Below, piece by piece: positions 1-64,000 of a stretch of DNA of 64,000 nucleotides. Position numbers and translations under genes: made by a program. The stretch lies in assembly GCA_017306415.1 (NCBI GenBank), contig JAFKIL010000007.1:113045-177044 (forward strand). The letters run 5' to 3'. Each line of letters opens with the position of its first letter. The first letter of the stretch is position 1. Source of the DNA: Microbacterium sp. GTDB taxonomy: Bacteria > Actinomycetota > Actinomycetes > Actinomycetales > Microbacteriaceae. Under the pieces are notes generated by a model. That model ran no database searches. It saw only the letters and a list, made by a program, of their open reading frames with translations, and had not been told where the DNA came from.

Positions 1-35
1 GTGCGCAGATCCGGATGCGGCGCGATCGCGAAGCC

Positions 36-1691
36 TCAACCCCAGACCTGATAGCGGGCGGATGTGGCGTAGGTGCCGGCATCCCCGAGGTCGACGGTGA
101 GCTGAAGCGTCCATGTGCCTGCGATCGGAGCGATGGCAGCTGAGGTCCACCCTCCGGAGCTGTGGCGGGTGAAGGTGAGGGATACGCCGGACACGCTGTC
201 GGTTCCGATCGTTCCGCTGACCGCTTTCGGCTCGACGTCCGCCCCCGATGCCGACTCGAGGCGGACGGAGATCCGTTGCGGGCCGGTGTGGGTGGGATCG
301 ATCGTTATCACGGCGGATGCGGTGCCGACGGGGGCGGTGACGGTGGTCTCCGGGCCGTAGGTGGTCCGTGCGGGCGGCAGGGACACGAGGAGAGTGGTCA
401 CGATCACGACGACGATCGTGGCAGCGGCTTCGATCCCGACGAGCCGCTTCGCCCGGCGGCGTTCGATCGAGCCGTCCGGTGCCGCGCGTCGGATGAGCCG
501 GCGGTGCGAGATCACAGCCAGAACGAGAGCGACGGCGACCACGGCGAGCTTGACGAGGAGTGTCACGCCGTAAGCGGTCGCAGTGATCGATTCGACCGGA
601 TCGATCTGGCGCCACGCGAGGTATTCGCCGCTGATAATCAACGCCGCGACGCTCGAGAACGCGACCCTCGACCACCTCCGCATCGAGGTCAGGTCCGGCG
701 CCGCTCCGCTGATCGTGGGAAGCACGAGCGTCACCAGCGCGCAGAGGCCGCCGATCCACATCGACATCGCCGCGAGATGCACGACGGTGGCGGGAACAGC
801 CAGCCACCAGTCAGAGGCGCCGACCGCATGCCCGTCGACGGCGATCGTCACCAGGACTCCGACGGTCAGGGCCGCAGCAAGAGCGCGCTGTCCGCGCGCA
901 CCGCGTCGCGGACGCGTCATCCATGGCACGAGGGCGAGCAGCAGTGCAACGCGGACGAGCCCCGCGACCCCGCCCGCCTCGTGGAGCGTCGTCGCGAACC
1001 CGTCCAAGCGCACGATCCCCGGCCACCCGGACCCCGCCGCTGCAGGGCCGGCGATGAAGAGGCGCACGAGCGTTCCACACGCGACGAGCACCCAACCCGA
1101 CCACCTCAGCGTCGCCGCGGTCCGACCTTGTCGGGTGCGTGGCCACAGGACGAGGAGGGCGAGGACGGTGCCCCCGGCGATCGAGACCCCGAGGTAGACA
1201 GCCCCTTGCGCCACGCCGGCGATCACCTGAAGCGGATCGACCGTCGCCGGTGCGATGTCGGGCGCCACGGTCGGGTCGGCGTTCACCCCGAACCTGATCG
1301 CGCCCGTCACGATGTGGCCGTCAGCGGACACGACGCGGTAGCTCACGGTATACGCGCCGTCGGGCAGATCAGCGCGAAGGGGAACGATCACCTCGTGGCC
1401 ACCCGGGCCGAGCATCGCTGCGCCTCGCCCCGCGGCGCCACCCTTGTCGGAGACTGCCGCGGTGCCATCCGTCGGCAGCTGCACCGCTTCGTCGAAGGTG
1501 AAGGTCACTCGTGTGGGAGCGCTCGTCACGCGTGACCCGTCCTGCGGGTCGCTCGAGACGAGCACGGCGTGCGCCGAGGCGGGGGCTGCCACGGCGAGCA
1601 GCTGCCACAGCACCAGCACCGCCACGGCGGCAGCGGAGGCGAGCGACGCGCGTCGTCCGCCTCCGCGAACCATCCGTGCGCGGGAGGTCAC
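36..1691 (-). CDS. CopC-CopD fusion, copper resistance membrane protein
   Basis: Fused copper-handling protein of 551 aa. Residues 1-40 are a signal peptide ending in ASA, so the mature protein starts HAVLVSSDP, placing a histidine at the N-terminus as in CopC copper sites. A CopC beta-domain follows to about 135 and includes the SADGH motif. About eight hydrophobic helices (about 158-440) form the CopD domain, and a C-terminal beta-rich extracytoplasmic domain (about 450-551) resembles FixH/YtkA modules. It probably binds copper outside the membrane and passes it inward. The GTG start overlaps the stop of the upstream ycnI-like gene by 4 bp, so translation is coupled. It is the last gene of the DUF5134-ycnI-copCD operon. 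Family assignment is firm; transport direction is inferred from the family. Confidence 0.9.
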   Translation of the reverse strand: MTSRARMVRGGGRRASLASAAAVAVLVLWQLLAVAAPASAHAVLVSSDPQDGSRVTSAPTRVTFTFDEAVQLPTDGTAAVSDKGGAAGRGAAMLGPGGHEVIVPLRADLPDGAYTVSYRVVSADGHIVTGAIRFGVNADPTVAPDIAPATVDPLQVIAGVAQGAVYLGVSIAGGTVLALLVLWPRTRQGRTAATLRWSGWVLVACGTLVRLFIAGPAAAGSGWPGIVRLDGFATTLHEAGGVAGLVRVALLLALVPWMTRPRRGARGQRALAAALTVGVLVTIAVDGHAVGASDWWLAVPATVVHLAAMSMWIGGLCALVTLVLPTISGAAPDLTSMRRWSRVAFSSVAALIISGEYLAWRQIDPVESITATAYGVTLLVKLAVVAVALVLAVISHRRLIRRAAPDGSIERRRAKRLVGIEAAATIVVVIVTTLLVSLPPARTTYGPETTVTAPVGTASAVITIDPTHTGPQRISVRLESASGADVEPKAVSGTIGTDSVSGVSLTFTRHSSGGWTSAAIAPIAGTWTLQLTVDLGDAGTYATSARYQVWG

Positions 1692-2437
1692 TTGCTCTCG
1701 GTGGCCTTCGGACGGCTGCCCCGGATGAGTGCCACGATCGCCAGGATCAGGCCGAGCACGCCGGCGATGAGGCCGGCGATCCCGAGACCCAGTCCCGCTC
1801 CGGAGTCCGTCGAGCCGCTCATGTCCATCGCGCCCGCTTCGGCGGAGGGGCTCGCGGATGCCGCGCCGTGCGCGTCGGTGCTGGCGCCTGCCGCGGAGAC
1901 CGTCACCGTGGGCGCGGGATGCTCGGGCTCGGTGTCTCCCTGGGCGATCTGGTCCCAGTTCACGACGCTTCCATCGCTGTAGGTCTGCGCCGCGGGGAAG
2001 ACGAGCGAGTCCACCTTCGGGATCGGCCCCGCAGAGACGGCGAACGTGTCGAACTCGCCCGGCTTGATCCCCGGACCCGTAGCCGTCCAGGTCACGGACG
2101 TGACATACGTGGTGATCTTGTTGCCATCGTCATCGGTCTTCGGCTCCGGAAGGTTCGCTGTCGCGACCTGAGCCGTCCACCCGGTCTTCGGCTGCGTCGA
2201 GACCGAGATGATCGGCGTCTCCTTCGGGAAGGTCACCACCAGCTTCGTGGTCGAGGCCGTGTCCGACTCCGTCGGGACGCGGAAGGTGAGGACGGCATAG
2301 CCGCCCGCGGTCGGGTTGCCGTCGACACGGACGTGCGCTGATGCCGGACCGGCGACGGCGATCACGATCGCTGCCGCCACAGCCGCGGCAGCGCCGACGA
2401 TGCCGAGCCGTCGGCGCCGGGGGTGTGCTGTGCTCAT
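1688..2437 (-). CDS. YcnI-family (DUF1775) copper-associated secreted protein
   Basis: 249 aa. Residues 1-34 are a signal peptide ending ASA, followed directly by HVRVD, the N-terminal histidine typical of YcnI/DUF1775 copper-binding domains. The beta-rich DUF1775 domain runs to about residue 180, an Ala/Ser/Thr linker follows, and one C-terminal helix (about 215-240) ends in a basic tail, so the protein is membrane-anchored outside the cell. An AAAGGAAA ribosome site precedes the ATG. In Bacillus and actinobacteria such genes sit next to CopC/CopD genes, as here. The probable role is a periplasm-side copper chaperone for the CopCD protein; the partner is inferred from the operon. Confidence 0.9.
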   Translation of the reverse strand: MSTAHPRRRRLGIVGAAAAVAAAIVIAVAGPASAHVRVDGNPTAGGYAVLTFRVPTESDTASTTKLVVTFPKETPIISVSTQPKTGWTAQVATANLPEPKTDDDGNKITTYVTSVTWTATGPGIKPGEFDTFAVSAGPIPKVDSLVFPAAQTYSDGSVVNWDQIAQGDTEPEHPAPTVTVSAAGASTDAHGAASASPSAEAGAMDMSGSTDSGAGLGLGIAGLIAGVLGLILAIVALIRGSRPKATESK

Positions 2438-2469
2438 TGCGGTTTCCTTTCAGTGGTGGATGGGGGATC

Positions 2470-3120
2470 TCAGCCCATGACGAGGAACGAGGCGGCCATG
2501 CCGATCGCCATCACGAGGTTCAGGAGCGTCTGCGCTATCGGCGACAGGGGAGCGGTAGGGGTGGGGCCTTCGGGCGCGCGGACCAGATCGACGAGGAACC
2601 AGACGGCGGCGGCGACGAACATCGCGACGAACGCGACGGTGACGATCACGGCCCACACCGGCTGCGCCCACAGCCCGGTCATCACCGCGGTTCCCGCCCC
2701 GCCCATGTCCATGCCGCCCATGTCGTGCATGTGGTCGCCGGAGGTGCCGCCGCCCATCATCAGCGTCATCAGGACGCTCATCCAGACCATGGCCGCCATC
2801 ATCGCCGCGTGATAGACGAGGTAGCCGGTCCGATGATGGTGGCCCGGTCCTTCGGGGCCGGCATGGGTCTGCGGGCGCAGCACCGCGAGCCCCACGTACC
2901 AGAGGGCTGCGGCGGTGAACACGACGATCTGCAGGAGTGCCGGGATCGCCATGGACCACGCCCACGGCATGACGGCCATCGAGACGCTCATGAGCACATG
3001 GGCGAAGTAGGAGCCGCGGTCCGTCCATGTGCGTGACCGCACCAGCGCGACAAGCGATACGACGCCGGTCGCGCCGAAGCACACCGTGAACACCCAAGCG
3101 AGCACGGGATCCGGAATCAT
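2470..3120 (-). CDS. DUF5134 membrane protein of the copper operon
   Basis: 216-aa integral membrane protein with about six hydrophobic segments. A His/Met-rich stretch near residues 130-142 (HMHDMGGMDMGG) is the kind of sequence that binds copper. It matches the DUF5134 type of actinobacterial membrane protein; the biochemical function is unknown. It is the first gene of the DUF5134-ycnI-copCD operon. No ribosome site precedes the ATG. Instead TAGAGT lies exactly 6 nt upstream (3127-3132), which fits a leaderless transcript starting at the ATG. That -10 box lies inside a dyad also found before the copper repressor gene, so expression is probably copper-controlled. Confidence 0.8.
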   Translation of the reverse strand: MIPDPVLAWVFTVCFGATGVVSLVALVRSRTWTDRGSYFAHVLMSVSMAVMPWAWSMAIPALLQIVVFTAAALWYVGLAVLRPQTHAGPEGPGHHHRTGYLVYHAAMMAAMVWMSVLMTLMMGGGTSGDHMHDMGGMDMGGAGTAVMTGLWAQPVWAVIVTVAFVAMFVAAAVWFLVDLVRAPEGPTPTAPLSPIAQTLLNLVMAIGMAASFLVMG

Positions 3121-3127
3121 GAAATAA

Positions 3128-3144
3128 CTCTACATTACGTAGAG
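3128..3144. promoter_or_regulatory. Predicted copper operator over a leaderless promoter
   Basis: Perfect inverted repeat CTCTAC-N5-GTAGAG in the 34-bp gap between copA and the DUF5134 gene. It covers the presumed -10 box (TAGAGT, minus strand, 3132-3127) of the DUF5134 operon. The first 15 bases follow the pattern CTCTACAnnACGTAG, which recurs at 7728-7742 between copZ and the repressor gene. The dyad shape fits BlaI/CopY-family operators; binding is inferred. Confidence 0.7.
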
Positions 3145-3154
3145 CTAATTCATC

Positions 3155-5416
3155 TCATCGGCGCAGTCGCGCGGATCGCAGGCGAAGGCTGTTCCAGACC
3201 ACGAGGACGGAGGAGAGAGACATGGCCGCCGCTGAGATGAGCGGATTGAGCAGCCCCGCGGCCGCGATCGGAATGGCGGCGATGTTGTAGGCGAACGCCC
3301 ACACGAGATTGCCGCGAATGGTGCGCAGGGTGCGCTGGGCGAGTGCGATCGCGTCCGCGACGACAGTGAGGTCGTCACGCACCAGCACGATGTCGGCCGA
3401 CTTGATGGCGATGTCGGTGCCGCTGACGACGGCCATTCCGAGTTCGGCGGTCCCGAGGGCGGCTGCGTCATTGATGCCGTCACCGACCATCGCGACGCGG
3501 TGCCCATCGCCCTGCAGGCCCTCGATCGTGCGCGCCTTCTCGGTCGGGAGCACGCCGGCCCGCACATCCTCGATGCCCAGCTCGGCCCCGACCCGCTGCG
3601 CTGCGGCCGGACTGTCGCCGGTCAGGAGAACGGTGTGCAGCCCCATGGCCGTCAGTCGCTCGACCGCGTCGCGCGCCGTCGGCCGCACCTCGTCGACGAC
3701 CGTGGCGATGCCGACGACCCGGCTGTCACGGACGACGAAGATCACGGATGAACCGTCGTCCGCCGCATCCGCAATCAGCGAGGCGGCCCATTCCGGCTCT
3801 CCGATCCCGAGATGGGCGAGGAGCGCCGGTCCGCCCACGGCGACATCCCTCCCGTCGACGACGCCTGCGGCGCCGAGTCCCGGGAGGGTGCGGAGCTCGC
3901 TCGGCTCGGGGAGATCGGTCGCGCGGCCGTGGACGTGCGCGACGATCGCCGCCCCGACCGGATGCTCCGACCCGGTCTCCACCGCCGCGGCGATCCGGAG
4001 CACCTCGAGCTCGTCCAGCCCGGGGGCGACCGCGGTCGACGTCACACGCAGCGTGCTGAGCGTCAGGGTGCCCGTCTTGTCGAGCACGACCGTGTCGATC
4101 CGTCCGGATGCCTCGAGCGCGGCCTGGCCCTTGATGAGGATGCCCAGCTGCGCGCCGCGGCCGACCCCGACCATGAGCGCGGTCGGGGTGGCCAGACCCA
4201 GCGCGCACGGGCACGCGATGATGAGGACCGAGATCCCGATGCCGACGGCACGGGTCGGGGAGGCGCCGCCGAGCAGCCAGCCCGCGGTGACGAGTGCTGC
4301 GAGAACGATCACCGAAGGGACGAACCACTGCACGACGGTGTCGACGAGTGCCTGCACGCGCGCCTTCGACGCCTGCGCGTGCTCGGCCATCGCGGTCATC
4401 TGCGCCAGCTGGGTGTTCGCTCCGATGGCGGATGCGGTCAGCACGAGCCGGCCGTCGCGGCTGATCGACCCGGCGGCGACGATGTCGCCCGGCCCGAGGT
4501 CGCGCGGGACGGGCTCGCCGCTGAGAGCGCTCGTGTCGACGGCGGCACGGCCCTCGACGATGGTGCCGTCCGCGGGGATCGCCTCGCCGGCGCGGACGAC
4601 GATCAGATCTCGCGGGCGGAGCGCGGCGGCGGGGATGACGCTCTCGACGCCGTCTCGGACGACGCGCGCGGTATCCGGTGCGAGAGCGGACAGTGCGTCC
4701 AGCACGTCCCCCGCGCGGCGGCGGGAGCGGGTCTCGAAGTAGCGGCCGGCCAGCTGGAACGTGGTCATACCGGCCGCGACGTCGAGGTAGATGGAGCTCG
4801 CCCCGGCGGGCGTCATCCCGTAGCCGAGCCAGTAGGTGCCGGCGTCCTCGCCCATCAGCGCGGTCGCGCAGGCCCAGCCGAAGGAGACCACGATCCCGAG
4901 GGAGACGAGTGTGTCCATCGTCACCGATCCGTGGCGCAGGTTGCGAAGGGTCGCGCGATGGAACGGCCATGCCGCCCACGTCACGATCGGGATCGCGAGG
5001 ACGATGCACAAGAGCTCCCAGCCGGGGAAGCGCAGCCTCGGAACCAGCGCGAGCACCAGGGTCAGATCCATCAGCGGGAACGCGAGCAGCGCCGAGACGA
5101 GCAGGCGCCGCCGGAGCGAAACGATGCGGTCGAGGGACGCGCGACGCGACCACTCGTCGTCGCCGTCCACGCGCACGGCGGCGTCGTAGCCGGCCTTGCG
5201 CACGGCCGCGACGGCCTCGTCGGCACGATCGGCGCGCAGGCCCGCGACCATCGCCCGCTCGGTCGCGTAGTTCACGGTGGCGGTCGCGCCGTCGACCTTG
5301 TTGAGCGCCCGCTCCACCCGGCCCGCGCAGGCGGCGCAGGTCATCCCGCCGATCGACAGCTCGAGCACGCTCGTTGGCGCGTCGACGGCCGTGGTCTCCG
5401 CGATCTGTGCACTCAT
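3155..5416 (-). CDS. copA: Copper-exporting P1B-type ATPase
   Basis: 753-aa heavy-metal ATPase that uses ATP to pump copper out of the cytoplasm. An N-terminal HMA domain carries GGMTCAAC (CxxC copper site, about residues 23-30). The membrane CPC motif (ACPCALGLATP) is at about 400, the phosphorylated aspartate in DKTGTLT at about 445, and SEHPVG and GDGINDAAAL of the ATP-binding and hinge regions follow. These mark the CopA (P1B-1) type. The chosen ATG begins just before the HMA domain and overlaps the end of the ctaG/copD-like gene by 4 bp; the open frame runs far upstream but does not match the family there. It is the third gene of copZ-ctaG/copD-copA. Confidence 0.95.
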   Translation of the reverse strand: MSAQIAETTAVDAPTSVLELSIGGMTCAACAGRVERALNKVDGATATVNYATERAMVAGLRADRADEAVAAVRKAGYDAAVRVDGDDEWSRRASLDRIVSLRRRLLVSALLAFPLMDLTLVLALVPRLRFPGWELLCIVLAIPIVTWAAWPFHRATLRNLRHGSVTMDTLVSLGIVVSFGWACATALMGEDAGTYWLGYGMTPAGASSIYLDVAAGMTTFQLAGRYFETRSRRRAGDVLDALSALAPDTARVVRDGVESVIPAAALRPRDLIVVRAGEAIPADGTIVEGRAAVDTSALSGEPVPRDLGPGDIVAAGSISRDGRLVLTASAIGANTQLAQMTAMAEHAQASKARVQALVDTVVQWFVPSVIVLAALVTAGWLLGGASPTRAVGIGISVLIIACPCALGLATPTALMVGVGRGAQLGILIKGQAALEASGRIDTVVLDKTGTLTLSTLRVTSTAVAPGLDELEVLRIAAAVETGSEHPVGAAIVAHVHGRATDLPEPSELRTLPGLGAAGVVDGRDVAVGGPALLAHLGIGEPEWAASLIADAADDGSSVIFVVRDSRVVGIATVVDEVRPTARDAVERLTAMGLHTVLLTGDSPAAAQRVGAELGIEDVRAGVLPTEKARTIEGLQGDGHRVAMVGDGINDAAALGTAELGMAVVSGTDIAIKSADIVLVRDDLTVVADAIALAQRTLRTIRGNLVWAFAYNIAAIPIAAAGLLNPLISAAAMSLSSVLVVWNSLRLRSARLRR

Positions 5417-7482
5417 GGCTGGCTCTCCTCGGAAGGGGATGTGGCGGGCGTCGTCACCGCGGTGGGCTGGCGACCGTGCGAGCGCTCCTCGAGCTCTCGC
5501 AGCATCCGGTTGTAGGCCTCGAAGTCGTCGTCGAGCCCGGTATCCATGTGACGGTCCTTGCGTCGCGCCTCGCGCTGGTCCTGTCGCGCCCACTGGATGC
5601 CGAGCGCGACGACGACGATCAGCAGGGGGATCTCGCCGCCGGCCCACGCGATGCCGCCGCCGACGTACTGCGTCGACATCAGGTCGCCCATCCAGGTGGG
5701 GTCGACCGTCTTGTAGAAGTTGGCGGCGACAGGAACGGCGGCGGTCATCAGGATGACGCCGAAGAACGCGTGGAACGGCATCGCCGCGAGCGTGAACCCG
5801 AGCTTGCCGATCGGCGGGAGCGGTCGCGGAGGTCTGTCGACCCCGATGATGAGGGCGAAGAAGAGGTAGCCGATCGCGAGGAACTCGACGTCCATGAGGC
5901 GGTGCGCCCAGTGGTAGCGGATGAAGGTCTCGAACAGCGGCGAGAAGTACAGGACGTAGTAGGTCGCGATGTAGACCACGAAGACGCGCAGGGGATGGAA
6001 GACCAGCCGGAGCCCGTCCCAGTGCAGAACCGCAGTGATCCACTCGTGCGGGCCGGCGGCCTCGCCGCGCGCCGCGGGCCGGGTGGCCCGCAGCATCAGC
6101 GTGATCACGCCGCCAAGCACGAGGAAGACCGGCGCGAGCATGTTCAGCGTCATGTGCGCGGCCATGTGGACGGCGAAGCTCGCACCCGCGTACTTGCCGA
6201 CGCCCGAGCTCGTGGCGATGACCACGATCACCCAGCCGAGCACCCAGGCGGCGGTGCGGCCGGCGGGCCACGCGTCACCACGGCGACGGAGGCGCGCGAC
6301 CGCGAAGAGGTAGACCGCCACGGCGGCGACGGCGATGCCGAGGAACAGGATGTTCGGGCGCCACTGCACGGCGAGAGCTGCGAAGGTCGGGGCGCCGGGA
6401 AGGTCGTAGCCGAAGTAGAGCTGCTCGATGCTCGTGGGGGTGAAGTACACGGGCGGCGGCACGCGCAGCATCGCAGCGGTGAGCCCGGCGTAACCCGCAG
6501 CCGAGACGACGCCGAGCGTCAGGGCGACCCTGATGGTGCGATCGGTGAGCGCGTTTCGTCGCAGCCAGAGCACGACCAGGACGGCCCCGACCGCGATGAG
6601 CACCAGCGCGCGCAGGCCGATCAGAAGCGCTGTCGGGTTCGTCCCGCCCGGCCCGGCGAGCTTGAAGAGCGTGATGACGACGTCCGACAGCACGATGATC
6701 GTCCAGGATCCCGCTGAGACCAGCCACGTCCGTCGGAGGGTCACGGGCCGCAGCAGCCGCCCGCCGGCGACCCGCAGGGCGAGGACGACGATCGTCCCGA
6801 ACAGCGCCGCGGCGGCGAGCGTCTGGAAGGTCGCGGCATCCGACCCGTAGTCGTGGTCAGGGCCCACCAGCACCTGGCCGACGACGACGGGGGCGAGCAG
6901 GGAGAGCGCCGACAGTGCGAGCGGGACGAGGAGCCCGGTCCATCGCTGTGCGAACTGGATGCAGATCGTCACGGTCGTCATGAGGAGGAACACGACGATC
7001 CATGCCGCGGGGAGGTAGGTCGCCTGGATCAGGTAGGCGAGCCCGCCGGGGATGAACAGCTGCGACAGCGAGGCGCCGTTCGCGTCGGCGGCATCCACTC
7101 CGATCATCACCGCAGCAAGGATCGCCCAGGTGAGCGAGGCGATGCGGGCGATCCGCCACTCCGGCTCCGTGTCGACGTCGAGGCGGCGACGTCCGGGACG
7201 GCCGAGCACGAACATCAGGGCGACCAGCGAGCCGGTCGTCACCCAGCCGGCGAGGTCGACAGCGGTGCGCAGTCCCGACGCCAGCATCGCGGTCAGGGAG
7301 CCGGGGTAGCCGCGGAAAAGCTTCGCGTACCACGTGTCGCCCGCCATCGCCGTCGTGAGGAGTGGCACGGCGAAAGCGAGCACGACGAAGACCACCGCGA
7401 TCGCCACGATCCCGGCGCGGTTCCGCCGGATCGTCGGGCGCTGATACGCCTTCAGCTCGACGTGTGCGTCGCCCGTCGTCAC
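5413..7482 (-). CDS. CopD/CtaG-type bifunctional copper membrane protein
   Basis: 689-aa polytopic membrane protein with many hydrophobic helices. The N-terminal half (about 1-300) is of CopD type and the C-terminal half (about 430-690) matches the caa3_CtaG family linked to cytochrome c oxidase assembly, with several conserved His residues (for example HMAAHMTLN and FIRYHWAHRLMD). This fused layout is common in actinobacteria and usually sits with copper genes. The probable role is copper uptake or delivery to the CuB site of cytochrome oxidase. The GTG start overlaps the copZ stop by 4 bp, and its own end overlaps the copA start by 4 bp, so the three genes are translationally coupled. Confidence 0.85.
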   Translation of the reverse strand: MTTGDAHVELKAYQRPTIRRNRAGIVAIAVVFVVLAFAVPLLTTAMAGDTWYAKLFRGYPGSLTAMLASGLRTAVDLAGWVTTGSLVALMFVLGRPGRRRLDVDTEPEWRIARIASLTWAILAAVMIGVDAADANGASLSQLFIPGGLAYLIQATYLPAAWIVVFLLMTTVTICIQFAQRWTGLLVPLALSALSLLAPVVVGQVLVGPDHDYGSDAATFQTLAAAALFGTIVVLALRVAGGRLLRPVTLRRTWLVSAGSWTIIVLSDVVITLFKLAGPGGTNPTALLIGLRALVLIAVGAVLVVLWLRRNALTDRTIRVALTLGVVSAAGYAGLTAAMLRVPPPVYFTPTSIEQLYFGYDLPGAPTFAALAVQWRPNILFLGIAVAAVAVYLFAVARLRRRGDAWPAGRTAAWVLGWVIVVIATSSGVGKYAGASFAVHMAAHMTLNMLAPVFLVLGGVITLMLRATRPAARGEAAGPHEWITAVLHWDGLRLVFHPLRVFVVYIATYYVLYFSPLFETFIRYHWAHRLMDVEFLAIGYLFFALIIGVDRPPRPLPPIGKLGFTLAAMPFHAFFGVILMTAAVPVAANFYKTVDPTWMGDLMSTQYVGGGIAWAGGEIPLLIVVVALGIQWARQDQREARRKDRHMDTGLDDDFEAYNRMLRELEERSHGRQPTAVTTPATSPSEESQP

Positions 7483-7700
7483 GCGCGGATGCGGTAGCCG
7501 ACCTCTTCGACGGCTGTGGGGACGGACGATGCGGCGAACTCGGTGCTGTGGTCCACCTCGACCCGGCCGGAGGCGAGGTCCACCTCCACCGCCTCCACGC
7601 CCGGGAGCTCGGCCAGCGCCTCGGTGACAGACGCGCGGCAGTGCTCGCAGGTCATCCCCTCCACCTCGAACACGCTCCGTGAGGTGCCGTTCGCAGACAT
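7479..7700 (-). CDS. copZ: Copper chaperone, HMA domain protein
   Basis: 73-aa cytoplasmic single-domain heavy-metal-associated protein. The motif EGMTCEHCRASV (about residues 14-25) contains the CxxC copper site, and the length is normal for CopZ. It should bind Cu(I) and hand it to the N-terminal domain of CopA, encoded two genes downstream. It is the first gene of the copZ-ctaG/copD-copA operon. A purine-rich AAAGGGGAAG stretch precedes the ATG. The promoter lies in the divergent region shared with the BlaI/CopY-type regulator, where the predicted operator is found. Confidence 0.9.
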   Translation of the reverse strand: MSANGTSRSVFEVEGMTCEHCRASVTEALAELPGVEAVEVDLASGRVEVDHSTEFAASSVPTAVEEVGYRIRA

Positions 7701-7727
7701 GGCTTCCCCTTTCTGGTCGCTTCAGAT

Positions 7728-7750
7728 CTCTACAGCACGTAGTTTACGTG
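7728..7750. promoter_or_regulatory. Predicted operator between copZ and the repressor gene
   Basis: Two overlapping dyads. CTCTACAGCACGTAG (7728-7742) matches the first 15 bases of the operator at 3128-3144 except at the two central variable positions. CACGTA-N3-TACGTG (7736-7750) is a perfect inverted repeat. The site lies between the divergent starts of copZ and the BlaI-type gene, where it could control both. A -10-like TAGAAT for the regulator lies downstream at 7779-7784. Confidence 0.7.
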
Positions 7751-7801
7751 GTGAAACCCGAGCCAGCTCCACATCTCGTAGAATCGCGTGTGGAGGTGGC
7801 C

Positions 7802-8176
7802 ATGGCCGGCATCAGAACGAGGAACCGCGGTGAGCTCGAAGGCGCCATCCTGCGCATCCTCCGACAGAGCACGACCCCGATGAGCGCGAACGAGATCAGG
7901 GATGCCGTAACGGGTGAGACTCCCGCGACGACGACCGTGCTGACCGCGCTCGACAGGCTGTACGACAAGGGCGACGTGATCCGGTTCCAGGAATCGCCCC
8001 GTAAGGTGCGGTTCGCTGCCGCCCAGAGCGCGGCGGAGAGCGCCAGTGCCGCGATGCTTCTCGCTCTCGAGCAGAACGAGGATCGGCGCGCCGTGCTCCT
8101 GAAATTCGCCGGTGATCTCGGGGACGCCGACGCCCAGCTCCTGCGGTCGGCGCTGAAGCCGCGCCGTGGAGAGTAG
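7802..8176 (+). CDS. BlaI/MecI/CopY-family transcriptional repressor
   Basis: 124-aa winged-helix repressor. The segment GELEGAILRILRQSTTPMSA begins the DNA-binding domain, and TTTVLTALDRLYDKGDVIR is the recognition and wing region of BlaI/CopY proteins. A shorter C-terminal part should dimerise. The ATG is preceded by GGAGG at 7792-7796 with 5-nt spacing. A frame-compatible GTG at 7790 exists, but the Shine-Dalgarno site favours the ATG. It is divergent from copZ with the shared dyad between them and overlaps or abuts a protease gene downstream. Copper operons of actinobacteria are often controlled by such regulators; the ligand here is inferred from neighbours. Confidence 0.88.
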   Translation: MAGIRTRNRGELEGAILRILRQSTTPMSANEIRDAVTGETPATTTVLTALDRLYDKGDVIRFQESPRKVRFAAAQSAAESASAAMLLALEQNEDRRAVLLKFAGDLGDADAQLLRSALKPRRGE

Positions 8177-8180
8177 CGGA

Positions 8181-9008
8181 GTGTTCATCCTCGGTGGTCT
8201 GCTCGTGACGGCGACCGTCGTCGTCTGGCTCAGCCCGCGCCTGCTCACGCACGGGCGGTGGCAGGTTCTGCGACCGCGACTCGCGCTGACCCTGTGGCAT
8301 GCGGCATTCGCCGCAGGCCTCGCCGCCGCCGTACTCGCCGTCGTCATCGCAGTGCTGCATACCCTCGCCGTCACCCAGGATGCGCGCGGCGCATCCGTGG
8401 TCGTCACGGTGCTCGGGTGGATCGCCTTGGCGATCGTCGGCGGGGCGTGCGCGATGGTGGCTGTGGGTGGCGGCGGCGTCGGCGACGCCTCGCGCCGCAA
8501 CCGCGGTGCCCTCCTCGCGCTGCCCCATTCCGCACGCGCGCTCGACCGGCGCACGGAGTTGAGACTGTGCGAGTCGAACGAGGTCTTCGCGTGCTCCGTG
8601 CCCGACCGCCGCGGCACCATCGTCATCACGACCGGTCTCGCCGCTCTCCTGTCGCCAGCGCAGCTTCGGGCTGTCGTCGCGCATGAGCACGCTCACCTCA
8701 CTGAGCGCCATCATCTCGCGATGCGGCTCGCCGACGTGAACTCCGCCTGCATTCCGGGGAATGCCGGCGCCCGCCGGATGCGCCGTGCGACCGCGTTGCT
8801 GATCGAGCTCATCGCCGATGACCGCGCTGCACGAACCACAGGCGCCGTCCACCTCGCCAACGCACTCGTGCGAATCGCCGACGCCACGGGTGATGAGGCT
8901 ATGGCGCTGCGGGCCGAGCGACTGAGCCGTCGCAGCTGGCGGCCGGCCTCTCGCCTCTCGCCCGTCCCTGCGCTCTACCGTTCGCTCAGCGGCGACGTGG
9001 TGACGTGA
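8181..9008 (+). CDS. M56/M48-type membrane zinc metalloprotease (BlaR1-like)
   Basis: 275-aa membrane protease. Four hydrophobic segments surround a cytoplasmic zinc domain with the HExxH motif AVVAHEHAHL (about residue 175) and a downstream Glu-containing helix (LIELIADDRAAR) that fits the third zinc ligand. This matches the short M56 proteins paired with BlaI-type repressors. The partner is presumably the repressor encoded just upstream, which it might cleave or help degrade. The GTG at 8181 is chosen because GGAGAG lies 7 nt upstream; an earlier GTG at 8166, inside the repressor gene, lacks a ribosome site. No sensor penicillin-binding domain is present, so a beta-lactam role is not supported. 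Confidence 0.8.
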   Translation: MFILGGLLVTATVVVWLSPRLLTHGRWQVLRPRLALTLWHAAFAAGLAAAVLAVVIAVLHTLAVTQDARGASVVVTVLGWIALAIVGGACAMVAVGGGGVGDASRRNRGALLALPHSARALDRRTELRLCESNEVFACSVPDRRGTIVITTGLAALLSPAQLRAVVAHEHAHLTERHHLAMRLADVNSACIPGNAGARRMRRATALLIELIADDRAARTTGAVHLANALVRIADATGDEAMALRAERLSRRSWRPASRLSPVPALYRSLSGDVVT

Positions 9009-9136
9009 CCAGGATGGTGTCGCCGTTCACAGAACGCGCGGGCGATGAGGACATGCCGGCGCTCGCCGCAAGGGATCGACCTTCGCCCGAGAGGTGGGTC
9101 TCGCGGCGTCGCCGGCGCGTCTGAGGGTGGCCCGAC

Positions 9137-10279
9137 CTAGTCGCCCCCGCCGAGCGCGGGCGGTCCAGCCGATTCGACCGCCTTCGTCATGGATGCCATC
9201 GCGCTTTCCGCGTTCGCCGAGGACATCCCGCTGCTGGAGCCGCCGTTCTTGTCGGCGATGGCGATCCACGCCCCCATGGCCGCGTGCGGGAGCGCGGAGC
9301 CGAACTGCATCACCTTGAACGCGTCCGCCGCGCTCGCCGCATCGGGGTACGAGTAGAACGTGAAGCTGGCAGCGCCCTTCTTGGAGCCGAAGGGCGAGTT
9401 CCAGCTCCACAGATCTGTCGTGCTCGCAGCGTACGTCTCGACCCCGCATGTGCGGGTGCCGGAGAAGACCGGTCCGCCGCCCCCGAGATCGGTGCCGTCC
9501 CAGTTCTGTACACCGCTTGCGGTCGTGATGGTCGCATCCGCGGAGGGGAGACCGAGGTCGGACATCGATGACAGCGCCAGAGAGTCGCAGAACGCCTCTG
9601 CGTCCGCGTGCGAGTTCTCCTGCACGTCGTAGACCTGGTGCTGATCCCGCTGCTTGAGCATCTCCTCGATGAGTGGCTTCACGCCGCTCGTGAAGAGCAT
9701 GTCCATGTCCTGGTTGTCAGCGGCGCGCAATCCCTCGACATTGAGGACCAAGCCCTTCTCGAGCTGGACGGCAGCGAGCGAGGCCGCCGGGTAGTTCTCG
9801 ACAGCGGACATCCCCGCGTAGGACCCGGAGGCGAAGCTCTGGGATACCCCGCGTTGGGCCGCACCGGCAACGGGCTCTCCGCCGCTGATGAGGGTGACCG
9901 TGCCGATCGTCTGATCGTGGCCCGTGGAGTCAGTACCGGAACTGCGGATGTCGCAACTCACGGCTTCTTCGTGGCCGCCGCGTCGCAGCACCTGATCCCG
10001 AGCGGCGGACACCAGGCTGACCGACCCGAACGTGGCATTCATGGCCGCCAGGGATGTGTTCACCCACACGCAGAGATCGATCCGTGCAATGTCCGGCCCC
10101 GCGGCGGCAGCACTCGCGTTGGCCGAAGCACTCGCCGCGGACGTTTGTGTCGGCTCGGCCGGGCGAGGAGATGCCTGATCAGCGGCGGCGCACCCACTCA
10201 CCGCGAGTCCCAGCGTGACCACCATCACGGCACCCACGGACGCGACCGTCCGCGGACGACGCGCATTCAGACGGAACAT
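9137..10279 (-). CDS. Putative secreted lipoprotein, unknown function
   Basis: 380-aa protein with a basic N-terminus, a hydrophobic segment and the lipobox AVSGC at about residues 26-30, so it should be lipid-anchored outside the membrane. An Ala/Ser/Thr-rich linker follows, then a soluble domain of about 300 residues with several cysteines that I cannot assign to a family. It resembles DUF3558-like actinobacterial lipoproteins only in layout. The ATG at 10279 is chosen over an in-frame TTG 6 nt further upstream. It faces away from the M56 gene, and 128 bp with no recognisable gene separate them. Confidence 0.65.
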   Translation of the reverse strand: MFRLNARRPRTVASVGAVMVVTLGLAVSGCAAADQASPRPAEPTQTSAASASANASAAAAGPDIARIDLCVWVNTSLAAMNATFGSVSLVSAARDQVLRRGGHEEAVSCDIRSSGTDSTGHDQTIGTVTLISGGEPVAGAAQRGVSQSFASGSYAGMSAVENYPAASLAAVQLEKGLVLNVEGLRAADNQDMDMLFTSGVKPLIEEMLKQRDQHQVYDVQENSHADAEAFCDSLALSSMSDLGLPSADATITTASGVQNWDGTDLGGGGPVFSGTRTCGVETYAASTTDLWSWNSPFGSKKGAASFTFYSYPDAASAADAFKVMQFGSALPHAAMGAWIAIADKNGGSSSGMSSANAESAMASMTKAVESAGPPALGGGD

Positions 10280-10360
10280 GTGCAACAGCCAACCCCCAGT
10301 TCGGCCGGACAGAACCTCCGCAGACTATCAGTCCGCGGAAGTGCCGAGATTCCCATCCCG

Positions 10361-10392
10361 CGGCCCCGCTGCATGGGTGCACAGCGGGGCCG
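10361..10392 (-). terminator. Hairpin terminator after the MHS transporter gene
   Basis: Perfect 11-bp inverted repeat (CGGCCCCGCTG / CAGCGGGGCCG) with a 10-nt loop, 17 bp beyond the transporter stop codon on the minus strand. There is no T-run, as is common for high-GC actinobacterial terminators. Confidence 0.6.
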
Positions 10393-10408
10393 TTCGGGAT
10401 CGAAGAAC

Positions 10409-11800
10409 TCAGGCGCGTATCAGTCCGCGGATCGGGCTGACGGCCTGCTCGGCTTCGTGGTCTGGACCGAGTGGGATGCCGCTGCGGTCCCGCAGCAGCA
10501 GGGTCGCGATGAAACCGATCACCGTCATCCCCGCGAGGTACCACGTCACGGCGGTCGTGCCTCCCGTGGCATCGACGAGGGCAGTGGCGATCGTCGGGGC
10601 GAAGGCGCCGCCGAGAACGGCGCCCAGCGCGTAGGAGATCGAGACTCCGGAGAAGCGGATGGATGCCGGAAAGAGCTCCGCGTACAGGGCCGCCTGTGGG
10701 CCGTAGGTGAGGCCCAGTCCGACCGTGAGGACGACGAGGGCGACGGTGAGGAGCGCCACATTGCCCGTATTGACGAGAGGGAACAGCAGGAGGACCCCGA
10801 CAAGTTGCGCCGCCCACCCGATGAAGTAGGTGTTCCGACGGCCGATCCGGTCTCCGACCCATCCGCCGACCCACGTGAATATCAGCCAGGTCGCTGCCGA
10901 GAGAGTCACCGCGCCGAGCACGTCGGCGGTGGGGAGGCCGACCGGCCCGTCGGGGTTGGTGGCGTAGCGCTGGATGTAGCCGCCGGTGGTCATGTAGCCG
11001 ACGGCGTTGTTCCCGGCGAAGACCAACGCGGCGATCAGCACCAATACGGTGTGCCTGCGGAACAGCTGCAGGATGGGTGCTCGCGTCTTCTCCTTCCGGG
11101 CGCTGAGCTCGAGGAAGACGGGGCTCTCCTCGACCCTCTTGCGTACGTAGTAGCCGATGAGGATCAGCACGAATGACAGCAGGAACGGAACGCGCCACCC
11201 CCACGCGAGGAATGCCTCGCCCGGAGCGATGAGCGCCATCAGCCCGAGCATGCCGCTGGAGAGCAGCAGCCCGAGCGGCGTACCGAGCTGCGGCGAGGCG
11301 CCGAACAGGCCGCGCTTGGTCTTCGGGGCGTGCTCGACAGCCATGAGCACCGCGCCGCCCCACTCCCCGCCGGCCGAGATGCCTTGCAGAACGCGGAGGA
11401 GAATGAGCAGCACGGGGGCCGCGACGCCGATGACGTCGTAGGTGGGCAGCAGCCCGATCAGCGTGGTGGAGGCGCCCATGAGGGTGAGGGTCAGCATCAG
11501 CACGACCCGGCGGCCGTATCTGTCGCCGAGGTGACCAGCGAGGAACGCGCCGAGCGGCCGGAAGAGGAAGCTCAAACCGACGGTGAGGAATGCCAGGACC
11601 TGCGCCATAGCAGGTCCCGCTGGGGCGAAGAAGAGTTGCCCGAAGACCAGGCCTGCCGCCGCGGCGTAGAGGAAGAAGTCGTACCACTCGACAGTGGTGC
11701 CGATGACGGTGGCGACAACGACTCGGCGACGATCGCGAGGTGCTGCGATCGTGCCGGTCGGCGTGAGACCGCCCGACCGGTCTGAGGGTTCGGTGGACAT
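10409..11800 (-). CDS. MHS-family MFS transporter
   Basis: 463-aa major facilitator with about 12 membrane segments. The N-terminal motif GTTVEWYDFFLY and the GHLGDRYGRR loop are hallmarks of the metabolite:H+ symporter family (ShiA/ProP/KgtP type), which imports organic acids and related compounds. The ATG follows GGAGC at a normal distance, and the extended frame upstream has no family match. It lies 71 bp after the benzoylformate decarboxylase-type gene on the same strand, so the likely substrate is an aromatic hydroxy- or keto-acid such as mandelate or benzoylformate. The substrate is inferred only from context. Confidence 0.85.
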   Translation of the reverse strand: MSTEPSDRSGGLTPTGTIAAPRDRRRVVVATVIGTTVEWYDFFLYAAAAGLVFGQLFFAPAGPAMAQVLAFLTVGLSFLFRPLGAFLAGHLGDRYGRRVVLMLTLTLMGASTTLIGLLPTYDVIGVAAPVLLILLRVLQGISAGGEWGGAVLMAVEHAPKTKRGLFGASPQLGTPLGLLLSSGMLGLMALIAPGEAFLAWGWRVPFLLSFVLILIGYYVRKRVEESPVFLELSARKEKTRAPILQLFRRHTVLVLIAALVFAGNNAVGYMTTGGYIQRYATNPDGPVGLPTADVLGAVTLSAATWLIFTWVGGWVGDRIGRRNTYFIGWAAQLVGVLLLFPLVNTGNVALLTVALVVLTVGLGLTYGPQAALYAELFPASIRFSGVSISYALGAVLGGAFAPTIATALVDATGGTTAVTWYLAGMTVIGFIATLLLRDRSGIPLGPDHEAEQAVSPIRGLIRA

Positions 11801-11871
11801 TGACAGGCTCCTTTGACTTCGTTGTCGAGACCGCGCAACGGCTTGTCGCGGCGGGTGGTGAGTAGTGCGGG

Positions 11872-13461
11872 TCAGCGTTGCGAGGACTGCGGAATCACCG
11901 CGAGTCGCGGGCCGGTCGCGTGGCCCGCCTCGCGGATGAACTGCTCCAGCTGGTCGAGTTCCTCGAACCGGTGGGCCTCGACCCCGTATCCGCGCGCGAT
12001 CGCGCAAGGATCGAGACCAGCGAGATCGAGGTAGCCGCCGTCGGGGACGTCCATGATGCGGGAGAAGCGCTGCAATGCGCCGTACTCTTCGTTCTGACCG
12101 ATCACGAACGTCACCGGGATGCCGTAGCGGGCGGCCGTCCACAGCGCGGCGGGGGTGTACTGCATCGCACCGTCACCGATGAGGGCGATCACCGGCCGTG
12201 TGGGATCGGCGAGCTGCACGCCGATCGCCGCCGGAAGTCCCCACCCGAGTCCGCCGTTGGCGGGGAAGTAGTAGGACTGGGCGCGATCGAAGGACAACCG
12301 GGCCCACAGCGCATCGGCAGAGGTCCACTCGAGGACCACCACGGCATCGTCGCGCTTCGCGCGGTCGACGGCGTCGAGGATGGCTTGCGCCGAGTGTCGT
12401 CCGTTCACGGACGCGGGAGCGGCGTCCGGTGCGAATCCGTGTCCCGCCGGCCTGTCACCCGCACGTACCCGCGCCGTCAGGCGCGCGGCTGCGTCGGCGG
12501 GATCTCCGACGTGGATCGCGCCCGCCGCGGCGCGCGCCGCCTCGCCCGGATCGGAGGTGATCGCGATGAGCCGCGTTCCTTCGCGAAGCGGGGCTCCGTC
12601 GACGAACTGGTGGTAGCGAAAGACCGCAGCGCCCAGAGAGAGCACCAGGTCGTGCTCGGAAAGCAGGTCGGCCACGGCCCCGAGGCCCGTCGGAAGGATG
12701 CCGCGGAAGTGCGGGTGCCGGGTGGGGAAGGGCGCTCGTGACGGACTCGGCGCCACCCATACCGGCAGCCCTCGGCGCTCACTGAGCGACCGCGTCGCCC
12801 GCCACCCGGCTTCGGTGTCGACGCCGGGCCCGAGCACCAGCGCCGGGGAGGATGCGGCATCCACCTCGGCGACGATCTCGTCAATGCTCGTCTCCGGCAG
12901 CACCGGCGAGGCCGATACCGAGCGTTCCGACAGTGCCCCGGAGACGCGGTCGTCGGCCGGATGTGCCCAGTCATCGAGAGGGATCGACACATAGGTCGGT
13001 CCGGTCGGTGCCGACATCGCCAGCAGCGCCGCCTGCGATACCAACGCCGGCACGTCCTCGGGGCGCAGCGGCTCGGCCGACCATTTCACCAACGGGTCGG
13101 CGAGCCGCGACGCCTCGACGTTCGTCAGCATCGCATTCATCGGAACGTATCGGCGGTTCTGCTGGCCGGCGATCACCAGCACCGGGGCGTGCGCCGCAGC
13201 GCTGTTCGTCAGATTGCCCATGGCGTTGCCCGTCCCCGACGAGGAGTGCAGGTTCACGACTCCGAGCGAGCCGGACGCCTGCGCGTACCCGTCGGCCATT
13301 GCGACCGCCGCTCCTTCTTGAAGCGCGAGAACGTAGTGGATGTCGTCGGGCAGATGCTTCAGCATCGTGAGCTCATTCGAGCCGGGATTGCCGAAGATGC
13401 GCGTCACTCCGCGGGCGCGGAGGACCTCGTAGAACGCGTGAGCGACCTCAGGAGCAGACAT
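11872..13461 (-). CDS. mdlC: Benzoylformate decarboxylase-type ThDP enzyme
   Basis: 529-aa thiamine-diphosphate enzyme, about the length of Pseudomonas MdlC. The N-terminal signature RIFGNPGSNELTMLKHLPDD closely matches benzoylformate decarboxylase, including the active-site Ser of NPGSNE; LQEGAAVAMADGYAQ carries the cofactor-activating Glu. The ThDP-binding motif starts IGDGAMQYTPAALWTAARYG and ends in QNEEYGAL, where the usual NN is NE. The expected reaction is benzoylformate to benzaldehyde plus CO2. The next gene upstream encodes a matching aldehyde dehydrogenase, 19 bp away. Other 2-keto acids are possible substrates, but the benzoylformate type is the best fit. Confidence 0.82.
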   Translation of the reverse strand: MSAPEVAHAFYEVLRARGVTRIFGNPGSNELTMLKHLPDDIHYVLALQEGAAVAMADGYAQASGSLGVVNLHSSSGTGNAMGNLTNSAAAHAPVLVIAGQQNRRYVPMNAMLTNVEASRLADPLVKWSAEPLRPEDVPALVSQAALLAMSAPTGPTYVSIPLDDWAHPADDRVSGALSERSVSASPVLPETSIDEIVAEVDAASSPALVLGPGVDTEAGWRATRSLSERRGLPVWVAPSPSRAPFPTRHPHFRGILPTGLGAVADLLSEHDLVLSLGAAVFRYHQFVDGAPLREGTRLIAITSDPGEAARAAAGAIHVGDPADAAARLTARVRAGDRPAGHGFAPDAAPASVNGRHSAQAILDAVDRAKRDDAVVVLEWTSADALWARLSFDRAQSYYFPANGGLGWGLPAAIGVQLADPTRPVIALIGDGAMQYTPAALWTAARYGIPVTFVIGQNEEYGALQRFSRIMDVPDGGYLDLAGLDPCAIARGYGVEAHRFEELDQLEQFIREAGHATGPRLAVIPQSSQR

Positions 13462-13480
13462 GGCGATCCTCTCGTGCCGG

Positions 13481-14935
13481 TCAGAACGGATACGTCGCGA
13501 CGTCGGCCTGCATGGTGACCCACTGGGTCTCGGTGAACGCCTCGATGTTCGCTTCGTGACCGCCGAAGCGCGCGCCCGTTCCTGATGCCCCGACGCCGCC
13601 GAACGGTGCCTGCGATTCGTCGTCCACCGTCTGATCGTTGATGTGAAGGATGCCGCTCGGCAGACGATCGGCGAGCTCGTAGGCGCGGTAGGCGTCCTTG
13701 GCGAGGATGCCGAGCGAGAGCCCGTACTCGCTGGCGTAGACGAGCTCGACGAGTTCGTCGATCGAGCCGAACCGCGTCACCGGGGCGACGGGCCCGAAGA
13801 TCTCCTTCTGGAATGCGGCGTGATCGGGAGTCACCTCCGCCAGCACGGTGGCCTCGTAGAACAGACCGTCGTACTGTCCGCCGGCAGTCAGTCGGGCGCC
13901 GGCATCCACGGTCTCGCGAACGATCGCGTCGATCTTGTCCCGCTGGCGCTCGTCGATGATCGGCCCGAGCGGAGCGCCCGATGAGGGATCTCCTGCCGGC
14001 AGCGCTGCCGCCTTCGCGCTGAGCCGGGCGACATACTCGTCGTAGATGCTCTCGTGCACGAGGTGGCGCCCGGTCGTCATGCAGATCTGGCCCTGGTGGA
14101 GGAAGGATCCCCACGCGCCCGCGGATGCCGCGGCAGCGATATCGACACCATCCAGGACGACGAGGGCGTTGTTGCCTCCGAGCTCGAGATGCGCTCGCTT
14201 CAGCAGCTCACCCGCTCGTGCGCCGATGACACGCCCGGCCTCCGTAGACCCGGTGAACGAGATGACGGGCACAGCGGGGTGGTCGACGAGGGCGGAGCCG
14301 ACTTCGATCCCTCCGGGAAGAACCGAGAACACGCCGGCGGGAACACCTGCCTCCTCGAGCGCCGCGGCGAAGAACAGTCCTCCGCTCACGCTGGTCCGGG
14401 GGTCGGGCTTGAGGACGACCGCATTCCCCAGAGCGAGGGCGGGCGCTATCGATCGCGCGGACAGGATCCCGGGGAAGTTGAACGGCGAGATCACGCCGAC
14501 CACGCCGACCGGACGGCGGCGGCTGAGACTCAGCCGCGGCCGTGCCGAGCGCAGCAGTTGGCCGTACGGCATCATCGCGGTCGCCGCAGCGAGGTGGAAC
14601 TCGTTCGCGACGAGACCAGCCTCGAAGTGGGCCTTGCCCTGCGCGGAGCCGGCCTCGTCGCTGAGCCAGCGCGCGAGGGTGTCGGTGTTCTCCTCGATGA
14701 TCGCCGCCGCACGGCGCATCACCGCGGCGCGGTGCTCGGCGGGCGTCGCAGCCCACTCCATCTGTGCTCGCCGCGCCGCGTGCACCGTCCGATCGAGATC
14801 ATCGACGGTGCCGACGGCCACGTGACCGATGACCTCTCCTGTGGAAGGAGAGGTGACGGGCGCAGTGGCGGAGCCACCCGCCCACGTGCCGTCGAAGTAG
14901 CGGCCACTCCAGGTCTGAGGGTCGAAGAACGTCAT
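13481..14935 (-). CDS. Benzaldehyde dehydrogenase-type aldehyde dehydrogenase
   Basis: 484-aa NAD(P)-dependent aldehyde dehydrogenase. Visible landmarks are ISPFNFPGILSARSIAPALA and KPDPRTS of the cofactor site, SFTGSTEAGR, the general base in HLELGGNNALVVL, the catalytic cysteine in HQGQICMTTGR, and PFGGVGASGTGARFGGHEA near the C-terminus. These place it near XylC/benzaldehyde and vanillin dehydrogenases. In this operon it would oxidise the benzaldehyde made by the decarboxylase to benzoate. It starts only 3 bp after the LDH-like gene stops and ends 19 bp before the decarboxylase start, so the three genes form one transcript. Confidence 0.88.
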   Translation of the reverse strand: MTFFDPQTWSGRYFDGTWAGGSATAPVTSPSTGEVIGHVAVGTVDDLDRTVHAARRAQMEWAATPAEHRAAVMRRAAAIIEENTDTLARWLSDEAGSAQGKAHFEAGLVANEFHLAAATAMMPYGQLLRSARPRLSLSRRRPVGVVGVISPFNFPGILSARSIAPALALGNAVVLKPDPRTSVSGGLFFAAALEEAGVPAGVFSVLPGGIEVGSALVDHPAVPVISFTGSTEAGRVIGARAGELLKRAHLELGGNNALVVLDGVDIAAAASAGAWGSFLHQGQICMTTGRHLVHESIYDEYVARLSAKAAALPAGDPSSGAPLGPIIDERQRDKIDAIVRETVDAGARLTAGGQYDGLFYEATVLAEVTPDHAAFQKEIFGPVAPVTRFGSIDELVELVYASEYGLSLGILAKDAYRAYELADRLPSGILHINDQTVDDESQAPFGGVGASGTGARFGGHEANIEAFTETQWVTMQADVATYPF

Positions 14936-14938
14936 CTG

Positions 14939-15907
14939 TCAGTCCCTTCCCGCGCCGGAGCGCGTGAGTTCTCGCGCACGGCGGACCTTGTCAGCCAGTG
15001 CGGTGGAGGCGTCATCGACGGCCGAGCGTTCGGCGTCGTTCACGTAGTCCAGCGTCGTCGGCACGACCACCCCGTCGCGCACAACGGCGAGCAGGGTGGT
15101 GTGCGAGTCGCTTCCGGCGTCGTCACCGCGCCATACCGCTACCGGCATCGGTTCGTCAGCCGCGAGCCCGGCAATGGTGCGAGCTGAGCCGAGCGGCGTC
15201 GTCCAGCCGGAGCTGCGGCCGGGGCGCAGCTCGGACCACCGACGGAACCATCCGCGGGCGTCGGTGTCGATGCGTGACCGCTGTTCGCTGGTGAGGGCCA
15301 GGGGAGCGCCGTCGAGGCGGAGAGCGCTCCACACGGGAACCTGACCATCGCCGTGCTCACCCACGACGAGGGCGTCGATGCGGGTCGGGTCCACCTTCAG
15401 CTCGCGGGCGACCGCCGCAGTGAATCGGACGCTGTCATTGAGGCAGTATCCGAAGATTCGCGCCGGTTCGATGTCGCTCATGTGGGCCAGGCAGGTGGCC
15501 AGGACGTCAGCCGGGTTGGTGAGGATCATCACCAGTCCGCTCTCGCCCGCGAGGGCGGAGATCGCCGGTTGCACTGCACGCAGCACGCCCAGGTTCCCTT
15601 CCAGAAAGGCCTCGCGGCTTCCGTCCGGCGTCTCCGGAAGGGATGCGGCGAATACCACGAGGTCGACCGCTTCCTGTTCGGCTGCGCGGTCGAGGGGAAC
15701 GACGACAAGGCGCGCCCGCGTGCGCCCCGCGACGATCTGAGCCTCGCGCATGTCGATCGCGTGCGCTTGGAGGATGTTGTCCTTCAGGTCGAGCAGAAGG
15801 ATCTCGTCGTATGCGTCACTCAGTGAGAGCTGGTGCGCAAGGCCCGCGCCCGTCAGACCGGAGGCTCCCAGGATTGCGATCCGCCGCGGTGACCACGCTT
15901 GCGTCAT
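14939..15907 (-). CDS. LDH/MDH-family 2-hydroxyacid dehydrogenase, atypical specificity residue
   Basis: 322-aa NAD-dependent dehydrogenase of the lactate/malate family. GASGLTGAGLAHQL is the nucleotide-binding loop and the following strand ends LLLDL, the Asp favouring NAD. The catalytic residues are present: Asp and Arg in NDSVRF and His in VVGEHGDGQVPVWS. The substrate loop reads LPETPDGSR where malate dehydrogenases have VPRKPGMTR, so the discriminator Arg (Gln in LDH) is Glu while the second Arg is kept. It is the first gene of an operon for benzoylformate decarboxylation and benzaldehyde oxidation, so oxidation of mandelate or a similar 2-hydroxyacid is a reasonable inference. AAAGGGG precedes the ATG. 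Confidence 0.75.
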   Translation of the reverse strand: MTQAWSPRRIAILGASGLTGAGLAHQLSLSDAYDEILLLDLKDNILQAHAIDMREAQIVAGRTRARLVVVPLDRAAEQEAVDLVVFAASLPETPDGSREAFLEGNLGVLRAVQPAISALAGESGLVMILTNPADVLATCLAHMSDIEPARIFGYCLNDSVRFTAAVARELKVDPTRIDALVVGEHGDGQVPVWSALRLDGAPLALTSEQRSRIDTDARGWFRRWSELRPGRSSGWTTPLGSARTIAGLAADEPMPVAVWRGDDAGSDSHTTLLAVVRDGVVVPTTLDYVNDAERSAVDDASTALADKVRRARELTRSGAGRD

Positions 15908-15996
15908 TGCACTGCCCCTTTCGCGTCCACCCTGGCGCTTCCTCGATTCAAGACGTTGATGACGGATAGATCCAGACGATGTTTTGGATGCTTCGC

Positions 15997-16011
15997 ATAG
16001 AATCTGTCTAT
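15997..16011. promoter_or_regulatory. Predicted LysR box over the regulator's own -10
   Basis: ATAGA-N5-TCTAT is an inverted repeat containing T-N11-A, the form of LysR-family binding sites. It overlaps the -10-like TAGAAT (15998-16003) of the lysR-type gene starting at 16043, which fits autorepression. A second ATAGA half-site lies 31 bp upstream at 15966-15970, towards the divergent aromatic-acid operon. Confidence 0.55.
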
Positions 16012-16042
16012 TCCGACTGTTCGGGTGTGAGGGAGGACCTCC

Positions 16043-16999
16043 GTGGCATCCATTGATCTCGGTCTGCTGCGCACGTTCGTCGCGATCTACGAGCGGCGTA
16101 GCCTCACACTCGCCGCGGCCGTACTGAATGTCACGCAACCCTCGGTCAGTTACGCGCTGGGACGCCTTCGAGGCGACCTCGGCGATACGCTCTTCGTCCG
16201 ATCAGCGCAAGGCATGGCCCCTACCGCCCGCGCGGAACAGCTGTACCCCGTCGCTCGGGCGGCGATCGACGCGATCGACGACGTGGTGACCGGCCGCGAG
16301 TTCGACCCGCACACGGCGCACGCGCGGTTCCGAGTCGCGCTCACCGATATGGGCGAGTACGCCTACCTTCCTGCGCTCATGGAGCGTCTGTCCACTGACG
16401 CTCCGGAGGTGAGCCTGGACGTCGTGCCGGTCGACGTCGATGCCGTCGATCGCTGGATCGCCAGCGGAGAGATCGACGCTGCCATCAGCAGCGCCGCGCC
16501 CAGTGGCCGCACGGCAACCGTCGACCTCTTCGACGAGACCTACGTCTGCGTGGCGGCATGGCCCGACCGTCTGCTCGGCATCGCGGTCGGGCCGGCGGAG
16601 CTCGCCACATTACGTCTCGCGGTGATCGACACCTCCTCCGGCCATGACCGCATCGGCCGTGCGCTCGACGACGCCGGCATCTCCCCGAAGGCCGTGCTGC
16701 GCGCCCACCACTTCTCCACTCTGCCGGAGACCCTCGTGCGATCCGGCGGTGCAGCGATCGTGCCTCGTCGGATCGCGGGCATGTTCGCACGGCGCTGGCC
16801 CTTGCGCGCACGTCCCCTGGACGATCTGGTCGAAGGCTTTCAGGTGCGCCTGTTCGCGAATCCGACCCTGCATCCCACGCCCGCCCGGCAGTGGTTCCTC
16901 ACGGTGCTGGAAGAGGCGGTCCGGGCGTTCGCGGCTGAGGTCGATGCTCCAGGCGCCACTCAGGCGGAAACCGGCGGCAGCGAGGCCCGGGCGATGTGA
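16043..16999 (+). CDS. LysR-family transcriptional regulator
   Basis: 318 aa. The N-terminal winged helix reads LLRTFVAIYERRSLTLAAAV and VTQPSVSYALGRLR, the standard LysR DNA-binding domain, followed by FVRSAQGMAPT and a two-lobed ligand-binding domain to about residue 300. It is transcribed away from the aromatic-acid operon with 135 bp between the starts, the normal arrangement for a LysR regulator of its neighbour; the inducer would be an aromatic acid such as mandelate or benzoylformate (inferred). The start is GTG at 16043. Its last 40 bp overlap the 3' end of the convergent licT-like gene. Confidence 0.88.
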   Translation: MASIDLGLLRTFVAIYERRSLTLAAAVLNVTQPSVSYALGRLRGDLGDTLFVRSAQGMAPTARAEQLYPVARAAIDAIDDVVTGREFDPHTAHARFRVALTDMGEYAYLPALMERLSTDAPEVSLDVVPVDVDAVDRWIASGEIDAAISSAAPSGRTATVDLFDETYVCVAAWPDRLLGIAVGPAELATLRLAVIDTSSGHDRIGRALDDAGISPKAVLRAHHFSTLPETLVRSGGAAIVPRRIAGMFARRWPLRARPLDDLVEGFQVRLFANPTLHPTPARQWFLTVLEEAVRAFAAEVDAPGATQAETGGSEARAM

Positions 17000-17799
17000 A
17001 GGGCGAGGTAGGCGACTTCTTCGTCCGGCACGGCCACGCCGTACTCGCGATCGATGAAGGTGCGCACTCGCTCCGCTGTGGTCACCGCGGCTGCGTGGCG
17101 CTCGCGCATCGTCCGCAGGAGGAAGGTGTCATCGCCCAGCATGCGTTCGGCGAAGAGTCGCTCCGCGAAGAAGTGCAGGTGGGTGAGAAAGCGGGCTCCG
17201 TGGAGGTCATCGCCGGTGACGGTGACGGTGCTGGCGTGTGTCACGATCTTGATGATGGACGCCACGAGCGACACCACCCCCGCGGCATCCACATCCTCCC
17301 GCCCCACCTGCGCATTGACCAGGTGGAAGGCGATGTTCGCCGCCTCTTCGCTGGGGATCGGGACACCGAACTGCTGCCGCAGAAGTTCGACCGCCCGCAA
17401 TCCGACGCGGTGCTCGAGCGGGTAGAGGTTGCGGACCTCGGTCACGAGCCGATTGACGATCGTGATTCCTCGCCGTTGCCGTTCGATCGCGAAGTGCAGG
17501 TGGTCCGTCAGCGCGAGGTAGATGTGCGGATCGAACTGCAGACCTTCCGACTCGGCGTCGGCGACGATGCGACGGGCCAGCTCGACGAAATCGACCGGGA
17601 TCTGCGAGACGAGCTCGACGAAGTTGCGCTGATCGGTCTCTCGGAGTTCGACGAAGACCCGGTCATGCGCCCCGGGAGGTACGGCATCGCCGGGGCGGTG
17701 GGCGAATCCGATGCCCTTGCCGAGCAGTACGCGCTCGACGCCGTGTTCGTCCTCCACGAGCACGACGCTCGAGTTCAGGACCTTCTTGATGATCTGCAT
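16960..17799 (-). CDS. licT: BglG/LicT-family transcriptional antiterminator
   Basis: 279-aa RNA-binding antiterminator. Residues 1-55 form the co-antiterminator RNA-binding domain, starting MQIIKKVLNSSVVLVEDEHG. Two PRD domains follow (about 70-170 and 175-275), each with paired regulatory histidines (TDHLHFAIERQ and YPLEHRVG in the first; TVTGDDLHGARFLTHLHFF in the second). The PTS phosphorylates such histidines according to sugar supply. It is the last gene of bglF-bglA-licT and should act on the RAT hairpin before bglF. The ATG follows GGAGA at 7 nt; an in-frame upstream extension has no family match. Confidence 0.92.
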   Translation of the reverse strand: MQIIKKVLNSSVVLVEDEHGVERVLLGKGIGFAHRPGDAVPPGAHDRVFVELRETDQRNFVELVSQIPVDFVELARRIVADAESEGLQFDPHIYLALTDHLHFAIERQRRGITIVNRLVTEVRNLYPLEHRVGLRAVELLRQQFGVPIPSEEAANIAFHLVNAQVGREDVDAAGVVSLVASIIKIVTHASTVTVTGDDLHGARFLTHLHFFAERLFAERMLGDDTFLLRTMRERHAAAVTTAERVRTFIDREYGVAVPDEEVAYLALHIARASLPPVSA

Positions 17800-17873
17800 G
17801 ATGGTTGTCTCCGTCGACACCGTCGGATAGGGCGACGCGGACGAGGGCCGACGGTCGTCGCCCTCGTCGGCTG

Positions 17874-21219
<3,346 letters not shown>

Positions 21220-21278
21220 CGTACTCCTCCTTCGTCGGATGGACGGCCGGGGCTGCTCTGCTGCCGGTTCCAGGCAAT

Positions 21279-21321
21279 AAAAAAAGGACCCGATCGCAAA
21301 ACACCGTTTGCGTTCGGATCC
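21279..21321 (-). terminator. Leader terminator of the bgl operon
   Basis: On the minus strand a long GC-rich stem runs from GGATCCGAACGCAAA to TTTTGCGATCGGGTCC and is followed by seven Ts, a classical intrinsic terminator placed before bglF. Its 5' arm shares bases with the RAT sequence (21316-21346), so the two folds exclude each other. Confidence 0.88.
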
Positions 21322-21346
21322 TGCCTGCATTACCAGTCACACGTCC
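21316..21346 (-). promoter_or_regulatory. RAT, ribonucleic antiterminator for LicT
   Basis: The 31-nt minus-strand element contains GGA, TGTGACTG, GCAGGCA and a closing ATCC at the spacing of known BglG/LicT RAT targets, and overlaps the start of the leader terminator. Bound antiterminator would stop terminator folding and allow bglF-bglA-licT transcription when beta-glucosides are present. Confidence 0.85.
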
Positions 21347-21352
21347 GATGGA

Positions 21353-21381
21353 TTTCTACCACACTCTCGGGTGGCGAGCAA
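21353..21381 (-). promoter_or_regulatory. Promoter of the bgl operon
   Basis: Minus strand: TTGCTC (21381-21376), 17-bp spacer, TAGAAA (21358-21353). Transcription would start a few bases before the RAT, as expected for an antitermination leader. Confidence 0.5.
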
Positions 21382-21385
21382 GTCT

Positions 21386-21426
21386 CGAGTAACGGTGACT
21401 TGGTGGGCCTAGTGGCGCTCGAATCC
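21386..21426 (-). repeat. Degenerate copy of the tRNA-Lys 3' end (possible att site)
   Basis: These 41 bp match 25918-25958, the 3' end of the tRNA-Lys gene plus 15 bp beyond it, at 35 of 41 positions and in the same orientation. The rest of a tRNA is absent. Such a displaced 3' fragment is what an element integrating into the tRNA end leaves at its far side. The six mismatches suggest an old event. Confidence 0.6.
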
Positions 21427-21530
21427 GCGCAGGCAAGATCAAAGCGACTTCAGACGGGGCCAGAACCCCGGAATCATGCGGAGGCTTGGCGCGCTGGAAT
21501 CACGGCTTTCAGGGTGGGGCTCGCCTATGC

Positions 21531-22424
21531 CTATGCATGTGATTGAGGAAAGGCGGGGCCCTCGGGAACCTTCGAGTCTCCAGCGAGAAGGGGACGTGCG
21601 ACGAATCTCCGTTCCGGAGCGGGCGCCCACGTCGCAACCTCTGCGAACAGATCGGCGAGCATCTCACGTTGATGTGCGATCCCTTCCAGGACCGCGCCGA
21701 CCGCTGCGACGCCATCGGCCGTTGCTTCCAGGATGACGGCACGACGGTCTCGGGAGACTGCCTCGCGATGACGTGAGACGAACCCTTTCGCGCACAGCTG
21801 ATCGACGATGTACGCCACTCCCGCACGGGACACCCCGAGCGAGGACGATAGTTCGTTCGGCCGTGTGCCTTCGTGCGAGGCGATGTGGACTAGTGCGGCG
21901 CGCTGGCGCGCGGCAAGCTGCCCCCGGGTCGCCGCGTCGGGCATGAAACGGACGAGCGACACTCCCGCCTCGCAGATCCGACGAACGAGATCCATGACAT
22001 CCGCCGGCATCGGGCGAGCGGTGAGGTCGGCGGCAGGACCCATGCCCTTGCTGATCACGCTTGCAATCTCGGAGCTGCCGAGGATGAACTCTGTCGCCGC
22101 TGCACGTAACCTCGTCGTCTCCCGTTTGCCACGCGCGGTGAGGACGACGTCGACAACCCGTCCGTCGATCTCCGACGCCCGGGTGACGACGAGTCCACCG
22201 CTGCGGAAGCGGCCGATCATGCGCGAAACGGCCCGGCGATTCAACCTCGTCACCTCGGCGAGCCGTCGGGTCGTCACACTGTCATCGCTCGCAAGGGTCG
22301 AGATCGCCAGCATCTGCTCGATTTCGGTCCATCGCTGATCCAGGGCGCTGTCGAAGACCTGCGTCAACTCGTCGTTGAACTGCCCCAGCAGTTGCATCGC
22401 CCTTTCGAGCGCCTGTGCATCCAT
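21531..22424 (-). CDS. MarR-type regulator with two winged-helix domains
   Basis: 297 aa with two MarR-like DNA-binding units in one chain. The first has VTTRRLAEVTRLNRRAVSRM and GLVVTRASEIDGRVVDVVLT (recognition helix and wing). The second has TRPNELSSSLGVSRAGVAYI and GFVSRHREAVSRDRRAVILE. A single protein could therefore act like a MarR dimer. The ATG at 22424 is chosen because GGGGGAAG lies just upstream; an in-frame upstream start has no such signal. It is divergent from a hypothetical gene with 168 bp between them and lies just inside the tRNA-Lys fragment, so it may belong to the accessory segment. Target and ligand are unknown. Confidence 0.75.
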   Translation of the reverse strand: MDAQALERAMQLLGQFNDELTQVFDSALDQRWTEIEQMLAISTLASDDSVTTRRLAEVTRLNRRAVSRMIGRFRSGGLVVTRASEIDGRVVDVVLTARGKRETTRLRAAATEFILGSSEIASVISKGMGPAADLTARPMPADVMDLVRRICEAGVSLVRFMPDAATRGQLAARQRAALVHIASHEGTRPNELSSSLGVSRAGVAYIVDQLCAKGFVSRHREAVSRDRRAVILEATADGVAAVGAVLEGIAHQREMLADLFAEVATWAPAPERRFVARPLLAGDSKVPEGPAFPQSHA

Positions 22425-22592
22425 TCGCGTGCTTCCCCCGGCGTCAATTGAAGCAGGGATTATCAACCGATCGAATCTGTCGGTCAAGGCCGCCGAGAAT
22501 TTTGTTCAGGATTGTCCCGAATCCGGTAGCGTCGCCTCAAGGGCACTGTCCGGCCACTCGGGTCGGCGGTCGATCGGATGGGAAGAACACCG

Positions 22593-23102
22593 ATGTCGAG
22601 AGAAGAACACGCCCGAGAGGGCGCCCAGGCAGTCATCCCCGACGACGAAGTGATCGATGTCGCGGTTGTCATGCCGCGCGGGTCCACCTTTGCCGGTGTA
22701 CTCGGAGCCGCGGCCGGAGTGGCGGGCGGGGGCAACAACACGATGGCATGGGGCGTAGCGGGCGGCATGATCGGCGAACGGGTGAATGCCGCGTCGAAAG
22801 GCAGCTATCCCTCGCTCGTCCTCGCATTGTCGCCCAAGCGGCTTTACGTGCTCGGCCGCCAGAGCACGGGTCTCGTCGGCGGCTGGAAGCGCCTGCACCC
22901 CGTCGCCCACATCGAACGCGGCGACCTGCAGGTCTCGAAGCACCGACGCGGAACCGTCGTGGTCATCGGTCTCACCGACACGACGACCGGGACCACTCTC
23001 GAGGTCGAGGCGCAGAACGTCGGCGGACTGGGACTGAAGGACTTGCTGGGCGAGGTAGACGCCCACGAAACCGCCGGCGAGACGGATGGGGAGAACGGGT
23101 GA
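22593..23102 (+). CDS. Conserved-type hypothetical protein
   Basis: 169 aa, unrecognised. After an acidic N-terminus there is a Gly/Ala-rich stretch (about 28-65, VLGAAAGVAGGGNNTMAWGV) that could be a membrane-interacting hairpin, then an alternating beta-strand region (LVLALSPKRLYVLGRQ, GTVVVIGLTD) resembling small PH-like or YokE-type domains, and an acidic end. The ATG at 22593 is preceded by GGGAAG; an ATG 15 nt earlier is also in frame. Its stop overlaps the start of the next gene (TGATG), so the two are co-translated. No function can be assigned. Confidence 0.6.
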   Translation: MSREEHAREGAQAVIPDDEVIDVAVVMPRGSTFAGVLGAAAGVAGGGNNTMAWGVAGGMIGERVNAASKGSYPSLVLALSPKRLYVLGRQSTGLVGGWKRLHPVAHIERGDLQVSKHRRGTVVVIGLTDTTTGTTLEVEAQNVGGLGLKDLLGEVDAHETAGETDGENG

Positions 23103-23473
23103 TGGCCGGTCAGCGTCCGGGCGGAGTCGTCCTCATTGCGGTCCTCGCGTGGATCGGGGCCATCGCTCAAATCATTTCGGGGATCCTCGTCCTGACGCGC
23201 GTGCTGAGCCCGCAGGGCGTGGGGACCGAATCTGCGTGGATCGCGATCGTCGTCGGAGTGATCTCCTTCATCGTCGCGTTCTTCCTCTTCAGCGGAAGCA
23301 ATATCGCCCGCATCCTCGTCACGATCTCTTTCGTGCTGTCGCTGCTGACCGCGATATTCGCTCTCCTCGCCAACCCGGCCAATTTCGTGGCGCCGATCTT
23401 GTCAGGACTCGTGGCACTGATCGGGATCGCGCTTCTCTACACAGGGCGTGCGAACGAGTTCTTCCGGCACTGA
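23102..23473 (+). CDS. Small four-helix membrane protein
   Basis: 123 aa with four hydrophobic helices, starting MAGQRPGGVVLIAVLAWIGA and ending GIALLYTGRANEFFRH. It is translationally coupled to the hypothetical gene upstream. The convergent gene at 23536-23886 encodes a related protein with the same layout and a matching C-terminal end (GIALLFSTKANAYFDR). It resembles DUF7144-type or small integral membrane proteins of actinobacteria, but I cannot name the family with certainty. Function is unknown. Confidence 0.65.
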   Translation: MAGQRPGGVVLIAVLAWIGAIAQIISGILVLTRVLSPQGVGTESAWIAIVVGVISFIVAFFLFSGSNIARILVTISFVLSLLTAIFALLANPANFVAPILSGLVALIGIALLYTGRANEFFRH

Positions 23474-23535
23474 ATCGGCAGGCAGCGCGGGCGGATCGGG
23501 AGCTCGCGCTGCCTAGATCCCCTGCGTCCCGATGG

Positions 23536-23886
23536 TCATCGATCGAAGTAGGCGTTGGCCTTGGTCGAGAACAGCAGCGCGATCCCGATAACGGCGAAAA
23601 GCACACCGAGAACAGCGCTCCATAGTTGTGCGGGGTGCGCGAGAAGAATGTAGATCGCACTTCCTACGTTCAGGAGCAGGACGATCGTGACGAAAAGGCG
23701 GGCGCCATTGCTGCCTCGGAAGAGCCCGACTGTGACAATCCAGGTCAGCACACCGACGAGGAGGATCAGCGAACCCGCTAGCGCGGCTCCACCGAACAGA
23801 AGAAGCGCGCCGGTCAGAATCTGGAGAGCTCCCACGACGGCACTGATGACCGAAACCGCAGTCACGCCCCGCGGTCGCCGCTCCAT
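23536..23886 (-). CDS. Small four-helix membrane protein, paralogue of its neighbour
   Basis: 116 aa, four hydrophobic helices, beginning MERRPRGVTAVSVISAVVGA. The order of helices, the FxGSNxARxxVTI motif between helices two and three and the C-terminal end match the protein at 23102-23473, so the two are paralogues now facing each other tail to tail 62 bp apart. The frame continues upstream, but the extra residues lack hydrophobic segments and the ATG at 23886 gives the same N-terminus as the paralogue. Function is unknown. Confidence 0.65.
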   Translation of the reverse strand: MERRPRGVTAVSVISAVVGALQILTGALLLFGGAALAGSLILLVGVLTWIVTVGLFRGSNGARLFVTIVLLLNVGSAIYILLAHPAQLWSAVLGVLFAVIGIALLFSTKANAYFDR

Positions 23887-23980
23887 GTCGCCCCCTCGTC
23901 CCAGCCCGAGACTACCGCTCCGACAGAGGTCTCGCGCTGCGGGGTTGCGCTTCACTGACTGAGAACAGAAGGAGATCATG

Positions 23981-24775
23981 ATGGCATCGAACACCGATCA
24001 GAGAATCCGCGTACTCCCCCGCGTATGGATCGGCGTAACTGTCTACGTCGCCTACGTGGTCGTCGTCTTCGGCGTTCAGAAGCTCACAGGTGTGCCCTAT
24101 ACCGAGCTCGGCAAGAGCGGCACGAACCTGTTTCTCGGTGCGGGGCTGTCGTTGATCGTGTCGGCGATCCTGCTCGCGATCACGACGACCCTGCTCGGCT
24201 GGTGGCGGCCGGCGTTGTTCGACCGTCACCGGGCCACCCACAAGTGGCCGATCGTCGCTCCCGCCATCATGGTGGTCGCACTGCTCGCCAACCTCGCCGC
24301 AACGGACTGGGGGTCGTACGACGGCGCCTTCTTCGCGGCATCCCTCGTCCTCCTGCTCGTCGGGTTCACAGAGGAGCTCACAACACGAGGGCTGCTTCTC
24401 GTGGGGCTCCGCAGTCGACTTGCCGAGGTGTGGGTCTGGCTGCTCACCTCTGCGCTGTTCGGACTCATGCACCTCATCAATGCGGCGAGCGGCCAGCCCA
24501 TCGGCCCGACGCTCCAGCAGGTCGCTTTCGCCTTCGGTGCCGGTACGATCTTCTACGTCTTGCGACGCGTCACGGGCAGCCTCGTGTGGGCAATGGTGCT
24601 GCATGGTTTCTGGGACTTCTCAACGTTCGCCGTCACGCATGGCAAGCCGGGGCCTCTCGCGGCGCTTTCGGGCGTCCTCGAGATAGCGGCGATCGTATTC
24701 GCATTCATTGCGGTGGCCTTCGTGATCCGTAATGCCGACGAGCAGATATCTGAAGCGGGCGCCGCGCGTAGGTGA
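23981..24775 (+). CDS. CPBP-family intramembrane metalloprotease
   Basis: 264 aa with about eight membrane segments. The motifs are EELTTRG (EExxxR), FGLMH (FxxxH) and HGFWD, the three conserved blocks of the CPBP (CAAX prenyl endopeptidase/bacteriocin-processing) family, and all the predicted catalytic or metal residues are present. Such proteins cleave within membranes, in bacteriocin self-immunity or in control of membrane proteins; the substrate here is unknown. Of two adjacent ATG codons, 23981 is 6 nt from AAGGAG and preferred. It is divergent from the small membrane protein gene and lies within the accessory segment next to tRNA-Lys. Confidence 0.85.
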   Translation: MASNTDQRIRVLPRVWIGVTVYVAYVVVVFGVQKLTGVPYTELGKSGTNLFLGAGLSLIVSAILLAITTTLLGWWRPALFDRHRATHKWPIVAPAIMVVALLANLAATDWGSYDGAFFAASLVLLLVGFTEELTTRGLLLVGLRSRLAEVWVWLLTSALFGLMHLINAASGQPIGPTLQQVAFAFGAGTIFYVLRRVTGSLVWAMVLHGFWDFSTFAVTHGKPGPLAALSGVLEIAAIVFAFIAVAFVIRNADEQISEAGAARR

Positions 24776-24859
24776 CGCCACGGCGTCGATCGCGCCACGG
24801 GCTTACGTGGTCTCGTCGGCGAATTCGTCCATCGCTGCGACAGGAGCGGCGATCCTGCG

Positions 24860-25492
24860 GTGCGCGTCGGCGGGATGAGGGCGCGTAGTAGGCCCGATCA
24901 CAAGCGGGCGAATGTTCGTGGCCCTCGCACCGTGCGGGACGCCCGGCTGCGCCTCGCCGAACTCGTGGCGTCGAAGAGCCGGGCTGAGTACGTCGACCCC
25001 GCCGACTCCCGGGCCACGATCCGCGACCTCGGCACAGAGTGGCTCAGAATCGGGGAACACGCGGTGGGCTTGGTCGAGGCCTACTCGATTAAATCGGCCG
25101 AGGCAGCCCACCTCTGGAGATTGGTGAATCTGCGGCCGGAATCCGGGCCTCGTGCGCGTAACTACGTGCCGCGCAAGATCCGCCGGCTGAACGACGATGA
25201 GCTCGTCACGTTCAAGGCTGCCTATCTCTCCGGCACCTCCGTGCTGGCTCTTGCCTCGGAATACGGGCTCCACCGCACGACCGTGATCGCGACGGCGAAG
25301 CGTCTTGGTCTGACCCGGTCGAACAAGGCGCTTCAGGACGACGAGATCGCGAGCGCTGCTGAGCTCTATCTCACCGGGGAGAACCTCGCGATGGTTGCCC
25401 GTCGGTTCGATGTGGGCACCGAGACAATGCGCACCGCGCTCGTCTTGCATGGTGTGGCTATCCGATCGCGCGGACGACAGCGGTCACTTTGA
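24860..25492 (+). CDS. Chimeric recombinase remnant: integrase N-terminus plus tandem HTH
   Basis: 210 aa. Residues about 25-70 (RLRLAELVASKSRAEYVDPA, then RATIRDLGTEWL) look like the N-terminal arm and core-binding start of actinobacterial tyrosine integrases. Residues about 110-210 hold two helix-turn-helix units (LASEYGLHRTTVIATAKRLG and VARRFDVGTETMRTALVLHG) like those ending actinobacterial serine recombinases. Neither catalytic domain is present. The gene may be a fusion of leftovers, or a DNA-binding protein in its own right. The start is uncertain (GTG 24860 or ATG 24875) with no clear ribosome site. Its position beside tRNA-Lys supports a link to an old integrative element. Confidence 0.55.
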   Translation: MRVGGMRARSRPDHKRANVRGPRTVRDARLRLAELVASKSRAEYVDPADSRATIRDLGTEWLRIGEHAVGLVEAYSIKSAEAAHLWRLVNLRPESGPRARNYVPRKIRRLNDDELVTFKAAYLSGTSVLALASEYGLHRTTVIATAKRLGLTRSNKALQDDEIASAAELYLTGENLAMVARRFDVGTETMRTALVLHGVAIRSRGRQRSL

Positions 25493-25574
25493 GCGACCGT
25501 CTATCTGTTCTTTCGAATTTTCCGGCGCGCGGTCAGGTGTGCCGCTATTGATGTCCGTGAACGAGGATTACAAC

Positions 25575-25751
25575 CTAGCGATGCTGGGCGCGTCGGTTCC
25601 CGCCTCCGCGGGCCATCGCCTGTCCGAGTACCGAGCCACCGACGAGCAAGATGGCGCTGGCCAGAGCCAGGGAGATCGGCACGATGTAGGCCGCAACTGT
25701 CGGCCAGAGTCCGAGCAAGTTGAGGAAACCGAACGGCCCATCGCTGTTCAT
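25575..25751 (-). CDS. Small membrane protein, 58 aa
   Basis: Starts MNSDGPFGFLNLLGLWPTVA and continues with one long hydrophobic helix of about 28 residues (about 18-46), then a basic Gly/Arg tail (RGGGNRRAQHR). AGGA lies 4 nt before the ATG. It reads as a single-span membrane protein. No family is recognised. It lies between the recombinase remnant and the tRNA-Lys gene, at the edge of the putative element. A real small gene is likely but not certain. Confidence 0.5.
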   Translation of the reverse strand: MNSDGPFGFLNLLGLWPTVAAYIVPISLALASAILLVGGSVLGQAMARGGGNRRAQHR

Positions 25752-25917
25752 ACATCCTGAATATCACTTCATCCCGGCATTAGCCAGATAGTCGCCGATA
25801 CGAGCGATCGGCGGAGTGGGAAGCTAACGATGACCCCGTTCCAGGCGCGTAGTCGCCTTGCTCCGGGCCGTTCTCCAGCCTTCAGTCCGCTTACCCGCCA
25901 GAGAGCCGGTGGCGCTG

Positions 25918-25958
25918 CGAGTAACGCTGACGTGGTGGGCCCCGTGGGGCTCGAACCC
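25918..25958 (-). repeat. tRNA-Lys 3' end copy of the 41-bp repeat
   Basis: Covers the last 26 nt of the tRNA-Lys gene and 15 bp beyond it. It matches 21386-21426 at 35 of 41 positions in the same orientation. This is the side with the intact tRNA, so it would be the attachment site that keeps the functional gene. Confidence 0.6.
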
Positions 25959-26008
25959 ACGACCCGCGGATTAAAAGTCCGATGCTCTACCGACTGAGCT
26001 AGAGGCCC
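25933..26008 (-). tRNA. tRNA-Lys (TTT anticodon)
   Basis: 76-nt cloverleaf with encoded CCA. The acceptor arm GGGCCTC pairs with GGGGCCC (one G-T pair). The D arm is GCTC/GAGC, the anticodon loop CTTTTAA gives TTT, and the T arm is GTGGG-TTCGAGC-CCCAC. One mismatch at the base of the anticodon stem is tolerated. Transcribed on the minus strand; the accessory DNA lies directly on its 3' side. Confidence 0.95.
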
Positions 26009-26353
26009 GTGGCATAAAGCCTACCGGCGCCCGGGACCGGCAAATCCCGCACTGGTCGCTCCCCAGCCGATGCGGGTTGGTGGCAGAGACCTGTGGCGAT
26101 GCCCCCCCCGGCGGTGGCGATGCCCCCACCTGTGGCGCGATCCGCATCGGCTGACGTATCACCACCCCGAACTGTCTGCCGAGCCTATGTGGGGATGCTC
26201 CCTTCTGGGGGGGGAGAGGAGTCGAGGAATGGGGTCCTGCCTGGGCCGGGGCTGCACACCGGCGAAGGAGGCCGGTGCCGTCGACCGGCGGATCGTAGAG
26301 TTGTGACGTGGCGGTCAGACACCGCATCTCGGCCACCAGACAGGGAGCAGAGC
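26009..26353. other. Intergenic region upstream of tRNA-Lys, no gene seen
   Basis: 345 bp between the tRNA-Lys 5' end and the next plus-strand gene. No convincing gene is seen. It holds a minus-strand TAGGCT (26024-26019), a plausible -10 for the tRNA. A short direct duplication of GTGGCGATGCCCCC occurs near 26094-26130, within a C-rich tract. Confidence 0.5.
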
Positions 26354-26719
26354 ATGGTGACGGATACGAGCCCGGGCGGCATCTCTGTCAGGCCAGTCTC
26401 GGGTTTCGGCGTGTCGCAAAACCCGGAGAAATACCACGCACGCATCTGGGGGCCACCTGTTGCCGCCGGGCACGCAAGAACCGTTGATGAGTGGGAATTG
26501 ACCGGCGCCACAGACGCCCAAGACGCTATTCTCTGGGCGCTCGATCGGGCGGGAGCGGGCACGGTCGAGGTGTTCGCGGTGGTCTCCGTGCCCAGCGGCG
26601 ACTCGAGGCGGTCCTCGCGCAGGAACTATGTGCGCGTGTTCGGCAATGATGGCGACCCCGACGGCTCGGTCGAGCTCGTCACCCTCACCGCCGACGACGC
26701 GCCGACTGAGATCACCTAG
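26354..26719 (+). CDS. Hypothetical protein
   Basis: 121 aa, soluble, unrecognised. The sequence mixes short beta-like stretches (YHARIWGPPVAAGH, TVEVFAVVSVPSGD, RNYVRVFGNDGD) with an alpha segment (DAQDAILWALDRAG), so a small alpha/beta fold is likely. GGGAG precedes the ATG at 7 nt. The frame is open further upstream but lacks a start signal and looks non-coding there. Its stop codon overlaps that of the convergent secreted-protein gene. No function can be given. Confidence 0.5.
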   Translation: MVTDTSPGGISVRPVSGFGVSQNPEKYHARIWGPPVAAGHARTVDEWELTGATDAQDAILWALDRAGAGTVEVFAVVSVPSGDSRRSSRRNYVRVFGNDGDPDGSVELVTLTADDAPTEIT

Positions 26720-27279
26720 CCGTCAAACGCGACGGTTTCGCTGCCAAAGTCGAGCGGGGTCACGATCGTGGCGGGCACAAGTCCAGCGCTGGCCGCACCG
26801 GGCACGACGATCTGCGCGGTGCTGCACGTCACACTGATCCAGGGGGAGTAGATCGTGTTGGCGGTGTAGCGCGGGTTGACGCCGGCGGGTGCGTGTATTG
26901 CGTATGCGACTCGGGCCCGGAACACGCCGGGAGCCTGGCTACAGGACGTCGCCGCGTTGCTGGACTCGGCGGCGCTGTTGAACCAGTCTTCGTTGTTTCC
27001 CGCCCAAGACGCGCCGGTCGATTTTTCCAGCGTGGTGAAGACGTAGATCTCGCTCATCACGAGGGTGCAGGAAACGGTTCCCACTGCGTTCACGGTCCCT
27101 GAGACGTGCGACGACCCGTGCGGGTTATTCGCTTTGATCGTGCACACTCCGACAACGACAGCATGCGCCGGAGTAGCAGTGACTGTCCCGCCTAGGGCGA
27201 CGAGTGCTGTGACGACTAACGACATGAGGGTGCGTGTCCGGCGCCGAGAAGAGGGACCGGAAACGAATGTTGCTGTCAT
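26716..27279 (-). CDS. Putative secreted protein, unknown function
   Basis: 187 aa. A basic N-terminus, a hydrophobic core and the cleavage motif ATPAHA at about residues 34-39 form a clear signal peptide. The mature part is Ser/Thr/Ala-rich with four cysteines (VCTIK, VSCTLV, TSCSQA, VTCSTA) that could form two disulfides, suggesting an exported beta-rich domain. The family is unrecognised. It is convergent with the hypothetical gene at 26354 with overlapping stop codons. Confidence 0.6.
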   Translation of the reverse strand: MTATFVSGPSSRRRTRTLMSLVVTALVALGGTVTATPAHAVVVGVCTIKANNPHGSSHVSGTVNAVGTVSCTLVMSEIYVFTTLEKSTGASWAGNNEDWFNSAAESSNAATSCSQAPGVFRARVAYAIHAPAGVNPRYTANTIYSPWISVTCSTAQIVVPGAASAGLVPATIVTPLDFGSETVAFDG

Positions 27280-27510
27280 GGCTGAAACATAGCAGCGTCA
27301 TCGTTCCGGCTGTGGAGCGCAGCACCCGGAGGCGGCTGGGGCGTCGGCCGCTGCGCAGCCGCGCTCTGAGGAGCGTTGTTCGCCCGTGCGGTCGGTTTCC
27401 TGGCGCCCACACCGACGCATCGCGTCGTCCGACCGACTCGACGGCACTGCGCTCGGCGACGGTGCCGCCGCGCAACCTCCGTGCCCGCGGTCCCCACCGC
27501 GCCACACAGG

Positions 27511-27550
27511 GAGGCCGCCGGAGCCGCCCCTCGCGGACTCCGGCGGCCTC
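27511..27550. terminator. 13-bp perfect dyad, likely distal terminator of the FAS1 gene
   Basis: GAGGCCGCCGGAG and CTCCGGCGGCCTC form a perfect 13-bp stem around 14 nt. It lies about 40 bp beyond the FAS1 stop on the minus strand, after the first hairpin at 27563-27580. The rest of the 308-bp gap between 27280 and 27587 shows no gene. Confidence 0.5.
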
Positions 27551-27562
27551 ACCGCCCCCCGT

Positions 27563-27580
27563 ACCGGGCCGAGGCCCGGT
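27563..27580 (-). terminator. Hairpin after the FAS1 gene
   Basis: ACCGGGCC-GA-GGCCCGGT, a perfect 8-bp stem starting 7 bp after the FAS1 stop codon on the minus strand. No T-run follows. Confidence 0.5.
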
Positions 27581-27587
27581 GGTCTTG

Positions 27588-28250
27588 TTACTTGGCCGGC
27601 GGCATCAGCACCGTGTCGATGAGGTACACGGTGGCGTTGGCGGTCTTCACGCCGCCGCAGATGACCTTGGCGTTGTTGACCATGATGTTGTCGCCACTGC
27701 CCGTGACGGTGACGTCGCCACCCTCGACGGTCTTGTGGGTGCCGTCGATGGCGTCCGGCGCGATCTGGCCGGGAACCACGTGGTACGTGAGGATCTTGGT
27801 CAGCGTGGCGTCATCGGTCTTCAGACCGTCGATCGTCGCGGCCGGGATCTTCTTGAACGCGTCGTCGACCGGCGCGAACACGGTGAACTCGCTGCCGTCG
27901 AGCGTGTCGACGAGGTTCACCTTCGGGTTCAGCTTGCCGCTGACGGCGGCGACGAGGGTGGTGAGCAGCGGGTTGTTGGATGCCGCGACCGCCACCGGGT
28001 CCTGCGCCATGCCTGCGACGGAACCCTTGCCATCCGGGACCTGCGAGGCGTAGGCGGCGCAGCCGGGGCCGACGAGGTTCGCGGCCGGGTCGGCCATCGG
28101 CGACTCCGACGGGCTCATCGATGAGGAGTCGGACGGCTTCGCCGAGTCCGAGGATGACGAGGACGAGCCGCCCATGGAGCAGCCTGCGAGTGCGAACGAG
28201 GCGGCGACGATCAGTGCCGCGCCCGCCAGATACTTCTTCTTGCCGAACAT
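27588..28250 (-). CDS. FAS1 (fasciclin) domain lipoprotein
   Basis: 220 aa. A lipoprotein signal (lipobox FALAGC at about residues 19-24) is followed by a Ser/Asp-rich linker and one FAS1 domain (about 75-215) with the conserved block [13 protein letters not shown] and the late [13 protein letters not shown]1 proteins act at the cell surface in adhesion or matrix contacts. In mycobacteria, related FAS1 proteins (MPT70/MPT83) are the main SigK targets; here the gene is divergent from sigK-rskA and has a matching ECF-type promoter (CAATCC-N15-CCGAAC). Gene identity is firm; SigK control is a strong inference. Confidence 0.92.
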
Positions 28251-28320
28251 GTGATGTACCTCCGGTCAGGGGAGTCCGGGGACTCCGCGTGGTTCGCCGT
28301 CGAAGCGGCTTACACGGGCT

Positions 28321-28347
28321 GTTCGGGGCCCTCCTGGAATCGGATTG
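28321..28347 (-). promoter_or_regulatory. Predicted SigK promoter of the FAS1 gene
   Basis: Minus strand: CAATCC (28347-28342), exactly 15 nt, CCGAAC (28326-28321). The same -35 and spacing with CCGAAT occur on the plus strand before sigK. The form is close to the mycobacterial SigK promoter as I recall it. The leader would be about 65 nt. Confidence 0.7.
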
Positions 28348-28372
28348 CGAGAGCGCCGAAAAAGTTCCGGGG

Positions 28373-28399
28373 CAATCCGAACGCGCGTGTGCGCCGAAT
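28373..28399 (+). promoter_or_regulatory. Predicted autoregulated SigK promoter
   Basis: CAATCC (28373-28378), 15 nt, CCGAAT (28394-28399), about 40 bp before the sigK start. It shares its -35 and spacing with the divergent FAS1 promoter. Confidence 0.7.
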
Positions 28400-28447
28400 C
28401 ACCGTCGAGATCCCGCCAGCCTCGATCGGATGCCGAGGAGGTAAGGC

Positions 28448-29050
28448 ATGCTGGTAGATATGGTGATCGACGGCTTCGACGTGTCCGAGGAGGAATCGGA
28501 GCCCGTCGACCATGTGGGCGACCTGCTCCTGCGCGTTGCCGACGGCGACCGGGCTGCGTTCGCCGAGCTGTACGACACCCTCTCCTCCCGAGTGTTCGGA
28601 CTGATCCTCCGCATCCTCGTGGACCGCTCGCAGAGCGAGGAGGTGCTGCAGGAGGTGTTCCTCGAACTGTGGCAATCCGCTTCCCGGTTCGCTCCGAACA
28701 GAGGTCAGGGAAGGACGTGGGTCCTCACGATCGCACATCGCCGAGCCGTCGACCGGGTACGGGCGTCGCAGGCGAGCAGCGACCGCGATGTGCGTGCGGG
28801 CTTCCGGGATCTCGGCGTCGCCTTCGACAGCGTCGCCGAGGAGGTCGCGTTGCGAGATGACGCGACACGTGTGACGAAGGCGCTCGCCGTCCTGCCCGAG
28901 GTGCAGCGGGAAGCCGTCGTCCTCGCCTATTACGGGGGTTACAGTCAGAGCGAGATCGCCGCGCTGACCGGCTCGCCGTTGGGAACCGTGAAGACCAGGA
29001 TGCGGGACGGACTGACCCGCTTGCGGATGGAGATGGGGGTGACATCGTGA
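28448..29050 (+). CDS. sigK: ECF sigma factor SigK
   Basis: 200-aa extracytoplasmic-function sigma factor. Region 2 (about 28-95) includes FAELYDTLSSRVFGLILRIL and the -10 recognition helix, and region 4 (about 135-195) includes AVVLAYYGGYSQSEIAALTG and GTVKTRMRDGLTRLRM. The next gene, overlapping by 4 bp (GTGA), encodes an RskA-type anti-sigma factor, the standard SigK arrangement. GGAGG precedes the ATG. The signal sensed is not visible in the sequence; redox sensing is reported for mycobacterial SigK. A predicted SigK promoter upstream suggests positive autoregulation. Confidence 0.92.
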   Translation: MLVDMVIDGFDVSEEESEPVDHVGDLLLRVADGDRAAFAELYDTLSSRVFGLILRILVDRSQSEEVLQEVFLELWQSASRFAPNRGQGRTWVLTIAHRRAVDRVRASQASSDRDVRAGFRDLGVAFDSVAEEVALRDDATRVTKALAVLPEVQREAVVLAYYGGYSQSEIAALTGSPLGTVKTRMRDGLTRLRMEMGVTS

Positions 29051-29793
29051 ACGAACAGGACTTCGCCGAGCTCTCGGCAGGCCATGCCCTGCATGCGCTC
29101 TCTCCCGATGACGAGCGCCGCTACTCCGCCGCGCTCGCCGCACATCCGGAGTGGCAGCGGATCGCCGACCGGGATGCCGCGACCGCCGCGGCTCTCGCGG
29201 ACGGCGTCGCCGCCGAGGCGCCGCCATCCTCCCTCCGCGACGCCCTCCTTGCACAGATCTCGGCGCCGCCGTCCGAGCCCGAGTCCATGGTGCAGCCACC
29301 CGCTCGAACGAGCGATCCCGTCCGTCGCGCCTCTCGTGGACGCCGCAGGAGCTGGTTCGCGCTGGCCGCATCCATCGTGCTCGTGGTGGCCATCGGCGTG
29401 AGCGGACTCATCGTCGCGCAGCAGCTCGGCAGGTCGCCGGCGCAGACCACGCTCGCTCAGATCCAGGAGCAGAGCGACGCGAAGTCCGCCACCGCAGACG
29501 TCGCGGGCGGCGGGACCGCGACGGCGCACTGGTCCGACTCGCTGGGCAAGGCGGTGCTCGTCACCGACGGGCTGCCCGCCATCGCGACCGACCGGGTGTT
29601 CGAGCTCTGGTTCGTCCGCGACGGCGGCCCCGAACCGGCGGGCGTCTTCACCGCCGCGTCGGGGGACGCGACGGCCGCACTGACCGGCGCGATGCACGCC
29701 GGAGATACGATCGCCGTCACCGTGGAGCAGGCGGGCGGCTCGCCCAGCGGCAAACCGACGACCGACCCGATCGTGGCGATCCCCACCGCCTGA
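29047..29793 (+). CDS. rskA: Anti-sigma-K factor, RskA family
   Basis: 248-aa single-pass membrane anti-sigma factor. The cytoplasmic N-terminal domain (about 1-95) starts NEQDFAELSAGHALHALSPD, typical of RskA. One membrane helix lies at about 101-124 (WFALAASIVLVVAIGVSGLI). The extracellular RskA domain (about 150-248) contains FELWFVRDGGPEPAGVF. It holds SigK inactive until regulated proteolysis releases it. The GTG start overlaps the sigK stop, ensuring balanced production. Confidence 0.92.
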   Translation: MNEQDFAELSAGHALHALSPDDERRYSAALAAHPEWQRIADRDAATAAALADGVAAEAPPSSLRDALLAQISAPPSEPESMVQPPARTSDPVRRASRGRRRSWFALAASIVLVVAIGVSGLIVAQQLGRSPAQTTLAQIQEQSDAKSATADVAGGGTATAHWSDSLGKAVLVTDGLPAIATDRVFELWFVRDGGPEPAGVFTAASGDATAALTGAMHAGDTIAVTVEQAGGSPSGKPTTDPIVAIPTA

Positions 29794-29818
29794 TGTCGCC
29801 GGGTCGGCACGCGCAGAG

Positions 29819-31075
29819 CTACCCCGGAAGGGTCGCCGACACGCGGAACCCGCCGTCGGCGGTCGCCCCGGCATCCGTTGTGCCGCCGAGGCGCTCGACG
29901 GCACCGCGCGTCCGCCGTAGTCCCTCGACGCGGTCGGCGCTCGGTGCGCTGGGTGAGGCGGCATGCTCCACCGACACCTCGACGGCGGCGGGGAGGTAGC
30001 GCACGCGGGCCGTGGCATCCGTGTCGCGCACCCGCATGAGCACGATCGCGACGCCCTCCTGGATGACGCGGAACGCCGTCTCGTCAGCCTCGAGGGCCAG
30101 CCGCCGAGGCTCGCCGTCTATGGCGAGCTCGATCCGCATGCCGGAGTCGCGCAGCTGCTGCACGAGGTCGACCGCGTTGGTGAGCGACGGCTCGGGCAGC
30201 CGCGGTCCCTTCTCGCGGGGACGCATCATCGCGGCGAACCCGCCGCCGCCTCCGCCCTTCGTCGCGGTGAACAGCAGCGACAGACCCGTCTGCGGCGGCA
30301 CCACACGGCGCTCGACGGGGGCTCGTCCGGTCTCGGCGGCCAGCCACTCCGTGAAGGTCTGCGTCCCCAGATCGGCCTCGGGACCGGCCAGCAGGCTGCC
30401 GTCCCGCAGCTGGTGTCCGAACCCGCCGGGGAGCGGGACCTCGACGACGCGGCCCGCCGCCTGCGCGGCTTCGCCCCACCGACGGGAGAGCTCCGACATC
30501 CGCTCGACACGCGGACCACCGAGGTCGCGCACGCGCCCCGCCGGCGGTCCCTCGGCGAGGGCGACGAGTCGCTCGGCGACCTCGCGCGCCGCCACGGGCT
30601 GCGATCGCATCGCCGGGACGACGACGAGAGGGCCCATCCGGCCCCGCTCGAACATCTGCCGCGCGAACTCGTGGAACTGCGTCGCACGCAGCAGCGTCCA
30701 CGGCACCTCATCCGTCGCCACGGCACGTTCCTGGGCGATCTTTCCGGCGTAGTAGCCGGATGCCTCGCCCCGCCGGTCGATCCCGACGATCGAGAGAGCG
30801 ATGTGGTGTGCGACGCCGTGGCGCCGCTCGGCGCCGAGCAGGCGCCTCGTCGCCGTCTCGAAGAAGTCCTCGGCGACGGACGCCTTGGTCGTCGCGACGC
30901 TCGTCACGTCGATGACGACGTCGACCCCGGCGAGTGCGGCGTCGAGTCCGTCGCCGGTGCTGACGTCCACCCCGGCCGCTCGCGACAGGACGACCGCCTC
31001 ATGACCGCGCTCGCGCGCGACGGCGACGACGTGACGTCCGACGGTGCCGGTGCCCCCGGCGACGGCGATCCTCAT
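29819..31075 (-). CDS. NAD(P)H-binding dehydrogenase fused to a histidine-kinase ATPase remnant
   Basis: 418 aa in one open frame. Residues 1-245 are an SDR/NmrA-type NAD(P)-binding protein (IAVAGGTGTVGRHVVAVA, then YYAGKIAQERAV and TLLRATQFHEFARQ) that ends normally near TQTFTEWLA. After a Gly-rich linker, residues about 290-418 match the C-terminal part of a NarL-type sensor kinase (IELAIDGEPRRLALEADETA, FRVIQEGVAIVLM, RVRYLPAAVEVSVEHA, GGFRVSATLPG). The N-box lacks the usual Asn (normally QEALTN) and no dimerisation/phospho-His segment is present, so kinase activity is very unlikely. This looks like a deletion fusion. It is divergent from an AraC-type gene. Confidence 0.7.
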   Translation of the reverse strand: MRIAVAGGTGTVGRHVVAVARERGHEAVVLSRAAGVDVSTGDGLDAALAGVDVVIDVTSVATTKASVAEDFFETATRRLLGAERRHGVAHHIALSIVGIDRRGEASGYYAGKIAQERAVATDEVPWTLLRATQFHEFARQMFERGRMGPLVVVPAMRSQPVAAREVAERLVALAEGPPAGRVRDLGGPRVERMSELSRRWGEAAQAAGRVVEVPLPGGFGHQLRDGSLLAGPEADLGTQTFTEWLAAETGRAPVERRVVPPQTGLSLLFTATKGGGGGGFAAMMRPREKGPRLPEPSLTNAVDLVQQLRDSGMRIELAIDGEPRRLALEADETAFRVIQEGVAIVLMRVRDTDATARVRYLPAAVEVSVEHAASPSAPSADRVEGLRRTRGAVERLGGTTDAGATADGGFRVSATLPG

Positions 31076-31143
31076 GCGCGAGCCTCCCTCGGCGATGCTA
31101 CCGGCGGGCGAGCGGACACCGGGCGCGCGATAGCCTCGAAGGC

Positions 31144-31551
31144 GTGGCATCCGCTCCGCAGTCGCCGGCGACGCTCGCGCACCTGCGCCGGGCCCGCGAC
31201 CTCATGGACCGGGATTTCGCGCAGCCTCTGGACGTGCCGGCGATGGCGGCCAAGGCGTTCATGTCTCCCGCGCACTTCTCCCGGGAGTTCAAGGCCGCCT
31301 ACGGCGAGACGCCCTACGCGTACCTGATGACCCGGCGGATCGAGCGCGCGATGGCCCTCCTTCGCGCGGGATCCAGCGTCACGGATGCCTGCACCGCCGT
31401 GGGGGCCACGTCGCTGGGGTCGTTCAGCTCGACGTTCACCCAGCTCGTGGGCGAGACGCCGAGCGCCTACCGGTCCCGGCCCCACGACGCGGCGGAGGCG
31501 ATGCCCGCCTGCATCGCCAAGCTCCTCACGCGCCCGGCGCGATTCGTCTGA
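31144..31551 (+). CDS. AraC-family transcriptional regulator, HTH domain only
   Basis: 135 aa consisting almost wholly of the two-HTH AraC DNA-binding domain: LDVPAMAAKAFMSPAHFSRE, then FKAAYGETPYAYLMTRRIER, and the second unit SVTDACTAVGATSLGSFSST ending GETPSAYR. There is no ligand-binding domain, as in the small AraC regulators often placed before VOC-family genes. The start is GTG, 68 bp from the divergent fused dehydrogenase gene. It probably controls the VOC gene that follows 85 bp downstream. Confidence 0.85.
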   Translation: MASAPQSPATLAHLRRARDLMDRDFAQPLDVPAMAAKAFMSPAHFSREFKAAYGETPYAYLMTRRIERAMALLRAGSSVTDACTAVGATSLGSFSSTFTQLVGETPSAYRSRPHDAAEAMPACIAKLLTRPARFV

Positions 31552-31636
31552 CCCCCGGCGGCCCGCGCGGACGCGGAGCGAGAAGCGAGCAGGATCGGAG
31601 AAGCATCCGACCGGCGGGCCTCGTACCGTCTCAGAC

Positions 31637-32047
31637 ATGACAGACATCGCACTCGCCTACAGCCCGGTGACCGTCGACAACGTCGACGCCGCCATCGCCT
31701 TCTACCGCGACGCGCTCGGCCTCGAGCTCGTCAACGACGTGGCCTCCGACGGTCATCGCTGGGTGAGCCTGGGGTTCCCCGGTCAGCCGGGGCTCACGCT
31801 CGTGCTCTCCGATCCGGGTGCGGGACGATCGCCTGAGGACGGCGAGGCGCTCCACCGCCTCATCGCGAAGGGGTCGGGTCCCGGCCCGCTCGTCTTCACG
31901 ACGGACGACGTCGACGCGACCTTCGAGCGCATCCGGGCCACGGGAGCGGAGGTGCTCCAGGAGCCGATCGCGCAGCCGTGGGGGCCGCGCGACTGCGCCT
32001 TCCGCGACCCGTCGGGGAACCACATCCGCATCAACCAGCGCTCGTGA
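31637..32047 (+). CDS. VOC-family (glyoxalase/dioxygenase-like) protein
   Basis: 136-aa single-domain vicinal-oxygen-chelate protein. It has the paired beta-alpha-beta-beta-beta modules: VTVDNVDAAIAFYRDALGLE in the first and VFTTDDVDATFERIRATGAE in the second, ending CAFRDPSGNHIRI with the common metal-ligand region. Members include glyoxalase I, dioxygenases and antibiotic-binding proteins; the substrate cannot be read from the sequence. It directly follows the AraC-type regulator gene, a frequent pairing. Confidence 0.85.
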   Translation: MTDIALAYSPVTVDNVDAAIAFYRDALGLELVNDVASDGHRWVSLGFPGQPGLTLVLSDPGAGRSPEDGEALHRLIAKGSGPGPLVFTTDDVDATFERIRATGAEVLQEPIAQPWGPRDCAFRDPSGNHIRINQRS

Positions 32048-32109
32048 GTCCGCCGCTCCGGAGGGCCGGGTCGCGCCCCCGTCCGGAGTGGGCGGGTAGC
32101 CTGGATCGG

Positions 32110-32748
32110 GTGAGCGACGAGTCCAGGGAGTTCCACAAGCCGGTGCGCCGGCCCGCGGAGCTCTTCGACCGGCTCTTCGCCGCGGAGGACCCCGCCGAGG
32201 TGTCCCGCGTCGCCCACACGACAGCGCAGGCCCTGCTCTCCCGCGTGCGGGAGGACCCCACGGCCGATGTCGTCGAGCGGCTGGTGTCGTTCACCGACGA
32301 GCACGGCATCGACGACCTGGCTGAGCTGTGGTCGCGCTCGCCTGCCAAGACGCTGCCGGGCGCCCTGTGGCGGCTGTACCTCCTGCAGCTCATGATCCAC
32401 GACGACCCGCTCACCGCGGCCCTGCTCTACGAGCGCGGCCGCGTCGAGCTCGCGTCCGCCGATCCCGTGATCGCCGGTGCCCCCGTCCCCGCAGGCCCCG
32501 ACGAACTCGTCGCCCTGGTCGACGCGATCCTCCGCGGGCTGTTCCAGGGTGACTTCGCGGTGGCGCTGGAACGGGCGGCCGCGTTCTGCCGCGTGCAGGC
32601 GTCCGGTGCCACGCATCTCGCGGACGACTACGAGGCGACAGAGCCGGACCGCGCATCCATCCTCACGACGCGCGCGCTCCGCCTCACGGACTACGCCGGC
32701 GACCTCGCCGCGTGCGCCGCGCTGTGGCGCCGCGACGCGCTCACCTGA
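32110..32748 (+). CDS. Conserved actinobacterial protein of unknown function
   Basis: 212 aa, soluble, mostly alpha-helical. It begins SDESREFHKPVRRPAELFDR and includes LPGALWRLYLLQLMIHDDPL and GLFQGDFAVALERAAAFCRV. I recall closely similar Microbacterium proteins that carry an RNA polymerase beta-subunit label in databases; nothing in the sequence supports that name. The start is GTG. It stands alone on the plus strand between the VOC gene and the aminotransferase gene. A role in nucleic-acid or protein binding is only a guess. Confidence 0.7.
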   Translation: MSDESREFHKPVRRPAELFDRLFAAEDPAEVSRVAHTTAQALLSRVREDPTADVVERLVSFTDEHGIDDLAELWSRSPAKTLPGALWRLYLLQLMIHDDPLTAALLYERGRVELASADPVIAGAPVPAGPDELVALVDAILRGLFQGDFAVALERAAAFCRVQASGATHLADDYEATEPDRASILTTRALRLTDYAGDLAACAALWRRDALT

Positions 32749-32821
32749 ACCGGGCTGTGGCCCGGCTGGGCTCTGTCTCCCTGCCCGCGGGCGCTTTCTC
32801 CCTGCTCGCGGGCGCAAAAGT

Positions 32822-32899
32822 GCCGGGCCGCAGAACGCCTCTCGGCGCAAGGCCGCTCTGAGCGGCAGAAGATGGAGCCCGGGGTTACTGCGGCCCGGC
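32822..32899. other. Nested inverted-repeat intergenic structure
   Basis: A perfect 12-bp outer stem (GCCGGGCCGCAG at 32822-32833 with CTGCGGCCCGGC at 32888-32899) encloses an inner hairpin GCCGCT-CTG-AGCGGC (32852-32866). Just before it, TCTCCCTGC and CGCGGGCGC are each repeated. It could be a terminator of the gene ending at 32748, a structured leader of the aminotransferase gene at 32974, or a mobile palindrome. Confidence 0.45.
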
Positions 32900-32973
32900 C
32901 ATTCGAGTGTAACGGACCTCCCGGGCGGGGTATTCCCGCGGCTCACGGTGGACGAAGCCATAGGCTCGGACGC

Positions 32974-33858
32974 ATGGCCACCCGCTTCGCCCTCATCATC
33001 ACACCCGCGGCATCCGACGACGCGCGCGACGACTTCTCCGCCTCGTTCGAGGTCATCGACCCGTCCGCGCCCGCGCTGAGCGTCGGCGAGCTCAGCACGC
33101 AGCGGGGCGACGGCATCTTCGAGTCAGTGGGCGTCGTCGACGGCCATCCCCAGGACTTGGCCGCGCACCTCGCGCGTCTCGCGCACTCGGCGCGGCTGTG
33201 CGACCTGCCCGAGCCCCACCTCGAGCAGTGGCGCCAGGCCGCGCAGGTCGCCGCGGCGCAGTGCGGCCCGGGGGAGGGCGTCGTGAAGCTCATCCTGAGC
33301 CGGGGCGTCGAGCACGGTCCGGCACCGACGGCGTGGGTGACGGCGGCGGATGCCGCGGACTTCACCGTCCCTCGCGACCGCGGCATTCGCGTCGTGACGC
33401 TCGACCGGGGCCTCGACAGCGGCGCTCCCGCCCGCGCGCCGTGGCTGCTGCTCGGTGCGAAGACGCTCTCGTACGCCGTGAACATGGCGGCGATCCGTGA
33501 GGCGAAGCGGCGGGGCGCCGACGACGCCGTGTTCGTCTCGTCCGACGGCGTGCTCCTGGAGGCGCCCACGGCGACGGTGATCCTGCGGCTGGGCGACCGC
33601 TTCGTCACGCCGGAGCCGGGCGCCGGCATCCTGCACGGCACGACTCAACTGAGCCTGTTCGCCCACCTCGAGGCGGAGGGTTACGAGACGGCCTACGAGA
33701 CCGTGCCGGCGGCGGCCCTGCGCGAGGCGTATTCGGCGTGGCTCGTCTCCAGCGTGAGGCTCGCGGCGCCGATCGCGTCGGTCGACGGCGCTCCGTTGGC
33801 CGTCGACCGCGCGCTGACGGCATCCTTCAACCGCTTCCTGCTGAGCCCGCGCGACTGA
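32974..33858 (+). CDS. Class IV aminotransferase (aminodeoxychorismate lyase-like)
   Basis: 294-aa PLP enzyme of fold type IV. ISTQRGDGIFES-type N-terminal motif (STQRGDGIFESVGVVDG), the PLP lysine in LLLGAKTLSYAVNMAAIREA, ADDAVFVSSDGVLLEAPTAT and GILHGTTQ are present. The family holds 4-amino-4-deoxychorismate lyase (folate pathway, PabC), branched-chain aminotransferases and D-amino-acid transaminases. The length and motifs fit the PabC-like group best, but no other folate gene is nearby, so the reaction is not certain. Confidence 0.8.
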   Translation: MATRFALIITPAASDDARDDFSASFEVIDPSAPALSVGELSTQRGDGIFESVGVVDGHPQDLAAHLARLAHSARLCDLPEPHLEQWRQAAQVAAAQCGPGEGVVKLILSRGVEHGPAPTAWVTAADAADFTVPRDRGIRVVTLDRGLDSGAPARAPWLLLGAKTLSYAVNMAAIREAKRRGADDAVFVSSDGVLLEAPTATVILRLGDRFVTPEPGAGILHGTTQLSLFAHLEAEGYETAYETVPAAALREAYSAWLVSSVRLAAPIASVDGAPLAVDRALTASFNRFLLSPRD

Positions 33859-33906
33859 CCGGGGCGGCGTTTGGCCTGCCGGCGCGCATGCCGGCCCAAG
33901 CCCCCG

Positions 33907-34064
33907 TCCGGCCCGGCCCGGCCCGGCCTGTCCGGCCCGGCTGTCACAGCTGAGCCCGGCCCGGCGCGGCCCGGCCCGTCCGGCCCGGCGCGGCCCGGCG
34001 CGGCCCGGCGCGGCCCGGCCCGTCACAGCTCAGCCCAGCTCAGCTCACCCCAGCCCGGCCCGCC
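33907..34064. repeat. GC-only tandem repeat tract
   Basis: About 160 bp built from GGCCC pentamers and CGGCCCGGCG decamers, with two interspersed copies of GTCACAGCT followed by AGCCC. It lies between the aminotransferase gene and the first palindromic repeat. No gene is supported here. Confidence 0.85.
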
Positions 34065-34066
34065 AC

Positions 34067-34142
34067 AAAACACGGACGGATGCCACGACACGCCGTCCCG
34101 GAGCCTGGCCGCTCGGAGTGTCGCGCTGGTGGTCCGTGTTTT
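34067..34142 (+). repeat. Palindromic intergenic repeat, copy 1
   Basis: 76 bp with perfect 11-bp ends (AAAACACGGAC and GTCCGTGTTTT) and an inner pair CGACAC/GTGTCG. It shares AACACGGA-C-GGATGC, CACGCCGT and TTTTCGAACG with three other copies at 35189, 44195 and 46631, all in the same orientation. It lies just beyond the 3' end of the DUF559 gene. Confidence 0.75.
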
Positions 34143-34208
34143 CGAACGTGACCGCGTCACCGAGCCGGTCGGGTGGGGCGCGGCGGCGGGTGGGTCGAGC
34201 CGTCGGGG

Positions 34209-35063
34209 TCAGCGAGCCGACTGAAGGTGCGCGCCGGCGCGGACCTTGGCGAGGATCGCATCCTCCACGAGGGGCCAGTCGTGGATGACCATCGCGTAGT
34301 CGAACCGCAGGGTCTCGAAGTCCCACGCGGCGGAGTTCGCATCCCGCACCAGATCCTTGTGCCGATGGGACGGCCCGTCGTGGTTCGGCTTGCCGTCTAT
34401 CTCAAGGAGCAGTCGATCCCCGATGAGGAAGTCCACGACGCCGGTGGCGAACACATGGACCTGGCACCGCACCGAGATGCCATGACGGTGGAGCCGGAGG
34501 CGCACCAATGACTCGAGTCCGCTGTCCGCGTCAGTGCGGGCGAAGTCGACCAACCACCGGATGGACACGGGGAGGCGTGGCCGCAGAATCTGCGTCTCCG
34601 CACTGCTGAGCAATCCCTGCCGCAGCGCCGACTCGAGTGCGGCGAAGAACGCTTCTTCGCCGCGGCACCACGCGACTTGGACCAGGACCAAAGGGATCGG
34701 AGGAAGTGTGCCGACCGTCACGTCGCCCCGATCCCAGTGGAGGTGGCATCGGCACCGGTCGTGCGCCCGCGCCGACCCGGCACGGCCCAGCCAGACGTGG
34801 AGCTCATCGTGCGGCAGGGTCCATAGCCCGTGGAGGGCCGCTGCCGTGGCGCACGCGGGGACGCCGCCGTGCGCTGCGGCGTCGAGCATGCGCGGATCGG
34901 TGGCCGGCAGGGCGAATATCCCCTGACGGGGACGCACCAGATCTCCTGTCTCGACCGCATGTCGCAGACCACGCGCCGACACGCCCTCCGCGCGCAGCGT
35001 GCGCGTGCGCGCGACACCGCCCGCCCGTCGGACGGCGGCTGCCACATCCGCACCTGTCTCCAC
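34209..35063 (-). CDS. DUF559 endonuclease-fold protein with AbiEi-like N-terminus
   Basis: 284 aa. The N-terminal part (about 1-75) resembles the winged-helix domain of AbiEi-type antitoxins (RRAGGVARTRTLRAEGVS, then RPRQGIFALP). The C-terminal part has the DUF559/Vsr-like nuclease fold: VVDFLIGDRLLLEIDGKPNH with Asp, Glu and Asp at restriction-endonuclease spacing, then TLRFDYAMVIHDWPLV. Such proteins are common in actinobacteria; their function is unknown and the toxin-antitoxin label is unproven. The GTG at 35063 places the start at the domain boundary; the frame is open to 35189, where it would run into repeat copy 2. The gene is bracketed by two same-orientation palindromic repeats. Confidence 0.75.
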   Translation of the reverse strand: METGADVAAAVRRAGGVARTRTLRAEGVSARGLRHAVETGDLVRPRQGIFALPATDPRMLDAAAHGGVPACATAAALHGLWTLPHDELHVWLGRAGSARAHDRCRCHLHWDRGDVTVGTLPPIPLVLVQVAWCRGEEAFFAALESALRQGLLSSAETQILRPRLPVSIRWLVDFARTDADSGLESLVRLRLHRHGISVRCQVHVFATGVVDFLIGDRLLLEIDGKPNHDGPSHRHKDLVRDANSAAWDFETLRFDYAMVIHDWPLVEDAILAKVRAGAHLQSAR

Positions 35064-35188
35064 TCTCCGAGCGTCGCGCGCGGCGAGCCGGAATTCGGCC
35101 CGCAGAACGCGGCCCGTGGATGAGGCTGCCCTCCCGTTCCGTGTGCAGGAACCCGTGCCCGCGGCATCCCGAGCTGGCGCATCCGTCA

Positions 35189-35266
35189 CGAAACACGGAC
35201 GGATGCGGCGACACGCCGTCCTCGAGCTCGGCCGCGCGGCGTGTCACTCGCGTCGTCCGCGTTTTC
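35189..35266 (+). repeat. Palindromic intergenic repeat, copy 2
   Basis: 78 bp with ends CGAAACACGGAC and GTCCGCGTTTTCG and a perfect 9-bp inner stem GACACGCCG/CGGCGTGTC. Same orientation as copy 1, on the 5' side of the DUF559 gene. The gap from 35064 to 35383 holds this repeat and a C-rich tract but no gene. Confidence 0.75.
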
Positions 35267-35383
35267 GCACCCGTACCCGCCCCGCACCCGCACCCGCTCG
35301 CACCCGGCCCCCGAACCTACCCGTCCCCGAACCGACCCCGCCCGACCCGCTATCGTGAACCGGAAAAACGCCAGGGGGGATCC

Positions 35384-36655
35384 GTGTCCGCATCGACCTA
35401 CTACCAGCACGGCCTGCGCCGCATGACAGGGCGCAGCACCGACGAGCCGCACCGCGCGGCGACGCCGCTCGAGCTCTTCTTCGACCTCACGTTCGTCGCC
35501 GCGTTCGGCGTCGCCGGCGAGCAGCTGGCGCACGGTGTCGCGGAAGGCCATGTCGGTGCGGCGGTGGCGGGATTCGCGTTCGCGATGCTGGCGATCGTGT
35601 GGGCGTGGATCAACTATTCCTGGTTCGCGTCCGCGTTCGACACCGACGACTGGCTGTTCCGCGTGCTGACGATGGTGCAGATGGCGGGGGTGATCGTGCT
35701 CGCGATCGGGCTTCCCGAGATGTTGGCGTCCCTCGACCACGGCGAGCGCGTGTCCAACGAGGTGATGGTCGCCGGATACGTGGTGATGCGCGTCGCGGCG
35801 ATCGCGCAGTGGCTGCGCGCCGCGCGCGGCAATCCGCGCCACCGGAAGGTCGCGACGACGTACGCGTGGTACATCGGCATCGCCCAGGTGGGATGGGTCG
35901 TCCTCATCCTCCTGCCGGTGGGGCTGTGGGCCTTCTGCGTCGCGGCGGTCGTCCTCCTCGTGATCGAGTGGAGCGGTCCGGTCATCGCGGAGTACAAGGG
36001 CGCGCTACACGGCGGCGGTACGCCGTGGCACGCGCATCACATCGCCGAGCGCTACTCCCTGCTGGCGATCATCGCCCTCGGCGAGACGGTGCTCGGCACC
36101 CTCGCGGCCGCGCAGGCGATCACCACTGCGGAGGGATGGAGCTTCACCTCCGTCATGGTCATCGCGCTCGGCGTCGTGCTGTCCTTCGCACTGTGGTGGA
36201 CCTACTTCCTGGTCCCGAGCGCGCCGATCCTGGCCGTCCGCCGCTCGAAGGCGTTCCCGTGGGGCTACGGACATCTCCTGGTGTTCGCATCGATCGCCGC
36301 GGTGGGCGCAGGACTCCACGTCATCGGGTACGTGTACGACGACCACTACGAGGTGGGCACGCTCACGGTCATCACCGCGATCGCGGTGCCGGTGATCGTC
36401 TTCATGGTGTCGCTGTACCTGCTGCACGCGTGGCTGGTGTCGTCGTTCCCCAAGAACAGCCTCGTGCAGACGGGCACGCTCCTGCTCCCCGTCCTCGCGA
36501 TCGTGGTCGCCGCCGCGGGTGCACCCCTGTGGGTGGGTCTGCTGCTGGTTGTGCTCTCACCCGTGCTGATCGTGCTGTCGTTCGAACGCGGCGCGTGGCG
36601 CGCGCTCGAGGCTCAGGTGAGCCGGGCCGTGGAGGCGGCCCGCGTCAGCCCGTGA
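35384..36655 (+). CDS. Low temperature requirement protein A (LtrA) family membrane protein
   Basis: 423 aa with about 12 membrane segments. The N-terminal block RAATPLELFFDLTFVAAFGV and the later HHIAERYSLLAIIALGETVL are signatures of the LtrA family, named from Listeria growth at low temperature. The biochemical role is unknown. The GTG start follows AGGGGGGA. It ends one base before the stop codon of the convergent pstB gene. It is unrelated to the intron-encoded LtrA reverse transcriptase. Confidence 0.88.
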   Translation: MSASTYYQHGLRRMTGRSTDEPHRAATPLELFFDLTFVAAFGVAGEQLAHGVAEGHVGAAVAGFAFAMLAIVWAWINYSWFASAFDTDDWLFRVLTMVQMAGVIVLAIGLPEMLASLDHGERVSNEVMVAGYVVMRVAAIAQWLRAARGNPRHRKVATTYAWYIGIAQVGWVVLILLPVGLWAFCVAAVVLLVIEWSGPVIAEYKGALHGGGTPWHAHHIAERYSLLAIIALGETVLGTLAAAQAITTAEGWSFTSVMVIALGVVLSFALWWTYFLVPSAPILAVRRSKAFPWGYGHLLVFASIAAVGAGLHVIGYVYDDHYEVGTLTVITAIAVPVIVFMVSLYLLHAWLVSSFPKNSLVQTGTLLLPVLAIVVAAAGAPLWVGLLLVVLSPVLIVLSFERGAWRALEAQVSRAVEAARVSP

Positions 36656-37435
36656 CTACCCGAAGCGGCCGGAGACGTAGTCCTCGGTCGCCTGCACGCT
36701 CGGCGCCGTGAACAGCGTCGCGGTGTCGTTGTACTCGATGAGCTTGCCCGGCTTGCCCGTGCCGGCGATGTTGAAGAACGCCGTCTTGTCGGACACACGG
36801 GATGCCTGCTGCATGTTGTGCGTCACGATGACGATGGTGTACTCGGCCTTGAGCTGGCCGATGAGCTCCTCGATGGCGTACGTCGATATGGGGTCGAGCG
36901 CCGAGCAGGGCTCGTCCATGAGCAGGACGTCCGGGGACACCGCGATGGCGCGCGCGATGCACAGCCGCTGCTGCTGGCCGCCGGACAGACCGGCGCCGGG
37001 CTTCTCGAGGCGGTCCTTCACCTCGTTCCAGAGGTTCGCCCCCTGCAACGACGACTCGACAAGGGCATCGGCATCCGACTTCGACATGCGCTTGTTGTTG
37101 AGACGCACGCCGGCCAGCACGTTGTCGCGGATGGACATCGTCGGGAACGGGTTGGGCCGCTGGAAGACCATGCCGATCTGTCGGCGCACGAGCACCGGGT
37201 CGACGCCGGTCCCGTAGAGGTTGTCGCCGTCGACGAGCACCTCGCCTTCGACGCGGCCTCCGGGGATGACCTCGTGCATGCGGTTGAGGGTGCGCAGGAA
37301 GGTGGACTTGCCGCAGCCGGACGGTCCGATGAACGCCGTCACGGTCCGCGGCGCGATCTCCATGGAGACGCCTTCGACAGCGAGGAAGTCGCTGTAGTAG
37401 ACGTTCAGATCGTTGACTTCGATGCTCTTGGACAC
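36656..37435 (-). CDS. pstB: Phosphate ABC transporter ATP-binding protein
   Basis: 259-aa ATPase of the high-affinity phosphate importer. Walker A is GPSGCGKST, the signature motif LSGGQQQR, Walker [13 protein letters not shown], and the switch His lies in [13 protein letters not shown]. These and the length fit PstB. It is the last gene of pstSCAB and starts 16 bp after pstA. It probably also acts with PhoU in signalling to the SenX3/RegX3 system encoded at 52.4-55.3 kb. Confidence 0.97.
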
Positions 37436-37451
37436 CAGGGTGCCTTCCTTG

Positions 37452-38561
37452 CTAACGGACCTTCGGCGCGAAGACCTTCGCGACGATACGGGCGATGAGG
37501 TTGAAGATGACGACCAGGATCACGAGGAGGAGGGCCGCGCCCCACGCCTGTGCCTGCGATGCGTCGATGTCCTTGCCGGGGAAACTGTAGGCGGTGTACG
37601 CCTGCACGGCGAGCGTCTGCATGGGATCGCGGAACGGGTTCGCGTTGAAGTTGTCGGTGAAGCTCGCCGCGATGAAGATCGGGGCCGTCTCGCCGACGAC
37701 CCGCGCGATCGCGAGCACGACGCCGGTGACGATGCCGCTGGCCGCCGTGCGCAGGACGACCTTCATGATCGTCGTCGACTTCGGCACGCCCAGGGCGAGC
37801 GATGCCTCGCGCAGCTCGCTCGGCACGAGCCGGATCATCTCCTCCGTGGACCGCACGACGATGGGGATCATCAGCACGCACAGGGCGACTGACGCGGAGA
37901 AGCCGCTGAAGGCCTTCGGCCCGACGATGAGCGCGAACAGCGAGAACGCGAACAGACCGGCGACGATGGAGGGGATGCCGGTCATGACGTCGACGAGGAA
38001 GGTGATCGTGCGCCGCAGCGGGTTGGTCGGCAGCGAGTACTCGGTGAGGTATACGGCGGTCAGGATGCCGATGGGCACCGAGATCAGGGTCGCGATGCCG
38101 GTGATGATGAGCGTGCCGACGATCGACTGCAGGGCGCCGGGCGTGTTCACCACCGCGAGGGTGTTGGGGTCGAAGGTCGACCCGCCGACGGACGTGATGA
38201 AGGTCCAGTTGACGACCTTGATGCCCTGCGCGACGACGGTCCAGAGCGTGGAGATGAGCGGCGCGACGGCGAGCACGAAGAACGCGGTCACAATGCCGCG
38301 GACGACGCGATCGACCGCCTTGCGGCGATTCTCGACGATCGACGAGCCGACGCCGATGGCGATCAGGTAGAACACCGCGGTCAGCACCAGCCAGACGGCG
38401 ATATTCAGGTGCTGCGTGACGACGAACAGGACGAGGGCGACCGCCGCGGCGACCGCCACGAGGACGATCGGCTCGATGAAGCGGGGCAGCCGCCCGCTGG
38501 TGAGCCGCGCCGGGCCCGAGGTCCGATCCGTCGTCTCGGGTGCTGCGGTCGGCGCGCTCAT
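37452..38561 (-). CDS. pstA: Phosphate ABC transporter permease
   Basis: 369-aa membrane permease. An N-terminal extension of about 90 residues with two helices precedes the usual six-helix core. The permease loop with [20 protein letters not shown] (EAA motif) couples to PstB, followed by [10 protein letters not shown], a PstA signature. The ATG at 38561 lies in a 4-bp overlap with the pstC stop. With PstC it forms the phosphate channel. Confidence 0.95.
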
Positions 38562-39571
38562 GCGCTCTTTCCTTCCTTGCGACGCCGGCGCTTCTTGCCG
38601 GGGCCGGTCGCCGTGATGATGTACCGCGCGAGGATGTTGACCGCGAGCGACACCACGAACAGCATGAGACCCGTGCCGATGAGCGCGGAGCGCTGGATGT
38701 CGCTGGCCACCGGGAAGTTCAGCGCGATGTTCGCGGCGATCGTCTGCGAGTTGTAGCCGTCGGTGAGGACGAGGAGCGAGTACAGCACCGAGGGCGAGAT
38801 GATCAGCGCGATCGCCATCGTCTCGCCCAGGGCCCGCCCCAGGCCGAGCAGCGTGGCCGAGACCATGCCGCTGCGGGCGTAGGGGAAGACGGAGAGACGG
38901 ATCATCTCCCATCGGGTCGCGCCCAGCGCGAGGGCCGCCTCCTCGTGGAGGCGCGGCGTCTGGAGGAAGATCTCCCGCGTGATGGAGGTCACGATCGGCA
39001 GGATCATGACCGCGAGCACCACGCCGCCGGCGAGCATCGTCGATCCGGTACTGGAGACGGGGCCCGAGAACAGCGGGATCCAGCCGAAGTACTGGTTGAG
39101 GAAGTCCGAGAGGGGGAGCAGGAAGGGGCGGATGACGATGATGCCCCACAGGCCGAAGACGATCGAGGGCACCGCGGCCAGCAGGTCGACGATGTAGCCG
39201 AGGAAGCCCGCGATGCGGCGCGGGGCGTAGTGCGAGATGAACAGCGCGATGCCGATCGCGACGGGTGCGCCGAGCACCATCGCGATGAGCGCCGACCAGA
39301 TGCTGCCCCACAGGAGGGGACCGACGTATTCCCAGAAACTGCCCCACGGGCGGTGGGCGGGGTTCTGGATGGAGCTGAGGTCGGGGTTCGCCGCCCAGTT
39401 CGCCGTCATCGCGGGGATGCCCTTGATGATGAGGAAGATGGCCACCCCGGCGAGGATCACCATGATCAGGGAGGCGGAGCCGGCGGAGAGACCGAGGAAG
39501 ATCCGGTCGCTGGCGCGACGCGTGCTCTTGGTGGGCTTCGCGGCGGGGGGTCGGATTGCGGTGTCAGCCAT
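38558..39571 (-). CDS. pstC: Phosphate ABC transporter permease
   Basis: 337-aa permease with six core membrane helices. The sequence PLLWGSIWSALIAMVLGAPV near the third helix, the coupling loop HEEAALALGATRWEMIRLSV and GLGRALGETMAI identify PstC. It pairs with PstA and overlaps its start by 4 bp. A 15-bp GC stem-loop lies between it and pstS, which may lower its expression relative to the binding protein. Confidence 0.96.
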   Translation of the reverse strand: MADTAIRPPAAKPTKSTRRASDRIFLGLSAGSASLIMVILAGVAIFLIIKGIPAMTANWAANPDLSSIQNPAHRPWGSFWEYVGPLLWGSIWSALIAMVLGAPVAIGIALFISHYAPRRIAGFLGYIVDLLAAVPSIVFGLWGIIVIRPFLLPLSDFLNQYFGWIPLFSGPVSSTGSTMLAGGVVLAVMILPIVTSITREIFLQTPRLHEEAALALGATRWEMIRLSVFPYARSGMVSATLLGLGRALGETMAIALIISPSVLYSLLVLTDGYNSQTIAANIALNFPVASDIQRSALIGTGLMLFVVSLAVNILARYIITATGPGKKRRRRKEGKSA

Positions 39572-39693
39572 GGCGGTCCTGCCGGTGTCGCATCTGCACG
39601 GGTCCTGTCGGGTTGGATGTCGCGCGTATCGGTCGGGAGACAGTCTCCCGACTCAACCCCGCCTCCGGCTAGTGCCGGGGGCGGGATTCAGCC

Positions 39694-39726
39694 CGCCCGC
39701 CCCGACGCCGGGCGTCGGGGCGGGCG
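39694..39726 (-). terminator. 15-bp hairpin between pstS and pstC
   Basis: CGCCCGCCCCGACGC and its exact complement GCGTCGGGGCGGGCG are separated by 3 nt, 12 bp after the pstS stop on the minus strand. It may act as a partial terminator or as a 3' block that stabilises pstS mRNA, so that more PstS than permease is made. Confidence 0.65.
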
Positions 39727-39738
39727 AACCGACCGTGC

Positions 39739-40866
39739 TTACTTGATCGCGTCGATCGTCTTCTGCGCGTCCTTCAGGATCGAGTCCGGAAGCGGCGCGG
39801 AGCCGGCGTTCTTGGCAGCGACCTGCTGACCGAGCGTGCTGGCCACGAAGCCGAGGTAGGACTTGGTGACCTTCGCCTGCGCCGCGTCCTTGAACGTGGT
39901 GCACGCGATGGCGTACGAGACGAGCGGGATCGGGTAGGTCTCGGCCGTCAGCTTCGAGTAGTCGAACTTCTTCGACAGGTCACCCGCGACGCCGTTGGAG
40001 GCATCCGTCGCGGCGACCTCGAAGGTCTTCGCGACGGCCTCGGCGCTGAACGGCACGGCGGTGCCGTCCTGGATGATCTCGGCGGCGTTGAGGTCGCCGA
40101 TCGCAGAGTGGTCCGCGTACCCGATCGTTCCGCTGCCCGCCTTGACCGCACCGACGACGCCCGAGCCGCCCTTCTGCAGGGAGACGTTGCCGCTGACCGG
40201 CCAGTTCTTGCCGGCGGGGTAGGTCCAGACCGACGACTGCGTGGCGGCGAGGTAGTTGGTGAAGTTCGCCGTCGTTCCCGAGCCGTCCGAACGCGCGACG
40301 GTCGTGATCTTGCCCGCGGGGAGAGCGGTGCCGTTGTCCTTGGTGATCGCCGGGTCGGACCAGTCGGTGATCTTCAGGTCGAAGATCTTCGCGATGGTCT
40401 CGCCGCTGAGCTTGAGGCTCGTGACGCCGGGCACGTTGAAGATGATCGCGACGCCGTCGAGGTAGACGGGGATGTTGACGCCGCCGTCCGTGCACAGCGA
40501 CTTCGACTTGGTGGTCTCGTCGGCGGAGAGCGGAGCGTCGGAGCCGGCGAAGTCGTACGCGCCGCTCAGGAAGTTCGTCACGCCGCCGCCGGAGCCCTGC
40601 GACTTGTCGTAGTTGACGGTCACGCCCTTGACCTGGGCGTTGTACGCCGCGGTCCACGCAGCCTGTGCGTTGGCCTGGGCGCTGGAGCCGCCCGCGGTGA
40701 TGGTGCCGGTGAGGCTCGTGTCGAGCGTGACGTTGACGCCCGAGTCGGTCGGCGTGCTGCTGCCGCTCGAGGACGGCGAGGTCCCGCCGCTCGATGCACA
40801 GCCCGCGAGGGCAAGTGCCGCGACGGCCGCGATCGCGCCCGCCTGGGCGATTCTGGTGATCTTCAT
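39739..40866 (-). CDS. pstS: Phosphate-binding lipoprotein
   Basis: 375-aa substrate-binding protein of the Pst importer. A signal peptide ends in the lipobox LALAGC (about residues 18-23), so it is lipid-anchored. The binding-fold blocks GGSSAQANAQAAW, DFAGSDAPLSADE and ARSDGSGTTANF (phosphate ligands Ser/Arg/Asp/Thr) match PstS. It is the first gene of pstSCAB; a clear PHO box lies about 90 bp upstream. Confidence 0.96.
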   Translation of the reverse strand: MKITRIAQAGAIAAVAALALAGCASSGGTSPSSSGSSTPTDSGVNVTLDTSLTGTITAGGSSAQANAQAAWTAAYNAQVKGVTVNYDKSQGSGGGVTNFLSGAYDFAGSDAPLSADETTKSKSLCTDGGVNIPVYLDGVAIIFNVPGVTSLKLSGETIAKIFDLKITDWSDPAITKDNGTALPAGKITTVARSDGSGTTANFTNYLAATQSSVWTYPAGKNWPVSGNVSLQKGGSGVVGAVKAGSGTIGYADHSAIGDLNAAEIIQDGTAVPFSAEAVAKTFEVAATDASNGVAGDLSKKFDYSKLTAETYPIPLVSYAIACTTFKDAAQAKVTKSYLGFVASTLGQQVAAKNAGSAPLPDSILKDAQKTIDAIK

Positions 40867-40954
40867 TCGAAGTCCTTCACAGTTGCTGGGTCACACCCCG
40901 GGTGCAGGGTTGTCTGGAACGTAGACAGCCCGTCTTACCGGACGGAGTTCCGAT

Positions 40955-40972
40955 GGTGAACGGCAGGTGAAC
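40955..40972 (-). promoter_or_regulatory. PHO box before pstS
   Basis: On the minus strand GTTCACC-N4-GTTCACC, two perfect copies 11 bp apart, the actinobacterial PhoP/RegX3 recognition form. TAAGAC lies 17 bp downstream and may be the -10, so the box would act at the -35 position. Confidence 0.88.
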
Positions 40973-41011
40973 GACCCCTGGGAGCGGGAGGCGCGCGCTC
41001 CCGCGCTCCCG

Positions 41012-41950
41012 TCAGACCTTCGGCTCGTGCGTCTCGATCGCGACGATGCCCGAGCCGGGGTTCGTCGCCGAGAGGTGCACGACGGAGAACGCGGCCACTT
41101 CGAGCGCGGACGCACTGCCGAGGTACGAGCCCCGCAGCGTGCCGGTCGCGAGGGCGATCTCGTTGAGGATGTCGGGCAGCACGGGACCGTGGCTGCACAG
41201 GACGACGGGCTTGCGGGCGCGCACGCGGCGGCCGATGACGTCGCGGACCTCGGCGGTGCCCTCTTCCCAGGCATCCTGGCTGATCTTCGCCGTGCGGTGG
41301 ATCTTGCGCCCGGTGGCGGCCGCCAGCGGTGCGACGGTGGTCACGCATCGCACGGCATCGCTCGTGACGATGCGGCGGACGCCGAACGACTGCAGCGGTC
41401 CGGCGATCGACGTCGCCTGCCGCGCCCCCCGGCTCGTCAGCGGGCGCATCGCATCCGGACCCGTCCAGTCCTCGCGCGGCACCGCCTTCGCGTGACGGAG
41501 GGCGATCAGCGGGAATGTCCGCAGCACGCCGTCGTCGACGATGCGGAGGAAGTTCTCCAGGATCTCGACGTCGACGGGGTAGCTGAGGCGCGCCAGGGCC
41601 TTCTTCGGGCTGAGCCACTCGATCGCGGCGATCTCCTTGTTCGGCACGAACGCGGAGGCGCGGATCGCCTCAGCCGTCGCCTCGGCGGACCAGTAGTGGA
41701 CGATCTTCTGACGCTTGCTGGGCAGCCGATACCGGGACACCCCGACCGGGACGCCGAGCGCGACGCGGATACCGGTCTCCTCGAAGATCTCGCGTGCCGC
41801 GGTCTCGGCGAGCATCTCACCGGGATCGACCTTGCCCTTGGGGAGGGTGACGTCGGCGTAGGCGGTGCGGTGGATGACGAGGACGGTGAGCTTGCCCTCG
41901 ACCAGGCGCCACACGACACCCCCCGCCGCGTAGACGGCGGTCTCGCTCAT
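41012..41950 (-). CDS. NUDIX hydrolase with histidine-phosphatase domain (MutT1-like)
   Basis: 312-aa two-domain protein. The N-terminal NUDIX box [20 protein letters not shown] plus TGI is complete (residues about 40-62). The C-terminal domain is of the histidine phosphatase type, with LRHAKA at its start and [10 protein letters not shown] late. The layout equals mycobacterial MutT1, which clears 8-oxo-dGTP and diadenosine polyphosphates. It overlaps the end of ppk by 4 bp, so the two are co-translated; a link to polyphosphate or nucleotide pools is likely. Confidence 0.9.
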
Positions 41951-44112
41951 CGGACCGCCCGTGCCCGTCGGCGGCGCTGGACGTTCGACATCGTGCGGTC
42001 TTGGAGATCGACCAGGGGCTTGCCGTTCTCGCCGACGCTGTGCCGGACCCACTCGCCCTCCGGGCCGAGATGCCACGAACTCGTCCCGTCGCTCATCGCG
42101 AGCGTGAACAGATCGTCCATCTCCTTCAGGTGGCCGGGCGCCACGACGCGCACGAGGACCTCGATCCGCCGATCGAGGTTGCGGTGCATCATGTCGGCGC
42201 TGCCGATGTAGACCTGCGGGTCGCCGTCGTTCGCGAACGAGAAGATGCGGGAGTGCTCCAGGTACCTGCCGAGGATGCTGCGCACCGTGATGTTCTCGCT
42301 CATTCCCGGCACGCCCGGCTTGAGGCTGCAGATCCCGCGCACCCAGATCTCGACGGGGACGCCGGCCTGACTCGCGCGGTAGAGCGCGTCGATGATCTGC
42401 TCGTCGACCATCGAGTTCACCTTGATGCGGATGCCGGAGGCTTTGCCGGCCTCCGCGTTGCGGCGCTCCTTGTCGATCAGGCGCAGGAGGCCCTTGCGGA
42501 GGTGGCGCGGCGCGACGAGGAGGCGCTTGAACTTCTTCTCGATCGCGTAGCCGCTCAGCTCGTTGAACAGCCGGATGAGGTCGCGACCGACCTGCTCGTC
42601 CGTCGTGAACAGCCCGAAGTCCTCGTAGATCCGGCTCGTCTTGGGGTTGTAGTTGCCCGTCCCGATGTGGGAGTAGCTGCGCAGCGTCCCCTCCTCCTCG
42701 CGGATCACCAGCGCGAGCTTGCAGTGGGTCTTGAGGCCGACGAGGCCGTAGACGACGTGGACGCCGGCCTTCTCGAGCTTGCGGGCCCACACGATGTTGG
42801 CCGCCTCGTCGAAGCGGGCCTTCACCTCGACGAGGGCGAGCACCTGCTTGCCGGCCTCCGCGGCGTCGATGAGCGCCTGCACGATGGGGCTGTCGCCCGA
42901 GGTGCGGTACAGCGTCTGCTTGATGGCGAGCACGTGCGGGTCCTTGGCGGCCTGCTCCAGGAACGCCTGCACGCTCGTCGTGAACGACTCGTACGGGTGA
43001 TGCACCAGGACATCCGCCATCCGGATCGCCGCGAAGATGTCGGGGCGTTCGTTGCTGTCGCCCGGCTGGAAGGCCAGCGCCGTGATCGGGACGTGCGGCG
43101 GATAGCGCAGATCGGGGCGCGCGATCCGTCCCAGATCGAAAAGCCCGCGGAGGTCGAGGGCGCCCGGCAGCCGGTAGACCTGCTGCTCGCTGATGTCGAG
43201 CTCGTCGATCAGCAGATCGAGCGTGAGGTCGTCCATGTCGTCGGTGACCTCGAGCCGGATCGGCGGGCCGAACCGCCGGCGCAGCAGCTCCGCCTCGAGG
43301 GCCTGGATGAGATTCTCGGTCTCGTCCTCCTCGATCTCGACGTCCTCGTTGCGCGTGAGGCGGAACGTGTGGTGGTCGAGGATCTCCATCCCTGGGAAGA
43401 GGTCCGCGAGGTTGTTGGCGATGAGGTCTTCGAGCGGCAGGAACCGGATGCGCTCGCCCTCCTCGCCGACGCGCACGAACCGGGGGAGCATCGGAGGCAC
43501 CTTGAGGCGTGCGAACTCCTGGCGCCCCGTGCGGGCGTTCCGGATGCGGATCGCGAGGTTGAGCGACAGGCCCGAGATGTACGGGAACGGATGCGCCGGG
43601 TCGACCGCGAGCGGCATCAGCACGGGGAACACCTGCGCCTGGAAGTAGCGGTAGAGGTCGTCCTTCTCGTCGTCGCCCAGGTCGCCCCACGAGAGGAAGT
43701 CGATGCCGGCGTCGGCGAGGGCCGGCTTGACCTGCGACGTCCAGGCGTCCGCGTGCCTGAGCTGCAGCCGATGCGCTTCGGCCGAGATGTCGGCGAGCAC
43801 GTCCTGTGGCGTGCGGCCGACGTTGGTCGGCACCGCGAGTCCCGTCACGATGCGGCGGCGCAGGCCCGCGACGCGCACCATGAAGAACTCGTCGAGGTTG
43901 CTGCCGAAGATCGCGAGGAAGTTCGCCCGTTCGAGCACCGGCATCGCCGGATCCTCGGCGAGCTCGAGCACACGCTGGTTGAAGGCCAGCCAGCTCAGCT
44001 CGCGATCCAGGTAGCGGCCGTCGGGGAGCTCCGAGTCGAAGACCTCGGCGAGGTCGAAGTCGTCGTCCTCCCCGTCGTCGAGTCCGGTGTCGAGGACCTC
44101 GTGTCCGATCAT
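41947..44112 (-). CDS. ppk: Polyphosphate kinase 1
   Basis: 721-aa PPK1, which reversibly makes polyphosphate from ATP. The N domain starts after an acidic leader with [20 protein letters not shown]. The autophosphorylated His is in [14 protein letters not shown], with the second conserved His in [12 protein letters not shown], and [15 protein letters not shown] near the end. Length is normal. The ATG at 44112 precedes the acidic leader; the frame continues upstream without match. It is the first gene of ppk-NUDIX and has a likely PHO box about 25-40 bp upstream. Confidence 0.95.
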
Positions 44113-44133
44113 CCCCTCATCATTGCAGGACGA

Positions 44134-44151
44134 CGTGACGTGCGGGTGAAC
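44134..44151 (-). promoter_or_regulatory. Possible PHO box before ppk
   Basis: Minus strand: a perfect GTTCACC, then 4 nt and CGTCACG (4 of 7 matches). Position 22-39 bp before the ppk ATG. It is weaker than the pstS box, but ppk is a known PhoP target in Streptomyces. Confidence 0.5.
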
Positions 44152-44164
44152 GGCCCCCGGTTCG

Positions 44165-44307
44165 GGCGCGCTGCGCCGCCCATGCCACCGCATGGTTCGG
44201 TAACACGGATCGGATGCCGCGGCACGCCGTGGCGTGCCGCGGCCGCGGCACGCCGTGGCCGCGGCATCCGAACCGGCGCGTCGCCGTCCCGGTCCGCGTT
44301 TTCGAAC
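44165..44307 (+). repeat. Palindromic intergenic repeat, copy 3 (extended)
   Basis: The core at 44195-44307 (113 bp) has ends GTTCGGTAACACGGATC and GGTCCGCGTTTTCGAAC. A 16-bp block GGCGCGCTGCGCCGCC precedes it at 44165-44180, identical in copy 4. Relative to copy 4 the core contains a 26-bp internal duplication of the GC palindrome. It lies between ppk and the TPR gene. Confidence 0.8.
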
Positions 44308-44309
44308 GG

Positions 44310-45371
44310 TCAGCCGGCCGGGGACGGTGCGCCTTGCTTCGCCCGACGCGTGTCGGCGCCGAGCAGCAACGACGGAACTATCACCGACACGAGCATTCCG
44401 GCCTGCCACACGCCGACGGGCCGATCCGCGGGGACGGCGGCGAGTGCGAGACCCGTCGGCAACGCCGCGAGCGCGACGATCGCGGCCAGGGCGACCGGTG
44501 GGTGAGGGCGGCCGTGGCCGAAGAGATACCGCAGCACAGGCCGCCCGGCACGCACGAGGAACAGGGCGACCATGACGAGGACCACGCACAGGCCGGCGGC
44601 GGCGGTCTGCCACAGCGGGCCGGCGACGGACGCGCCCGTCGTCTTCGAGCTGAGCGCCATCAACGCCATCAGCGCGAAGATGCCGCCGGACACCAACGCG
44701 AGATTCGATATCAGTGTCTTGACGCACGTGGCGATGTTGATCCGAGCGAGCTCGTAGAGGGGATCCCGGCGGAGGATGTCGCCGAACACCCGCACGGCGG
44801 CGGCGGGACGTCGTCGATGCAGCATCACGACCGCGAGATTGTTGGCCGCATTGGCGTTGAGCGGGTCGATCGCGAGCGCGGTGCGGAACGCGGACGTCGC
44901 GTCGACGAATTCGCCGCGGAGGCGCCACACCTCTCCGAGGAGGATGTGGGAGCTCGCCGAACTCGGGTCGAGCGTGACCAGTTCCTGTGCGGAGCGAAGC
45001 GCTCTGTCTCCGGGCTTTGCTCCAGCAATGCCGACCCGCGCCACCGCGGCATGGGCGTACCAGTTGTCCGGGTGCACACGGACGGCTTCGTCCGCCATTG
45101 CGATCGCGGTGCTCCGGTCCTGCCGTCCGATCGCGGCCGTCACTCCGACGATGAGACCACCCAGGTCCGCCGGGTCCGCGGCAAGCACCCGATAGGCGAT
45201 CCGCTGCGCCTCGTGGTAGCGGTGGAGCGCGTTGAGCGCATCACCGGCCACGATCAGCGCCTCGCGGTCCTCCGGGTTGCTCGCGAGAAAGGCGGCGACC
45301 GTATTCAGGGCCTCGTCGGGACGGCCGGCTGCTGCAAATGCCTTCGCCTGGTCGACGACCCGAGCACTCAC
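44310..45371 (-). CDS. TPR membrane protein, partner of the AAA+ ATPase
   Basis: 353 aa. Residues about 1-215 are helical TPR-like repeats ([80 protein letters not shown]). Four hydrophobic segments occupy about 228-340, with a short basic tail. It therefore looks like a cytoplasmic TPR scaffold anchored in the membrane. The GTG start overlaps the stop of the AAA+ gene by 4 bp (GTGA), so the two products are made together and probably interact. I do not recognise a characterised homologue. The gene stops 3 bp from palindromic repeat copy 3. Confidence 0.7.
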
Positions 45372-46585
45372 AGCCGCTTCGACTTCTTCAGGAAGGCCTT
45401 CAGATCGGGGTAGGCGCCCTCGTCGCCGAACGTGACGATGGTCCGTGCGGCATCCAGCCACGGTCCTGTCGACGGCTGGACCTCTGTGAGGGCGTGATCG
45501 AGGTCGGGCATCGCGATCATGCGTGCCTCGCCGTTCGCGATACTGTCCATCAGAGCGTGCTCGGCCGCCAGCTCGCACACGTAGGCGATGTCCGCACCGG
45601 AGAAGCCCCCCGTCGCCTTGGCGAGCCGGTTCAGATCGATCCCTTCGACGGGCCGCTGCGAGAGGTGGTGGCGGAAGATCGCCGCTCGCGCGTCCGTGTC
45701 GGGCGGTGCGACGAGGACCATCCTGTCCAGCCGCCCGGGACGGCGCAGGGCCGGATCCACCTCCCATGGCTGGTTCGAGGCGGCGAGGACGAACACCCCC
45801 TCGTTGGACCCGTCGACTCCATCCATCTCGGTGAGGAGCTGGTTCACCACGTTGCGCAGAGTCGCGGAACCGCGCAACGACGAACGCTTCTGCCCCAGCG
45901 TGTCGACCTCGTCGAAGAAGAGCACACAGGGCGCGTCGCGGCGCGCGATCTGGAACAGCTCGTGGACGTTGTGCTCGCTCACCCCGACGTAAGGATCGAG
46001 GATGTCGGTGATCGAGGCGGAGAGGAATCCCGCGCCGAGCTCACCGGCGAGGGCGCGGGCAATATAGGTCTTCCCGCATCCCGGCGGCCCGTAAAGCAGC
46101 AGGCCGCCTCGCAGCGACTTGCCATAGAGATCGCGCAGCCGTGGATTGCGCATCGGCGCGAGGAAGGCCGCATCAAGGCGGCGCTTGACCTCCGTCATGC
46201 CGCCCACGTCATCGAGCCGCACCCCGGGGCGTTCCGCGACGAACGCATCGCCCCCAGTCTCCGCCCGTCGCTCCTCGAAGCGGGGCTGAACGACGCCGCG
46301 GACCTCCGCCTCGGCAGCGGACCAGTCGTACTCGATGGGGCGCTCGGACGGCGAGGGCTCGGGAGGTGAGGCGGCGGACGGCGACGCGTTGAGCAGCTCG
46401 AGAAGCAGTGCTCGCGCGTCGGCTCTCGATGGCGCCCCCGCGACGACCTCGGACACGGTCGCAATCGCCTCGTCGTGTCGGCCAGCGCTTTCCGCCAGGG
46501 CCCGCGCGTAGTGGAGCTTGAGCTCCAGGTCCCCAGGGGCGGCATCGACCGCGCGCTTCAGCGCACTCAGTACAGCGTCATCCAC
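45368..46585 (-). CDS. AAA+ ATPase with N-terminal TPR-like region
   Basis: 405 aa. Residues about 1-70 are helical and TPR-like (LELKLHYARALAESAGRHDE), followed by a Pro/Ser linker. The classical AAA+ module has LDDVGGMTEVKRRLDAAF, Walker A YGPPGCGKTY, pore-loop region LDPYVGVSEH, Walker B VLFFDEVDTLG, sensor 1 LAASNQP and arginine finger RRPGRLDRM. This matches the CDC48/Vps4/FtsH branch, but it lacks membrane helices and a protease. It probably remodels or extracts proteins together with the coupled TPR membrane protein; the substrate is unknown. The pair is bracketed by palindromic repeat copies 3 and 4. Confidence 0.85.
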   Translation of the reverse strand: MDDAVLSALKRAVDAAPGDLELKLHYARALAESAGRHDEAIATVSEVVAGAPSRADARALLLELLNASPSAASPPEPSPSERPIEYDWSAAEAEVRGVVQPRFEERRAETGGDAFVAERPGVRLDDVGGMTEVKRRLDAAFLAPMRNPRLRDLYGKSLRGGLLLYGPPGCGKTYIARALAGELGAGFLSASITDILDPYVGVSEHNVHELFQIARRDAPCVLFFDEVDTLGQKRSSLRGSATLRNVVNQLLTEMDGVDGSNEGVFVLAASNQPWEVDPALRRPGRLDRMVLVAPPDTDARAAIFRHHLSQRPVEGIDLNRLAKATGGFSGADIAYVCELAAEHALMDSIANGEARMIAMPDLDHALTEVQPSTGPWLDAARTIVTFGDEGAYPDLKAFLKKSKRL

Positions 46586-46597
46586 GGCTACACATTA

Positions 46598-46717
46598 GGC
46601 GCGCTGCGCCGCCGCGCGCGCCGCCGCGTGGTTCGAAAACACGGATCGGATGCCGCGGCACGCCGTGGCCGCGGCATCCGAACCGGCGCGTCGCCGTCCC
46701 GGTCCGCATTTTCGAAC
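46598..46717 (+). repeat. Palindromic intergenic repeat, copy 4 (extended)
   Basis: The core at 46631-46717 (87 bp) has ends GTTCGAAAACACGGATC and GGTCCGCATTTTCGAAC. The same 16-bp block as before copy 3 lies at 46598-46613. Same orientation as the other copies; it lies between the AAA+ gene start and the GlnR-type gene end. Confidence 0.8.
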
Positions 46718-46764
46718 GGACACCCGGACACCCGGACACCCGGACACCCGGACACCCGACACCC
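46718..46764. repeat. GGACACCC octamer tandem repeat
   Basis: Five perfect GGACACCC units and a sixth lacking one G, starting exactly at the end of palindromic repeat copy 4. It is non-coding and lies 3' of the GlnR-type gene. Confidence 0.9.
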
Positions 46765-46789
46765 GGGCGCCGCGGCTTCGCCGGCGCCC
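46765..46789 (-). terminator. Hairpin after the GlnR-type gene
   Basis: GGGCGCCG and CGGCGCCC form an 8-bp stem 7 bp beyond the stop codon on the minus strand. Confidence 0.5.
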
Positions 46790-46795
46790 GCGGCG

Positions 46796-47485
46796 TCAGC
46801 GCGTGGTGGGCGCGGGCTCCTGGTCGTCCTCGTAGACGTTGAACCGGTAGCCGACGTTGCGCACCGTGCCGATGAGCTGCTCGAGGTCGCCCAGCTTCGC
46901 GCGCAGCCGCCGCACATGGACGTCGACCGTGCGCGTTCCGCCGAAGTAGTCGTAGCCCCACACCTCGCTGAGCAGCTGCTCGCGGGTGAAGACGCGGGAC
47001 GGATGCGTCGCGAAGAAATGCAGCAGCTGGAACTCCTTGTACGTCAGATCCAGCGGCTTGCCGTGCACCTTGGCCGAGTAGGAGGACTCGTCGATCGTGA
47101 TGCCCGAGGTCTGCACGCGCGTGGAGATCTGGTCCTTGCTCATGCGCCCCACCGCGAGGCGGATGCGCGCGTCGACCTCCGCGGGGCCGGCAGTGACGAG
47201 GATGACGTCGTCGACACCCCAGTCCGGGGACACGGCGGTGAGGCCGCCCTCGGTGACGACGAGCATGAGCGGCGCGTCGAGCCCGGTGGTGTTCAGGATC
47301 TTGCACAGCGACTTCGCGCCCACGAGATCGATGCGCGCGTCCAGGAAGATGACGTCGGCGCTCGGTGCGTTCACGAGCTGCGCCGGTTCTGCCGGGATCT
47401 GGCGCACGCGATGGCTCAGCAGCTCGAGCGACGGCAGGACGGGGCCGCCTCCGCTCGCGGAGCTGAGTACCAGAAGCTGTGCCAA
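46796..47485 (-). CDS. glnR: GlnR-type orphan response regulator
   Basis: 229 aa. The N-terminal receiver-like domain (about 1-115) has [40 protein letters not shown] and [12 protein letters not shown], the pattern of actinobacterial GlnR, whose receiver is atypical. The OmpR-type winged helix follows with [20 protein letters not shown] and [17 protein letters not shown]. In actinomycetes GlnR controls nitrogen assimilation genes; no kinase lies next to it, as expected. The start is TTG at 47485, preceded by GGGGAGGA. Assignment to GlnR rather than another orphan OmpR-type regulator is likely, not certain. Confidence 0.78.
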
Positions 47486-47548
47486 GAGGGTCCTCCCCGG
47501 CCGGTCCGACCGCCGACGCTCCATCCTATTCGGTGCCAGAATGGGCAG

Positions 47549-47839
47549 ATGTCGACGCCCGATCTCGCTCCGCGCGGCACCCTCGGCGGATTGATCGCCG
47601 TGTGGGTGGCGTCCGCGCTGATGGGCATCGCGATCGGCCTGCTGGCGCCCGAGCAGTGGCGCGCCGCCTGGCTGGCTCTGGCGCTGGCCGGATGCCTCGT
47701 CCTCTCGTTCGCCGTGCAGCTGTGGCATGGCCACTCCCAGCGGTTCCTGCAGCGCGTCGCCGCGAGCGTGCTGGGCTCGCTCCTCATCCTCGGTCTGATC
47801 AGCGCCGGCTTCGGGCTGGCCGCCATCGTTCCGGTCTAG
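47549..47839 (+). CDS. Small membrane protein, 96 aa
   Basis: Three hydrophobic helices (about 13-33, 41-60, 72-93) with a short [10 protein letters not shown] loop before the last. The family is unrecognised. It begins the plus-strand run leading to the nitrobindin-like and ygfZ genes, 63 bp from the divergent GlnR-type gene. The function is unknown; its constant place beside a second tiny membrane protein gene suggests a shared transcript. Confidence 0.65.
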
Positions 47840-47848
47840 AGTGGGAGC

Positions 47849-47962
47849 ATGGACCTCGTCGCGCTCGAACTCTTCTTCGTGGGCCTCCTCGGCCTCGCGT
47901 CGCTCGCGATCGTCTTCGTCGCAGGAGTCGTGATCAAGAATCTCTACCGCGGCCAGCGCTGA
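47849..47962 (+). CDS. Tiny single-span membrane protein, 37 aa
   Basis: [20 protein letters not shown] begins a single hydrophobic helix; the tail is [13 protein letters not shown] precedes the ATG and the gene lies 9 bp after the previous small membrane gene and 11 bp before the next, so it sits inside a tight operon. The clean hydrophobic helix with a positive tail argues for a real gene. The function is unknown. Confidence 0.55.
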
Positions 47963-47973
47963 CGGGCATCGTC

Positions 47974-48576
47974 GTGATCGAGATTCCGGTCGGCCTTCCC
48001 GCTGACCTCGCCCCGCTCTCCTGGCTGATCGGCGTCTGGGAGGGGACCGGTGTGATCGACTACGACGCCGACGGCCACCGGTTCGCCGGCGAGTTCGCGC
48101 ATCGCGTGAGCTTCAGCCACGACGGCGGCTCGTTCCTGAACTACTCCGCGGACGCCTCGCTGATCCAGGAGGACGGCACGCGGGCGCCGCTCGTCTCCGA
48201 GATCGGCTACTGGCGGCTCTCCCGGCCGGCGACCGACGCCGACGCCGGGCCCGGACTGCTGCCGGCGGTGACAAGTGGCGCTCCGCGCTCGGCGGACGAC
48301 GTCGAGGCGTTGCGTACCGCATCCGGCGGTTTCGAGATCGAGGTGTCTCTGGTGCACTCCGACGGCATCAGCGAGCTCTACCTGGGAGAGATCCGCGGTC
48401 CGCGCATCGACATCGCGACGGATGCCGTCGTCCGGCCCGCGGGCGCGAAGAACTACGCCGCGGCGACGCGCATGTACGGGCTCGTCGAGAACCACCTGCT
48501 GTGGGCGTGGGACATCGCGGCGCTGGGCAACGAGCTCGGCGCGCACGCATCGGCCCGGCTCGCGAAGGTCGACTGA
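47974..48576 (+). CDS. Nitrobindin-like heme-binding beta-barrel protein (FABP family)
   Basis: 200 aa. The motif [17 protein letters not shown] (GxWxGxG, about residues 12-28) and the 10-strand barrel pattern are typical of bacterial nitrobindin/THAP4-like proteins, which bind heme and react with nitric oxide or peroxynitrite. [20 protein letters not shown] and [19 protein letters not shown] near the end hold the likely proximal-His region. The start is GTG. It overlaps ygfZ by one base (TGATG). Confidence 0.82.
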
Positions 48577-49676
48577 TGGTCGCCTACGCGGACATCCCCG
48601 GCGCCGTCGTCGTCGACGGCGTGCTGCATCACCTCGGTAACCCGCTCGCCGAGCAGCGCGCGCTCAACGCCGGTGCTGCGATCGCGCCGCTCGACGAGCG
48701 GACCGTCATCGCGGTGCCCGGCGAAGACAGACTGTCGTGGCTCGACTCGCTGTCCTCCCAGGCGCTGGCCCACCTCGCGCCGGGCGAGAGCGCGGAGCTG
48801 CTGATCCTCGACCCGCAAGGCCACGTCGAGCACGCGGCATCCGTCGTCGACGACGGCCAGACGGCGTGGCTGATCGTCGACGCGGTCGACGCCGAGGGTC
48901 TGCTCGCCTGGCTGCGCAAGATGCGCTTCCGCCTCCGGGTCGACCCGCGCGACGCGGGCGGCGAGCTCGTCGTCGTCGGCGGGACCGCGGCGGCGATCGC
49001 CGGACTCGACGCGTCCGCGCCGGCGGGCGTGCCGCTCGTGTGGCACGATCCGTGGCCCGGTGTCGCGGCCGGCGGCTGGGGCTATGCGACCGTGGACCCG
49101 CACCCGGGCGGACAGCGCGACTGGTCAGAGGCGCTCGTCGCTCCCGAGGCGCTCGACCGGATCGTGGCAGAGGCGGCGTCGGGCGACCGCACGCTGGCCG
49201 GCTCCATCGCCGTCGACGCGCTGCGCATCGCCGCATGGCGACCGCGCATCGGCGATGTCGACGAGCGGATGCTGCCGCACGAGGTCGACTGGATGCGTAC
49301 AGCCGTGCACCTGGCGAAGGGCTGCTACCGGGGGCAGGAGACGGTGGCCAAGGTGCACAACCTGGGCCACCCGCCGCGTCGACTGGTGGCACTGCAGCTC
49401 GACGGCAGCGACAGCGTCCTTCCCACGCGCGGCGACGTGGTCCGGGCGGGCGCGGACGCGGTCGGCACGGTCCTCGCGGCCGCCATCCACTACGAGGAGG
49501 GCCCGATCGCGCTCGCGATCATCCGCCGATCCACTCCGGTGGACGCCGACCTCGCGGTCGATGCCGAGGACGGCCCGATCGCGGCGGCGCAAGAGGTCGT
49601 CGTCCCGCCTGAGGCCGGGGCCACCGCCTCGGTGCCCCGGCTTCCGCGGCTCGGGCGCCGCGTCGCCGCACCGTGA
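48576..49676 (+). CDS. ygfZ: Folate-binding YgfZ/GcvT-like Fe-S maintenance protein
   Basis: 366 aa. The hallmark motif KGCYRGQETVAK (about residue 249) with the conserved Cys is present; the N-terminal part is GcvT-like and the C-terminal part a small barrel. YgfZ proteins bind tetrahydrofolate and help repair or build certain iron-sulfur enzymes. It is coupled to the nitrobindin-like gene upstream and to the FUSC gene downstream (4-bp GTGA overlap). Confidence 0.92.
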   Translation: MVAYADIPGAVVVDGVLHHLGNPLAEQRALNAGAAIAPLDERTVIAVPGEDRLSWLDSLSSQALAHLAPGESAELLILDPQGHVEHAASVVDDGQTAWLIVDAVDAEGLLAWLRKMRFRLRVDPRDAGGELVVVGGTAAAIAGLDASAPAGVPLVWHDPWPGVAAGGWGYATVDPHPGGQRDWSEALVAPEALDRIVAEAASGDRTLAGSIAVDALRIAAWRPRIGDVDERMLPHEVDWMRTAVHLAKGCYRGQETVAKVHNLGHPPRRLVALQLDGSDSVLPTRGDVVRAGADAVGTVLAAAIHYEEGPIALAIIRRSTPVDADLAVDAEDGPIAAAQEVVVPPEAGATASVPRLPRLGRRVAAP

Positions 49677-50773
49677 CCGAGTCGCCGGTCACGGGCGTCG
49701 TCCCGACCGGCTGGCGAGCGAGGCTCGACCTGCGTCCGCACGTGCTGCGCGTGCGCGACTCGGCGCTCCCGATCCTGCAGATCGTGGTCGCCGCGACGGC
49801 CGCGTACGCGTTCGCCGTGTCGGTGCTCGGTCATCCGTCGCCGCTGCTGGCCGGGACGGTGACGATCTCGAGCCTCGGTCTCGTGCGCGACGCCCGGCCG
49901 CGGCGCGTGCTCGAGACGGTGATCGGAATGCTCGTGGGGGTGCTCGTCGCCGAAGTGTTCGTGCTGGTGGCGGGGCCGGGATGGTGGCAGCTCGCGCTCG
50001 CGCTGTGCGTCACCCTCCTCGTGGCGCGGTTCCTGTCGCCCTATCCGCCGTTCGCCATCATGGCGGGCATCCAGTCCGTCATCGTCATGGCGGTGCCGTC
50101 GCAGCAGCCGTTCGGCCGCCTCCTGGACGGTGTGGTCGGCGGCGTCGCCGCGCTCCTCGTGACGGCGCTCATCCCCCGCAACCCTCGCCGGGGCGAGCTC
50201 CGCGACGCGCACGCCGTGTTCGCCGCGTTCCAGGGCGCGGCCGCCACGGCGATCCAGGCGCTCCGACGAGGCGACCGTCTTCGGGCGGAACGGGCGCTGG
50301 AGAAGGCGCGGGCGCTCGGCCCGCTCGTGGAGCAGTGGCGGGAGTCCCTCGACTCCGCACTCGCGATCGCCCGGATCTCGCCCTTCCTGCGACCTCAGCG
50401 CGCCGAACTCCTGCGGCACGAGCGGATCCGGCAGCAGCTCGACTTCGCGACGCGGAACCTGCGCGTCGTCGCACGACGGGTCGTCTACCTGTGCGACGAC
50501 GGGATGCCGCGTCCGGTCGCTGCCGACCTGCTGGGCGAGCTCATGCGGGCGGCGGACCTCGTCGCGCAGAGCCTCGCCGACATCTCGTTCCAGCCGCCGG
50601 CCAGGGAGGCGCTGCGCGCCGTCGGGTCCCGTCTCGACCCCGGAGCCGTGATGCGGGGCGCGTCGCAGGGCGATCAGGGACTCATCGCCGCGCTGCGCCC
50701 GCTCACCGTGGACCTGCTCACGGCGACGGGGATGGGCCCCGCCGACGCCCGGGCCGCGCTGCCGAGGATCTGA
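49673..50773 (+). CDS. FUSC-family membrane protein
   Basis: 366 aa. Five to six membrane segments lie in the first half (about 30-170), with SVLGHPSPLLAGTVTISSLG, then ALIPRNPRRGELRDAHAVFA, and a helical cytoplasmic half. This matches the fusaric-acid-resistance-like FUSC/ArAE group, some of which export aromatic acids. The substrate is unknown. The GTG start overlaps the ygfZ stop by 4 bp. Confidence 0.82.
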   Translation: MTESPVTGVVPTGWRARLDLRPHVLRVRDSALPILQIVVAATAAYAFAVSVLGHPSPLLAGTVTISSLGLVRDARPRRVLETVIGMLVGVLVAEVFVLVAGPGWWQLALALCVTLLVARFLSPYPPFAIMAGIQSVIVMAVPSQQPFGRLLDGVVGGVAALLVTALIPRNPRRGELRDAHAVFAAFQGAAATAIQALRRGDRLRAERALEKARALGPLVEQWRESLDSALAIARISPFLRPQRAELLRHERIRQQLDFATRNLRVVARRVVYLCDDGMPRPVAADLLGELMRAADLVAQSLADISFQPPAREALRAVGSRLDPGAVMRGASQGDQGLIAALRPLTVDLLTATGMGPADARAALPRI

Positions 50774-50786
50774 CGCGACCCCGCGG

Positions 50787-51605
50787 TCACGTCGCCGGCG
50801 CCACCGCCCCCCACGGGACGGTGACCTCGCCCAGACGCCAGCGGGAGCGATCCCGCAGCGGCCAGCGGGCGGACATCGCCTCCAGTGCACCGCGCCACCG
50901 CTGCACGGGCCCGAATGCGGACAGGCCCGCGGCCCGCTCCCACTCGCGATCGAGTGCGGACAGGAAGGCGTGCACGGGCTCGCCCGGCACATTGTGGTGG
51001 ATCAGCGCCTTCGGCAGCCGCTCCGCGGCGATGGAGGGATGCTCGAGCCCGGCGAGCCGCAGCGCGACCGTGAGCGTCGTGGGGACCGCATCCTCGCCGA
51101 TCGCGACCCACGTCGCGACGCGTCCGATCTCGTCGCACGTGCCCTCCACCAGCACGCCGCGCGGCGCGAGGCGACTCGCCATCCGCGACCAGGCGTCGGG
51201 GACGGCGGTCTCCTCGTACTGGCGCAGCACGTTGAACGCGCGGATGACGGAGGGGCGACGGTCGCCGGGCAGCGGGATCTCGAACCCGCCGAGTTCGGCC
51301 CGTACCTGCGTGTCCGGAGCGAACGACGTCGCGCCGGCGCGCACGGCGGCCAGCTGCGCGCGGGCGGATGCGACCCGTGCGGGGTCGATCTCGAGTCCGA
51401 GGACCTCGACGTCCGGTCGAGCGCGCCGGAGTCGGGCCTCGAGCTCGAGCGCCGTCACGATGCTGGCGCCGAAGCCGAGATCGACCACCAGCGGGTCGCC
51501 CGTGCGGCGCAGCGCCGGGTGCCGCGCGATCCAGCGGTCGACGCGTCGGAGCCGGTTCGCGCCCGTCGTGCCCCGCGTGATCCGGCCGACGGGGGAGGGC
51601 GCCAT
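50787..51605 (-). CDS. Class I SAM-dependent methyltransferase-like protein
   Basis: 272 aa. The SAM-binding region DPLVVDLGFGASIVTALELE, with VLGLEIDPARVASA as the acidic loop, lies at about 37-85, followed by SVIRAFNVLRQYEETAV. The C-terminal half carries a helical extension with no clear substrate motif. The target is unknown. The ATG at 51605 is chosen; longer in-frame starts at 51635 exist. It is divergent from gpm and 13 bp from the convergent FUSC gene. Confidence 0.75.
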   Translation of the reverse strand: MAPSPVGRITRGTTGANRLRRVDRWIARHPALRRTGDPLVVDLGFGASIVTALELEARLRRARPDVEVLGLEIDPARVASARAQLAAVRAGATSFAPDTQVRAELGGFEIPLPGDRRPSVIRAFNVLRQYEETAVPDAWSRMASRLAPRGVLVEGTCDEIGRVATWVAIGEDAVPTTLTVALRLAGLEHPSIAAERLPKALIHHNVPGEPVHAFLSALDREWERAAGLSAFGPVQRWRGALEAMSARWPLRDRSRWRLGEVTVPWGAVAPAT

Positions 51606-51658
51606 GGCCCCATGATTCCACGGGCGTGGCGGCATCCCGCGCTCGGTAAGCTGGCGTC

Positions 51659-52408
51659 ATGACCGCGCCCTACACCCTGATCCTGCTCCGTCACGGCCAG
51701 AGCGAGTGGAACAAGTCGAACCAGTTCACCGGGTGGGTCGATGTCCGCCTCACCGACCTGGGCAAGGCGGAGGCGGCGCGCGGCGGCGAGCTGCTCGCGG
51801 AGTCCGGCATCCTCCCCGACGTGCTCTACACGTCCGTCCTGAGCCGCGCGATCCAGACCGCGAACATCGCACTGGATGCCGCCGATCGGCTGTGGATCCC
51901 GGTGAAGCGCTCGTGGCGTCTCAACGAGCGCCACTACGGTGCGCTGCAGGGCAAGGACAAGGCGCAGACGCTCGAGGAGTTCGGGAACGAGCAGTTCATG
52001 CTGTGGCGCCGCTCGTTCGACGTGCCGCCGCCGCCCCTCGCCGACGACTCGGAGTTCAGCCAGGTGAACGATCCGCGCTATGCCGGGATCGACGGCGAGG
52101 TGCCGCGCACCGAGTCGCTCAAGCTCGTGATCGACCGTCTTCTGCCCTACTGGGAGAGCGACATCGCCGCCGACCTGCGCGCGGGCAAGACGGTGCTCGT
52201 CACCGCCCACGGCAACTCGCTGCGCGGACTCGTGAAGCACCTCGACGGGATCAGCGACGAGGACATCGCCGAGCTTAACATCCCGACCGGCATCCCGCTG
52301 GTCTACCGGCTCGACGAGGACCTTCGTCCGATCGGCGCGGGCGAGTACCTCGACCCCGAGGCGGCCGCCGCTGGGGCCGCCGCAGTCGCCAACCAGGGCA
52401 AGGCCTGA
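51659..52408 (+). CDS. gpmA: 2,3-bisphosphoglycerate-dependent phosphoglycerate mutase
   Basis: 249 aa, glycolytic enzyme interconverting 3- and 2-phosphoglycerate. The phosphohistidine motif [20 protein letters not shown] starts at about residue 9; [20 protein letters not shown] and the second catalytic His in [11 protein letters not shown] complete the active site. Length is normal. It is followed by a hairpin shared with the convergent phoU gene. Confidence 0.96.
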
Positions 52409-52410
52409 GC

Positions 52411-52438
52411 CCGGACCGAGCCCGGCAGCGGGCTCAGT
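52411..52438. terminator. Bidirectional terminator between gpmA and phoU
   Basis: GGACCGAGCCCG and CGGGCTCAGTCC pair at 11 of 12 positions around a 4-nt loop in the 25-bp gap between the convergent stops, reaching into the phoU stop codon. Confidence 0.6.
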
Positions 52439-53111
52439 CCGCGGCGAGGATGTCGAGCGTATCGGTGTCGGGGGTCCAGTCGCCGGTGGCGAGGTAGACG
52501 ACCTTCTTCGCGACCGACACCGCGTGGTCGCCGAACCGCTCCAGGTAGCGGCTCGCGAGCGTCGCGTCGACGGTGGCGCTCGCCTCGCCCTGCCAGCTGT
52601 CGCTCAGCACCTTCTCGAACACGCTGACGTGCAGCTCGTCGATGTCGTCGTCGGCGTTCCTGATCGTGTCGGCGATCGCGAGGTCCTGCGTGCGCAGCAG
52701 GTCCGAGAGCCGGCGCGCGACCTCCACGTCGAGCTCGCCCATCTTGGTGAACGTGCTCTTCAGGCCCTTCGGGATGGCGCGCTCGGGGTAGCGCATGCGC
52801 GTCAGCTGCGCGATGTGCTCGGCGATGTCGCCCATCCGCTCGAGGGACGCGCTCACCCGCAGCGACATCACGACGATGCGCAGGTCGCGGGCCACCGGCT
52901 GCTGGCGCGCGAGGATCTCGATGGCGAGCTCGTCGAGCGCGACGGCCTTCTCATCGATCACGCTGTCCGCGTCGATGACCTCCTCGGCGAGCGACACGTC
53001 GCTCGTGGCGAAGGCGGTAGTCGCCTTGTCGATCGCCGCCGTGACGAGGTCGGCGATCTCGACGAGCCGGTCCTGAACCTCTTCGAGCGACTGATGGAAC
53101 ACTTCGCGCAT
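52434..53111 (-). CDS. phoU: Phosphate signalling protein PhoU
   Basis: 225 aa, two PhoU three-helix repeats. MREVFHQSLEEVQDRLVEIA begins the first and LRIVVMSLRVSASLERMGDI and ASRYLERFGDHAVSVAKKVV carry the repeated metal-binding ExxxD motifs. PhoU links the Pst transporter to the sensor kinase and keeps the phosphate response off in rich medium. It is divergent from senX3 with a likely PHO box between them. Confidence 0.95.
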   Translation of the reverse strand: MREVFHQSLEEVQDRLVEIADLVTAAIDKATTAFATSDVSLAEEVIDADSVIDEKAVALDELAIEILARQQPVARDLRIVVMSLRVSASLERMGDIAEHIAQLTRMRYPERAIPKGLKSTFTKMGELDVEVARRLSDLLRTQDLAIADTIRNADDDIDELHVSVFEKVLSDSWQGEASATVDATLASRYLERFGDHAVSVAKKVVYLATGDWTPDTDTLDILAAD

Positions 53112-53189
53112 GCGCTTGCACCGTTTCTTGAGAGTCTTGGCGGTCGCAACACGTCGAGCGTCCGCGACGGGGGGATTGTCGCGAGCGAA

Positions 53190-53218
53190 AGTTAACGGAT
53201 GGTGCCGCGTGGGTGAAT
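53190..53218 (-). promoter_or_regulatory. Likely PHO box in the phoU-senX3 divergent region
   Basis: Three GGTGAAC-like units repeat every 11 bp on the plus strand: AGTTAAC (53190), GGTGCCG (53201) and GGTGAAT (53212); on the minus strand these are GTTCACC-type. Matches are 5, 4 and 6 of 7. The position fits joint control of phoU and the senX3-regX3 operon. Confidence 0.5.
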
Positions 53219-53290
53219 AGTACCCGGCCTCCTCCCCGCCCCGTCGCCCCTGGGCGCGGGGACGGGGCGGCGCACATCTACGCTGGTCGC

Positions 53291-54586
53291 ATGGACACAC
53301 CGCAGCTCGCGCTGTTCGCCCTGCTCGTCGGGGTGGTGCTGGGTGGTTCCGTGGCGGCGGTCGTCGTGGCGGCGTACCGCGCGCGCGATCGCGCGCTCGT
53401 GGACGCGTCCAACGATGTGCCGGACGGCGTCCGCGACGTCCTCGCCGGGATGGATGACGCCGCAGTCGTCGTGGACACGTCGTCGACGGTGGTCGCCGCA
53501 TCCCGCGCCGCGATCGTCTTCGGCATGAAGGAGGGCACCGCCCTTCCGGCCGACGAACTGAAGGAGCTCGCCCGTACGGCGCGCAACGGCACGCCGTCGA
53601 GCGCCGCGACGCTGCGGCTGCGCCGAGGGAGCCCGCCGGCTGAGCCGCGGCTCGTCTCAGTCCGTTCCACCGCGATCACGCCGCGGCTGGTGCTCGTCAT
53701 CATCCGCGACATCACCGAGCAGGAGCGCGTCGAGGAGATGCGCCGCGACTTCGTGGCGAACACGAGCCACGAGCTGAAGACGCCCGTCGGCGCGGTCAGC
53801 CTCCTCGCCGAGGCCATCGAGTCGGCTGCGGACGACCCGGATCAGGTGCGGGTCTTCGCCGCGCGGCTCCAGGCTGAGGCATCCCGGCTCGCGTCGCTGA
53901 CCTCGCGCATCATGAACCTCTCCCGCCTTCAGGCCGCCGACGAGCTGACCGCGATGCGGGACGTCGCCGTCGACGAGATCGTGGCCTCGGCGGTGGACGC
54001 GCACGCGATCCAGGCGGGATCCGCCGGCGTCTCCATCGTGCGAGGGGGCGAACGCGGGCTCTATGTGCACGGGGACGCGCAGGTGCTCAGCGAGGCCCTC
54101 GGAAACCTCATCGCCAACGCGGTCGCCTACTCGTCGAAGGGATCGAGCGTCGGGGTGGGTGTGAAATCGCTCGACGACGTCGTCGAGGTCTCGGTCACCG
54201 ATCGCGGCATCGGCATCAGCGAGCAGGATCAGCAGCGCATCTTCGAACGCTTCTATCGAGCCGATCAGGCCAGGTCGCGCCGCACGGGCGGCACCGGGCT
54301 CGGCCTCTCGATCGTCAAGCACGCCGTGCAGCGGCACGGCGGAGAGGTGCGGCTGTGGTCGCGACCCGGGCACGGGTCGACCTTCACGATCCGCCTTCCG
54401 CAGGTCGAGAGCCCCCAGCCTTCGGTCGGGCGGAAGAAGCCCAAGAAGCGCGCGACGGCGTCGCCTCGCGCGAAAGTCGCAACCGGAAAGGCCGCCAAGA
54501 CGGCACGCGGCACGAAGGCCCCCGAGCTCTCGGATGCGACCGCCGCGACCGAGACGTCCGCCCCCATGAACGGAGACACCGCATGA
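53291..54586 (+). CDS. senX3: Phosphate-sensing histidine kinase SenX3/PhoR
   Basis: 431 aa. An N-terminal membrane helix (about 5-30), a PAS-like region, the H-box FVANTSHELKTPVGAV (phospho-His at about residue 162), N-box ALGNLIANAVAYSS, and G boxes DRGIGIS and GGTGLGLSIVKHAV are all present. A Lys/Ala-rich tail of about 50 residues follows the kinase domain, unusual compared with most SenX3 proteins. It phosphorylates the RegX3-type regulator, whose gene overlaps it by 4 bp. Confidence 0.93.
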   Translation: MDTPQLALFALLVGVVLGGSVAAVVVAAYRARDRALVDASNDVPDGVRDVLAGMDDAAVVVDTSSTVVAASRAAIVFGMKEGTALPADELKELARTARNGTPSSAATLRLRRGSPPAEPRLVSVRSTAITPRLVLVIIRDITEQERVEEMRRDFVANTSHELKTPVGAVSLLAEAIESAADDPDQVRVFAARLQAEASRLASLTSRIMNLSRLQAADELTAMRDVAVDEIVASAVDAHAIQAGSAGVSIVRGGERGLYVHGDAQVLSEALGNLIANAVAYSSKGSSVGVGVKSLDDVVEVSVTDRGIGISEQDQQRIFERFYRADQARSRRTGGTGLGLSIVKHAVQRHGGEVRLWSRPGHGSTFTIRLPQVESPQPSVGRKKPKKRATASPRAKVATGKAAKTARGTKAPELSDATAATETSAPMNGDTA

Positions 54587-55266
54587 CCCGCGTCCTGATC
54601 GTCGAGGACGAGCCCGACCTCGCGGACCCGCTCGCCTACCTTCTGCGTCGGGAGGGGTTCGACGTCGACGTGGCCGAGGACGGTCCCGCCGCCCTCGCCT
54701 CGTTCCAGGAGCACGGAGCCGACATCATCCTGCTCGACCTCATGCTCCCCGGGATGCCGGGGACCGAGGTGTGCCGCCAGATCCGGACCAGCTCGAGCGT
54801 GCCCATCATCATGGTCACGGCCAAGGACTCGGAGGTCGACATCGTCGTGGGACTGGAGCTCGGCGCGGACGACTACGTCACCAAGCCGTACTCGGCCCGG
54901 GAGCTGCTGGCCCGCATGCGCGCCGTCCTCCGTCGCACCGCCCATGCCGAGGCGGACCTGGACGACCGCATCCTCACCGGTGGCAGGGTCACGCTCGACA
55001 TCGACCGGCACACCGTGTCCGTCGACGGCCGCGAGATCAACATGCCGCTGAAGGAATTCGAGCTGCTCGAGGTGCTGATGAGGAACGCCGGTCGCGTCCT
55101 GACCCGCGGTCAGCTCATCGACCGGGTGTGGGGGACGGACTACTTCGGCGACACGAAGACGCTCGACGTGCACATCAAGCGCATCCGTTCGCGGATCGAG
55201 GAGAACCCGGGCGAACCCGTGCTCCTGGTCACCGTGCGCGGCCTGGGCTACCGCTTCGAGGGCTGA
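54583..55266 (+). CDS. regX3: Response regulator RegX3/PhoP
   Basis: 227-aa OmpR-type regulator. The receiver has VLIVEDEPDLADPL, the phospho-Asp in IILLDLMLPGMPG, and the conserved Lys in GADDYVTKPY. The winged-helix domain ends with TKTLDVHIKRIRSRIEENPG and VRGLGYRFEG. Paired with the SenX3 kinase and close to phoU, it is the phosphate regulator expected to bind the PHO boxes found before pstS and ppk. Confidence 0.95.
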   Translation: MTRVLIVEDEPDLADPLAYLLRREGFDVDVAEDGPAALASFQEHGADIILLDLMLPGMPGTEVCRQIRTSSSVPIIMVTAKDSEVDIVVGLELGADDYVTKPYSARELLARMRAVLRRTAHAEADLDDRILTGGRVTLDIDRHTVSVDGREINMPLKEFELLEVLMRNAGRVLTRGQLIDRVWGTDYFGDTKTLDVHIKRIRSRIEENPGEPVLLVTVRGLGYRFEG

Positions 55267-55297
55267 CGAGCCCCGGCCCCGGCCGACGACGTCAGCC
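55261..55297. terminator. Possible bidirectional terminator after regX3
   Basis: GGCTGACG and CGTCAGCC pair across 21 nt, spanning the two convergent stop codons of regX3 and the lipoprotein gene. Moderate support. Confidence 0.4.
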
Positions 55298-55816
55298 TGC
55301 GGGCGTCTCCGTGGGCTCGGGCGTGACACTGGGCAGCGGCGTCGGTACGAGGCCCTTGTACAGCGCGTCGTTCGCGCCCAGGACGGGGACGTCGGCCAGG
55401 GCGCCGTCGGCGTCGCCCGACTGGAAGTAGATCGGGACGGTGCTCCCGGGCTTCGCGTCGATGCCCTCGAGACGCAGCGGGTCGACGTTCTGGCCGAGGC
55501 TCGACACCGTGTGCGCCTGCACGTGGAGCGTCTCGGTGACCGCCGACGAGCCGTCGCCCACCTGGATCGTGAGCGTGTGGGAGCTGTCGGTCATGTTGAT
55601 GACGGCGGCGATCAGGTTGCCCGTCGTCCCCTCGGCGTCCGCGACCACGAGCGCGTTGCGGATCTCGAGAGGCGCACCGGCAACGTTCTTCACGTTGATG
55701 CCGTCAGCGGGGGAGTAGGGGATCTCCGTGCTCTGCGGGGTGATGAACGCGCAGCCACTGGTTCCGAGAACGATGGCGGCGCCCACGGCGATGGACGCGA
55801 ACAGGCGCGATTTCAC
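55292..55816 (-). CDS. Putative lipoprotein, unknown function
   Basis: 174 aa. Signal peptide with lipobox LGTSGC (about residues 17-22). The mature part has beta-strand stretches (PLEIRNALVVADAEGTTGNL, SHTLTIQVGDGS) and a Pro/Thr-rich end, like DUF4232-style or small copper-chaperone-like lipoproteins in layout only. The GTG start follows GGAGGATCC at good spacing. It sits between regX3 (convergent) and carD (divergent). Function is unknown. Confidence 0.72.
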   Translation of the reverse strand: MKSRLFASIAVGAAIVLGTSGCAFITPQSTEIPYSPADGINVKNVAGAPLEIRNALVVADAEGTTGNLIAAVINMTDSSHTLTIQVGDGSSAVTETLHVQAHTVSSLGQNVDPLRLEGIDAKPGSTVPIYFQSGDADGALADVPVLGANDALYKGLVPTPLPSVTPEPTETPAG

Positions 55817-55950
55817 GGATCCTCCACAGGGCCACGGATGCTGTCCCCTGCATTCTATGGTGTCGCCGGGGGCCCCGCCGACCCGTGCACGGCGAACCTT
55901 AGCGCATGGTCGCTGTGGTATCCTAGAGGTTGCCGAAAGGACATAACTGC

Positions 55951-56433
55951 ATGCTTTTTGAGGTTGGCGAGACGGTCGTTTACCCGCACCACGGTGCCGC
56001 AACGATCGCCGAAGTGAAGACCCGCATCATCAAGGGCGAAGAGAAGGTCTATCTCAAACTCCGTGTGACCCAAGGCGACCTGACGATCGAGGTTCCGGCG
56101 GACAACGTCGACCTCGTCGGCGTTCGCGACGTCATCGGCAAAGAGGGACTCGAGCGCGTCTTCGAGGTGCTCCGGGCGCCGTTCACCGAGGAGCCCACGA
56201 ACTGGTCGCGCCGGTACAAGGCCAACCTGGAGAAGCTCGCGTCGGGCGATGTGATCAAGGTCAGCGAGGTCGTGCGCGATCTGTGGCGCCGTGACCAGGA
56301 CCGCGGCCTGTCGGCGGGGGAGAAGCGCATGCTGGCGAAGGCTCGTCAGATCCTCATCTCCGAGCTCGCGCTGGCCGAGAAGACCGACGAGGAGCAGGCC
56401 GGCGTCGTGCTCGACGAGGTCCTGGCGTCCTGA
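55951..56433 (+). CDS. carD: CarD-family RNA polymerase-binding transcription regulator
   Basis: 160 aa, full length. The N-terminal Tudor-like domain starts [20 protein letters not shown] and binds RNA polymerase beta; the C-terminal helical domain includes the conserved Trp in [17 protein letters not shown] that wedges into promoter DNA. CarD stabilises open complexes and is essential in mycobacteria, affecting rRNA promoters. A TATCCT -10 (55919-55924) and AAAGGA ribosome site precede it. It is followed 24 bp later by ispDF, the usual actinobacterial order. Confidence 0.96.
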
Positions 56434-56457
56434 TCCGGCGGCAGTAGTCTCGGGAGG

Positions 56458-57660
56458 GTGAGCATCGCCCCCGTCCCGAGGATCGCGATCATCGTCGTCG
56501 CCGCGGGCAGTGGCACGCGGCTGTCCGCCGGTGCACCGAAGGCGTTCGTCGGCATCGACCGGCACACGATGCTCCGTCATGCGTTGGCGGGCGTGTTCGC
56601 CGCGACGCGCGCGCAGGTCATCGTCGTCGCCCCGGCGGGACGCGAGGGGGATGCGCTCACCGAGGTACGCGAAGCGGCCGGTGATCGGATCGACGAGGCG
56701 TCGGTGGTCGTCGGCGGCTCGACCCGCCAGGAGTCCGTGGCCGCCGGCCTCCGCGCCGTGTGGCCCGACGTCGAGATCGTGCTGGTGCATGACGCGGCGC
56801 GGGCGCTCACACCCGCCGCCCTGTTCGACCGCGTGCTCGGCGCGCTGGATGCGGGAGCATCCGGCGTCGTCCCCGTGCTGCCCGTGGTCGACACGATCAA
56901 GCGTGTCGACGGCGAAATGGTCGTGGAGGGCGTCGATCGCGCGGAGCTGGCCGCCGCGCAGACGCCGCAGGGGTTCCGGCGCGATGTGCTGGAGACGGCA
57001 TATCGCGTCGCGGACCAGGACTTCACCGATGACGCGGCGCTCGTGGCAGCGGCCGGCCATCCGGTCGTGACGGTCGCCGGCGATCCCGCCGCCTTCAAGA
57101 TCACCACGCCCGACGACCTCGAGCGCGCTCGGGCACTCCTGGGCGATGACGCCGTCGTCCCGCCCGCGCGCAGCAGGTCACAGAGCGCCTCTGCGCGCGT
57201 CGGCGTGGGAACCGACGTGCACGCGTTCGGCGGGGAGGGGGAGCTCTGGCTCGCCGGGCTCTCGTGGCCGGGCGAGCCCGCCCTCGCGGGGCATTCGGAC
57301 GGCGACGCCGTCGCGCACGCCATCGTCGACGCCCTGCTCGCCGCCGCCGGCCTCGGTGACATCGGCACCCACTTCGGAACCGACCGTCCGGAATACGTCG
57401 GTGCGCACGCCGCCGCCTTCCTCGAGCGCACCCGCGCCCTGCTGAACGCGGCCGGTTTCGACGTGGGCAACGTCTCGGTCCAGATCCAGTCCGCCCGCCC
57501 GAAACTCGCACCGCGCCGGGCCGAGGCCGAGGCCGCGCTCTCCGCAGCTCTGGGCGGAGCCCCTGTGGCGGTCTCCGCGACGACGACGGACGGCCTCGGC
57601 TTCGCCGGGCGGGGCGAGGGCGTGGCCGCGACGGCGGTCGCGCTGATCTACCCGATCTGA
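56458..57660 (+). CDS. ispDF: Bifunctional IspD-IspF, MEP isoprenoid pathway
   Basis: 400 aa. The N-terminal IspD half (about 1-230) has [20 protein letters not shown] and [13 protein letters not shown]; it joins CTP and methylerythritol phosphate. The C-terminal IspF half (about 240-400) has [10 protein letters not shown] and [14 protein letters not shown] with the zinc-binding Asp/His residues and [20 protein letters not shown]; it forms the cyclodiphosphate. Both catalytic sets are complete. The start is GTG after GGGAGG. IspE is not encoded here. Confidence 0.95.
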
Positions 57661-57670
57661 GGCCGACCTG

Positions 57671-58132
57671 TCACAGCGTCTTCGTCATGAAGAGCGAGAA
57701 CGGGTCGTCGGCATAGTCCTCGAACGGCCCGCACGCGACGAAGCCTTCGCTCGCGTAGAGCCGTTGCGCGGGGAGGAAGTCCGCGGGCGTCCCGGTCTCG
57801 AGCCACAGACTCGTCATGCCTCGCGCGCGCGCCTCCGCGATGATGTGCCGCAGGAGCGCGCGCCCCACGCCGGCGCCGAGGAAGCGATCGTCCACCCGCA
57901 TCGACTTGATCTCGCCACGGGCGGGGTCGAGGCGCTTCAGCGCACCGATCCCCGCAAGGTCGCCATCGGCCCACGCCGACCAGAACGTGATCGACGGATG
58001 CCGCAGCCCGTCGTGGTCGAGCGCGTGGACGCTCTCCGGGGGTGAGGTCTCGCGCATGCCGCTCAGGTGCGCGGTGATGAGCGCGCGCGTGGCCTCGCCG
58101 GTCAGGTCGTCCGGCCTGATCTCCAGCTCCAC
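57671..58132 (-). CDS. GNAT-family N-acetyltransferase
   Basis: 153 aa. The acetyl-CoA-binding motif RVDDRFLGAGVGRALLRHII (Q/RxxGxG/A type) lies at about 90-110, followed by SLWLETGTPADFLPAQRLYA and YASEGFVACGPF. The acceptor is unknown. The GTG at 58132 has GGAGGAG 6 nt upstream and is preferred over in-frame ATGs further out. It lies between the convergent ispDF and the EamA transporter gene on the same strand. Confidence 0.85.
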   Translation of the reverse strand: MELEIRPDDLTGEATRALITAHLSGMRETSPPESVHALDHDGLRHPSITFWSAWADGDLAGIGALKRLDPARGEIKSMRVDDRFLGAGVGRALLRHIIAEARARGMTSLWLETGTPADFLPAQRLYASEGFVACGPFEDYADDPFSLFMTKTL

Positions 58133-58199
58133 GCGCTTCTCCTCCCAGGGCATGGCCGCCCTCATCGAGGGTACCGGGGGAGGGCGCGGGATCCCGGCA

Positions 58200-59123
58200 T
58201 CATCCCTCGGCGACGAACGGAGCCGGGTCGCGCGCCGGGCGCGCGCTCCAGGCGAGCAGGGCGAGGCCCACGGCGAGCACGAGGAGCCCTGCCACTGCGA
58301 GGCCGCTCAGGCGCTCGCCCAGCACCGCGATTCCGAGGATCGACGCCGTCAGCGGCTCGGTGAGTGCGAGCGTGGCCGCCGTCGCCGCCGGGAGAGCCCG
58401 GAGCCCCCACGTGAACAGCGTGTACGCCAGCGTCGTCGCCGCGAGTCCCAGCCACAGCGCCATCGCCGCGCCCATCGGGGTCGCGAGCCACGCGGTGTCG
58501 GTCGTCGCGAGCAGCGGGGCGGCGATGACGGCGGCGCCCCCGCCCATCCACCCCGCCACGGTGAACGGATGCCAGCCCGCGTCGAGCAGGCGACGCTGGC
58601 AGACCGCGAACACGGCGAAGGATGCGCCGGCGCCCAGCGAGCCCAGCAGGCCGACGGGGTCCGCCCCGGAACCTGCCGCCCCGTCGCCGCCGAAGGCGAG
58701 CAGCACCACGCCGATCGTCGCGAGAGCCGTGGCGCCGACCCACGCCGCACGCGGGCCGCGCCGGCGGACGGCCCACTCGAGGAGACCCGCGAGGACGGGC
58801 GCAGAGCCGAGGGCCACGACCGTCCCCACCGCCACCCCGTTCCGGTCCGTCCCGAGGAAGAACAGCGGCTGGTAGGCGACGAACGCGACCGCCGTCAGCG
58901 CGGCGAACACGTAGTCCCGTCCTGCACGGCGCGGTGGCATCCCCTCGCGCCGACGCCGCATCGCCGCCGCGATCGCTGCGATCAGTGCGAGCCCGGTGCC
59001 GCCGACCACGAGACGTGCCATGCCCACGGAGAGCGGTGTGGTCGCCTCCGGTCCCAGCGCCTGCGCCGTCCCGGTCGTGCCGAAGAGGACGGCGGCGGCG
59101 ACGACGGCCAGGACGGAGAGCAT
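58200..59123 (-). CDS. EamA-family (DMT superfamily) transporter
   Basis: 307 aa with ten hydrophobic helices in two EamA repeats; the first starts LFGTTGTAQALGPEA and the second includes LYTLFTWGLRALPAATAATL-type sequence (AYTLFTWGLRALPAATAATL) and the closing LTEPLTASILGIAVLGERLS. DMT carriers of this kind export amino acids or other metabolites. The substrate is unknown. It is divergent from cysS. Confidence 0.88.
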   Translation of the reverse strand: MLSVLAVVAAAVLFGTTGTAQALGPEATTPLSVGMARLVVGGTGLALIAAIAAAMRRRREGMPPRRAGRDYVFAALTAVAFVAYQPLFFLGTDRNGVAVGTVVALGSAPVLAGLLEWAVRRRGPRAAWVGATALATIGVVLLAFGGDGAAGSGADPVGLLGSLGAGASFAVFAVCQRRLLDAGWHPFTVAGWMGGGAAVIAAPLLATTDTAWLATPMGAAMALWLGLAATTLAYTLFTWGLRALPAATAATLALTEPLTASILGIAVLGERLSGLAVAGLLVLAVGLALLAWSARPARDPAPFVAEG

Positions 59124-59187
59124 GCCTCAGTTGTAGCGGACGCCGCGTCCCCGGTGGGGGCGCGGGCCCCGCCGGTAGGCTGGGCGG

Positions 59188-60663
59188 GTGACACTCCGGC
59201 TCTACGACACCAAGGCGCAGGCGCTGCGTGACTTCGTGCCCCTCGACCCGGAGAACGTGACGATGTACGTCTGCGGCCCGACGGTGCAGTCGGGTCCCCA
59301 CATCGGTCACCTCCGCGGGGCGCTGAGCTTCGACATCCTGCGCCGCTGGCTCGCCCACCGCTTCGGACGCGTGACGTTCGTGCGCAACGTCACCGATATC
59401 GACGACAAGGTGCTCGCGAACGCCGCAGCACGGTCGTTCGACGACGAGGACGACCCGACCGCGGGAGAGCCGTGGTGGGCGCTGGCCTACCGCATGGAGC
59501 AGGAGTTCACGCGCGCCTATGCGGCAATCGGCATCGCCGCGCCGACGTACGAGCCCCGGGCCACGGCATCCATCCCGCAGATGCAGGAGCTGATCGCCCG
59601 TCTCATCGACGCCGGACACGCGTACGCGGCCACCGACGGCTCGGCGGATGTGTATTTCGACATACGGTCCTGGCCGTCGTACGGCGAACTCACCCGGCAG
59701 AGCATCGACGCGATGGAGCCCGCGGAGGACGCCGACCCGCGGGGCAAGCGCGACCCGCGTGACTTCGCCCTGTGGAAGGGCGCGAAGGCGGACGAGCCTG
59801 AGAGCGCCACGTGGGACTCCCCGTGGGGCCCCGGTCGGCCGGGATGGCACATCGAGTGCTCCGCGATGTCCCGTCGCTATCTCGGCGCCGAGTTCGACAT
59901 CCACGGCGGCGGTCTCGACCTGCGCTTCCCGCACCACGAGAACGAGCTGGCGCAGTCGACTGCGGCCGGCGATCCCTTCGCACGGTACTGGGTCCACAAC
60001 GGACTCGTCACCGTCGGCGGTCAGAAGATGTCGAAGTCGCTGTTCAACTTCATCCTCGCCAACGCGGTCCTCGACGAGGTGGATCCGCTCGTCGTGCGCT
60101 ACGCGCTCGCGGCGGCGCACTACCGATCGAGCCTCGACATCGGTCAGGCGACCTTCGAGGAGGCCGAGGCCGCGGTCGCCCGCATCCGCACCTTCCTCGA
60201 CCGGGTGGGCCGCACCCCGAGCCCGTTCGCGTGGGTGGCGGAGCCCCCCGAGGGCGCCGCCGACGACGGCGAGCCGTTCGAGCCGATCCCCGCGTCGTTC
60301 GCGGACGCGCTCGACGACGACCTGGGCGTGCCGCAGGCGCTCGCGGTGATCCACGAGACCGTGCGCGCGGGCAACGCCGCGCTGGATGCCGGCGACGACG
60401 GGGCCGCGCACCTGGCGGCACTGCAGGTGCGGGCGATGACCGGGATCCTCGGCATCGACCCGCTGGACCCGCAGTGGCGGTCCGGCGCCGGGCCTGAGGC
60501 GTCCGCGCTCGACGCGCTCATGCAGACGATGATCGCGCAGCGCGCAGAGGCGCGCGCAGCGAAGGACTGGGCGACGGCCGACCGCATCCGCGACGCGATC
60601 GCGGCGGCCGGCATCACGCTCGAAGACACGACGGACGCAACTCATTGGAGCATCGATGGCTAA
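59188..60663 (+). CDS. cysS: Cysteinyl-tRNA synthetase
   Basis: 491 aa, class I synthetase. [20 protein letters not shown] contains the zinc Cys and the HIGH-type motif; KMSKS is in [11 protein letters not shown]; zinc ligands also lie in WHIECSAMS and [13 protein letters not shown]-type anticodon region at the end. Length is normal. The start is GTG. It overlaps the rlmB start by 8 bp, a common actinobacterial pairing. Confidence 0.96.
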
Positions 60664-61654
60664 GCCAGGCAATCCCAGCGCAGGCCGGGGCAAGAAGGGC
60701 CCCACCAAGGGCACGGGCGGGAAGAACCGGCGCTCGCTCGAAGGCCGCGGTCCGACCCCCAAGGCCGAGGATCGGGCCTGGCACCCCGCAGGCAAGCGCA
60801 AGGCCGCCGCCGAGCGCTTCGCCGCCGCGGGAGGCAAGGCGAAGCCCGGGCAGCGTCCGCAGGGCCCGAACGCCGCCCGCGGAGGCCGCGCGAAGCAGAA
60901 CGACGACACCGAGACGGTCACGGGCCGCAACTCGGTGCTCGAGGCGCTGCGCGCACGGATCCCGGCGACCGCGCTGTACGTCGCGCAGCGGGTCGAGATG
61001 GACGACCGCGTCAAGGAGATGCTGTCGATCGCGACGCATCGGGAGATCCCCGTGCTCGAGGTCACTCGCCCCGAGCTCGATCGGATGGCCGGGTTCGACG
61101 GTGTCCACCAGGGCGTCGCGCTGAAGGTGCCGCCGTACGAGTACGCGCATCCCCAGGATCTCCTCGAGAAGGTCATCGACCGCGGCGAGGTGCCGCTGCT
61201 GGTGGCCCTGGACGGCGTCACCGATCCGCGCAACCTCGGTGCCATCATCCGCTCGACCGCGGCGTTCGGGGGCCACGGCCTGATCATCCCGCAGCGCAGG
61301 TCGGCGGGTGTGACGTCCGCGGCGTGGAAGACGAGCGCGGGTGCGGCGGCGCGGATCCCGGTCGCCATCGCGGCCAACCTCACCGCCACGCTCAAGGACT
61401 TCAAGAAGCAGGGCGTGTTCGTCCTCGGCTTGGCCGGAGACGGCGATGTCGCGCTCCCGGAGCTGCAGCTCGCGGACCGCCCTGTCGTGATCGTCGTCGG
61501 CTCGGAGGGCAAGGGGCTGTCGCGACTGGTCACCGAGACCTGCGATCAGATCGTGTCGATCCCGATCTCGACGAATGCTGAGTCCCTCAACGCCGGCATC
61601 GCCGCCTCCGTCGCGCTGTACCAGGTCGCGACGCTCCGCGCGCCGCGATCCTAG
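60656..61654 (+). CDS. rlmB: 23S rRNA (guanosine-2'-O-)-methyltransferase, RlmB-type
   Basis: 332 aa. A Lys/Arg/Gly-rich N-terminal extension (about 1-80) precedes the substrate-binding domain (TVTGRNSVLEALRARIPATA) and the SPOUT/TrmH knot with LDGVTDPRNLGAIIRSTAAF, VIVVGSEGKGLSRLV and ISTNAESLNAGIAASVALYQ. These are the three SpoU motifs. The basic extension is typical of actinobacterial members. It methylates a guanosine in 23S rRNA, or possibly another RNA. Confidence 0.93.
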   Translation: MAKPGNPSAGRGKKGPTKGTGGKNRRSLEGRGPTPKAEDRAWHPAGKRKAAAERFAAAGGKAKPGQRPQGPNAARGGRAKQNDDTETVTGRNSVLEALRARIPATALYVAQRVEMDDRVKEMLSIATHREIPVLEVTRPELDRMAGFDGVHQGVALKVPPYEYAHPQDLLEKVIDRGEVPLLVALDGVTDPRNLGAIIRSTAAFGGHGLIIPQRRSAGVTSAAWKTSAGAAARIPVAIAANLTATLKDFKKQGVFVLGLAGDGDVALPELQLADRPVVIVVGSEGKGLSRLVTETCDQIVSIPISTNAESLNAGIAASVALYQVATLRAPRS

Positions 61655-61734
61655 ATCTCCGGAATGCCGCGCGGCCGGCCGCGCGTTGCACCGGGGGAGC
61701 GCCGCGCCCGCGGCTCATCGAGAGAGGACAACAC

Positions 61735-62376
61735 ATGGCACGCATCGTGGTCATCGGAGGCACCGGCTACGCCGGCGGTCACATCGTCGCAGAGGCCGCC
61801 TCGCGCGGGCATGACGTCGTCGCGGTATCGCGTACGGCGCCGGAGGCCCCTGTCGACGGCGTGACCTACGTCCAGGGATCGGCGCTCGAGCTCGACCAGC
61901 TGTCCGATGTGCTCGACGGCGCCGATGCCGTCGTCTCGGCAGTGGCGCCGCGCGGCGACATGACCGACCACGGCCTCGACGTCGTGGCGGGTCTCGCCGG
62001 GCGTCTCGCGGGCACGGACACGCGGCTCGGCGTGGTCGGCGGAGCGATGGGCAGCCTCAGCGAGCCCGGCGGCCCCCGCCTCTACGACCTCGGCGTGCCG
62101 GAGGAGTATCTGCACGAGGCCACCGTGGGCGTGCAGTCGCTCGACCTCCTCGAGGACTCGGAGGCGGGCCTCGACTGGTTCTTCGTGCACCCCCCGCTCG
62201 TGTTCGGCTCGTGGGAGCCGGGCGAGCGCACCGGTCGATACCGCGACGGCGGCGACGTCGTCGTGAAGGCGGAGGACGGGACCTCGTTCATCTCCGGAGC
62301 GGACTTCGCCGTCGCGATCGTCGATGAGATCGAGAACGGCCGCCATCGCCGCGAGCGGTTCACCGTCGGCTACTGA
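61735..62376 (+). CDS. NAD(P)H-binding SDR-like protein
   Basis: 213 aa. IVVIGGTGYAGGHIVAEAAS is the glycine-rich dinucleotide site; DGADAVVSAVAPRGD and a C-terminal FTVGY end match the YwnB/BVR-B-like group of atypical short-chain dehydrogenases. Substrate unknown. AGAGAGGAC precedes the ATG. It stands alone between rlmB and the convergent DUF4032 gene. Confidence 0.85.
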   Translation: MARIVVIGGTGYAGGHIVAEAASRGHDVVAVSRTAPEAPVDGVTYVQGSALELDQLSDVLDGADAVVSAVAPRGDMTDHGLDVVAGLAGRLAGTDTRLGVVGGAMGSLSEPGGPRLYDLGVPEEYLHEATVGVQSLDLLEDSEAGLDWFFVHPPLVFGSWEPGERTGRYRDGGDVVVKAEDGTSFISGADFAVAIVDEIENGRHRRERFTVGY

Positions 62377-62387
62377 CGGCGTCGGGG

Positions 62388-63695
62388 TCAGACGAGGTCG
62401 CGCCAGTCGACCTCGTCGTCCTCGTCGTCTTCGGGGATCTCATCGTCCGCGATGATCGGCAGCGCCGTCGTCTCGGTGGGCGGCCCCATGATCGTCGCCT
62501 CGTCGCGGCGGTGGCGCAGCACGTCGTCGATGTAGCTCGTGAGCACCTCGGCGAGCGGCACCGACTTGCCGCGGGCCTGCGACATGTACCACCGATGCTC
62601 CAGCACCTGGTGGAACACCTCGGCGGGCTCGAGCTTGGCCCGCAGCTCGAACGGGATCGCCTTCACGACGGGCTCGAACACGCGGGTGAGCCACTCGTGC
62701 GCGACCATCTCCTCGTCGTCGCCGAGACGTGAGATCCGTGCGCGGAACTCGTCGAGGTCGTTCAGGAGACGACGGGCCTGGTTCTCCTCGACGTCGAGTC
62801 CGGTCAGACGCAGGAGCCGCCGCTGGTGATGACCGGCGTCGACGACCTTCGGCTGGATCGAGACCCGGGTGCCGTCCGGAGTCGTCTGGATGGACATCTC
62901 GCCGATGTCGAAGCCCAGCGCGTTCAGCTTCTGCACGCGCTCGGTGAGATGCCACGACTCGTCCGAGGAGAACGACTCCTCCGCGGTGAGCGCCGCCCAC
63001 AGCGAGCGATAGGACGACACGATGCCGTCGGCGATCTGCAGGGCGTCCACCCCGCCCTCGAGGCGACCGCCCGCCGCCAGGTCCATGATCTCGCCCGCGA
63101 TGTTGGTGCGCGCGACGTCGAGGTCGTGCTCCCGCTGTCCGGGGGTCAGGCCCGTCTCGTGCAGCTCACCCGTCTCGGCGTCGACCAAGTAGGCGGCGAA
63201 CGCTCCCGCGTCGCGACGGAACAGCGTGTTGGACAGCGACACGTCGCCCCAGAAGAAGCCCACGTTGTGCAGGCGGACGAGGAGCACCGCGAGGGCGTCC
63301 ACGAGGCGGCCGGCGGTGTCCGGCCGCAGGACCTGCGTGAACAGGGCGCGGTAGGGGAGGGAGAACTTCAGGTGCGAGGTGACGAGGGCTGCGGGGAGCG
63401 GCTCGCCCGCGGCATCCTGGCGCCCGGCGATCACGGCCACCCTGTCGACGCAGGGGACGTCGAGGCGGCCCAGGTTGCCGAGCATCTCGTACTCGCGCCG
63501 GGCCATCTCCTCCGTCGTCTCCTTGATGGCGACGACCCGTCCGGAGAGGTTGGCGAACCGCACGAGGTGGCGGGAGAGACCCTTGGGCAGGTAGACGATG
63601 TCGCGGCTCGACCACTCCGCCAACGGGGTCGACCACGGCAGGGTCAAGAGCCCCGGGTCGACGGCGCTCGCCGTGATGCGCAGTGCCTCGCTCAC
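62388..63695 (-). CDS. DUF4032 / lipopolysaccharide-kinase-like protein
   Basis: 435 aa. The N-terminal part has a kinase-like fold: VVAIKETTEEMARREYEMLG holds the ATP-binding Lys, and LHNVGFFWGDVSLSNTLF the catalytic Asp/Asn loop, as in InaA/LPS-kinase-like proteins. The C-terminal DUF4032 part follows (about 230-420). Common in actinobacteria; the substrate is unknown. An acidic tail EDDEDDEVDWRDL ends the protein. It precedes a sugar-ABC ATPase gene on the same strand order, separated by a hairpin. Confidence 0.88.
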   Translation of the reverse strand: MSEALRITASAVDPGLLTLPWSTPLAEWSSRDIVYLPKGLSRHLVRFANLSGRVVAIKETTEEMARREYEMLGNLGRLDVPCVDRVAVIAGRQDAAGEPLPAALVTSHLKFSLPYRALFTQVLRPDTAGRLVDALAVLLVRLHNVGFFWGDVSLSNTLFRRDAGAFAAYLVDAETGELHETGLTPGQREHDLDVARTNIAGEIMDLAAGGRLEGGVDALQIADGIVSSYRSLWAALTAEESFSSDESWHLTERVQKLNALGFDIGEMSIQTTPDGTRVSIQPKVVDAGHHQRRLLRLTGLDVEENQARRLLNDLDEFRARISRLGDDEEMVAHEWLTRVFEPVVKAIPFELRAKLEPAEVFHQVLEHRWYMSQARGKSVPLAEVLTSYIDDVLRHRRDEATIMGPPTETTALPIIADDEIPEDDEDDEVDWRDLV

Positions 63696-63714
63696 CCTGT
63701 CCCTCCGTCAACGA

Positions 63715-63750
63715 GACGGCGCGGGCCCGGAGATCCGAACCCGCGCCGTC
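63715..63750 (-). terminator. Terminator after the ABC ATPase gene
   Basis: Perfect 11-bp stem GACGGCGCGGG / CCCGCGCCGTC with a 14-nt loop, 14 bp beyond the stop codon on the minus strand. Confidence 0.65.
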
Positions 63751-63764
63751 GCGTCAGTGCTGTC

Positions 63765-64000
63765 TTATGCCGAGGCGATCGCCTTGTCGGTGAGGCGGTC
63801 GCCTGTCTCGACGTCGAACACGTGGACGTGTCCGGTGACGGGGGCGAGGACGACGGTCTCGCCGGCGTTGGGGTGGCGGCGGCCGTCGACGCGGGCGACG
63901 AGGTCGGTGCGCTTGCCGTTGATGTCGGTGTGGCCGTAGAGGTAGCCGTCCGCGCCGAGTTCCTCGACGAGGTCGACCGTCACGTGGAGGCCCTTGCCGT
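63765..64000 (-). CDS. Sugar ABC transporter ATP-binding protein (UgpC/MsmX type), C-terminal part
   Basis: Partial: only the last 78 or so codons lie in the window and the start is beyond 64000. The visible part is a TOBE-type regulatory domain: VTVDLVEELGADGYLYGHTD, GETVVLAPVTGHVHVFDVET and DRLTDKAI. This is the end of MalK/UgpC/MsmX-like ATPases that power carbohydrate import. The nucleotide-binding domain is not visible, so the assignment rests on the C-terminal domain alone. Confidence 0.8.
   Translation of the reverse strand, partial: GKGLHVTVDLVEELGADGYLYGHTDINGKRTDLVARVDGRRHPNAGETVVLAPVTGHVHVFDVETGDRLTDKAIASA

Follow-up and report, generated by a model that had tools for sequence, protein, structure and literature searches.

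In the genome of a Microbacterium species, two coupled genes, coding for an AAA+ ATPase and a TPR protein, fill almost exactly the space between two copies of a palindromic repeat, and the copies are in turn enclosed by ppk on one side and a glnR-type gene on the other. How did the gene pair come to lie there, and to what does the repeat belong? A preliminary description of the window (the whole stretch of 64,000 nucleotides that was analysed) had proposed a gene cassette inserted at, or carried by, the palindrome. The features needed to follow the argument are given below; E denotes the palindromic element, N a nuclease gene of the window, and R1 a covariance model built from the E copies of the present genome (G000; 3.76 Mb in 13 contigs).

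34062..34147, + strand: E1, palindromic element beside the nuclease gene (copy 1 of the preliminary description); R1 70.2 bits; E1/E2 rank 4th of 702 pair comparisons
34209..35063, − strand: N, gene for a 284-aa protein with an AbiEi_4 winged helix and a predicted DUF559 (Vsr-like, PD-(D/E)XK-type) nuclease domain; Pfam AbiEi_4 6.8e-8, DUF559 1.1e-4; E-bracketed relatives 50-60% identical
35185..35270, + strand: E2, palindromic element on the far side of the nuclease gene (copy 2 of the preliminary description); R1 70.7 bits
41947..44112, − strand: ppk, label from the preliminary description; orthologs 76-86% identical adjoin glnR in 60 of 60 relatives
44165..44194, + strand: E3 tail, duplicated with the element and beginning with the 16-bp lead block (E3/E4 alignment)
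44195..44307, + strand: E3, with 26 extra internal bases (alignment to E4); R1 54.8 bits
44310..45371, − strand: TPR protein gene, 4-5 hydrophobic segments toward the C-terminus (hydropathy); Pfam TPR_16 2.5e-16
45368..46585, − strand: AAA+ ATPase gene, CDC48/VCP-like AAA domain and N-terminal TPR; Pfam AAA 1.1e-39; top PDB sequence matches CDC48/VCP
46598..46630, + strand: E4 tail, beginning with the lead block (E3/E4 alignment)
46631..46717, + strand: E4, palindromic element; R1 73.0 bits
46796..47485, − strand: glnR-type regulator gene; Pfam GlnR_1st 3.8e-43, plus Trans_reg_C

The AAA+/TPR operon and the glnR-ppk junction

What the preliminary description had observed is real. The TPR and AAA+ genes, which overlap by 4 bp, lie at 44310-46585 between repeat copies 3 and 4, and the 16-bp lead block GGCGCGCTGCGCCGCC starts at about 44165 and again at 46598. 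The two copies have the same orientation and are thus direct repeats, with 118 of 127 aligned bases identical (in the repeat search, 96% over 76 nt and 88% over 60 nt). The duplicated unit, at 44165-44317 and 46598-46727, comprises E and some flanking DNA, 30-33 bp at one end (the tail) and 10 bp at the opposite end. The surroundings are core-like, as had been proposed: glnR leads directly to ppk in all 60 relatives whose stretches downstream of glnR were compared (out of 96 with a glnR match), the gap measuring about 35-153 bp. The pair, far from always lying between ppk and glnR, is missing there in every one of these relatives, none of which has an AAA+ or TPR match between the two genes. 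R1 finds no E in any of the 60 gaps, and its 16 matches at these loci (20-28 bits) all fall within ppk coding sequence. The AAA+/TPR operon has been inserted between ppk and glnR, both of them core genes.

Across the genus the AAA+ gene is rare, occurring in 26 of 366 genomes with the present one counted. The preliminary description had led to the expectation that the pair would be found between repeats at other loci as well, and this was not borne out: in 14-kb stretches around 20 of the 25 other AAA+ loci, R1, which may miss palindromes of other lineages, found no strong E, the best match being one of 23.6 bits about 6 kb off the gene. A same-strand gene directly follows the AAA+ gene at all 20 loci, and similarity to the TPR protein was seen at nine of them. 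Since the pair is absent from the glnR-ppk junction of all 60 relatives and the other AAA+ loci have no strong E, it is, to judge from these comparisons, an accessory unit that in general does not travel with E, and the idea of a standing passenger of E was rejected on the same 20 loci. The rarity of the pair, taken with these loci, argues against E being its private recombination site. The pair is best read as a passenger, with the repeat going primarily with the nuclease gene.

The base composition of the pair differs from that of its neighbours (GC3 0.83-0.84, compared with 0.93-0.95 for glnR and ppk). Codon usage was dropped as a sign of recent transfer, because 12 of the 48 window genes longer than 600 bp, the pair and N among them, score below 0.26 per codon. 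The DNA of the E3 stretch had no plasmid match.

A dispersed palindrome associated with a nuclease gene

E is an interrupted palindrome of 87 bp. Its outer-arm motif occurs at six sites in the window where 0.45 are expected, a number reached in none of 100 shuffles, and genome-wide the 12-bp arm (at most one mismatch) has 36/37 matches, compared with 2/1 for the reversed control. Nine inverted arm pairs in the genome lie exactly 69 bp apart, and the arms are spread over several contigs and do not form an array at one site. In an alignment of 17 copies, four blocks are conserved, namely the outer word GTTCGAAAACRCGGAY and the inner CGACRCGCCG, each together with its inverse; the spacers between the blocks are free. 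With R1, at least 27 full copies were found in the window and the fetched stretches of the genome; all 27 are intergenic as judged with a simple gene caller, 14 lying between tandem, eight between convergent and five between divergent genes. DNA-fold z-scores are -2.9, -1.2, -4.6 and -5.3 for E1 to E4, A/T runs are present at the ends of E, and no Rfam family matches E at its cut-off (best 25.3 bits, compared with 67 required). CGTC/GACG stands at an end of E in eight of the 27 copies, a count that has no chance control.

Among 702 pairs of E copies, the four most similar each consist of neighbouring direct repeats: two are tandem pairs spaced by about 200 bp, and the others are E3/E4 around the AAA+/TPR operon and E1/E2 around N. 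Tandem arrays of E with their flanks are also found in two other genomes (G021 and G074). Other candidate pairs were rejected: one with members 1.5 kb apart (L189) is 10th in similarity among the 702 pairs and does not clearly consist of sister copies, and those around operons in G120 and G074 (L226, L232) look, by eye, like shared synteny and not like cassettes.

In the present genome, the gene bracketed by E1 and E2 is N, adjoined by an aminodeoxychorismate-lyase-like (Aminotran_4) gene and by LtrA. The nuclease fold of its product is a prediction that rests on Pfam and on one weak PDB sequence match (3hrl, 7.4e-5); the C-terminal domain has invariant D, E, G, H and R residues. N also lies between E copies in five of 16 E regions from other genomes (G178, G150, G213, G062 and G326), where its product matches REase_MTES_1575 below the cut-off. 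The named relatives of N are mostly from Microbacterium. A profile of six E-bracketed proteins, run against 99 genomes of the genus, gave 90 matches of at least 242 bits in 60 genomes, followed by one of 227 and a remainder of at most 177 bits; a match to this nuclease profile was obtained in 95 of the 99. In 27 genomes N and glnR are 8-15 kb apart on one contig; the dN/dS of N is 0.09 and 0.13 in two species pairs, and searches against plasmids and phages gave two weak plasmid matches and one weak phage match. Together, these features give N the profile of a gene that is probably inherited largely vertically.

How closely E and N go together was examined at 60 of the 90 N loci, namely the best of each of 30 genomes (L235-L264) and 30 hand-picked ones (L265-L294), the latter chosen with a bias towards E-rich genomes and the vicinity of glnR. 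An R1 match lies within 700 bp of N on both sides at 38 of the 60 loci, on one side at four and on neither at 18; for the unpicked 30 the corresponding numbers are 12, four and 14, and of the hand-picked 30, 26 have matches on both sides and four on neither. Direct repeats of at least 50 bits flank N at 33 of the 60 loci. They do so at 33 of 77 loci of a second set, which overlaps the first in part, some contigs agreeing in length, and at eight of 300 control genes. This second set had 80 loci, three of which (L372, L389 and L403) had flanks too short to be used. The eight repeat-flanked controls turned out to be five N genes, a glyoxalase gene between E copies (G087) and two N-adjacent genes.

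The association holds at the level of whole genomes. R1 counts, which take in both strands and were made up to a maximum of 45, are at least ten in 29 of the 99 genomes; N is present in all 29 of these E-rich genomes, whereas the 39 N-less genomes include no E-rich one (Fisher 1.4e-8, in a test that ignores phylogeny). With a threshold of five matches, 34 of 60 N-positive and six of 39 N-less genomes qualify. Any R1 match at all is found in 57 of the 99 genomes, 41 of the 60 with N and 16 of the 39 without, a weak association (p 0.012). Low counts are read as noise because R1 gives 20-28 bits inside ppk coding sequence, and a weaker association at low thresholds is what would be expected if such counts are partly noise. 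By R1, 31 of the 60 N-positive genomes are not E-rich, and their palindromes may differ from the model. E is a dispersed family associated with N.

Lower-scoring paralogs of N have other repeats. Ten loci, hand-picked from the lower-scoring matches listed, have no E within 700 bp, and eight of them are flanked by direct repeats of at least 50 bits with sequences other than E (self-complementarity scores 33-99, a score without control). One of the paralogs lies in the present genome (C7:164494) and has a 62-bp palindrome of its own, with 50 arm matches compared with 12 for the reversed control and 13 inverted pairs at an exact offset of 48 bp, two of which flank the paralog gene; the ten copies inspected are all intergenic.

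Co-divergence of E and N, and probable loss between direct copies

The outer word of E varies by lineage, the inner block being nearly constant, and visual comparison of five genomes (G000, G021, G074, G062 and G087) gives the same outer word for the dispersed and the N-flanking copies within each. Among 24 elements from 23 genomes, covariation of the outer arms is 0.376, compared with 0.128 after shuffling, a value reached in none of 500 shuffles. Two-sided change in the outer pairs affects 76 cells, compared with 27 in the shuffled set, and 13 of the 15 outer pairs show it, a number matched by 21 of 500 shuffles (mean 10.4). The inner nine pairs have no two-sided change in the same 24 elements, and within the genome there is no covariation of E (0.075, compared with 0.071). 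Covariation between genomes together with its absence within the genome fits a protein that would read both arms of E, rather than selection for a hairpin; a structured RNA was likewise rejected, on the absence of covariation within the genome.

Mantel tests with 28 loci relate the outer word to the protein. With the nuclease domain controlled for, outer-word distance correlates with distance in residues 20-75 of N (partial Mantel 0.44, p 0.0002), the reverse partial test giving 0.16 (p 0.045). The correlation with the outer word is higher for residues 76-170 than for the winged helix (plain 0.68 vs 0.58, partial 0.47 vs 0.21). At the level of sequence divergence, these tests show the outer word to track the amino-terminal and middle parts of N, as co-diverging partners would.

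Two sister species differ at an N locus: in G178, N stands between two E copies, and G177 is without N and has a single E at the junction; the flanks are 98.6-99.4% identical. An Aminotran_4 gene adjoins N in both G178 and G000, and gene sizes match in G150. As N has neighbours of the same type in G150 and G000, the simpler reading is that G177 lost N by recombination between the direct copies. Another route of loss, in which the E copies persist, is shown by G324, where N is reduced to two fragments with the E copies still present. Neither a target-site duplication nor a fresh insertion of E was observed.

Interpretation and comparison with known systems

The explanation that we consider probable is that E is the cognate dispersed repeat of N, in a partnership that resembles the REPIN/RAYT systems with an unrelated enzyme, and that the AAA+/TPR operon is a passenger. 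In the proposed model, a dimer of N would recognise the inverted half-sites of E, each made up of a lineage-specific outer word and the inner CGACACGCCG core, and would most likely cut or nick the bound element, whereupon repair would copy, delete or duplicate E and the DNA between E copies. N, bracketed by two direct copies, would be passed on mostly vertically as E copies spread through intergenic DNA. Sister copies would arise side by side through duplication of E with some flank, and recombination between E copies would lead to the loss, and perhaps the gain, of segments between direct copies. The AAA+/TPR operon would have come to lie between two sister copies where glnR meets ppk: it may have been brought in on an E-bracketed piece that recombined with the site, or it may have inserted into a tandem E duplication. 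Binding and cleavage of E by N, the driving of its spread by N, its mobilisation and the operon's route of arrival are what we infer from the patterns described above.

In REPIN/RAYT systems, as outlined in PMC3116915 and PMC8266576, inverted doublets of a short conserved arm are dispersed in extragenic DNA, with copies beside the enzyme gene and tandem clusters that include flanks; distinct single-copy enzymes each have their own repeat, with which they co-evolve. E likewise consists of inverted doublets at fixed spacing, intergenic in 27 of 27 copies, flanks its cognate enzyme gene (both sides at 38 of 60 loci) and forms tandem clusters with flanks, seen in the G021 and G074 arrays and the two tandem sister pairs here. 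The enzyme is a different one: an HUH Y1 transposase in REPIN/RAYT, and an AbiEi winged helix with a DUF559/Vsr-like nuclease in the case of E. Y1_Tnp (PF01797), the RAYT family, was found in none of 24 genomes by a search that was positive in five of 14 control genomes, which rules out RAYT/REPIN proper. A GTAG-type tag is a further mark of those systems, whereas GTAG or CTAC occurs in one of 27 E copies (with 10-bp flanks), and each E half-site has two conserved blocks. The E/N system works like REPIN/RAYT and, because the HUH transposase is absent, is not a member; it looks like a new, unrelated counterpart.

An unlikely alternative is that E is an operator, through which the AbiEi-type winged helix of N regulates N itself and a gene set, the dispersed copies being an immobile regulon. 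An AbiEi antitoxin is described in PMC7319586 as a repressor of its own operon that binds to inverted repeats, the blocks of E are conserved as sequence without within-genome covariation, and all 27 copies are intergenic, as operators would be. An operator would not, however, be expected downstream of N as well as upstream, or between convergent genes (eight of 27), and the tandem arrays with flanks, the absence of E from the glnR-ppk gap in 60 of 60 relatives and the difference between E-N-E and a single E all point to turnover of the element.

The proposal of the preliminary description, that the AAA+/TPR pair alone is a self-contained mobile cassette with the palindrome as its own recombination site, we now regard as distinctly unlikely. 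In its favour, the pair has a sister direct repeat at either end, with hardly any DNA to spare, and is absent from the junction in all 60 relatives; the interpretation of the preliminary description is partly supported, in that the pair is indeed an insertion between core genes. Against E as the pair's own site stand the 20 other AAA+ loci without a strong E and the E copies of the present genome, most of which have no such pair alongside, and neither protein matches a recombinase family in Pfam. Excision that leaves a single repeat had also been predicted; it is seen in the element family (G178 compared with G177), but at glnR-ppk no relative with one repeat and without the pair was found when 366 genomes of the genus were searched with the E3-ppk junction.

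We give little credence to E as an ordinary MITE that depends on an insertion-sequence transposase elsewhere, with N merely situated in a hotspot. Inverted ends, a nearly fixed size, dispersed intergenic copies and patchiness across genomes (at least one R1 match in 57 of 99) are all MITE-like, but dispersed copies have four blocks in common and differ in between, and N recurs as the neighbour in separate lineages with separate outer words. Paralogous nucleases, moreover, have other flanking repeats and, in the present genome, another dispersed palindrome, and the E neighbours scanned, which are part of all neighbours, include no transposase family. It is very improbable that E copies flank operons as terminators of transcription in both directions or as hairpin RNAs, which their hairpins, DNA-fold z-scores and terminal A/T runs might suggest, given that five of 27 lie between divergent genes, within-genome covariation and an Rfam family at cut-off are absent, and the link with N would go unexplained.

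To return to E as the cognate repeat of N, the outlines of PMC3116915 and PMC8266576 describe populations of repeats that belong to a single inherited enzyme, which is an HUH transposase. An independent system with an unrelated nuclease, if true, would mean that such a lifestyle evolved more than once; it would also give a role to a common, uncharacterised gene family (profile match in 95 of the 99 genomes of the genus) and help to account for the repeats between genes and the inserted genes of these genomes. A wider generalisation, which we put forward tentatively, is that AbiEi-Vsr-like nucleases in Actinobacteria each own a private palindrome population and represent a new class of selfish or domesticated DNA. 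Recognition would be by a lineage-specific outer word and a family core, and spread and recombination by cleavage-induced repair; E-N-E units would lose and gain genes, with the palindromes as docking sites that admit accessory genes, the AAA+/TPR pair for instance, to the junctions of core genes.

N resembles the DUF559/REase_MTES_1575/Vsr-like nucleases by family match and in the invariant D, E, G, H and R residues of its C-terminal domain. In titles or abstract openings of the DUF559 papers covered, a cognate repeat family is described nowhere, and no DUF559/AbiEi nuclease with cognate repeats is reported in the literature covered, a scope outside which most subscription journals lie. With the AbiE toxin-antitoxin systems N has the AbiEi_4 winged-helix domain in common; here, however, the winged helix is fused to a nuclease domain, and the neighbours are Aminotran_4 and LtrA instead of an AbiEii nucleotidyltransferase toxin. 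The AAA domain of the AAA+ gene, finally, resembles IetA of the IetAS anti-phage system (PADLOC 1.1e-34), but the protein scores 122.7 bits compared with an NCBIfam cut-off of 510, and its partner here is a TPR protein with hydrophobic segments.

Genes other than the nuclease between copies of E

In one genome (G087, contig C5; locus L223, 5868-6974), two similar copies of the dispersed interrupted palindrome E, 82% alike over 89 bp, enclose a glyoxalase-family gene rather than a nuclease gene, which is possibly a second passenger of E. A gene cluster including a LacI-type regulator is located between similar copies about 6 kb apart in G361 (contig C22; L221, 5280-11806), and G148 (L222) carries a cluster similar to this one, with E at each end.

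Decay of the nuclease gene and repeats of its paralogs

The AbiEi_4-DUF559 nuclease gene, N, has decayed in G324 (L228, 3564-4426), where two fragments remain and the copies of E are still in place. Several copies of N (L238, L254, L273, L280 and others) contain an in-frame TGA, and some of these may therefore be pseudogenes.

An AbiEi-DUF559 paralog in G000, the genome of the window (L295; C7:163494-166321), has its own dispersed 62-bp palindrome, which forms 13 inverted pairs in that genome. Two further nuclease paralogs (L299 and L303) are flanked by repeats with ACAGGTCAACC-type words, which represent another repeat family.

Tandem repeats beside E in the window

Short tandem repeats adjoin two copies of E:

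33900-34040, immediately outside E1: a run of short GC-rich tandem repeats of the CCCGGCCCGG type
46720-46765, between E4 and the regulator gene glnR: a 10-bp tandem repeat of the ACACCCGGAC type
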